Assembly (NCBI GenBank): GCA_946184165.1
Contig: CAMHEN010000009.1
Location: forward strand, 1-33,650
Length of the DNA: 33,650 bases
Source of the DNA: an uncultured Clostridia bacterium
Lineage (GTDB): Bacteria; Bacillota; Clostridia; Oscillospirales; Oscillospiraceae
Reading direction: 5' to 3'
Part shown: positions 1 through 33,650 of the stretch, piece by piece
Position numbering within the stretch: the stretch's first letter is position 1
Layout of the letters: every line of letters starts with the position of its first letter
Position numbers and translations under genes: made by a program
Notes under the pieces: generated by a model
What the model saw: the letters and a program-made list of their open reading frames with translations, nothing else
Database searches by the model: none
What the model was told of the DNA's origin: nothing

Positions 1-1806
1 GCACTCGTCAAGGCCCAGCTTCTTCAGGGTCTCGTCGGTCGGGAAGGCGTTGACCCAGCCGCGGACAGCGTAGTACTGCGGCAGGGTGATGTCCAGCTTG
101 TTGACCATGCCCTTGGACGGGCCGTTGGAGATAGGCTCGGTCAGCAGGCGCTTGGGCAGGCGATCGTCCTCCGGCTTCATGCCGGCAGCCTTGTTGAACA
201 TACGCTCGATGTTGAAGATACGGTCTCCGACCTCAAGCAGTTCCTCGGGCGTGTAGTTCGTACCGGTGGCGGCGTTGAGCAGGCTCGCATACTCGGGAGC
301 GCCCAGCGCGAAAGAGGTGAACAGGCAGGTGCCCATGGAGTCGATGGCGGCGGTCAAATCCTGGAAGGTCTTGGCCCAGCCGGCCTTTTCGTCGGTGACG
401 GTGCGATCGAGCTGTGCGGGAATGCCGAGGACTTCAGGCGCGATCATGTAGCCGCGCACGTGAGCAGCGCCGCAGTTGGCGGTGGCGTAGTTGATGCCGA
501 TACCCTGGATGGCGCGGGCGTCATAGGCGGGGATCTCCTGCTTCTTGACGCTCATGGAGAACTCGGGGTGGCCGTAGTGCTCGCAGAGGCGGGCGGAGCC
601 GGAGGACATGAGCCAGTCAAGCTCTGTCTTGGGGTCGCCCATGCGCTTGGTCCACTCGATCAGGGCCTCCTTGCTGCCCCACTCCAGCGGCACGCCGGCG
701 CAGTCCTCTTCCTTGATGCAGCCATTCTGGTAAAGCTCCATCGCCGCGGCGATGGTGCAGGGCACGCCGATGGCGTCCAGACCGTACTCATTGCAGAGGC
801 GGTTGCACTCGTCGATGGTGTAGAGGTCATCGTTGCCGCAGTCGCTGCCGTAGGCCCACAGCGGTTCGTACTCGGGGCCGCCGACAACCTTGTCGTCATG
901 CTTGATGATGCGGCCGCAGGCGATGGGGCAGTGGAAGCAGGCGCCGGGTTTGACCAGGTATTTCTCAGCCAGGGTCTCACCGGAGAACTGGTCGGCGGTG
1001 GGGCAGTAGCTCTCCTGCCAGTTCCTGGTGGGCAGAGCGCCTATGCCGTTGATGACGTTGACCAGAGATGCAGTTCCGAGGGCACGCAGACCCGCGCCGG
1101 TGAGGGGATTGTCGGTCATGATCTTGAGGCAGGCCTTGTTGGCTTCCTTCAGAGCGTCCACATCGGCAATCACGTCGAGCTGCTTGCGGGTGGCCTTGAC
1201 AACAATGGCCTTGAGCTTCTTGCTGCCCATGACGGCGCCGGTGCCGGAGCGGCCGGCGGCGCGATCCTTGTCGTTCATGACGGCGGCGAGCAGAACCTGC
1301 TTCTCACCGGCGGGACCGATGTTCAGGACGGAGCAGTCGCTGCCGTGCTTCTCCTTCAGCTTGTCGTCGAGCTCTTCACTCAGGACGCCCAGATACTCCC
1401 GTGCGTCGAGGATCTCGATCTTATCGTCCACGATGTTCAGGTAGCACCAGTCGGGGGCCTGGCCTTCGACGATCAGCGCGTCCCAGCCGGCGAACTTGAG
1501 CTTGGCGCCCCAGATGCCGCCGGAGTTTGCGCAGGCGATCATGCCGGTCAGGGGGGACTTTGTCACGACCATGTAACGGCCGGAGGAAGGAGAGTTGGAA
1601 CCGGTCATGGGGCCGGTGATGTAGACGAGCTTGTTTTCCGGAGACAGGGGATCGACCGTCGCCACGCCCTCATCGTAGAGGATCTTGGTGCCGAGACCGC
1701 GGCCGCCGATGAACTTCTTGGCCGTTTCGAGATCCAGCGGTTCCGCTTTGATCTCGCCGGTACTCAGGTTGATTCTGGCTATTTTTTCATAGTATGCGTC
1801 GCTCAT
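1..1806 (-). CDS. aor: Aldehyde:ferredoxin oxidoreductase family (tungsten pterin enzyme), C-terminus truncated by window edge
   Basis: Reverse-strand reading from CAT at 1804-1806 gives MSDAYYEKIARINLSTGEIKAEPLDLETAKKFIGGRGLGTKILYDE...GRSGTGAVMGSKKLKAI...GACFHCPIACGR..., AOR family motifs. Open to position 1 (602 codons). AGGAGG-type RBS just upstream. Absent from ORF track because it runs off the edge. Confidence 0.95.
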   Translation of the reverse strand, partial: MSDAYYEKIARINLSTGEIKAEPLDLETAKKFIGGRGLGTKILYDEGVATVDPLSPENKLVYITGPMTGSNSPSSGRYMVVTKSPLTGMIACANSGGIWGAKLKFAGWDALIVEGQAPDWCYLNIVDDKIEILDAREYLGVLSEELDDKLKEKHGSDCSVLNIGPAGEKQVLLAAVMNDKDRAAGRSGTGAVMGSKKLKAIVVKATRKQLDVIADVDALKEANKACLKIMTDNPLTGAGLRALGTASLVNVINGIGALPTRNWQESYCPTADQFSGETLAEKYLVKPGACFHCPIACGRIIKHDDKVVGGPEYEPLWAYGSDCGNDDLYTIDECNRLCNEYGLDAIGVPCTIAAAMELYQNGCIKEEDCAGVPLEWGSKEALIEWTKRMGDPKTELDWLMSSGSARLCEHYGHPEFSMSVKKQEIPAYDARAIQGIGINYATANCGAAHVRGYMIAPEVLGIPAQLDRTVTDEKAGWAKTFQDLTAAIDSMGTCLFTSFALGAPEYASLLNAATGTNYTPEELLEVGDRIFNIERMFNKAAGMKPEDDRLPKRLLTEPISNGPSKGMVNKLDITLPQYYAVRGWVNAFPTDETLKKLGLDEC

Positions 1807-1861
1807 GAAAATACCTCCTGTAAGATTGTTTGTATGTGAAGTGGTCTATTCTCCTGCCTGT

Positions 1862-1867
1862 ATTATA
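1862..1867 (-). promoter_or_regulatory. Candidate -10 (TATAAT) for the AOR gene, weak -35
   Basis: Minus-strand TATAAT about 55 bp upstream of the AOR start; no good TTGACA at 17 bp. Confidence 0.4.
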
Positions 1868-1921
1868 GCCTATAAAGGGCGGCAGAACAGAAAGCGGCGT
1901 TTTTTTCGTGTGAAACGGGAT

Positions 1922-1959
1922 GAATCTGCTTTTGTCCAGGGCAAAGCAAAAACAGATTC
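1922..1959. repeat. Inverted repeat GAATCTG...CAGATTC upstream of AOR
   Basis: GAATCTGCTTTTG-(12 nt)-CAAAAACAGATTC pairs over 13 positions with one G.T-type wobble. Confidence 0.6.
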
Positions 1960-1960
1960 C

Positions 1961-1995
1961 ATACGAAATAATACGAAACGATGCGAAACAGCACG
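1961..1995 (-). promoter_or_regulatory. Three phased 10-bp repeats plus CGTGCTGTTTCGCA motif, candidate operator upstream of AOR
   Basis: Plus strand ATACGAAATA|ATACGAAACG|ATGCGAAACA|GCACG. Minus strand CGTGCTGTTTCGCAT CGTTTCGTAT TATTTCGTAT. Resembles sequence upstream of tupA (9382-9421). Confidence 0.5.
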
Positions 1996-2016
1996 TGTGA
2001 AGACTCTCCCCCACCC

Positions 2017-2045
2017 TTGTTAAGCGGCTAAAAAAACGCTATAAT
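2017..2045 (+). promoter_or_regulatory. Sigma-70-type promoter for HTH-PBP/moeA operon
   Basis: TTGTTA (2017-2022), 17-bp spacer, TATAAT (2040-2045). Confidence 0.6.
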
Positions 2046-2049
2046 CACT

Positions 2050-2216
2050 TTAAGGCAACACCGCACGATCCGCCATCGGCGCCTCCCGGAAAAATCGCGC
2101 TCTGATTTTGTTTCTTTTTCTTGAAATACACAAAGTATTCCAGCGAAAGATTTCCTTCATCAGAACACTATTTTTCTCAGGACTTGCTCTCGCCGAATTA
2201 TGCGGTATTGCCTTAA
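2050..2216. mobile_element. MITE-like element (or structured leader) bounded by ~16-20 bp terminal inverted repeats
   Basis: TTAAGGCAACACCGCA at 2050-2065 versus TGCGGTATTGCCTTAA at 2201-2216 (one mismatch); no transposase ORF inside. Confidence 0.55.
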
Positions 2217-2252
2217 CAGACCGCTTTCATTGCTTTTTAAGGGAGTGATCCT

Positions 2253-3191
2253 TTGGCACAAAACAAATCTCTCTCCACCCAGGAGGTCGCCGATATCCTC
2301 CATATTAGCAAATCTACGGTTTATGAGCTGATCCGGCGCGGCGAAATCAACTCCTACAAGATCGGTCGAAAGGTTCGCTTTACGCAGGATGACGTGGACG
2401 CCTATATTGCCCGCTCCCGCCATGAGCGGAGCGTGCCGCCCGTCAAAAAGATCGAGGTGCACAGCGCGCTCTTAAACCCGTCACAGGAGGAAGGCGGGCT
2501 CGTGATCTCCGGGCAGGATGTGGTGCTTGATATTCTGGCAAATCATCTGCATCAGCGCGGCCTCCCGGCACAGCGGGTCTATCTCAACAGCTTCGAGGGC
2601 CTCCTCGCTCTGTATGAAGGGCGCGTGGACGCGGCGGCCTGTCATCTGTTTGACGCAGCGGAAAAGGACTTCAACGCCCCATTTGTAAAAAAGCTCTTGC
2701 CCGGCGTGCCCGCCGCGCTCATCAATATCTCCTACCGGGCACAGGGCTTTTACGTGGCGGCGGGTAATCCCAAGGAGATCCGCGGATGGCGCGATCTTGC
2801 ACGGCGAGACATCTCCGTTCTCAACCGACGACCCGGCTCCAGCGCCCGTGTGCTGCTGGATGAACAGCTTCACCGCATGGGGCTTGACAAGCGCATGGTC
2901 AACGGCTATGACCGCGAAATGCGCTCCCACCTGACCATGGCGGCGGCGATCGCGGACGGTGAGGCAGACCTTGCCATCGGAACGGAACGGATTGCCCGGC
3001 AGATCGAGGGTCTGGATTTCATTCCCCTGCTGCAGGAGCGCTTTGATCTGGTCGTACATCGGGAGCTTCTGGAAAGTTCTGAGGGGGAAGAGCTGTTGGA
3101 GATCATGCGCAGCGATGCCTTCCGGAAGGAGCTGCGCCACTTTTCCGGGAACGATTACCGCGATCTGGGGAAGATCGTGGCGGAGGTGTGA
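2253..3191 (+). CDS. Excisionase/MerR-type helix-turn-helix regulator fused to PBP-like (molybdate-binding-type) domain
   Basis: TTG start with GGGAG RBS; SLSTQEVADILHISKSTVYELIRRGEINSYKIGRKVRFTQDDVDAYI is an HTH-17-type domain; C-terminal ~230 aa is similar to the C-terminal domain of the 4536 MoeA fusion. Confidence 0.85.
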   Translation: MAQNKSLSTQEVADILHISKSTVYELIRRGEINSYKIGRKVRFTQDDVDAYIARSRHERSVPPVKKIEVHSALLNPSQEEGGLVISGQDVVLDILANHLHQRGLPAQRVYLNSFEGLLALYEGRVDAAACHLFDAAEKDFNAPFVKKLLPGVPAALINISYRAQGFYVAAGNPKEIRGWRDLARRDISVLNRRPGSSARVLLDEQLHRMGLDKRMVNGYDREMRSHLTMAAAIADGEADLAIGTERIARQIEGLDFIPLLQERFDLVVHRELLESSEGEELLEIMRSDAFRKELRHFSGNDYRDLGKIVAEV

Positions 3192-3194
3192 GCC

Positions 3195-4406
3195 GTGCTG
3201 GAAGTAAAAACGCCGGAGGAGGTTTTCCGGCTGATCGAAAAAGAATTCAGGCCCTTTGCCGAAAGGGAGCTTATCCCGTATGAACATGCCCTGGGCCGCG
3301 TCCTTGCGGAGGACATCACGGCGTCGGAGTATGTGCCGGACTTTGACCGTTCCACGGTGGACGGCTATGCCGTGCGCGCGTCCGACACCTTCGGCTGCTC
3401 CGACGCGATCCCGGCAATCCTGGAGCACAAGGGCGAGGTCAGAATGGGAGAGGGCACAAACCTGACGCTAAAGCACGGCGAGTGCGCCTATGTGCCCACC
3501 GGCGGCGCGATCCCCGAGGGCGCCGACTGCATGGTGATGATCGAATACACCGAGGATTACGGCGACGGCACCGTCGGCATTCTCAAGCCGGGCGCGCCCG
3601 GCTTGAATCTCATTTTTCGCGGGGACGACGTGTACCCCGGCAAGGCCGTTCTGCGGGCAGGCCAGGTACTGCGCGCCCAGGACATCGGTGCGCTTGCCGC
3701 GATCGGGAAGGCGGAGGTTCCGGTAAGGCCCCGTCTCAAGGTGGGCGTGCTCTCCACCGGAGACGAGCTGGTGCCTGCCGCCGAGACTCCCGGTCCCGGA
3801 CAGGTGCGGGATGTGAACATGCCGATGCTTACGGCGCTGCTGCGCGAATTCGGCGCGGAGCCGGTGCAGTACGGGATCATCACGGATGATGAAGCTCTGC
3901 TGCATAAAACCGTCCGTGATGCGCTGGAAAGCTGCGACGCGGTGATCCTCTCCGGCGGCAGCAGCGCGGGCGTGAAGGATGCGGCCTGCCGCATCATCGA
4001 ATCGCTCGGAAAGCTCCTGCTGCACGGCATTGCCATCAAGCCCGGCAAACCCACGATTCTGGGGCGGGCCGGGAACAAGCCGCTGATCGGACTGCCGGGC
4101 CATCCGGTCGCGGCCTATTTTGTGGCAAGGCTCTTCGTACTGCCGCTCCTTGCACGTCTGGAGGGAAGGCAGTTATCCGACCATCCCCTCCGCGCCCGGC
4201 TCAGCGAAAATATCGGCGCAAACCATGGCCGCGCGCAGGTCAGCGCCTGCCGCATCGAACAGCGGGACGGCCGCCTGACCGCTGTGCCGATCCGCTCCAA
4301 GTCCGGTCTTATTACCCAGCTCGCGGGAGCGGACGGGTATTTCATCATCAGCCGCGACTGCGAAGGTCTGCCGAAGGATGCGGCCGTGGATGTGTTTGTG
4401 AATTAA
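3195..4406 (+). CDS. moeA: Molybdopterin molybdotransferase MoeA
   Basis: GTG start 3 nt after upstream stop; SEYVPDFDRSTVDGYAVRASDTFG, GVLSTGDEL, SGGSSAG, IKPGKPTILGR, GLPGHPVAAYF motifs. Confidence 0.93.
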   Translation: MLEVKTPEEVFRLIEKEFRPFAERELIPYEHALGRVLAEDITASEYVPDFDRSTVDGYAVRASDTFGCSDAIPAILEHKGEVRMGEGTNLTLKHGECAYVPTGGAIPEGADCMVMIEYTEDYGDGTVGILKPGAPGLNLIFRGDDVYPGKAVLRAGQVLRAQDIGALAAIGKAEVPVRPRLKVGVLSTGDELVPAAETPGPGQVRDVNMPMLTALLREFGAEPVQYGIITDDEALLHKTVRDALESCDAVILSGGSSAGVKDAACRIIESLGKLLLHGIAIKPGKPTILGRAGNKPLIGLPGHPVAAYFVARLFVLPLLARLEGRQLSDHPLRARLSENIGANHGRAQVSACRIEQRDGRLTAVPIRSKSGLITQLAGADGYFIISRDCEGLPKDAAVDVFVN

Positions 4407-4414
4407 GATTATTC

Positions 4415-4516
4415 CCTCAGTCGCTTCGCAAGAGTCTTGAGCAGGCTCCTGCGTGTGACAAACAACCCCTCAGTCATGGCCGGTCGGCCATGCCAGCTCC
4501 CCTTACAGGGGAGCCT
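4415..4516. repeat. Intergenic repeat of the CCCTCAGTC...AGCTCCCCTTACAGGGGAGCC type
   Basis: CCCCTCAGTCATGGCCGGTCGGCCATGCCAGCTCCCCTTACAGGGGAGCC contains GGCCGGTCGGCC and CTCCCCTTACAGGGGAG hairpins; resembles recurrent clostridial intergenic repeats (recalled, not searched). Confidence 0.5.
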
Positions 4517-4535
4517 ATAAGGAAAGGTGATCATA

Positions 4536-6446
4536 ATGGCTTTTGAATATCTGACCAATGTCCCGCTGGATCAGGCGAAGAAAGAATATCTGAAAAAGCT
4601 GCAGGAAAACGGATTTGCCGGAAAGACGGAAACCATTCTTGTGTCTGACGCTTACGGGCGCATCACCGCGAAAGCCGTCTATGCCGGGATCAACGCCCCC
4701 CACTATGCCGCCAGTGCCATGGACGGCGTGGCCCTGCACGCGAAGGACAGTTTTGGGGCTACCGAGACCACGCCTGTGACGCTCCGGCCGGGCCAGTTTA
4801 CCGTGGTGGACACCGGCGACCCCATTCCGGAGGGCTGCGACGCGGTGATCATGGTGGAGGACATCCTGCAAAATGACGACGGCAGCATCACCATCCATGC
4901 CCCCGCTGCCCCCTGGCAGCATATCCGCCAGATCGGCGAGGATATCTGCGCCGGTGAAATGATCCTGCCCGGGTACATGGAGGTCAGCGCCGCCTCCATC
5001 GGGGCCATGATCGCGGGCGGCGTCGGAGAGCTGGAGGTCATCCGCCGCCCGCATGTCGGCATCATCCCCACGGGCGATGAGATCATTCCGCCCTGTGCCG
5101 ATCCGAAGCCCGGGGATATTCTGGAATTCAATTCCTCCATCTTCTCCGCCATGCTTCGGGAATGGAACGCGGTGCCGGTGACCTATCCCATCGTGCCGGA
5201 CCGCTATGATCTGATCCGGGATGCGCTGCAAAAGGCAGCGGCGGAATGCGACATGGTGATCCTCAACGCCGGTTCTTCCGCCGGGCGCGACGACTACTCC
5301 ACCGCCGCCGTGCGCGAGGTTGGCGAGGTTTTGTATCACGGCATCGCCATCAAGCCCGGCAAGCCCGCCATTCTGGGCGCCAGGGGCGCGGTGCCGATCC
5401 TTGGCGTGCCGGGTTATCCGGTCTCAGGCATCATCGTCATCGAAGAACTTCTGCGCCCGCTCATCGACTGCTGGTATGAGCGGGAAAACGACGCCGGCAG
5501 CCGCACCCGCGCAAAGCTCACGCGCCCGGTGGTATCGGGGCTGAAGTATCAGGAATATGTCCGTGTACGCATGGGCTATGTGGGCAATACCCTCATGGCC
5601 TCTCCTCTGCCCCGCGGCAGCGGCGTGGTTTCCTCCTTCATGAAGGCTGACGGCATCGTCGAGGTCCCCCAGGGCACCGAGGGTTATACCGCCGGCGAGG
5701 AGGTGCGTGTGCGTCTGCTCAACTCCAAAAACCGCCTGAAAAACACCCTTGTGGTCATAGGCAGCCATGATCCGCTGATGGATGAGCTCTCCGATCTCAT
5801 GCACCGGGCCGATCACCGCCTGTATCTCAGCTCCGCGCACGTGGGTTCCATGGGCGGGATCATGGCTGTCCGCCGGGGTGAGGCACATGCGGCGGGCATC
5901 CACCTGCTGGATACCGGAACCGGTGAATACAACCGCAGCTATATCAAAAAGTATTTCCCCCACGGCGGCGTCTATCTGCTGCGCTGTGTGGGACGTCAGC
6001 AGGGCCTGATGCTGCAGAAGGGCAATCCGCTCGGCATCAAATCCTTCGCTGACATCTCGCAGGAGAGAATACGTTATGTAAACCGTCAGAAGGGCTCCGG
6101 CACCCGCATCCTGATGGACTATCTCTGCGAAAAAGACAACATAGATCGTGACAGGATTTATGGCTATGAGCGTGAGGAGATGACCCACAACGCCGTCGCC
6201 GTGCAGATCGCCGGAAACTCCGCCGACGCGGGGCTCGGCATCTACTCCACGGCAAAGCTCTACGATCTGGACTTTCTCCCCATCTGCGTGGAGGAGTACG
6301 ATCTTCTGATCCCGGAATCCGCATGGGGAACAACCCTCGTCAGGCAGCTCGTGAAAACACTGAAAAGCGAGGCATTTCGCGAGCGCATCGAGGCCATGGG
6401 CGGCTATACGCTCGACCGCCCCGGCGAGATCATCGACGTTTTCTGA
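4536..6446 (+). CDS. MoeA-like molybdopterin biosynthesis protein with C-terminal PBP-like substrate-binding domain
   Basis: MAFEYLTNVPLDQAKKEYL...INAPHYAASAMDGVALHAKDSFG, IPTGDEII, NAGSSAG, IKPGKPAILG, GVPGYPVSG; then VVIGSHDPLMDELSDLM...GSGTRILMDYLC...YDLLIPE. ATG at 4536 preferred over GTG at 4527. Confidence 0.9.
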   Translation: MAFEYLTNVPLDQAKKEYLKKLQENGFAGKTETILVSDAYGRITAKAVYAGINAPHYAASAMDGVALHAKDSFGATETTPVTLRPGQFTVVDTGDPIPEGCDAVIMVEDILQNDDGSITIHAPAAPWQHIRQIGEDICAGEMILPGYMEVSAASIGAMIAGGVGELEVIRRPHVGIIPTGDEIIPPCADPKPGDILEFNSSIFSAMLREWNAVPVTYPIVPDRYDLIRDALQKAAAECDMVILNAGSSAGRDDYSTAAVREVGEVLYHGIAIKPGKPAILGARGAVPILGVPGYPVSGIIVIEELLRPLIDCWYERENDAGSRTRAKLTRPVVSGLKYQEYVRVRMGYVGNTLMASPLPRGSGVVSSFMKADGIVEVPQGTEGYTAGEEVRVRLLNSKNRLKNTLVVIGSHDPLMDELSDLMHRADHRLYLSSAHVGSMGGIMAVRRGEAHAAGIHLLDTGTGEYNRSYIKKYFPHGGVYLLRCVGRQQGLMLQKGNPLGIKSFADISQERIRYVNRQKGSGTRILMDYLCEKDNIDRDRIYGYEREEMTHNAVAVQIAGNSADAGLGIYSTAKLYDLDFLPICVEEYDLLIPESAWGTTLVRQLVKTLKSEAFRERIEAMGGYTLDRPGEIIDVF

Positions 6447-6447
6447 C

Positions 6448-7881
6448 ATGGAACGCTTTGACGCGGCTGTCATCGGCGGCGGGCTTTTGGGCTGCTTTGC
6501 CGCCCGGGAGCTGAGCCGCTGGAAGTTGGATATTATTCTTCTTGAAGCGCGGGAGGATGTGTGTACGGGCATTTCCCGCGCCAACACCGCCGTTGTCTAT
6601 TCGGGCTACGATCACAAGCCGGGAACCTTGAAGGCCGAGATGACCGTGCGGGCAAACGCTTCCTTTGATCGTCTCTGCCGGGATCTGGACGTTCCCTTTT
6701 CCCGCTGCGGCTCGCTGATGCTCAGCTTCGGGCCGAGGGCTGACGCGGTGCTTTCGAAAAAGCTCCAAAACGGGGAGGCAAACGGCGTCCCCGGTCTGCG
6801 GCTTCTGGACGCTGAGAGTGCTTATGCGATGGAGCCGGGGCTTGCTCCGGGTCTTCGGCATGCTCTGTTTTCTCCGACAGCCGGGACAGTCAATCCCTGG
6901 CAGCTGGGGATCGCCGCCTGCGAAAACGCGGTTCACAACGGGGTACAGCTGCGGCTGAACACAAAAGTGGAAGCCCTTCACCGTGAGGCTGACGGCTATC
7001 TGCTGGAGACGGATCGGGGCGCGATCCGTACACGCGCGGTAATCAACTGCGCAGGCCTTGCGGCTCATCGGGTGCAGGAACTGCTGTTCTCACCCTCCGT
7101 CCGCATCGTTCCTTCGGCGGGCGATTATCTGGTGCTGGACAAAAACAGCGCGGGCAAGCCTGCGCATATTCTGGAATACGAGCCGGAAGAAAAAGCCAAG
7201 GGGATGACCGTTGTTCCGACCGTCGAAGGCAGTCTTCTCCTCGGTCCGTCCGAGAGGGACAACACCCTCGATTACGCCACGGCAGAGAATGGCCTTCTTT
7301 GGGTGCGAGAACAGGCGGCGCGTCTGCTGCCCGGTCTTGACCTTGACGGAACCATCCGTTCCTTTGCGGCAGTGCGTCCCAACCCTGAACAGATGGACGG
7401 GCGGAGCATCCACAGTTTTGTGATTGAGCATCCCGGTCAGGGCTTTTGGAGTCTGATCGGGATCAAGACCCCGGGCCTGACCTGCGCGCGGGAGCTCGGC
7501 CAATATGTGGCGGCATCGCTTGCCCGGGAACTGCACGCGGAAGAAAACACGGACTTTGATCCGATCCGCCGCGGAATTCAAAAAGCGCACACCCTGTCCT
7601 TTGACGAGAGGCAGAGGCTTGCGGCAGCAGAGCCCGAATACGGGGAAATCGTCTGCTGCTGCGAGGATGTCACCCGTGGAGAGATTCTCGAGGCGATCCG
7701 CCGCGGAGCCTGTACGGTGGACGGCGTCAAGCGGCGCGTCGGCACGGGCATGGGACGCTGCCAGGGCGCGCGCTGCCAGCAGAAGATCACGGCGATCCTC
7801 AGCCGGGAGCTTGCCATCCCGGAAAATACTGTCACAAAAGACGGCAAGGGTACGGAGATTTTATATCATGGAGCACGTTAA
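6448..7881 (+). CDS. NAD(P)/FAD-dependent oxidoreductase, GlpA-like, with C-terminal BFD-like [2Fe-2S] domain
   Basis: DAAVIGGGLLGCFAARELSRWKLDIILLEA Rossmann motif; C-terminal CCCEDVTRGEILEAIRRGACTVDGVKRRVGTGMGRCQGARC is BFD-type. Confidence 0.9.
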   Translation: MERFDAAVIGGGLLGCFAARELSRWKLDIILLEAREDVCTGISRANTAVVYSGYDHKPGTLKAEMTVRANASFDRLCRDLDVPFSRCGSLMLSFGPRADAVLSKKLQNGEANGVPGLRLLDAESAYAMEPGLAPGLRHALFSPTAGTVNPWQLGIAACENAVHNGVQLRLNTKVEALHREADGYLLETDRGAIRTRAVINCAGLAAHRVQELLFSPSVRIVPSAGDYLVLDKNSAGKPAHILEYEPEEKAKGMTVVPTVEGSLLLGPSERDNTLDYATAENGLLWVREQAARLLPGLDLDGTIRSFAAVRPNPEQMDGRSIHSFVIEHPGQGFWSLIGIKTPGLTCARELGQYVAASLARELHAEENTDFDPIRRGIQKAHTLSFDERQRLAAAEPEYGEIVCCCEDVTRGEILEAIRRGACTVDGVKRRVGTGMGRCQGARCQQKITAILSRELAIPENTVTKDGKGTEILYHGAR

Positions 7882-8761
7882 GCTGCTGATCGTGGGCGCG
7901 GGCGCCGCGGGGCTTTCCGCAGCCGTATCCGCCTGGGACGCAGGCTGCCGGGATATCCGCATTGCAGACCGGGCGTCCGCTCCCGGCGGAGTGCTGCCCC
8001 AGTGCATACACCGGGGCTTTGGGCTTTCGACCTTCGGCGAGGAGCTTTCCGGTCCGTCGTATGCCGAACGGCTTCTTGCGGCACTTTCAAGTACCGGCGT
8101 GCATCTCTCTCTCGATACAGAGGTACTCTCCGTTTCTCACGACAAAACCGCGCTGTTATCACGCCGCGGCTGTGTAAGCCGTGTGCGTTTTGAGCGTCTG
8201 ATCCTCGCTTCCGGCTGCCGGGAAAAAACCATCGGCTCACTGCCTGTCTTCGGGACACGCCCTGCCGGGATCTTCACCGCGGGGCAGGCACAGGAGACGA
8301 TCAATCTTCGGCATCAGGATTTGGGCCGTGAGGTGCTGATCCTCGGCAGCGGAGATCTCGGCATGATCATGGCCCGCCGCTTCTCGCTGGAGGGAAAACA
8401 TGTGATCGCCGTTTTGGAGCAGGCGGCACATTACGGCGGCATGGCGAGAAACTACCATCGCTGCATGGAGATGTATCAGATCCCGCTGCGATGCCGCATG
8501 ACCGTACGGAAAATCCACGGACAGGGCCGTATTTCCGGTGTGACTGCCGTACATCTGGACAGCGGTGAGCAGGAGTATATCGCCTGCGACACCCTTGTCA
8601 CGGCGCTGGGCCTGATCCCGGAGAGAGCGCTTGTACAGGGTCTGGAGGCTTCCCCCTGGCTCAGCCTCGCGGGCAACTGCTGCCGGGTGTACGATATCGT
8701 GGATTCCGCCGCTTCCCAGGCGCAGCGTATCGGGCATGAAGCCGGTACTTCACTTTTGTAA
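7868..8761 (+). CDS. FAD-dependent pyridine nucleotide-disulfide oxidoreductase family (partner of GlpA-like protein)
   Basis: ATG at 7868 in the frame of the 7505-8761 ORF; MEHVKLLIVGAGAAGLSAAVSAWDAG...GGVLPQCIHRGFGLSTFGEELSGPSYAERL; overlaps upstream gene by 14 bp. Confidence 0.9.
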   Translation: MEHVKLLIVGAGAAGLSAAVSAWDAGCRDIRIADRASAPGGVLPQCIHRGFGLSTFGEELSGPSYAERLLAALSSTGVHLSLDTEVLSVSHDKTALLSRRGCVSRVRFERLILASGCREKTIGSLPVFGTRPAGIFTAGQAQETINLRHQDLGREVLILGSGDLGMIMARRFSLEGKHVIAVLEQAAHYGGMARNYHRCMEMYQIPLRCRMTVRKIHGQGRISGVTAVHLDSGEQEYIACDTLVTALGLIPERALVQGLEASPWLSLAGNCCRVYDIVDSAASQAQRIGHEAGTSLL

Positions 8762-8806
8762 ACATACGGGTTTATCTGTATGATCAAAGAATAAGGAGAA
8801 ATCATT

Positions 8807-9019
8807 ATGAAGCTCAGCGCAAGAAATCAGTTCAAGGGCACCGTCACAGAGATTCAGGAGGGCGCGGTCAACGGGATCGTAAAGCTGGATATCGGCGGCG
8901 GGAACATCATCAGTTCCGTCATCACCATGGCCTCGATCCGTGAGCTCGGCCTGCAGGTCGGCGGCACAGCTTATGCCGTCATCAAGGCCAGCAACGTCAT
9001 GATCGGCGTGGACGAGTGA
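8807..9019 (+). CDS. Mop/TOBE-domain molybdenum-pterin/oxyanion-binding protein (molbindin)
   Basis: MKLSARNQFKGTVTEIQEGAVNGIVKLDIGGGNIISSVITMASIRELGLQVGGTAYAVIKASNVMIGVDE is a classic Mop domain; AAGGAG RBS. Confidence 0.95.
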   Translation: MKLSARNQFKGTVTEIQEGAVNGIVKLDIGGGNIISSVITMASIRELGLQVGGTAYAVIKASNVMIGVDE

Positions 9020-9028
9020 ACAAAAATC

Positions 9029-9059
9029 GCGGGCTACAGCGAAATAAGCTGCAGCCCGC
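9029..9059. terminator. Probable bidirectional hairpin terminator between mop and convergent orphan ORF
   Basis: GCGGGCTACAGC-gaaataa-GCTGCAGCCCGC followed by TTTT on plus, preceded by AAAAA (T-run on minus). Confidence 0.75.
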
Positions 9060-9063
9060 AGTT

Positions 9064-9318
9064 TTATCCTCCCGCGGAGATGAAGCGCAGGACAAAGCGA
9101 TGATGGAACAATTGTGTCTCCCTGTCGCCGCCTTCAAAGACAAGCCGTGTCTGCGGGAAGGCAAATGATCCGAGAATACGCGGCGGCAAAGAGGTCAGGC
9201 TGATCGTGACGCTTCCGTCGGAATAGCGGTCAGACCCTGTTATGTACAGTTTTTCCTCTTCAAGCAGGTATTCCCGTATCCGCTCCGGGGCGATCCCCCA
9301 AATCTCGCAGATCCTCAT
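9064..9318 (-). CDS. Hypothetical protein (84 aa), orphan within the tungsten locus
   Basis: MRICEIWGIAPERIREYLLEEEKLYITGSDRYSDGSVTISLTSLPPRILGSFAFPQTRLVFEGGDRETQLFHHRFVLRFISAGG; GGGAGGAG RBS before ATG at 9318. Confidence 0.65.
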   Translation of the reverse strand: MRICEIWGIAPERIREYLLEEEKLYITGSDRYSDGSVTISLTSLPPRILGSFAFPQTRLVFEGGDRETQLFHHRFVLRFISAGG

Positions 9319-9381
9319 GGTCTCCTCCCGCAGTATTATTGTCACCTATCATATACCGGCCGGGGCAAATTGCCCAGTAAG

Positions 9382-9421
9382 TTTTTCATGCTGTTTCATT
9401 CAATTTCGTGCTGTTTGGCAC
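9382..9421 (+). promoter_or_regulatory. 10-bp phased repeats TTTTTCATGC|TGTTTCATTC|AATTTCGTGC|TGTTTGGCAC upstream of tupA, candidate operator
   Basis: Two TTTC(A/G)TGCTGTTT units exactly 20 bp apart; CGTGCTGTTTGGCA (9407-9420) matches the AOR upstream motif 13/14. Confidence 0.5.
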
Positions 9422-9440
9422 AATCCGTTTTCGCACATGA

Positions 9441-9469
9441 TTGAATAAGCAAAAGAACAATGCTAAACT
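9441..9469 (+). promoter_or_regulatory. Candidate tupA promoter
   Basis: TTGAAT (9441-9446), 17-bp spacer, TAAACT (9464-9469). Confidence 0.5.
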
Positions 9470-9484
9470 GCATACAGTCGAATA

Positions 9485-9548
9485 CGCTTTCGGAAAGCGG
9501 TGGACGAGCCTCTTTTCCGGTGCGGAAGCGGCACGTTTTTCGTGCGCT
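9485..9548 (+). promoter_or_regulatory. Structured 5' leader of tupA (three consecutive hairpins)
   Basis: CGCTTTCGGAAAGCG; TTCCG-GTG-CGGAA; AGCGGCACG-TTTTT-CGTGCGCT. Confidence 0.4.
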
Positions 9549-9588
9549 CTGTCCGGGGAAGGGGAATTTTTTTATGGAGGAAACGCAT

Positions 9589-10551
9589 ATGAAAAAGTTT
9601 GTATCCCTGCTGATCGTTCTGCTCATGGTCCTCTCTCTGTCGGCTGTTCCCGCCTCGGCGGACGGTCTGGTTGTCGATACCTGCATCCTCAAGGAAGCGG
9701 ACGACGCCATGATCAACAACTACAGCCTGCTGGCCGTGAATCCCGAGGCTCCCTTCGTGGATGCGGACGGCAACGCGGTCAAGGATGTGGAACTTAACAC
9801 CGTCGGCGCCGCCGCGCTTATTAACTGGCTGCTCAGCGAGGAGGGTCAGGAGCTGGCCGCCAAGTACGGCTTTGAAGAGTACGGCGAATACCTGTTCTAT
9901 CTCAAGGACGGACGCCCCGTCTCCACCGCGGAGATCCCCGCAGCCACCGAGGAAACCAGGCTGGTCCGCCTTTCCACCACCACCTCTGTCAACGACTCCG
10001 GTCTGCTGGGTTACCTGTTGCCCATCTTTGAGGAGAAGTACGGTTACGAGGTCGAGGTTTATTCCGCCGGTACCGGCAAGTCTATCGCGAACGCAAAGAT
10101 GGGCAACGCCGATCTGATCCTGGTCCACTCCAAAAAGCAGGAGGAGGCTTTCATTGCCGACGGCTTCTCTTATGTGATCGACGGCATGGAAAATGAGCGC
10201 CTGAACTGGATGTACAATTTCTTCGTGCTCTGCGGCCCGTCTGCGGACCCCGCAGGCGTGAAGGACGCCGCTGACGTCAAGGCCGCCTTCAAAGCCATTG
10301 CCGACGGCAAGTACACCTTTATCTCCCGCGGTGACGGTTCCGGTACGCACACCAAGGAGCTGAGCCTGTGGCCGGAGGATCTGGGCATCACGGCTGAGGC
10401 TGAGAGCTTCAAGGACTACACCGACTGGTACATCTCCGCCAACACCGGCATGGGTGCCTGCCTCGTCATGGCCGAGCAGATGGGCGCTTACATCCTCACC
10501 GACAAGGCGACCTTCCTGACCTTTGTCGCCAATGATGGCGTCATGGGATAA
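9589..10551 (+). CDS. tupA: TupA-like tungstate-binding protein, apparently circularly permuted
   Basis: Signal peptide MKKFVSLLIVLLMVLSLSAVPASA; then DTCILKEADDAMINNYSLLAVNPEAP...WLLSEEGQELAAKYGFEEYGEYLF (normally C-terminal); then RLSTTTSVNDSGLLGYLLPIFEEKYG...SRGDGSGTHTKELSLW...MGAYILTDKATFL. GGAGG RBS upstream of ATG 9589. Confidence 0.88.
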   Translation: MKKFVSLLIVLLMVLSLSAVPASADGLVVDTCILKEADDAMINNYSLLAVNPEAPFVDADGNAVKDVELNTVGAAALINWLLSEEGQELAAKYGFEEYGEYLFYLKDGRPVSTAEIPAATEETRLVRLSTTTSVNDSGLLGYLLPIFEEKYGYEVEVYSAGTGKSIANAKMGNADLILVHSKKQEEAFIADGFSYVIDGMENERLNWMYNFFVLCGPSADPAGVKDAADVKAAFKAIADGKYTFISRGDGSGTHTKELSLWPEDLGITAEAESFKDYTDWYISANTGMGACLVMAEQMGAYILTDKATFLTFVANDGVMG

Positions 10552-10593
10552 TTGCGGAACCTTGATTTGAAAGCCAAGATAGGATACAATAAC

Positions 10594-10618
10594 AGCCGCG
10601 GAGTTTCTCTCCGCGGCT
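10594..10618 (+). terminator. Intra-operon hairpin between tupA and tupB (attenuator/processing site)
   Basis: AGCCGCGGAG-TTTCT-CTCCGCGGCT perfect 10-bp stem, weak T tract. Confidence 0.55.
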
Positions 10619-10641
10619 ATTCTTAAAAGGACTGTGCAGCT

Positions 10642-11328
10642 ATGGGTTCTTCTGTTCGTAAGGCGATCGAGCTGATCCTTTCGGCCGATCCTGAGCTTTT
10701 GAATATACTCTCGACCACAGCCAGGGTCTGTCTGACGAGTTCGGTCCTTGCCCTGCTCATCGGTGTGCCCGTGGGGATCCTGTTCGGAGCAGAGCGCTTC
10801 CCCGGCCGAAAGGTGCTGCTGGTGCTCAACCGCACGCTGATCGGCATGCCGCCGGTGGTCTGCGGCCTGCTGTTCTATATGCTTTTTTCGGGGGTCGGGC
10901 CTTTCCGGCATCTCCACTGGCTCTTCACGGTGAAGCTGATGATTCTGGCCCAGGTCGTCCTCATTACGCCCATTATCATCGGGGTCATGGAGACCTTTGT
11001 GGCAGATACCGCGCCCGCCCTGCGCGAGACTGCCAAGGGCCTCGGCTTCGGCCGGCTCAAAGAATACAGGCTTCTGATAAATGAATGCCTGTACTCGATT
11101 TTTTCCGCCTATCTGCTGAGCTTTGCGCGCGCGATCGCAGAAGTCGGCGCCGTGGCCATGGTCGGCGGCGCCATTGCCTGGAAAACCAATGTGATGACCA
11201 CCGCCATCATGATGTACACCAATCGCGGCAGCTTCACGCTGGGCATCGCCCTGGGACTTATTCTGCTGAGCCTCTCTCTGCTTGTGAACATTATACTCAG
11301 CGTGATGCAGGGGAGGCTGAGCCGATGA
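10642..11328 (+). CDS. tupB: Tungstate ABC transporter permease TupB
   Basis: Multi-TM; NRTLIGMPPVVCGLLFYMLFS, ALRETAKGLGF, SFARAIAEVGAVAMVGGAIAWKTNVMTTAI are TupB-like. Confidence 0.93.
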   Translation: MGSSVRKAIELILSADPELLNILSTTARVCLTSSVLALLIGVPVGILFGAERFPGRKVLLVLNRTLIGMPPVVCGLLFYMLFSGVGPFRHLHWLFTVKLMILAQVVLITPIIIGVMETFVADTAPALRETAKGLGFGRLKEYRLLINECLYSIFSAYLLSFARAIAEVGAVAMVGGAIAWKTNVMTTAIMMYTNRGSFTLGIALGLILLSLSLLVNIILSVMQGRLSR

Positions 11329-11978
11329 GGACGACGGCTTTTACCAAAACTTATAACAAACGCGTTGTGCTCTCCCTGCCGGAGCTTACGCTGCCGGAGG
11401 GAAACATCACGGCAGTCATCGGGTCAAACGGCAGTGGGAAATCCACATTTGCGAAGATCCTTGCCGGGACCGAACGCGCCGATGATAAAAGACCGATCCT
11501 GTACAATGCCTCCGTGGGCTATCTGCCGCAGAAGAGCTTCCCGTTTCGCATGAGTACGGAGAAAAACATCCTGCAGAACGGAAATGACCCTTTGCGTGCA
11601 AGGGCACTGATGAAGGAACTTGGAATCGACGCCCTTGCCGGGCAGAGCGCGAAAAAGCTCTCGGGAGGTGAGGCAGCCCGTATGGCGCTGTGTCGTATTC
11701 TGATGAAGCGTTATGACCTGCTGATTCTGGACGAGCCCGCCGCCGCCATGGATATGGAATCCACGCTTGCCGCGGAAAGACTGATCCGACAGTACTGTGC
11801 CGAGACCGGCTGCGCTGTTCTGCTCATCACGCACAGCATCGGCCAGGCGCGCAGGCTCTCCGATCAATTGCTTTTCCTTCAGGGCGGGAAACTGATCGAA
11901 CAGGGAGCAAGCGCACAGCTTTTGTCTGCACCGCAGTGCGAGGAAACAAAACGCTTTTTGGAATTCTATGGAAGGTAA
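11325..11978 (+). CDS. tupC: Tungstate ABC transporter ATP-binding protein TupC
   Basis: ATG 11325 overlaps tupB stop (ATGA); Walker A GSNGSGKST, signature LSGGEAARMALCRILM, Walker B LLILDEP. Confidence 0.93.
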   Translation: MRTTAFTKTYNKRVVLSLPELTLPEGNITAVIGSNGSGKSTFAKILAGTERADDKRPILYNASVGYLPQKSFPFRMSTEKNILQNGNDPLRARALMKELGIDALAGQSAKKLSGGEAARMALCRILMKRYDLLILDEPAAAMDMESTLAAERLIRQYCAETGCAVLLITHSIGQARRLSDQLLFLQGGKLIEQGASAQLLSAPQCEETKRFLEFYGR

Positions 11979-11996
11979 GTCATATCATGATATGAC
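11979..11996. repeat. Perfect 18-bp palindrome GTCATATCATGATATGAC directly after tupC stop
   Basis: Sequence equals its own reverse complement. Confidence 0.8.
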
Positions 11997-12124
11997 CGCA
12001 CATCGCGACTGATCCGGTGGAAGCGCACGATGCCGGAGAGCTTGGGGTGCTTTTCGCTTCCCCTGACAGACGCCTGCGCGTCCGGGCCCGCGGCGCCGTG
12101 AGCAAGTGCGAAGTATGAAAACGG

Positions 12125-12913
12125 ATGTCAAAACCGGAATTTGGATTGATCCTCTCCGGAATGCCGGATATATGGTGCCTTCATTTGTACGGATGCAGGG
12201 ACATCACCATCAGCGGGATCTTCGTCGATGCGGAGTATTCCCCAAAAGGCGGGCTGCGCGCCTATACCGACAACGATGACGGGATCGTGCTTGATTCCTG
12301 TGAAAACCCAGTAATTCAAGATTCCGTGATCCGCTGCCATGACGACTGCATTTCTGTCAAGTCCGGCAAAGGGGAATACGCCCGGCTTCATCCGCGTCTT
12401 TCCCGGAACATTCAGATCCACGGCTGTACCTTCCACCTGGGCAGCGGCATCGCCATCGGCAGCGAGATGTCCGGCGGGATTGAGGATGTTGAGATCCGGG
12501 GCTGCCGCTTTCTGGACACGTTCAGCCTGTTCTGCCTGAAAACCGCGCGCTCCAGAGGCGGGTATATTCGCAGGATCAGGCTCCGGGACTGTACGCTTGA
12601 GAGCCGGGACCCGGGGATCTTTTCCAATCGGAAGCACAAGGGTGTCGTTTATATGGACGCATCCTACAAGGAGAGCAACCCCGTCAATGTGGAAGATATC
12701 CCGATCCCGGAGGTTGCGGATATCCATATCTCTGACGTAAGCATCCATACGCTCGCCGAAAGAATGCTATATATCCACGGCCTGTACGAGAGACCGTTTC
12801 AAAATATCCTGCTTGAACGCATTTCCTCCAACTGCGCGGCGCCTGACGATATCGTGGATGCCGAAATCAGTGGAGATTATGCCCTTATACTAGAACCTCA
12901 TAAAAACCTTTAA
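12125..12913 (+). pseudogene. Glycoside hydrolase family 28 (polygalacturonase-like) remnant
   Basis: LHLYGCRDITISGI, TDNDDGIVLDSCENPVIQDSVIRCHDDCISVKSG, GSGIAIGSEMSGG, FCLKTARSRGG parallel GH28 motifs, but the N-terminus is missing, the usual GHGG is GSGI and RIKT is CLKT; no RBS; stop lies inside the downstream repeat. Confidence 0.65.
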
Positions 12914-13191
12914 TTTCTTAAAGGTTTTTATAGCACCGTAAGGTGCGTAGAGGTTCTGTATGAGACGCATTTTCAGCGCCTTTGCGCTGAAAATGCCGCG
13001 GGAACCGCGGCTTATCTGATTAAACACCCATGCGTCGCAATCCGCTCCACAACGCATGAAAGCTCATAACGCATGGGTGTTTTTCGCATCTGTTTCGGTT
13101 GCCGCGTGAGCGGCGAGAAACAGGCGCTTGGATCAATCTTTACTGTGGAAGCGGAGCTTTCACAGTAAATCTTTTAATCAGATAATAGTAT
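12887..13191 (+). repeat. Structured multi-hairpin repeat, copy A (305 bp, ends ATACTA...TAGTAT)
   Basis: First ~137 nt aligns with reverse complement of 19935-20093; stems ATAAAAACCTTTAA/TTAAAGGTTTTTAT, GCACC/GGTGC, GCATTTTCAGCGC/GCGCTGAAAATGC, GCCGCGG/CCGCGGC, TTATCTGATTAA/TTAATCAGATAA, plus a hairpin cassette absent from copy B. Confidence 0.85.
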
Positions 13192-13291
13192 TAGATACTG
13201 TTCACCGATATAAATGCTTCCTTGTATCGGTGAGGCATCGTGCTGAAGCACGCTGCCATTTTTGTGCCAAAAGGCATAAACGATAAAGAGT

Positions 13292-13331
13292 ACTCCCTGG
13301 CTCAGACGAATTGAGCCGGGGAGTCCGTTTT
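13292..13331. terminator. Hairpin terminator
   Basis: ACTCCCTGGCTCA-(7 nt)-TGAGCCGGGGAGT then CCGTTTTT. Confidence 0.7.
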
Positions 13332-13389
13332 TCCTCAGACGGCATATTTGCACAGGACAGGCCCTTGCTCGGGCAGTCTTGCAGAGGAT

Positions 13390-15515
13390 TTAAATCTCGC
13401 CAAGCATTTGCTCATCAAAATCACAGGGCTGCACTTTTCCTTCCTCGATCCGATAGATTCGATCTACCTTTTTGAGGGTATTGAGCCTGTGCGCCACCAT
13501 GACGACGGTGCAGTTGCCCATCATGGCCTCAATGGCCCGCTGTACCTCCTGCTCACTCTCCGTATCCAGAGCGCTGGTTGCCTCGTCAAACAGGATAATA
13601 CGGGGCTTTCGCAGCAGTGCCCGTGCAATGGCGATCCGCTGGCGCTGGCCCCCGGACAGATTCTCCCCGCCCTCAAAAATGGGGCGCATCAGCCCGTCCG
13701 GATGCTCGGCGGCAAGGTTCTCCAGGCCGACGCTTTTCAGTACGGCCATGACCTGTTCCGTGGTGACATAGCGGCAGCCGGTGGTCAGATTGTCCCAGAG
13801 CGTTCCGCTGCACAGGATCGGATTCTGGGGCACGACCGCAAGCGAGCGGCGGAAGTGTTCCTTTTTCAGAGTGTCAATATCGGCCCCGTCGATCAGGATG
13901 CTGCCGTGCTGACATGAATAGAGGCCAAGCAGCAGATTGAGGATCGTACTTTTCCCGACGCCGGACTTGCCGATGAATGCGGCGCTTGTATTGGGCGGGA
14001 TATGGAAGCTGATGCCCTTGAGAACCGGCGGCTCGCCATCGTCATAACCGAACACCACATCCCTGTACTCGATTTCTCCCCGCAGCGGCAGCGGCAGGCG
14101 GACGCTGCCGTTTTTCTCGGTATCCTTTACGGAAAGGATCTCGTGGATGCTGCTGAGACTGTCAAGCCCCTGTGTGATTTGCGGCATTTCATCCAGGAAG
14201 CGCTGCAGGCTGTTGATGAGCGCGTCAAACAGGGACTGAAACAGCACGACTTCGCCCACGCTGATCTTGCCGCGAAAAGCCAGAAACAGCGCCGTGCAGA
14301 GGCAGAGCAGCCGGAAGCCCTGAGAGGTGCCGTAAGCGGCGTTATTCAGCTTGAGCTGCTGCATATCCTGCGTGTCGGCGGCGGTCTGGACCTCCTGCAC
14401 CTTGGCGGAAAGACTGTAGTATTCCTCCTTCTGGGTACCCTGAGAGCGGTTTAAGCGCTCCATGGCGAGCATTTCCTTGAAGGCCGCGTTGGCTGTCTCC
14501 GTCTTTTTGCGCATCAGCGCCTTGCTCTCCCGGATCGGGGTCAGGTGGTGGCGCAAAATCAGGGTCGAGGCCGGGATCACCAGGGCATAGAAGGCCAGCA
14601 TGGCAGGCATTTTGATGAGCGACACCACAATTGCAAAGACAATATCGATCATCAGGTGGAGCGTTGTCTGCAAATGCTCATTGAGCAGAAGCTTGACAAA
14701 CTGCACGTCGGACACCAGCTTCGAGAGGATCTTCCGTTAGGCGTATCATTGTAAAAACGCATGGAGAGGACTTGCAGCTTCTGGACGATCGCAAGCTTGA
14801 AGCCGGACTCCGCCCGGCGGGTAAAGCGCTGGTAGCAGCGCGCGTCCAGGGTGGCGCAGATCAGGTTCACCGTCAGTGCCAGGGCGGAAGCAAGGATGTT
14901 CAGCAGCACCTTTCTTTCAAAAAAGGAAGCGCAGGCGGACAGCGTTTCAATGAGATTCGCCGCGAAAACCGGCAGCATCAGGGCGCACAGATGCTTGATC
15001 GTCTTGTTCAGGATCGAGAGCGTGACAAGGAGCCGATGATTCTCCGCAAGATACCGAAGGACTGCGATCGGCTTTGCATCCGGTCTTCTGCCCTTGTCGC
15101 TCTGATAGAAGGAAAAGATTTCCTCACTGAGGTCGCCGCCCTCCCTCGCCGGGTGGACGCGATAGATATGGACACCGCGCCTGAAGCGGTGGTCGACATA
15201 TCCTTTATACTTGACCAGCAGCGAATCCCGGATAAAGTTTTCCATCCAGTCGGCATCGTCCCCCTCCACACGAGAAGGCGAATCGCTCAGATCCCCTGCG
15301 CTTTTGATTTCATAGGCCGGGACTGTGCCCGACAGAACCGTGACGCGGACATCCGTATTGCCGCTGTGCAGCAGGCAGAGAACAAGCTCCTCACAGAGCA
15401 GTGAAGAGATGAGCCTGGCCTCCTCACTATTGAGCCGCGGATTTACCTCCGCCTCGATGAGCGCCTGCGCCGCTGTCAAGTCATCTATTTTTGCAACAGA
15501 AACGGTTTTCATCAT
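13390..15515 (-). pseudogene. ABC exporter (TMD-NBD half transporter) with unusual N-terminal cytosolic domain, interrupted by an apparent single-base frameshift near 14731
   Basis: ORF 14652-15515 ends ...LQVLSMRFYNDTPNG then out of frame; ORF 13390-14715 starts ...SDVQFVKLLLNEHLQTTLHLMIDIVF with Walker A GKSGVGKST and signature LSGGQRQRIAIARAL. Adding one base in GGAAGATCC restores GRILSKLVSDVQ. Confidence 0.8.
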
Positions 15516-15849
15516 ACTGTGCTCCTATCTGCCGGCTTCAATACAATTGTTTTGTTTATTCTATAAGGTTCACTCACAGATGACAAATAAAAATAGCCTG
15601 AAAACCATCCTTGTCAGAATAATTCCATCAGGTTTGCCGTCTTTCTCCTCACATCCAGCGTTTTTCACTGCGCGCCGCGTCCGCGGCAGTTCCTGCTTCC
15701 GGATTATGGCGCCCACACCGGCCGCAGAAATGCGCCGAGAGGGACCATCACAGCGGGAGACACCTCCCCGGGCCGAGCTTCTGCACGGGCCGATCCGGCT
15801 TTTTGCGCCGATCGGAACAGAAAGAACCGGGCGCTTTCCCACGAATCTC

Positions 15850-15878
15850 TTGACAAGTTTGGCGGGAACAAATAATAT
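15850..15878 (+). promoter_or_regulatory. Strong sigma-70-type promoter for HD-GYP sensor
   Basis: TTGACA (15850-15855), 17-bp spacer, TAATAT (15873-15878). Confidence 0.75.
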
Positions 15879-15924
15879 ACACTTGATACGTACTCTTTAT
15901 ATGCAGTGGTTTAAGGAGCATCAC

Positions 15925-18900
15925 ATGAAGCACACACATTACAGCGCCGGTATATCAAACAGGGCCGGTCTGGTGAAAACGTGTATATGCCTGTTATGGC
16001 TGCTTGCACTGATGCTGCAGCTCGGGGGCGCCGCACTGGCGGAGGACGGCGAGACAAAGCTGAACGAGACCCCCCATATCTCCGTGGATATCGTGGACCG
16101 GGCGGAAGGATATTCCGCAGTGCTCTACGACAACATGAGCGGGCTTCCCACCTCCGAGGCCAACGCCATCGCCGAGACCGGCGACGGCTTCATCTGGATC
16201 GGCAGCTATGCGGGCCTGATCCGCTATGACGGCAACACCTTTGAACGCATGGATTCCACAAACGGCATTGCCAGCGTGGTGAGTCTTTTCGTGGACAGCC
16301 GGGACCGCCTTTGGATCGGCACCAACGACGCCGGCGTCGCCGTCATGGAGCAGGGGCAGTTCCGGAAGTGGGGAAAGGCGGAGGGGCTGCGCTCCGCTTC
16401 CATACGCGCCATTGCCGAGGATAAAATGGGAGTCATCTATGTCGCCACAACGGACGGCATCTATACCATCGATACGGAGATGGCCCTTCACTCGCTGGAC
16501 GATGCGAGAATTCACAGCGCCTATATGCGGGATCTGAGACTCGGCCCCGAGAATGTGATGTACGGTCTGACCCAGGAAGGCAGCGTTTTCACCCTGCAGG
16601 ACGGCGAGATCAAAACCTATCTTGACGCCGACGAGGTGCGCGTCCACGGGATCATCGGGCTGCTTCCCGACGTCAAACACCCCGGCTTCCTCTATGCCGG
16701 TACGGAGAGCTCCCAGGTATACTACGGCAGTCTCGAAGATAATTTCAGCAGCATGGAAACAAGAGACATCGCGCCGCTGACCTATGTGGAGCACTTTGAA
16801 TTCATTGACGATCAGATCTGGATCTGCGCGGGCGACGGGATCGGCGTACTGGATGAGGACGGCTTCCACAACATCCAGAACATTCCCATGAACAGCTCCA
16901 TCCAGCGCATGCTTGTGGATTACGAGGGGAATCTCTGGTTCACCTCCTCCCGGCAAGGCGTCATGAAAATCGTGCCCAATCAGTTTTCAAACCTCTATGA
17001 CCGCTATTATCTGACAGACGCGGTGGTCAATGCGACCTGCTTCTACGGCGATCAGCTCTTTATCGCCACGGATTCGGGCCTCACGGTGATCGGAGAAGAC
17101 GGCATTGTAGAAAGCCTTCCCCTGAAAAAAGCGCTGACGGCCTCGGGGGAGGATCTCGGTGCGACGGATCTGATAGAGCTGCTGAGCGGATGCCGGATTC
17201 GCTCCATCGTCCGCGACAGCGAAGGGCGGCTCTGGATCGCGACCTGGCGCAAATTCGGTCTGCTCCGCTATGACCGGGGCGAGCTGCTGGCCTTCGGCCC
17301 GAAGGACGGCCTGTTCTCCGACCGTGTCCGGGTGGCCTGTGAAGGCCGCGACGGCAGGATCCTTGTGGCCAACACCGGCGGTGTAAGCATCATTCGGGAG
17401 GACGCGGTTACGGAAAGCTACGGGGAGCGCGACGGCATAATCAACCCGGAGATCCTCACGGCGGCCGAGGCGCCGAACGGCGACATTGTCCTGGGCTCTG
17501 ACGGCGGCGGCATCTATATCATCGGAGAGACGGGCACGCGGCATCTCGGCGCGGAAGAGGGCCTGAGCTCCGAGGTCATCATGCGCATCAAATATGATGC
17601 CGAGCGGGACGTCTTCTGGATCGTCACCAGCAACTCCCTCACGTATATGGATCCCGATTACCGGGTGACTACCATAGAAAACTTCCCTTACTCCAATAAC
17701 TTCGACCTCTACTGGAACAGCAAGGGCGATATCTGGGTCCTGAGCAGCAACGGGATCTACGTGATCCCCGCGGAGAAGCTGCTGGCAAACGAGGAAATCA
17801 ATCCAATCTATTACGGGCGGGAAAACGGCCTTCCGTGCATCGCCACGGCAAACTCCTACAGCGAGGTGGACGCGGACGGGAATCTGTATATCGCCGGTTC
17901 CACGGGCGTGGCCAAGGTCAATATCGAGATGCCCTTTGAGAACATTGACAATCTGAAGGTTGCCGTCCCCTATGTGGATGCGGACGGCTTCCGTATCTAC
18001 CCGGACAGCGACGGCTCCTTTACGATCCCCACCGGGACAAAGAAGCTGACCGTCTACAGCCACGTGTTCAACTACTCCCTGATGAATCCTCAGATCAGCC
18101 TGTCTCTTGACGGCTTCGATTCCTCGAAAATCACGCTCAGCCGCGACGACCTGGTTCCTTTTAATTATACGAACCTCCGGGGCGGGACCTATAATTTCAA
18201 TATGCAGCTGACGGACGCGATGGGGCGGGGCAGCAAGAAGGTCTCCATTGAGATCGTCAAGGAAAAGGCGTTCTACGAGCAGGTCTGGTTTTATATCGTC
18301 GCGGGCTTCGCGGCGCTGCTCACCCTGTGGGGCGTCGTGCGCTTCTTCATCCGCAGAAAGACCCACGCCCTGGAGAAGAAGAATCAGGAGACCATGGCCC
18401 TGATCGGCGGCATCACAGAGGCCTTCGCAAAGGTCATCGACATGAAGGACCGCTATACAAACGGCCACTCCTCCCGCGTGGCAAAGTATACCGCCATACT
18501 CTCAAAAGAGCTGGGGTACGACGACGAAACCGTGGAGAAGTACTACCGCATCGCCCTGCTGCATGACATCGGCAAGATCGGCGTGCCGCCGGAGGTGCTG
18601 AACAAGCCCGGCAAGCTCACGGATGAGGAATTTGAAATCATCAAGTCCCATACCTCCAAGGGCTACGACGCGCTGAAGGAAATCACCATCATGCCGGAGC
18701 TCGCCGTCGGCGCCCAGGCCCACCACGAGAGGCCGGACGGCAGGGGCTATCCCAACCACCTGAAAGGGGACGAGATCCCCCGGGTGGCCCAGATCATCGC
18801 GGTGGCCGACTGCTTCGACGCCATGTACTCCAACCGCCCCTACCGCAACCGCATGAATTTCGAGAAGGTCGTCTCCATCATCAAGGAGGTCTCCGGTACC

Positions 18901-19017
18901 CAGCTCACACCCGACGTGGTGGACGCCTTCCTGCGTCTGGTGGATAAGGGCGAGTTCCGCGATCCCGACGACCACGGCGGCGGCACCACCGAAAACATCG
19001 ACAACATCCGTAAGTAA
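15925..19017 (+). CDS. Beta-propeller (Reg_prop) + Y_Y_Y-like sensor, single TM, HD-GYP output domain
   Basis: Signal-like N-terminus; repeated LWIGTNDAGVAV / LWFTSSRQGVMK / LWIATWRKFGL blades; TM FYIVAGFAALLTLWGVVRFFI; HSSRVAKYTAILSKELGY...LLHDIGKIGVPPEVLNKPGKL...HHERPDGRGYPNHLKGDEIP. Confidence 0.93.
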   Translation: MKHTHYSAGISNRAGLVKTCICLLWLLALMLQLGGAALAEDGETKLNETPHISVDIVDRAEGYSAVLYDNMSGLPTSEANAIAETGDGFIWIGSYAGLIRYDGNTFERMDSTNGIASVVSLFVDSRDRLWIGTNDAGVAVMEQGQFRKWGKAEGLRSASIRAIAEDKMGVIYVATTDGIYTIDTEMALHSLDDARIHSAYMRDLRLGPENVMYGLTQEGSVFTLQDGEIKTYLDADEVRVHGIIGLLPDVKHPGFLYAGTESSQVYYGSLEDNFSSMETRDIAPLTYVEHFEFIDDQIWICAGDGIGVLDEDGFHNIQNIPMNSSIQRMLVDYEGNLWFTSSRQGVMKIVPNQFSNLYDRYYLTDAVVNATCFYGDQLFIATDSGLTVIGEDGIVESLPLKKALTASGEDLGATDLIELLSGCRIRSIVRDSEGRLWIATWRKFGLLRYDRGELLAFGPKDGLFSDRVRVACEGRDGRILVANTGGVSIIREDAVTESYGERDGIINPEILTAAEAPNGDIVLGSDGGGIYIIGETGTRHLGAEEGLSSEVIMRIKYDAERDVFWIVTSNSLTYMDPDYRVTTIENFPYSNNFDLYWNSKGDIWVLSSNGIYVIPAEKLLANEEINPIYYGRENGLPCIATANSYSEVDADGNLYIAGSTGVAKVNIEMPFENIDNLKVAVPYVDADGFRIYPDSDGSFTIPTGTKKLTVYSHVFNYSLMNPQISLSLDGFDSSKITLSRDDLVPFNYTNLRGGTYNFNMQLTDAMGRGSKKVSIEIVKEKAFYEQVWFYIVAGFAALLTLWGVVRFFIRRKTHALEKKNQETMALIGGITEAFAKVIDMKDRYTNGHSSRVAKYTAILSKELGYDDETVEKYYRIALLHDIGKIGVPPEVLNKPGKLTDEEFEIIKSHTSKGYDALKEITIMPELAVGAQAHHERPDGRGYPNHLKGDEIPRVAQIIAVADCFDAMYSNRPYRNRMNFEKVVSIIKEVSGTQLTPDVVDAFLRLVDKGEFRDPDDHGGGTTENIDNIRK

Positions 19018-19092
19018 GAAGCTGTCGGAGGGCACGGCAGATCCGAAGCCGCTGCCGCGCCCGTTCCTCCGCAGCCACGAAAGGTAAGGATC

Positions 19093-19743
19093 ATGGGGAC
19101 TTTTGCGAAGCGTATCATTATGTGCATCCTCGGCGTCGTCATCTGTGGGCTGAGCGTCGGGATGTTCAAACACGCGGCTTTCGGCGTCGATCCCTTTCAG
19201 GCACTTATGAGCGGCCTTGACGCCGTAGTTCCGATCCGCTTCGGAACACTGTATGTGATCGTAAATCTCCTGCTGCTGGTCTTTTCTCTGATCATGGACC
19301 GGCACAGGATCGGACTTGCGACCTTTATCAATCTCTTCCTGCTGGGCTATGTTGTGGAGTTCTCCCAGGCTCAGTGCGAGCGTTTGTTCCCGGCACCCGG
19401 GATCGGCGGGCGGGTGCTCCTGTTTCTCGCGGGGCTCGTCATCCTCTCCCTCTCCTCCGCACTCTATTTCACGGCGGATCTCGGCGTCTCCACCTATGAC
19501 GCCGTTGCCCTCGTCTGGGCCGCGCGCCAGACAAGGATCCCCTTTTCCCTCTGCCGTATCGCGACGGACAGCGTGTGCGTGATCGCCGGGGTCGTCCTGT
19601 GTCTCGTGTCCGGCATGGGTCCGGCGCAGATTTTCGGCGCCGTCGGCGTCGGCACCGTTGTCACGGCTTTCTTCATGGGGCCGCTGATCGCCTTTTTCAA
19701 CCGGACCGTCGCCCGGCCGCTGCTGGGCCTGCCCAGAGAATAA
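19093..19743 (+). CDS. YczE/YitT-like integral membrane protein
   Basis: Multi-TM; LGVVICGLSVGMFKHAAFGVDPFQALMSGL...GTLYVIVNLLLLVFSLIMDRHRIGLATFINLFLLGYVVE. Confidence 0.8.
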   Translation: MGTFAKRIIMCILGVVICGLSVGMFKHAAFGVDPFQALMSGLDAVVPIRFGTLYVIVNLLLLVFSLIMDRHRIGLATFINLFLLGYVVEFSQAQCERLFPAPGIGGRVLLFLAGLVILSLSSALYFTADLGVSTYDAVALVWAARQTRIPFSLCRIATDSVCVIAGVVLCLVSGMGPAQIFGAVGVGTVVTAFFMGPLIAFFNRTVARPLLGLPRE

Positions 19744-19777
19744 TCGGGTAAGCTATCGACTGTAAGGAGTGAATACG

Positions 19778-19948
19778 ATGGAAACCAAGTATTACATTGT
19801 CAGCCGCATCGACGGAGACTATGCCTGGCTCACCTGCACCAGCGCGCAGGAGGAACCCTTCTTCATTGCCCGCGCGCTGCTGCCTATGGATATCGACGAG
19901 GGCAGCAGAGTGAAAATGGAGAACTTCCAGTTTGATACTATTTCTTGA
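19778..19948 (+). CDS. Small DUF3006-like protein (56 aa)
   Basis: AAGGAG RBS; METKYYIVSRIDGDYAWLTCTSAQEEPFFIARALLPMDIDEGSRVKMENFQFDTIS resembles the IDRxEGDYA...IPRSLLP...EGD pattern of DUF3006; shorter than the ORF-track cutoff; stop codon lies inside the downstream repeat. Confidence 0.65.
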   Translation: METKYYIVSRIDGDYAWLTCTSAQEEPFFIARALLPMDIDEGSRVKMENFQFDTIS

Positions 19949-20093
19949 TTGAATTCTTTAATCAAGAAAGCCGCAGTTCCTGCGGCGTTTTCAGCGCAAA
20001 ACGCTGAAAACGCGTCTCATGCAGAACCTCTACGCGCCTTGTGGCGCTATGAAAACCTTTAAGGGATTAAAGGTTTTCATGAGGTTTTAGTAT
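19935..20093 (-). repeat. Structured multi-hairpin repeat, copy B (159 bp, inverted relative to copy A)
   Basis: Reverse complement ATACTAAAACCTCATGAAAACCTTTAATCCCTTAAAGGTTTTCATAGCGCCACAAGGCGCGTAGAGGTTCTGCATGAGACGC... aligns to 12887 onward with compensatory differences. Confidence 0.85.
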
Positions 20094-20123
20094 GAGATGG
20101 CCTGATCCCGTACGAAAAGACTT

Positions 20124-20159
20124 GAAGGAGCTATAGCAAAACGATGCTATAGCTCCTTC
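20124..20159. terminator. Hairpin terminator at 3' end of polysaccharide operon
   Basis: GAAGGAGCTATAGC-aaaacgat-GCTATAGCTCCTTC perfect 14-bp stem. Confidence 0.75.
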
Positions 20160-20166
20160 TTCATGT

Positions 20167-21600
20167 TCAAAACTGGAAGTAGATAAAGGGGCTCTGGCCG
20201 GTGTAGCCGAGAGCGAGCGTGAGACCCGCGAAGCAGAAGAAGAGGAGCAGGCCCCGGAAACTCTTGAGACTCACCGTCGGGTAGAATCCCGCGGGCACGG
20301 CGCCGAGCTTTTTGGATCTCGCACAGGCGATGAGGTGCGCGCCCCAGGTGACCACAAGGCCGAACACGCCCCAGAAGCTCACATAGCGTATGCCCTTGTG
20401 CAGTGTGAAGATATACCCCATAATCCGCAGGGCTTCCCCAATGGAGCTTGCGCGGAAGATGACCGCTGTGAAGCAGATGAAAGTGAACGTCAGAAACACA
20501 TTCGCACCGGTGAGCAGAGGGCTTTTTGGGATCCTTTTGCGGAGCGGCCCCGTCACGCGGAAGACGCACTGGGCCACGCCGCTGAGAAAGCCCCAGAGGA
20601 CGAAGGTCCAGGCCGCCCCATGCCAGAGTCCGCAGACCGTCATGTTCACGAGGATGTTAAAGCAGGTCCGCGCCTCCCCCTTGCGGCTGCCTCCGAGCGG
20701 GAAGTAGAGGTACTCCGTGAGCCAGGTGGAGAGGCTGATGTGCCAGCGCCGCCAGAACTCGTTCACATTCGGAGAGATGAAGGGGATGTTGAAGTTTCGC
20801 GGCAGGTCGTAGCCGAGACACCTTGCGCAGCCCACTGCCATGTCCGAGTAGCCGGAGAAGTCGCAGTAGAGCTGGACAAAGTAGGCGTAGACCATGAGCA
20901 GCAGAGTCCCCGCGCTGTAGGCCGCGGGGGCGCGGTGCACGGCGTCGACGAAGGAGGAGATGTTGTCCGCGATGACGATCTTTTTGAAGAGGCCGAACAC
21001 AAAAATCTGCACGCCCTGTTCGAGTCCCGCAAGGGAGATGCAGCGCTCCTCCCGGAGCTGTGGCAGAAACTCCCCGGCCTTCACGATGGGCCCCGCCACA
21101 AGCTGGGGGAAGAAGGCGATGTAGAGCGCGGTGCGCACGAAGTCATGCTCCGGTTCAAGCTTGCCGCGTGAGACGTCGATGGTGTAGCTCAGGGACTGGA
21201 AGGTGTAGAAGCTGATGCCCACGGGCAGAAGGATACGCAGGGTCCCCGCCCGCGCAATGCCGAACACCGCGCAGAAGGAGTCCACAAAGAAGTTAAAATA
21301 CTTGAATACGCCGAGGACCAGAAGCGGCACCGCGACGCCGAGGACGAGGGCTGTGCGCCGCCAGGGCTTGTCCATCTGGAGGGCCGACACATGGGCCACG
21401 AGTGTGAGCGAGAGCATCAGAAGGCAGCAGAGCCAGTTCCACCAGCCGTAGAACACATAGCTTGCCAGAAGCAGCACGATATGCCGCAGGCGCAGGCGTT
21501 TTTCCTTCTCGAGATTCTCAAAGGCGGGGAGCTTTGTCACCGCCATGACAAGACAAACCAGGGCGAAGAAGATGACAAAGGTAAAACTGTTGAACAGCAT
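20167..21600 (-). CDS. MBOAT family O-acyltransferase (AlgI/DltB-like)
   Basis: MLFNSFTFVIFFALV...LLPVGISFYTFQSLSYTIDVSRG...FWRRWHISLSTWLTEYLYFPLGGSRKG...LWHGAAWTFVLWG. Confidence 0.95.
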   Translation of the reverse strand: MLFNSFTFVIFFALVCLVMAVTKLPAFENLEKEKRLRLRHIVLLLASYVFYGWWNWLCCLLMLSLTLVAHVSALQMDKPWRRTALVLGVAVPLLVLGVFKYFNFFVDSFCAVFGIARAGTLRILLPVGISFYTFQSLSYTIDVSRGKLEPEHDFVRTALYIAFFPQLVAGPIVKAGEFLPQLREERCISLAGLEQGVQIFVFGLFKKIVIADNISSFVDAVHRAPAAYSAGTLLLMVYAYFVQLYCDFSGYSDMAVGCARCLGYDLPRNFNIPFISPNVNEFWRRWHISLSTWLTEYLYFPLGGSRKGEARTCFNILVNMTVCGLWHGAAWTFVLWGFLSGVAQCVFRVTGPLRKRIPKSPLLTGANVFLTFTFICFTAVIFRASSIGEALRIMGYIFTLHKGIRYVSFWGVFGLVVTWGAHLIACARSKKLGAVPAGFYPTVSLKSFRGLLLFFCFAGLTLALGYTGQSPFIYFQF

Positions 21601-21604
21601 CCGC

Positions 21605-22606
21605 TCAGGCCCCCTCTCCCGTGAGATACGCGTGCACGCTCTCGGCGAAGATCCGGTGGCCCAGGCTGTTGATGTGACCCTGGCCCGGCGCGGTGTTTGC
21701 AAAGCCGAAGGGGAGGACGCCGTCCTCCGTCATAGCGGAGATGTTTTCCTCCGTCAGATCGAGAAAGACAAGGCCGTTTTCCGCGCAGAGTCTCGAGAAG
21801 GCCTCGCGCTCGCCGGGGCGGGTCTCGGTGACGCCGCGGCCCGCCGCGTCCGGCTGCACCGTGGGCGTATAGACCAGGATGCCCTTCACACCGTACTCCG
21901 CGCAGACTTCTCCGGTCTTCTCCAAAAGCCGCGCAAGAGAGGCCTCATAAGCCTCCGCCGTGACCGGCTCCGCGCTCACCGCCGCGGCCGCGACGGCCTC
22001 GTTGGTGCCCTTGAAATACTTGGTATAGAGGAGGCGCAGATAGGGCAGCTTCTGCAGTATCGTGAGAAGCCCGCCGCTGTGGGAGGGAATGTCCGGCAGG
22101 GTCCCGTCCGCCGCGGCATCCATGGCGGCGGGATCATAGCTCAGGGTGGCAAGCTCAAAGATCACGGCGTCCCTGGGCGCATAGGTCTCGAGGGCCTTGT
22201 CCAGACGTTTCACGGCGTACAGAAAGGTGTGCCCCGCCATGCCGATGTTATAGGTATACTTCTCCCCGGCAAAAAACTCGTTGAGAAGATTTGCGGCGTT
22301 CTCCACCTGGAAGATGCAGAAGCCCTCCGTGTGGGATGAGCCCATGAGCAGCAGGTCGATCTCCTCCCCGGGGGTATAGTCGCGGAGATTATTGAAGCCG
22401 TCGTTATTGACACGGCCCGCGCCGAAGCCCTCGGTTCCGCGGGAGTAGAAGCGCCCCGGCTCATACTTGTATTCGGTGGCGCCGTCCGGGTTTTCATGGT
22501 GGACGGGGATGTTGAAGTAAGCGAGGCAGAAAAGGCACAGCAGCGCAAAGGCGAGAAGCCCCGCGAAAAGCGCCCGGAGCAGCCACGAGAGTACGGATTT
22601 TTTCAT
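21605..22606 (-). CDS. SGNH/GDSL-like membrane-anchored protein paired with MBOAT
   Basis: N-terminal TM; IDLLLMGSSHTEGFCIFQVENAANLLNE; GILVYTPTVQP; GHINSLGHRIFAESV. Confidence 0.75.
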   Translation of the reverse strand: MKKSVLSWLLRALFAGLLAFALLCLFCLAYFNIPVHHENPDGATEYKYEPGRFYSRGTEGFGAGRVNNDGFNNLRDYTPGEEIDLLLMGSSHTEGFCIFQVENAANLLNEFFAGEKYTYNIGMAGHTFLYAVKRLDKALETYAPRDAVIFELATLSYDPAAMDAAADGTLPDIPSHSGGLLTILQKLPYLRLLYTKYFKGTNEAVAAAAVSAEPVTAEAYEASLARLLEKTGEVCAEYGVKGILVYTPTVQPDAAGRGVTETRPGEREAFSRLCAENGLVFLDLTEENISAMTEDGVLPFGFANTAPGQGHINSLGHRIFAESVHAYLTGEGA

Positions 22607-23181
22607 GTGGCCTTCTCCTGCGCGCCGCCGCCGAGCTTCCTGGCAGGCACCCCGGCGATTTTGATGCCGGGCTCCGTAAAGCTCTTCGTGACAAGGGCAT
22701 GGGCCCCCACGGTGATCCCGTCCGCCAGGGTGACGCCGCCCATCACGGTGCTTCTGAGACCGAGCGTCACATGATCCCCGATCGTCGGCGCGAGATCCTG
22801 CACGTCATCCCCCGCGAGGACGGCGTAGGGCATGAAGCGGCAGTATTCCCCAACGTAGGAATTCGGGTTCACCCCGCCGGTGTTGACGTGGGAGATATAG
22901 AGTCCCTTGCCGCAGGTGTTGGGCGGGAAATACATGCCGTAGCGGAGCTGCAGCTTCGTGAGCCGCATGAGATAGAGCTTCGCCCGCAGACGCTTTCCGG
23001 TGTTGAGATAATACTCGGTTTTCCGCAGCAGCACCATGTGGCGGCGGAGGATCGCCCCCTGGCTGAGCTGAAAGATGTAGGGGAAGATGTGCTTCGCGTT
23101 CAGGGGGTAGCGGGCCGTCTCGATGGCGAGCCACTCCCGGAGCTGTTCCTTGGTGTGGATGCGTTTTTCCTCAGGGATCAT
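22603..23181 (-). CDS. Serine acetyltransferase-like left-handed beta-helix acyltransferase
   Basis: PPNTCGKGLYISHVNTGGVNPNSYVGEYC...APTIGDHVTLGLRSTVMGGVTLADGITVGAHALVTKSF hexapeptide repeats. Confidence 0.85.
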   Translation of the reverse strand: MIPEEKRIHTKEQLREWLAIETARYPLNAKHIFPYIFQLSQGAILRRHMVLLRKTEYYLNTGKRLRAKLYLMRLTKLQLRYGMYFPPNTCGKGLYISHVNTGGVNPNSYVGEYCRFMPYAVLAGDDVQDLAPTIGDHVTLGLRSTVMGGVTLADGITVGAHALVTKSFTEPGIKIAGVPARKLGGGAQEKAT

Positions 23182-24632
23182 GGTCTTTCCTCCGGATTCG
23201 AACGTCTGCGCCGGAGCAGCGAGAGCATGTAGAGAAGACTCTCGTTCCGGAGCAGGCGGTTAATAAGTATGTAGACGACAACGCCGAGGATGATCTCGGC
23301 GAAGAGCTTCAGGATCTGCGGCAGCGCCAGAAGCCCGAAGGCCCGCACGGCACACGCCATGACAAGGGACGAGAGAAGCGATTTCCACACATCCCGCGCC
23401 TGGTCGAGGGCACTGTAGCCCAGGAGTTTTTTCAGCGGCAGGGAGGTCACCAGGGCGTCCAGCCAGGCAGAGAAGGCAAAGCCCGCCGCGATGGCCGGCA
23501 CCGTGCGAAAGCCCAGCACGCTCACGGCGAGCACAATGAGCATCAGCACCCGGCGCAAAACCTCCTGCTTCGCGTAGAGGTCGCTGCGCCCCAGGGACTT
23601 GAGGGCCACAAGGTTCGAGCTTGTGAGCGGGACCTGAGCCTCCCCGACGCTCATCAGGATGAGGAAGGGCACCGCGGGCAGCCACTTGTCCGTCAGCACG
23701 ACGCGCACGATGGGCTCCGCCGCCGCGGCCATGCCGAACATGATGGGGAAGATGATGAAACAGCCGAGCTTCTTCGTTCGCCGCAGAAGTTCCAGAAGTG
23801 TCTCCGGCTCATCCTGGGAGCGGGAGAGTACCGGGAACATGACGGACTGGATCGCCGCGTCCAGGTTGAGGGAGACGGTACTCGCGAAGGTCTGGCCGCG
23901 GTTGAAGTAGCCGAGCTGGGCTGTGGAAAAGCGTCTGCCGATGATGAGCGGGCGGAGATTGTTGTAGACCGTGGTGACGATGGATGCCGCCAGCATCTTG
24001 AGGCCGAAGCCGTAGAGCCGCCTGGCGCTCTCCAGGGAGAAGCGCTCCCGCGGGAACCAGCGCAGCACGCTCAGCATGGCAAGGGAGCTCACCGCGATCT
24101 GGGCAAAGAAGTAGCCCACCAGCGCCCAGAGCCCCGCGCCCCGGAAGGCAAGCCACACGCCGAGCGAGCCCGCCAGCACCGTCGCCGCGAGATTGCAGAA
24201 CATCATCTCCCGAAAGCGCATCTCCCGCTGCATCCGGGCCACCTGGATGGAGTTGAAGGCGCTCAGAAGCAGGGAGAAGGAGAAAAAACGCAGGGGGCGC
24301 AGGAGTTCCTCGCTCCGAAAGTAACGGGCGATCGCGGGGGCTGTGAGCTGCAAAAACCCGATCATGACGCAAGAGAGGCCCAAGGTGATGAGAAACACGG
24401 TGGAATAATCCCGTTCGTCCGCCTCCCGCGTCTGGACGAGGGCAGTACTGAGCCCGCTGTCGATGAGCGTGAGGGAGAGGTCTGTAAACACCGTGAGCAG
24501 CGCGACCTGGCCGAAAACCTCCGGGGCCAGAAGCCGCGCCAGCAGGATGCTGATGACGAAGCCAAGGCCCTTGACCGCAAAGCGCTCGGTAAATTTATAG
24601 GCCAGGGACCGGACGATCGTCTGCTTATCCAT
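23178..24632 (-). CDS. Polysaccharide flippase (Wzx/oligosaccharide exporter family)
   Basis: Multi-TM; FTERFAVKGLGFVISILLARLLAPEVFGQVALLTVFTDLSLTLIDSGLSTALVQ. Confidence 0.92.
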   Translation of the reverse strand: MDKQTIVRSLAYKFTERFAVKGLGFVISILLARLLAPEVFGQVALLTVFTDLSLTLIDSGLSTALVQTREADERDYSTVFLITLGLSCVMIGFLQLTAPAIARYFRSEELLRPLRFFSFSLLLSAFNSIQVARMQREMRFREMMFCNLAATVLAGSLGVWLAFRGAGLWALVGYFFAQIAVSSLAMLSVLRWFPRERFSLESARRLYGFGLKMLAASIVTTVYNNLRPLIIGRRFSTAQLGYFNRGQTFASTVSLNLDAAIQSVMFPVLSRSQDEPETLLELLRRTKKLGCFIIFPIMFGMAAAAEPIVRVVLTDKWLPAVPFLILMSVGEAQVPLTSSNLVALKSLGRSDLYAKQEVLRRVLMLIVLAVSVLGFRTVPAIAAGFAFSAWLDALVTSLPLKKLLGYSALDQARDVWKSLLSSLVMACAVRAFGLLALPQILKLFAEIILGVVVYILINRLLRNESLLYMLSLLRRRRSNPEERP

Positions 24633-24641
24633 GTCCGCCCC

Positions 24642-25661
24642 TCACCTCCCCCGGTAGACACGGGTGCAGAAGAACACCAGCGCGTCAAATTTTCCCTGAT
24701 CCAGAAGCTGCAGGGCGCGCCGGTTCAGCACACCGCGCAGACCGGAGGCTCCGCTGTAGCCCTTGGACAGAAAGTCCCGGTAAAATGCCGCGTCCCGGAT
24801 GCTCCGGAGGGCGGCGTTCCGGTCCTCCCGGTCCGGGCAGCCGCGGCAGATACGCTTGATTTCGATGACCAGGGTGTCGAGCAGGTGGTCCCGATAGCGG
24901 GCGTAATCCGCCTCGTCAAAGAGCGAGAGGCGGCGAAGCCAGGCATAGACGAATTCGTCCAGCGTAAAATCCGCCCGGTAGCCCGTAAAGCGAACCGAGT
25001 GGGTAATGCTGCTGCTGTTGTAGCGGTAGAGGTAGAGCTCATCCTCGAGAAAAAGGAAGCTCTCCGCGTTTTCCAGGATCTCGGTACTCTGCAGGAGATC
25101 CTCGCCCCGGCTGATGTGAAACCAGGGGGAGAAGTCCCGCCCGTCAAAGCAGTTTCTCCGCACACACTTGCGCCAGAGTGCGTTGTAGGTGCTGTCGCTC
25201 AGAACGATGCCGGTCACCTGCCGGCGGTCCCGCAGGACCTGCCCGCAGAGGGGGCCGGGGTTCACCGCGTGCAGTACGCCTCCCGGAGCGTCGGAGCGCG
25301 CGCCGTAGATGACGCAGTCCGCCCCGCTCTCCCGCACCGCCCTGTCGAGGGTCTCAAAGGCGCGGGGCAGGAGCGAATCGTCGGAGTCGACAAAGAGGAT
25401 ATAGTCGCCCCGCGCCCGTTCGATGGCATAGCGCCGGGCGGACATGAGGCCGCCGTTGGGCTTGTGGAAGACGTGCACGCGCGCATCCCGCGCGGCGTAT
25501 TCGTTACAGAGGATGCCGCTTTTGTCCGTGGATCCGTCGTCCACCACGAGAAGCTCGAGATTTTCATAGCCCTGGGTGAGGATGGAATCCAGGCATTCGC
25601 CCACGAAGGGCTCCACATTGTAGACGGGGATGAGGACGCTGAAAAAAACTGAATCACCCAT
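24642..25661 (-). CDS. Glycosyltransferase family 2
   Basis: FSVLIPVYNVEPFVGECLDSILTQGYENLELLVVDDGSTDKSGILCNEY...DYILFVDSDDSL; ATG at 25661. Confidence 0.95.
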   Translation of the reverse strand: MGDSVFFSVLIPVYNVEPFVGECLDSILTQGYENLELLVVDDGSTDKSGILCNEYAARDARVHVFHKPNGGLMSARRYAIERARGDYILFVDSDDSLLPRAFETLDRAVRESGADCVIYGARSDAPGGVLHAVNPGPLCGQVLRDRRQVTGIVLSDSTYNALWRKCVRRNCFDGRDFSPWFHISRGEDLLQSTEILENAESFLFLEDELYLYRYNSSSITHSVRFTGYRADFTLDEFVYAWLRRLSLFDEADYARYRDHLLDTLVIEIKRICRGCPDREDRNAALRSIRDAAFYRDFLSKGYSGASGLRGVLNRRALQLLDQGKFDALVFFCTRVYRGR

Positions 25662-26745
25662 GCAGGATCTCCTCCGCATACTGCCGCCACCGGTCGAAGA
25701 CGACGTCCGGGCGGAAACCCTCCGCCGTCTCCCGCGCAGCCCTGCCCATACGCTCCGCCGCGGCGGGATTCTGCAGCATCTGGCAAAGCGCCCCGGACAG
25801 CGCCTCTTCATCCCCCGGAGGGACGAGAAGACCGTTGACGCCGCTCTCGATGACCATGGCGGGCCCGCCGCCGAGACAGTCGGTGCTCACGCAGGGGAGC
25901 CCCAGGGCCATGGCCTCCAGCAGGGCGTTCGGCAGCCCCTCGTAATCCGAGGAGAGGGCGAAGACCTTCGCCCCTTTGATGGCGGAGGCCACGTCCGCAC
26001 TCACGCCCATGAGCTTCACGCGGGACGTGAGGCCCAGGGAATCAATAAGCCCCTGAAGCTCATCCCGCAGTTCACCCTGGCCGTAGAGCAGGAGATTATC
26101 CTCCGTCTCCCCGGCGATTTTCGAGAAAGCGCGGATCAGCAGGGCCTGGTTTTTCTGCCGGTTCAGGCGGCCCACCGAGACGATGTCCCGGTGCGGGCCG
26201 TCATATTGTACCTCGAAAAAGGAGGCGTTGACCTGGTTCATGATGATGCGGGACTTCTTCTGCAGCCGCTTCGGGAACCAGCGCTTCTCCTCCTCGGTCT
26301 GGAAGACGCAGCCCTCCGCCATGGGCATGAGGAGCCTGCCCACCACCTTGCCGGAGAGGCCGGGGTATTCCTTCTCGCTCGCGTTGCAGACGGAAACCAG
26401 CCGCTTGACCGGCAGCCCCAGCGAGGCCACCATCCCGCGGAAGTTCGGCTCCTGCATGCAGGTGATGAGAATGTCGGGCTTGTATTCCCGCAGCCAGCGC
26501 CGCAGCTTTCCGATGCGGCTGAGATTGCGCTTCAGGCGGGACTGCACGATCAGCTCAGGCTCCATGTTCAGGCGGGTCACCCTGTCGGACAGGGCGTACT
26601 CCACCCCGTTTGCGGGGGTGAAGGAGGTGACCAGCACCGTGCGGTACCCACACTGCTCAAAGCGCTCGGCAAGCTGGATGAAGACACGCTCCGCCCCGCC
26701 GCGGCCGAGGGAGTTGAGATAGAGCATAACGGTTTTTCCTGTCAT
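25654..26745 (-). CDS. Glycosyltransferase, GT4/GT1-like
   Basis: MTGKTVMLYLNSLGRGGAERVFIQLAERF...SVGRLNRQKNQALLIRAF...VFALSSDYEGLPNALLEAMALGLPCVSTDC; RBS before ATG 26745. Confidence 0.93.
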   Translation of the reverse strand: MTGKTVMLYLNSLGRGGAERVFIQLAERFEQCGYRTVLVTSFTPANGVEYALSDRVTRLNMEPELIVQSRLKRNLSRIGKLRRWLREYKPDILITCMQEPNFRGMVASLGLPVKRLVSVCNASEKEYPGLSGKVVGRLLMPMAEGCVFQTEEEKRWFPKRLQKKSRIIMNQVNASFFEVQYDGPHRDIVSVGRLNRQKNQALLIRAFSKIAGETEDNLLLYGQGELRDELQGLIDSLGLTSRVKLMGVSADVASAIKGAKVFALSSDYEGLPNALLEAMALGLPCVSTDCLGGGPAMVIESGVNGLLVPPGDEEALSGALCQMLQNPAAAERMGRAARETAEGFRPDVVFDRWRQYAEEILHG

Positions 26746-26756
26746 GGTGTTCTCCT

Positions 26757-27863
26757 TCAAAGGGCGCCCGCTTCCCCGGCAAGGCGCGTGTAGAGGGCGG
26801 TAAGCTTTGCGGCGCTGTCGCGGATATCAAAGCCCGCCTCGCGGATCGCCTCGGATGCATCCAGGCGCTTGCGGGGCTTTAAGAGCGCCTCGGCCCACAC
26901 ATCAGGATCCCCAAGGGGCAGATACTCCACCAGCGGGGAGACGTCCACCTCTCTTGTGATCGTGTCGGACAGGACGCAGGGCAGCCCCGCCGCCTGCGCC
27001 TCCACCACCGTCATGGGAAGCCCCTCCCACAGAGAGGGGAAGGCGAACACGTCCATCGCGCTCAAAAGCTCCGGCACATCGTCCCTGTTTCCGGTCATGA
27101 GTACCTGGTCGGCAACACCGAGGGCCACCGCCTTTTCAGCCATGGCCTGCTGCAGGGGCCCTACGCCCACGAGCAGCAGCACCGCGCCGGGATTTCGCTC
27201 GTGCACCTTCTGAAAGGCGTCGAGCAGGAAGGTATGGTTTTTCACGTCCCGAAAGCGGCCTACATTGCCGATCACGAAGCGCCCCCCGATCCCAAGGTCC
27301 CTGCGGTACTGCTCCCGCACCGAGGGGGCGAGGGTGAAGCGGCTCGTGTCGATGCCGTTCGGCAGGAGGACGAAGCGCTCGCTGCGGCAGGCGCGCTTTC
27401 CGTAGAGCCATTCGCCGGAGCCCTGGGAGCAGGCCATCAGAATATCGGCCTGGTCCCGCAGCGGGAGCTGGAGCACGGTTTTGACCGCTCCCTTGAGGCC
27501 GCTGCCGGAATTGGTGGAGTGGCTGTGGATGATGGTCTTGAGCCCGTGTTTCCTCGCCACCGGCAGATACAGGGAGGCGTAGCTGCGGGAGTGGGAGTGG
27601 AGGATACGGTACTCGGGATGGGTGTAGAAAAAATTATTCCAGTCCCGGCGGATCTCCCCGGCGTTGGTGCCGTGAAAGCCCGCGAGGGTATACACCCTGC
27701 CGCCCATGGCTTCGATCTCGGGAGCGAAGTAGGTCTCCCCCGGATGGTCGATGATAAAGTCGAACTGGATCTTTTCCCGGTCGATATTCCGGTAGATATT
27801 CATCATCATGGTCTGCGAGCCGCCCACGTCGAGACTCGCGATCATGTGCAGCACGCGGATCAT
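26757..27863 (-). CDS. Glycosyltransferase family 4 (EpsF-like)
   Basis: MIRVLHMIASLDVGGSQTMMMNIYRNIDREKIQFDF...IHSHSTNSGSGLKG...VFAFPSLWEGLPMTVVEAQAAGLPCVLSD. Confidence 0.93.
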   Translation of the reverse strand: MIRVLHMIASLDVGGSQTMMMNIYRNIDREKIQFDFIIDHPGETYFAPEIEAMGGRVYTLAGFHGTNAGEIRRDWNNFFYTHPEYRILHSHSRSYASLYLPVARKHGLKTIIHSHSTNSGSGLKGAVKTVLQLPLRDQADILMACSQGSGEWLYGKRACRSERFVLLPNGIDTSRFTLAPSVREQYRRDLGIGGRFVIGNVGRFRDVKNHTFLLDAFQKVHERNPGAVLLLVGVGPLQQAMAEKAVALGVADQVLMTGNRDDVPELLSAMDVFAFPSLWEGLPMTVVEAQAAGLPCVLSDTITREVDVSPLVEYLPLGDPDVWAEALLKPRKRLDASEAIREAGFDIRDSAAKLTALYTRLAGEAGAL

Positions 27864-28423
27864 CTCTCCGCCTCCCGGATCTCGATCACGGTCTCCCGCT
27901 TCTGGGTGACGACGGCGTTTGCGGGAATGCTCCCGCGCACGACGGTGTTCGCCCCGATGACGCAGTTGTCGCCGATGGTGGTGCCGCGCAGGATGACACA
28001 GTTTGCCCCGATCCAGACATTGCTGCCGATGACCACGGGGGCCGTGCGGTACTTCATGGCGGCGACGCCGCCCTCGGCCCTGTAGTCGTGGTCGTGATCA
28101 TAGATCTGCACGTTGGGGGACAGCAGCACGTTATCCCCCAGGGTAATGCTCTCCTGACAGGCGAGCATGTTGTTCGTATTGAGGGAGACGTTCTTCCCGA
28201 GGCGGCAGACGGCCCCCCGGCGCACCCGGAGGATGGCCCCGGCGCGCATCTTGAAGCCCGGCCCGATGCGAACCTCGCCCCCGCGGTCCAGGGTGATCTC
28301 CGTGTGCGGCGACACCTGACAGAGAGCGGGGCCCTCAAATTTCGCCCCATGCAGGAGCTTGAGGATTCCCATTTTCAGAAAGCCCGTGGGGTATACCCCG
28401 AGGGCGCGGATGTACTTGTTCAC
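27860..28423 (-). CDS. Acyltransferase, left-handed beta-helix (WbbJ/maltose O-acetyltransferase-like)
   Basis: QIYDHDHDYRAEGG...PVVIGSNVWIGANCVILRGTTIGDNCVIGANTVVRGSIPANAVV. Confidence 0.92.
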   Translation of the reverse strand: MNKYIRALGVYPTGFLKMGILKLLHGAKFEGPALCQVSPHTEITLDRGGEVRIGPGFKMRAGAILRVRRGAVCRLGKNVSLNTNNMLACQESITLGDNVLLSPNVQIYDHDHDYRAEGGVAAMKYRTAPVVIGSNVWIGANCVILRGTTIGDNCVIGANTVVRGSIPANAVVTQKRETVIEIREAER

Positions 28424-29517
28424 GCTTCGACCTCCCGGAGATAGGCGCCGATGACGAGCTCGCGGTCAAATTCCCGCGCGACCTTTTCGTGGCCCGCGAG
28501 GCCCATGCGCTCCCGCTCCTCCTTCGTGAGTGCGAGAAAGCGCTCGGCCTTTTCGATGAGCGCGGCGCTGCTGCCGGCCTCGAAGAGATAGCCCGTCACG
28601 CCGTCCTCCACCGCATCGCGGGAGCCGGGCACATCGGACACGATGCAGGCCCTGCCCGCCGCCGCAGATTCGAGCACCGCGTTCGGCACTCCCTCCCCGC
28701 CGTGGGAGGGCAGCACCGTGCAGTGGCAGCGGCGGATCCAGGCGTCGATATCCTTCTGGAAGCCGAGATATTCGATATAGCCCTCCGCCTGGTACCGGGC
28801 GAGCTTGTCCTTGTATACATCCTGCTCGATCCACCCGGCAAGATAGAAGCGGGCGTTCGGATGCCTGCGGCGGACGGCTACGGCGCAGTCGAGAAACTGA
28901 TCGACTCCCTTGACCTCCATAATGCGCCCGATATAGAGAAAGCGGATTTCCCCGTCGTCCGGCATGGGGGACAGCGCGTGCTGGCTCAGGTTCACACCGG
29001 AGCCGGGGATCAGTTCCCAGTTGTCCTTCACAATGCCGTGGCGGAGGAAGTAGTCCTTATCGTCGGCATTCTGGAAGAAGACCTTGTAGCAGTTTTTGAT
29101 GGACGCCCGGTAGAGGGCGCGGACGGTCACGGCCAGCAGATTGTCATAGGCCAGGGCGTTGCCGCGGCCCGTGATGTTGCAGACCTGCCTGAAGCCCAGG
29201 GCGTTCGAGGCCATGGAACCGTAGATATCGGGCTTGGAGGTGTAGCTGAAGATGACGTCCGGCTGCACTGCGCGCATGATTTCCTTATACTTGCGCAGGA
29301 GCTTCAGATCCTCCAGCGGATTCAAGCCCCGGCGGGACATGGGGGTCTCGATGATCTCGCAGCCGAGCTTCCGGAAGTATTCGTTCTGCTCGTCCGCGGG
29401 CATGGAGAGGACCACCCGGTGGCCCCGCTGCAGGAGCCGCTCGATCAGCTCCCGCCGGAAGGCGTAGAGCGTAATGAAGTGATTGGAGAGAAAAAGAACG
29501 GTTTTAGCGCTTCCCAT
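28420..29517 (-). CDS. Glycosyltransferase family 4 (PglA-like)
   Basis: MGSAKTVLFLSNHFITLYAFRRELIERLLQRGHRVVLSMP...DVIFSYTSKPDIYGSMASNALGFRQVCNITGRG; ATG 29517. Confidence 0.92.
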   Translation of the reverse strand: MGSAKTVLFLSNHFITLYAFRRELIERLLQRGHRVVLSMPADEQNEYFRKLGCEIIETPMSRRGLNPLEDLKLLRKYKEIMRAVQPDVIFSYTSKPDIYGSMASNALGFRQVCNITGRGNALAYDNLLAVTVRALYRASIKNCYKVFFQNADDKDYFLRHGIVKDNWELIPGSGVNLSQHALSPMPDDGEIRFLYIGRIMEVKGVDQFLDCAVAVRRRHPNARFYLAGWIEQDVYKDKLARYQAEGYIEYLGFQKDIDAWIRRCHCTVLPSHGGEGVPNAVLESAAAGRACIVSDVPGSRDAVEDGVTGYLFEAGSSAALIEKAERFLALTKEERERMGLAGHEKVAREFDRELVIGAYLREVEA

Positions 29518-30394
29518 GCAGATACTCCTCCACCTCGCGCCGAAGGCCGATCTCAAAGATCTCCGGCTCGTAGCCGAAGTCCCGGGTCGCCTTCTCATGG
29601 CTGAAGCTGCGGTCCTCCCCGAGGCGCAGCACCTTTTCCACATAGTCGATCCGCCCGCCGCTCAAAGCCCGGACGCTCCACGCGCCCGCCGCGCCGACGG
29701 CCATCGGCACGCTCAAAAAGCGGGTCTTCTTGCCGAGATAGATGCCGATCAGGCTGCAGAGCTCCCGCACGCTCAGGCGCCGGGAACCGGAGCAGACGTA
29801 GTCGAGCTCCGGCAGGCTCTCTTTCATAATGCACTGGTAATAGGCCCGGCCCAGGTCGCGGGCGTTCACCGGCTGGATAAAGGCGTGGCCCCCGTCAATC
29901 TGGGGCATGACCGGGAAGACGTCCACCATGCGGATGAACTTATGGATGTTGTGGTCGCACATGTCGCCGAAGATCATGGTGGGCCGGAGGATCGTGACGT
30001 TCATGCCGCGGTCGAGAAAAGGCTGCATCTTCGCCTCGATGTCCTTGTATTCACCGCTTGCCATGCGGTGCTTCGAGTAGATGCCGGTGGTATGTACAAG
30101 CACCATATGGCCCTGAAAGTCCGCCCGCTCCGCCGCCTCCAGAAGGGGAAGCGTCACGCGGATGCCCGCAATGTGCATGATACGGTCCGCCCCGTTCACC
30201 AGGCGGAAGAGATCCTCGTCATTCAAAAGATCTCCCACGACCTTCTCCACCCGCAGCCCGGAGGCGTCCAGCAGGCGGGTATCAGAGCTCTCGCGCACCA
30301 GGACGCGAAGCGTCCCGTCAAAACCGCCGCGCACGAGCTCCTCCAGAAAATATCGGCCGGTGTGTCCGGTGACGCCGGTTACCGCAAGAATCAT
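29504..30394 (-). CDS. NAD-dependent epimerase/dehydratase family protein
   Basis: MILAVTGVTGHTGRYFLEELVRGGFDGTLRVLVRESSD; short-chain-like Rossmann motif; RBS AAAGGAG. Confidence 0.9.
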   Translation of the reverse strand: MILAVTGVTGHTGRYFLEELVRGGFDGTLRVLVRESSDTRLLDASGLRVEKVVGDLLNDEDLFRLVNGADRIMHIAGIRVTLPLLEAAERADFQGHMVLVHTTGIYSKHRMASGEYKDIEAKMQPFLDRGMNVTILRPTMIFGDMCDHNIHKFIRMVDVFPVMPQIDGGHAFIQPVNARDLGRAYYQCIMKESLPELDYVCSGSRRLSVRELCSLIGIYLGKKTRFLSVPMAVGAAGAWSVRALSGGRIDYVEKVLRLGEDRSFSHEKATRDFGYEPEIFEIGLRREVEEYLHGKR

Positions 30395-30432
30395 GACAAT
30401 CTGCTCCTTTGAAGAGATCAATAAACTAAATC

Positions 30433-30461
30433 AGTATACCACGGAAAGGCCCTGTTTACAA
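30433..30461 (-). promoter_or_regulatory. Promoter for polysaccharide operon
   Basis: Minus strand TTGTAA, 17-bp spacer, TATACT. Confidence 0.65.
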
Positions 30462-30466
30462 CAAAT

Positions 30467-31357
30467 TTATCCTATGGCCCGGGTGAGGGTAAGATACACC
30501 GTCGCCATGCCGAGGATGGCGAGATGCAGGGGATAGACGGCATAGAACGCGAGCTTGAGTGGCTTGCCCTGTTTCCCGTTATACAGCAGGATCGGCACCA
30601 GGGAGAGCGCCGCCACGATGAAGTGGGAGGCGGGGTGCGGCATGGGGTCGATGATGTACTCCGCCACGCACCACAGCAGGATCACCCCCGCCTGGGAAAA
30701 GCGGCTGCCCCGGGCAAGCCAGATCGCAACGATGAGCGCCGCGCCGAGCGAGCGGTAGTCTGCGTTGTCCCGGATGAGGAAGAATACGCCGAAGAGGGCG
30801 AGGGCCTGCATCAGAAGCCGTATGATATCCCGCGTGGGGCTGATCGCCTCATCCAGTACGGCGATGACGGCGAGCCCCAGAGCAAGGGTATAAAAGACGT
30901 TCAGGCTGTCGCTGAGAATGCGGATGCCCGCGTACTCTACGCGCAACACCGCCGCCGCGAGTGCAAGTCCCAGAAGCAGGACGCTCCAGTCGGCGCGCAC
31001 CGTGGCATACCAGGCCACGCACGCCACGGCTATAAAGATCAGGCATACGAACCACCGGCTGCCGAGAGATATCACAAGTCCGTTGTCCTTCGGGAGATAG
31101 GTATAATCCATCGCCAGCACATAGGGGATCTGGGAAACGAAGGCGAAGGCCACGAGCCGCGTGAGATAACGCCTGACGCTGTGGGTCTTCTCATAGCCGT
31201 TCACGATCAGGTAGGCGTAGATTGGGAAGCCCAGGCGTCCGGCGGCGCGCAGGATCTCATAGAGGGACTTGTCTATAAAACGCGGGTGCAGAAAGATCGC
31301 GGTGTGGTCGATCAGCATGGAGCTCAGGGCCAGCAGCTTCATCCAGAAAACAGTCAA
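30467..31357 (-). CDS. TraX-like membrane protein
   Basis: MKLLALSSMLIDHTAIFL...AAGRLGFPIYAYLIVNGYEKTHSVRRYLTRLVAFAFVSQIPY; TTG start after GGAGGGG or internal ATG. Confidence 0.85.
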   Translation of the reverse strand: MTVFWMKLLALSSMLIDHTAIFLHPRFIDKSLYEILRAAGRLGFPIYAYLIVNGYEKTHSVRRYLTRLVAFAFVSQIPYVLAMDYTYLPKDNGLVISLGSRWFVCLIFIAVACVAWYATVRADWSVLLLGLALAAAVLRVEYAGIRILSDSLNVFYTLALGLAVIAVLDEAISPTRDIIRLLMQALALFGVFFLIRDNADYRSLGAALIVAIWLARGSRFSQAGVILLWCVAEYIIDPMPHPASHFIVAALSLVPILLYNGKQGKPLKLAFYAVYPLHLAILGMATVYLTLTRAIG

Positions 31358-31372
31358 GTTGATCCCCTCCTG

Positions 31373-32698
31373 TCACAGCTTTTCAAGAACTTTTTTGTAC
31401 GGAGCGAGCATTCCCTCGTTCATCTTGTCGCCGATCACGCGCTTGAGGCGTCGGCTCCGCAGCAGGACGCCCAGCGCGCTCAGCCCCAGCATCCGCGGCC
31501 AGCGCCTCTGAGGAAAGTCATAAAGCCCGTGGGCGCGGTAATAGAGGTGATCCTCCCGCATCATGCCGCGCATGAGCCACACGAGATCCCGGAAGATCTT
31601 CATCCCGCCCACGCCCCAGAAACTGCGCGGCGGATTGTAGCCGTGCTCCAGCGCCCAGCTCAGGCGCAGGGAGAGGGCGCGCAGGGAATCGGCGTCGGAC
31701 GCGAAGCCCGCGAGGAAACTGTGTCCCACGGAGGCCCGGGCCTCCAGCACGGTTTTGAGATTGTCCTCCCGGCTCATGTCGCCGTTTATGAGGTAGGCGA
31801 AGGGCTTGCCCTCGGCCACGGTGCGGTGGCCGTTGCAGAACTGCCGGTCATCATACATCTTGAAGCGCGCTCCCATGCTGTGGTCCCGCAGGGTGAAAGC
31901 GTAGACGATGGCGTCGGCAGTCTGGATCTCATCCCGCAGCAGAGCGTCGAAACCGTCGCGGTAGACGCATTTGCCGCTTGTGGCGCAGCTCAGGCAGCCG
32001 AGGCAGCCGCCCCGGAAGGAGAAGTCCGCAAGATTCACAAAGCGCGTGCAGTACGGAAAGGCCGCGCCGAAGTCCTTAATCAGGGCGCGCAGGCTCTCGT
32101 CTCCTGTTCTCAGGTCCGCTACGATCACCACGTCGAAGCCCTCTTCCTTCTTGCAGCCCTCAAGGCAGCTCACATAGGGCTTCGCCGGTTCGGCAGGTAC
32201 AGACGGAGCTTCCTCAAAGACGCCGTTTTCCGCGCAGAAGACCGCATACTCCAGAAACCGCTCCGCCTCCCGGCGGCCCCGCTTCTCCAGCAGATCCTCC
32301 ATATCGGCGGAGAGGCCGTGGATGACGCGCATGCCGAGATCATGAAAATTCTCCTCCAGGAAGCGGTGGGCCGTCACATCAAAAAAGTGCTTGGAGGTGG
32401 AAAGCTGCGTGACGTACTTGTCCCGGAGGGGGATACCGCTCTCCTTCAGAAGCTCCAGGAAGCGGTGGAGCTGGGAGGGAACAAGAAAGGAATAGACCGG
32501 GTAGGCAAAGATCACGAGTTCTGCCTTCCCCATGGCCTCGGCAGCGGGGGCCATATCCTTCTCGAAGGCGTCGAGCCCGGCAGCGGCGTTGAGATAAGAG
32601 AAGCTGTGCCGGGGAAAGCGCTTTTCGAGATAGAGACAGGTCTGGAGCGTGACGCTGAAACGCCCGCGCGGCGAGCCGTTGACAAAGAGAATATTCAT
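31373..32698 (-). CDS. Tandem flavodoxin-like / iron-sulfur flavoprotein-like NAD(P)H reductase
   Basis: N-terminal MNILFVNGSPRGRFSVTLQTCLYLEK; second domain GFDVVIVADLRTGDESLRALI...GGCLGCLSCATSGKCVYRD (CX2CX2CX5C). Confidence 0.8.
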   Translation of the reverse strand: MNILFVNGSPRGRFSVTLQTCLYLEKRFPRHSFSYLNAAAGLDAFEKDMAPAAEAMGKAELVIFAYPVYSFLVPSQLHRFLELLKESGIPLRDKYVTQLSTSKHFFDVTAHRFLEENFHDLGMRVIHGLSADMEDLLEKRGRREAERFLEYAVFCAENGVFEEAPSVPAEPAKPYVSCLEGCKKEEGFDVVIVADLRTGDESLRALIKDFGAAFPYCTRFVNLADFSFRGGCLGCLSCATSGKCVYRDGFDALLRDEIQTADAIVYAFTLRDHSMGARFKMYDDRQFCNGHRTVAEGKPFAYLINGDMSREDNLKTVLEARASVGHSFLAGFASDADSLRALSLRLSWALEHGYNPPRSFWGVGGMKIFRDLVWLMRGMMREDHLYYRAHGLYDFPQRRWPRMLGLSALGVLLRSRRLKRVIGDKMNEGMLAPYKKVLEKL

Positions 32699-32714
32699 GG
32701 ATCTCACCTTTACA

Positions 32715-32725
32715 TAACATTGTTA
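32715..32725. promoter_or_regulatory. Palindrome TAACATTGTTA upstream of flavoprotein
   Basis: Perfect 5-bp arms around one central base, within the promoter/5' UTR of the minus-strand gene. Confidence 0.35.
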
Positions 32726-32802
32726 ACTCCTCTTATTATTGCACACTGCCCCCCTTTCTGACAAGCCTTTTTCACAAAATTCGCCGAAAGTGAAAAACGC
32801 GC

Positions 32803-32831
32803 TTGACCCCGGCTCCGTCTTATTCTATACT
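32803..32831 (+). promoter_or_regulatory. Strong promoter for secreted protein
   Basis: TTGACC (32803-32808), 17-bp spacer, TATACT (32826-32831). Confidence 0.75.
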
Positions 32832-32897
32832 TATACTGTTCAAGATCATAAAAGCAAACAAATGATTTGATAAAATCTGAAACAGGAGGATATTTCC

Positions 32898-33554
32898 ATG
32901 AAGCATTCTTATAGGGTTATGGGCGCCCTTCTCGCCGTGCTGATGCTGGCCGCGCTGCTGCCCGCTGCGGCCTTTGCCGAGATCACAATCGTCGAGCCGC
33001 CCCTCGTCACCTGGGTCGAGCCCGATCAGGACGGCAATCCCCACGTTTTCGTAAGGCCCGGCGACTGGAACGGCGAAGTTCTCTGCAACGGCAACCCTGG
33101 TGAGCTGGTCCCTATCCAGTCCGATGCCGGCACCACGATAATCTATGTCCGCAACAACATTGACGACCAGTTCCTCTACATCAACGAGATCTGGGCCAAG
33201 CGCATCCGCAGTGCGGAGGAGAACGGCAGTGTTGAGATCAACGCCGAATCCTGGTACACCATGAACGTCTATGTGGCCGAAGCGATCGCGGAGCGCCAGG
33301 ACGTGAGCGTGAAGTTCGATTACCTCGACTACGACTCCGGAGAGAAGCAGAGCTTTACGATCCCGGCCGGCACCGATCTGAAGGCCCTGATGGACGGAAA
33401 GGAGACCATCTCCTTCAAGGATCTGGCCGAGAAACTGGCTGCCAAAGCCGCCGAAGAAGCTGCGGCCGCCGAGGAAGCTCCCGCTGCCGAAGAGACTCCC
33501 GCCGCCGAAGAGACTCCCGCTGCCGAAGAGACTCCCGCTGCCGAGGCGAAATAA
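32898..33554 (+). CDS. Secreted hypothetical protein with Ala/Glu/Pro repeat tail
   Basis: AGGAGG RBS; signal peptide MKHSYRVMGALLAVLMLAALLPAAAFA; C-terminal AAEEAPAAEETPAAEETPAAEETPAAEAK. Confidence 0.9.
   Translation: MKHSYRVMGALLAVLMLAALLPAAAFAEITIVEPPLVTWVEPDQDGNPHVFVRPGDWNGEVLCNGNPGELVPIQSDAGTTIIYVRNNIDDQFLYINEIWAKRIRSAEENGSVEINAESWYTMNVYVAEAIAERQDVSVKFDYLDYDSGEKQSFTIPAGTDLKALMDGKETISFKDLAEKLAAKAAEEAAAAEEAPAAEETPAAEETPAAEETPAAEAK
33471..33545 (+). repeat. 15-bp tandem repeat encoding (PAAEE[TA])n
   Basis: Repeated CCCGC(T/C)GCCGAAGAGACT units. Confidence 0.85.
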
Positions 33555-33578
33555 CGGTCAATCACATACATTATCAGA

Positions 33579-33612
33579 CGAATCCGCAGCTTCCTGCGGA
33601 TTCGCTTTTTTT
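33579..33612 (+). terminator. Rho-independent terminator
   Basis: CGAATCCGCAG-CTTC-CTGCGGATTCG followed by CTTTTTTT. Confidence 0.92.
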
Positions 33613-33650
33613 ATCAGGTCTGCGGACAAAAAAAGGCGGACCGCAAAAGC

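Follow-up and report, generated by a model that had tools for sequence, protein, structure and literature searches.

A circularly permuted TupA-like binding protein in Clostridia

The locus and the segment order of its TupA-like protein

The window (the whole stretch of DNA analyzed, 33,650 nucleotides of contig CAMHEN010000009.1 from an uncultured Clostridia bacterium) contained a TupA-like ORF at positions 9589–10551, with a GGAGG Shine–Dalgarno sequence located immediately 5′ of it. The features of this region were as follows:

1..1806, minus strand: partial AOR-type oxidoreductase (tungsten or molybdenum; 216 bits on NCBIfam NF007354, short of the cut-off)
1954–1998, minus strand: direct TTTC(A/G) repeats at a spacing of 10 bp, preceding the divergent AOR/regulator pair; candidate operator
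2253..3191, plus strand: HTH_17 plus PBP_like regulator with TaoR-like architecture (domain matches)
3195..6446, plus strand: pair of MoeA-type genes, of which the second carries a PBP_like fusion (domain matches)
8807..9019, plus strand: Mop/Tub-type molybdate/tungstate storage protein (TIGR00638, 90 bits, cut-off 55)
9384..9420, plus strand: direct TTTC(A/G) repeats at a spacing of 10 bp, preceding tupA; candidate operator
9589..10551, plus strand: circularly permuted TupA-like, putatively tungstate-binding protein, 320 aa (ORF; order reversed in the PDB and NCBIfam matches)
9589..9660, plus strand: signal peptide (MKKFVSLLIVLLMVLSLSAVPASA), without lipobox cysteine in the window protein (sequence)
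9670..9720, plus strand: first strand of the moved segment, residues ~28–44, equivalent to the last lobe B strand of canonical TupA (alignment to 5my5 and lobe limits of PMC5517513)
9721..9900, plus strand: moved segment, residues 45–104, corresponding to the C-terminal lobe A part of canonical TupA (alignments)
9901..9957, plus strand: linker between the former C- and N-termini (LKDGRPVSTAEIPAATEET), residues 105–123, conserved across the permuted clade (alignment of relatives)
9958..10200, plus strand: normally N-terminal part of lobe A, residues 124–204, with TTTS (130–133) and His180 (alignments)
10201..10239, plus strand: central inter-lobe strand, residues 205–217, equivalent to T77–P89 of Desulfovibrio alaskensis TupA (PDB alignment; mature-model strand 181–193)
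10240..10548, plus strand: lobe B, residues 218–320, with Arg247, Thr253, and Asp305, ending at the new C-terminus (model and site alignment)
10642..11328, plus strand: TupB-like permease (NCBIfam TupB, 142 bits, below the cut-off; ABC_perm1, 180 bits, above the cut-off)
11325..11978, plus strand: TupC-like ATPase (PF00005 and position)

From N to C, the ORF product displayed the organization MKKFVSLLIVLLMVLSLSAVPASA, DGLVVDTCILKEADDAMINNYSLLAVNPE...INWLLSEEGQELAAKYGFEEYGEYLF, linker, and RLSTTTSVNDSGLL...SRGDGSGTHTKE...AYILTDKATFLTFVANDGVMG; precursor residues ~28–104 (normally the C-terminal quarter) were placed ahead of ~124–313 (normally the N-terminal three quarters). The ORF, its signal peptide, the segment order, and the coordinates were all as described in the original prediction. 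The lipobox cysteine was absent from the window protein and ~15 relatives and present in most other relatives; binding proteins without lipobox may be secreted instead of membrane-tethered in some relatives.

Significant homology to solved TupA proteins was found by phmmer against the PDB: residues 124–312 matched tungstate-binding protein 3lr1 6–178 (E 1.3e-42), residues 26–58 matched 3lr1 180–213, and the same reversed order was observed against 3muq, 5my5 (E 9.1e-33), and 3kn3, giving four solved TupA-type structures in total. Against the closest canonical-order homologue, residues 112–312 corresponded to its 28–216 (55% identity) and residues 33–105 to its 225–285 (51% identity, E 9e-15). 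Homologues with canonical order did not align collinearly unless the window protein was reordered in silico, and solely after such reordering did it display the canonical segment order, being then collinear in one stretch with the NCBIfam TupA model (5–269 to 18–252 of 266) and with 3muq (4–264 to 7–232). These reversed PDB matches, collinear after reordering, bore out the predicted TupA identity and clean permutation: the same segments were present, with their order exchanged and no leftover duplication. The native and reordered sequences scored 132.7 and 141.2 bits, respectively, on the NCBIfam TupA model NF041772, both below its cut-off of 400 bits; canonical-order Clostridia homologues, with 194–242 bits, missed it too, and this cut-off thus does not separate permuted from canonical proteins. 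Collinear profile models score permuted TupA as two pieces, and surveys of tungsten use in the gut may accordingly under-score such proteins.

The tupB-like and tupC-like genes lay 3′ of tupA, in agreement with the TupABC context originally proposed, and their identities rest on sub-equivalog scores. The tupB and tupC genes adjoined permuted tupA in most relatives, with a strict tupA–tupB–tupC order in 107. Of 126 permuted tupA genes, 52 were preceded by the TTTC(A/G) repeats, against ~1 expected in shuffles, and these repeats are a candidate operator of the HTH_17–PBP_like regulator. A riboswitch before tupA was also considered, and no useful Rfam match was found within the window.

Recurrence, distribution, and origin of the permutation

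Scanning genome contigs for homologues with the permuted order, a check suggested with the original prediction, yielded 76 loci, and 73 proteins aligned with identical order and linker. In all, ~75 relatives from independent assemblies shared the same order and junction; they spanned 57–96% identity, and the closest (96%) came from another assembly. An assembly or binning error, in which two adjacent tupA fragments had been joined in the wrong order, might be suspected because the window genome was a fragmented assembly of 67% completeness, but the exact order and linker were common to relatives (57–96% identity) from many separate assemblies and recurred in G784, a 100% complete genome of 4.3 Mb on one contig, whose permuted protein (locus L157) was 71% identical to the window protein; the probability of such an error is practically negligible. 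Since the arrangement recurred in independent assemblies, it reflects neither chance, which was ruled out, nor misassembly.

Order scoring of 193 TupA-like ORFs gave 130 permuted, 56 canonical, and 7 without a scored moved segment, the last comprising single-lobe proteins, divergent ones, and fragments. None of the 193 carried the moved segment twice, which upheld the claim that it occurs once and ruled out duplication instead of permutation.

Matches were obtained in 47 of the 101 genomes of the window's genus, and all of these were permuted, one being interrupted by a frame break. A 300-genome sample of the window's family contained permuted proteins in 34 genomes, canonical ones in 8, and odd derivatives in 4; the class sample added permuted proteins in three further families (f27, f52, and f99), and the order sample added f17. 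In the phylum sample (398 genomes), none was permuted except the window's own among the matches listed; these were ordered by E-value, so that any permuted protein would be expected at the head of the list. On these counts, the permutation is not peculiar to the window genome and occurs across Oscillospiraceae, Lachnospiraceae, and other Clostridia. The sole Actinomycetota match was a permuted TupA (L069) in a metagenome bin labelled Coriobacteriaceae; this bin may be misassigned, or the gene may have been horizontally transferred.

In trees built on reordered sequences, the permuted proteins formed one clade (SH-aLRT 100 with 102 rows; support 100/100 with 64 rows) subtended by a long stem (0.5 changes per site). 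Its sister clade, composed of G237/L169 (L081/L169), G759/L168, L174, and L175, was canonical in order (pair support 99/96) and up to 58.5% identical to the permuted proteins over the reordered core. The TupA proteins with solved structures (Geobacter, Vibrio, Desulfovibrio, and Wolinella) were all canonical, so the permuted state is derived. Several independent permutations at the same loop would be conceivable if the cut site, a surface loop, were a place where permutation is easy, but a single order change on the tree was obtained in 100% of 200 bootstrap trees and the conserved linker was common to the permuted proteins, which makes repeated origin very improbable. With all sampled permuted proteins in one clade beside a canonical sister, the trees indicate a single permutation event in an ancestral member of the Clostridia.

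The usual route to permuted proteins is tandem duplication, fusion, and trimming at both ends, and the permuted gene would likewise have originated by tandem duplication, fusion, and truncation of both ends. No fused-tandem TupA intermediate was present among the TupA-like ORFs and genome samples examined. Two unfused canonical tupA genes were found close together in G403 (L093) and in G306, and such tandem pairs are the kind of arrangement that could give rise to a permuted gene.

Lobe anatomy, predicted fold, and ligand site

In D. alaskensis TupA, lobe A comprises residues 2–76 plus 201–251, the central strand 77–89, and lobe B 91–200 (PMC5517513). Its Tyr201 corresponded to Tyr45 of the window protein in the PDB-search alignment, and the central strand at residues 205–217 corresponded to the strand at mature residues 181–193 in the predicted model. 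Lobe A was contiguous in the window protein (45–204), lobe B was split (28–44 plus 218–320), and the chain path A–B–A had become B–A–B with both inter-lobe crossings retained. The moved segment had been assigned to lobe I in the original prediction, which is right for most of it; its first strand (~28–44) belongs to lobe B by the published D. alaskensis limits, and this places the new termini in lobe B. The earlier argument that the canonical N- and C-termini share a lobe accounts for the join (in lobe A) and not for the cut. By these alignments, the old termini were joined within lobe A, and the new termini sit in lobe B, not lobe I.

An AlphaFold2 model built from permuted sequences alone had pLDDT 92 and pTM 0.84, and this confidently predicted fold displayed the two alpha/beta lobes and two crossings of a type II periplasmic binding protein. 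Foldseek and VIA-align follow the chain order and therefore aligned one segment at a time, never both together; the VIA-align matches to 3lr1, 5my5, and ModA structures covered mature residues 97–294 only, the match to 3lr1 −1 to 180 having Z 17.4 and 2.1 Å over 181 residues. Mature residues 6–220 additionally matched phosphate-binding protein 4h1x 105–289 (Z 14.2, 3.9 Å), which may reflect pseudo-symmetry of the lobes.

The site proposed for D. alaskensis TupA consists of Thr9–11, Ser12, His59, Arg118, Thr124, and Asp170, the Arg setting W/Mo selectivity (PMC5517513). All eight residues were conserved in the window protein as Thr130–132, Ser133, His180, Arg247, Thr253, and Asp305, and the site residues were invariant in 49 of 49 aligned sequences, except that Asp was present in 48 with one gap. 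A Mop/Tub-kind protein of Eubacterium limosum, Tub, stores tungstate and is the proposed recipient from TupABC (PMC11980592). The conserved site residues, together with the tupB, tupC, Mop/Tub, MoeA-type, and AOR-type genes, make a working tungstate receptor likely, one that would bind tungstate and serve in its transport. The long stem branch, the unreached NF041772 cut-off, and the nearby MoeA-type genes, which serve both metals, would suit a permuted receptor that is TupA by resemblance alone and has a changed ligand (molybdate or another oxyanion), but the site residues were fully conserved, including the selectivity-setting Arg, and an AOR-type enzyme and Mop/Tub gene lay nearby; a changed ligand is accordingly judged improbable.

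The window protein is thus, with high confidence, the binding protein of a TupABC tungstate importer, circularly permuted once in a Clostridia ancestor with its lobes and oxyanion site kept. The rewiring would have taken place as follows: the linker of ~20 residues connected the two old lobe-A termini, and a new opening was made in a lobe-B loop past the TDKATF helix, so that the new chain would run through a lobe B strand, lobe A, the central strand, and lobe B with the two lobes, crossings, and oxyanion site kept. Tungstate would be caught between the lobes by TTTS (130–133) and His180 from lobe A and by Arg247, Thr253, and Asp305 from lobe B; the lobes would close on it, and the protein would dock on a TupB homodimer. 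Because the TupB dimer is two-fold symmetric, tethering or export via lobe B instead of lobe A need not matter.

Derivatives and known systems

Three genomes of the window's family contained single-lobe, lipoprotein-like derivatives of permuted TupA:

L165, 2760–3533, plus strand: single-lobe, lipoprotein-like permuted-TupA derivative
L166, 3202–3807, minus strand: single-lobe, lipoprotein-like permuted-TupA derivative
L167, ORF 2018–3485, plus strand: single-lobe, lipoprotein-like permuted-TupA derivative

All three harbored lobe-A parts in permuted order, without lobe B and without adjoining TupBC, and each was the only TupA-like gene detected in its genome. The L165 and L167 proteins were 37% identical over 190 residues, and the two loci had neighbor genes in common, including that of a predicted membrane protein (56% identical). 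L164 (2964–4065, plus strand) encoded a full-length permuted homologue of 26–27% identity, which lacked the TTTS and SRGD motifs and had no adjoining TupBC. These sequences suggest that the rewired chain was later trimmed and reused in L164–L167. Whether the permutation was itself a stepping stone, the contiguous lobe A having opened a route by which a two-lobed importer receptor could become a protein of one lobe and new function, is a tentative idea that we consider somewhat doubtful.

ABC-importer binding proteins are a model for fold evolution through duplication and swapping, and permuted binding proteins have been made in the laboratory as biosensors. Searches of an open-access library brought up no earlier description of a naturally occurring circular permutation in TupA or any other ABC-importer binding protein, and the priority of a natural TupA permutation is not certain. 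The natural permutation described here originated once, is widespread, has a close sister clade of canonical order (≤58% identical), and has apparently left the ligand site intact; its presence in many gut Clostridia provides a natural test of how far a two-lobed binding protein tolerates rewiring.

Four known systems could be compared: (i) TupA 3lr1 of Geobacter sulfurreducens and 5my5 of D. alaskensis share full-length homology, the TTTS/His/Arg/Thr/Asp site, and TupBC neighbors with the window protein, but the latter has reversed segments and termini in lobe B instead of lobe A; (ii) halves of Thermotoga ribose-binding protein that were permuted by engineering likewise indicate that binding-protein lobes tolerate permutation, but they are laboratory single-lobe constructs of a type I protein (PMC9815098); (iii) the type I/type II domain dislocation (Fukami-Kobayashi 1999), as far as it is cited in PMC9815098, similarly involves connectivity rearranged in evolution, but as an ancient inter-lobe exchange and not a within-family permutation; and (iv) the canonical sister clade contains the closest sequences, with TTTSVNDSGLL and GMGACL signatures and with tupB/tupC following in L169 and L174, but has the canonical order, and comparison of permuted proteins with this sister would be a direct test of the effect of connectivity on lobe closure, affinity, and docking.

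Follow-up and report, generated by a model that had tools for sequence, protein, structure and literature searches.

BOX elements of Streptococcus pneumoniae and S. suis are small, high-copy, non-coding repeats of modular and strongly folded build, which have terminal inverted repeats (TIRs) and target-site duplications (TSDs), cluster and nest with other repeats and have been proposed to be parasitic (PMC3049150). RUP elements and other MITEs derived from insertion sequences (ISs) are non-autonomous, with short TIRs and a short, specific target duplication, and are presumably mobilized in trans; the TIRs of RUP resemble those of IS630-Spn1 (PMC3049150; for BOX/RUP-type MITEs see also the review PMC10969869). 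The REP/BIME repeats and their RAYT (Y1) partners provide another point of comparison, being mosaics of hairpin repeats that often lie between convergent genes. Insertion sequences of the IS5 family, in turn, provide examples of a 3-bp TNA target duplication.

The window analysed here, 33,650 nucleotides of a contig from an uncultured bacterium of the Oscillospiraceae, contains copies of an element of about 150-160 nt, without an ORF of its own and present in dozens of copies, that recalls each of these systems. It shares with BOX all of the traits named above, but has other helices and another linker, shows stem covariation across genome-specific subfamilies and resides in Oscillospiraceae-type bacteria and relatives of Pyramidobacter. 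In contrast to RUP, it duplicates TNA, and a search of four Pfam families did not find a parent IS. The TNA duplication is common to the element and the IS5 family, but an IS5-type transposase with TACT..AGTA ends was not found in the genomes searched. Unlike REP/BIME, it has a target duplication and a multi-helix architecture, and it lacks a consistent Y1 partner in the 11 genomes searched. The preliminary description of the window had recognized no named family, and indeed Rfam returned only sub-threshold chance matches, searches of phages and plasmids retrieved none, the BOX-PCR primer sequence was absent from 335 loci and literature searches yielded no description of the element. Hence, notwithstanding a general style close to that of pneumococcal BOX, it is extremely unlikely to be an already described bacterial repeat such as BOX, RUP, REP/BIME or ERIC; it is a previously unnamed family, MITE-like in the manner of BOX and RUP and a member of neither. 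It places a fold with RNA-grade covariation inside an apparently parasitic mobile element of gut and rumen bacteria.

Copies in the window and architecture of the element

The two copies first noticed in the window, one on each strand, stand at the coordinates originally given for them (Table 1). The 305-nt copy A is a real element, but a composite one, consisting of the element and a nested second repeat. Removal of a 145-nt insert (13025-13169) restores a canonical 160-nt element, and this insert-less form matches the commonest copy of the genome, being identical to it over the stretches compared (the first 134 nt and the last 24 nt). Copy A adjoins a third, decayed copy, within a few bases of whose end it has been inserted. 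On its other side a 262-aa ORF (12125-12913), which on reading looks like a pectate-lyase/GH28-type protein, enters copy A and has its stop codon there; as the ORF ends inside the element, the insertion has changed or truncated its C-terminus.

Table 1. Features of the element and its copies in the window
Feature	Coordinates	Strand	Remarks
Copy A, nested insert included	12887-13191	+	Element proper 12888-13190
Copy A, left target-site duplication TTA (TNA)	12885-12887	+	TNA on both sides of copy A
Copy A, right target-site duplication TTA	13191-13193	+	
Three-way junction	12892-12957	+	P1 arms 12892-12899 and 12950-12957; P2 12900-12931; P3 12933-12946
Conserved linker GTATGAGACG (family GYATGAGACG)	12958-12967	+	Spacer between P1 and P4; invariant columns in seed alignment A1
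Hairpins P4 and P5	12967-13009	+	P4 12967-12996; P5 12997-13009
Terminal hairpin P6	13012-13185	+	Arms 13012-13024 and 13173-13185; nested module in loop
Module B, 141-nt core	13025-13165	+	Flanked by TAAA at 13021-13024 and at 13166-13169
Third, decayed copy (3' half: P4', P5, P6, CAGTAT end)	13195-13331	-	44.1 bits, E 3e-9
Copy B, complete 159-nt element of a second subfamily	19935-20093	-	
Copy B, duplicated TCA on either side	20093-20095 and 19933-19935		

From 5' to 3', the element comprises ATACT, an 8-bp stem P1 around the hairpins P2 and P3, the linker, P4, P5, the terminal P6 and AGTAT (seed alignment A1 and covariance model R1). The arms of P3 have the family consensus GCRCC/GGYGC, and the linker is retained even by most of the diverged matches to the covariance model. 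The TIRs, TACTA..TAGTA, are exact over only about 5 nt. The folding energy lies far below that of shuffled sequences, with z-scores of -11.1 (copy A) and -10.8 (copy B).

The fold is conserved while nearly all stem letters have changed

Alignment and folding of copies A and B recovered all four covarying pairs named in the preliminary description, and the folded terminal stem adds three more. The two copies show 25 differences, which affect 10 base pairs; in seven of these 10 both sides have changed and still pair, whereas 20,000 trials with the differences placed at random averaged 0.5 two-sided pairs and never exceeded 4. Across 100 distinct copies, 92.6% of the alignment cells are paired and a two-sided change is seen in 47 of the 52 pairs. 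The covariation score of these 100 distinct rows is 0.495, compared with 0.148 for shuffled and at most 0.083 for slid alignments, slides of one to three columns bringing the pairing down to 40-51%. For 61 thinned sequences the score is 0.63, whereas none of 200 simulations along the inferred tree exceeded 0.15; the significance of this contrast is somewhat overstated because the simulated ancestors were unpaired and the alignment had been fitted to the structure.

The stem P1 covaries in all eight of its pairs, its arms spanning two other hairpins (about 45 nt). When these arms were cut out by anchors alone, with the pairing unused, 80% of positions paired versus 53% after shuffling, false registers included. 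Moreover, the P1 stems differ wholly between genome-specific subfamilies, yet each of them pairs: AGAACCTC/GAGGTTCT in genome G000, AGACTTCG/CGAAGTCT in G263, AGTCTCAA/TTGAGACT in G264, AGAATCTG/CAGATTCT in G266 and AGTTTTCG/CGAAAACT in G267. The fold has thus been conserved while nearly all of its stem letters have changed, and the earlier proposal of selection on the folded nucleic acid, or of copying via a folded intermediate, is supported by overwhelming covariation.

Could the paired changes instead stem from the mechanics of DNA, with hairpin extrusion or template switching copying one arm from the other and thereby correcting imperfect palindromes? P2, P4, P5 and P6 are local hairpins and would be the best substrates for such arm correction, and some close copies in which both partners of a pair have undergone a transversion (T-A to G-C in the subfamily of G264) are in line with it. 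P1, however, pairs across two other hairpins and still covaries throughout, and the linker and the overall architecture are conserved as well. Among sibling copies, changes are in most subfamilies fewer at stem than at unpaired positions, but one-sided, pair-breaking changes outnumber paired ones; the abundance of such breaks indicates that palindrome correction is inefficient. We hold this explanation to be unlikely for the covariation as a whole, some of which it may nevertheless underlie. One-sided breaks in individual copies are, on the other hand, expected where selection acts on the lineages that spread and not on each locus.

Host range, target sites and mode of spread

In the genome to which the window belongs (a 2.26-Mb MAG with a completeness of 67%), about 66 matches were counted, some partial and some full, and many are 98-100% identical; like the copy counts that follow, this figure was obtained by searching and is a lower bound. 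Several of the matches lie at contig ends, and the element, common at the ends of MAG contigs, probably breaks assemblies. A covariance model, the step that the preliminary description had proposed, detected more than 100 further copies, 105 matches being counted with model R1 among the loci examined. Matches were present in 13 of 60 relatives sampled, all 13 of the same genus, and with R1 in 34 of 201 genomes and 21 of 106 genera of the same GTDB family; under stricter filters R1 retrieved none from 291 sampled genomes of other Clostridia. A degenerate DNA pattern found at least 102 stretches, those listed lying mostly in Oscillospiraceae/Clostridia MAGs from the gut of goats, deer and cattle. 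A MAG titled Pyramidobacter (Synergistota), whose phylum rests on the title of the record, has 28 matches and a homogeneous subfamily of its own; related copies are present in four of the 40 genomes nearest to it, with 17, 13, 4 and 3 matches (loci and genomes L078, L148; G584, G586-G588). Several copies of this group share the 5' skeleton and the position of the linker. A number of matches are weak and very divergent (about 40 bits or less, in some cases on both strands); these may represent other hairpin-rich repeats that have the same ends. A single copy is present on one contig of a viral collection, IMGVR_UViG_3300010163_001249 (L179:5389-5548), where it sits between capsid-region genes; with capsid and tail-type genes next to feoB, all named by reading, the contig looks like a prophage, and a prophage-borne copy is a possible route of spread between hosts.

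The ends ATACTA..TAGTAT are preceded by T-N and followed by N-A, the two N being identical in 71 of 82 copies (35% would be expected by chance for N). Empty sites, a check likewise suggested at the outset, were found in sister species: the filled site CAGATTTGA-TACTA..TAGTA-TGAACGG of genome G007 corresponds to an empty CAGATTTGAACGG with a single TGA in the sister species G273, and an insertion in G032 to an empty site with a single TCA in G290. Comparison of filled and empty sites thus defines a TNA target duplication, and the empty sites with their 3-bp duplication settle what had at first been left open, namely that this is a mobile element. Of 74 duplicated targets, 61 are TYA (N being T or C) and 13 TRA, so that insertion is directional, and since some loci are common to several species, insertions can be old. 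Copies have also been inserted next to or inside other mobile sequences, including the 5' region of an IS1182-like gene and the prophage contig.

Copy number and near-identity within one genome, together with the TNA duplication, the empty sites, the insertions at other mobile sequences and the covariation across genome-specific subfamilies, lead us to regard the element as probably non-autonomous MITE-like mobile DNA that is served by a transposase in trans and whose fold aids its spread; its copies do not seem to serve the host at their individual sites. A putative transposase supplied in trans would recognize the TACTA...TAGTA ends and insert the element at TNA, presumably through a 3-bp staggered cut, with the observed duplication as the outcome. 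Its single strand adopts the fold shown by the covariation, with the P1-P2-P3 three-way junction, the TGYATGAGACG linker, P4, P5 and the terminal P6. This fold would be kept in lineages that still produce copies, settled copies decaying, and it may present the ends to the enzyme or shield host transcripts from harm. Most likely, then, the fold persists because folding makes copies spread more readily or renders them less harmful, and the genome-specific subfamilies amount to a natural experiment on why MITEs fold, for transposition or for tolerance in transcripts. A counterpoint is that ordinary double-strand transposition needs no such elaborate fold. It is conceivable, though rather unlikely, that an enzyme transposing the element into TNA recognizes the folded single strand itself, be it DNA or RNA, as substrate or guide, three-way junction and TGYATGAGACG linker included. 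Were this true, the element would represent a new class of mobile elements, in which selection for mobility keeps an RNA-like fold in two phyla even as the letters of its stems are replaced.

The search for a mobilizing transposase covered four Pfam families in incomplete MAGs, which lose IS copies. Within this scope, none of the PF01609 transposases of the genus (41 genomes) had TNA-TACT..AGTA-TNA ends, and PF01609 (sought in 11 high-copy genomes), PF13586, PF01797 and PF13359 were missing from many, in some cases all, of the high-copy hosts examined, none being present in all hosts. In two species (loci L146 and L155) a copy directly precedes the start codon of an IS1182-like transposase and seems to move together with this IS; the gene was rejected as a partner, the element simply occupying its 5' region. 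A 1.4-kb candidate in L210 was likewise discarded when its ORFs, on reading, proved to contain no transposase. The TNA duplication gives only a lead, which may point to an IS5-type or related DDE transposase. Mobilization as a folded strand, in the manner of HUH/Y1 elements of the IS200/IS605 or REP/RAYT type, would suit the multi-hairpin ends and the orientation preference of the target, but a duplicated target is unexpected for IS200/IS605-type insertion, and the Y1 transposase PF01797 occurs in just 5 of 11 genomes and not in G000, which makes a single-strand element of this kind very improbable.

The sites of insertion bear on a further alternative. Of 74 duplicated TNAs, 25 are the stop codon of a long open frame, compared with 12% of other TAA/TGA triplets nearby; against an intergenic null, however, the figures are 13 versus 8.5 expected (p ~0.015), and targeting of stop codons, suggestive yet weak against this proper null, is not claimed. 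A rough ORF caller placed 16 of 30 classified sites between convergent genes and one between divergent genes. Such positions, taken with an RNA-like three-way junction that covaries, might speak for a structured RNA or cis-regulator from which the host benefits (e.g. a stabilizer of 3' UTRs or a terminator), spread by transposition and kept for its effect on neighbouring genes. Yet the stop-codon excess is weak, Rfam has no relative, and the patchy presence within the family, the genome-specific subfamilies and the decayed copies fit a parasite. We consider such a host role quite improbable, although a regulatory effect may exist at some loci.

Nested modules and neighbouring repeats

The element also carries further nested mobile modules. 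Module B, the insert of copy A, folds into three hairpins, occurs in P6 loops in either orientation and always between two copies of TTTA, and is also free-standing at three places elsewhere in the genome (C77, C81 and C29); it is a separate mobile repeat nested in the element. In diverged copies of it (L032, L039) the stems likewise have paired changes, as judged by eye. In three genomes a third module, about 51 nt long and made up of a hairpin and a 3' tail, has been inserted precisely at ATGA^GACG in the linker. A related form of it lies inside P6, and the paired arms differ between the forms (L035, L064, L075, L053, L170). Further short hairpin repeats, such as GCGAGTCCTC..., GTCGACATTGTCTGC... 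and GTGCGATGATCATTATA, occur near elements at several loci (L018, L019, L034, L025, L040, L046), suggesting a genome rich in palindromic repeats.
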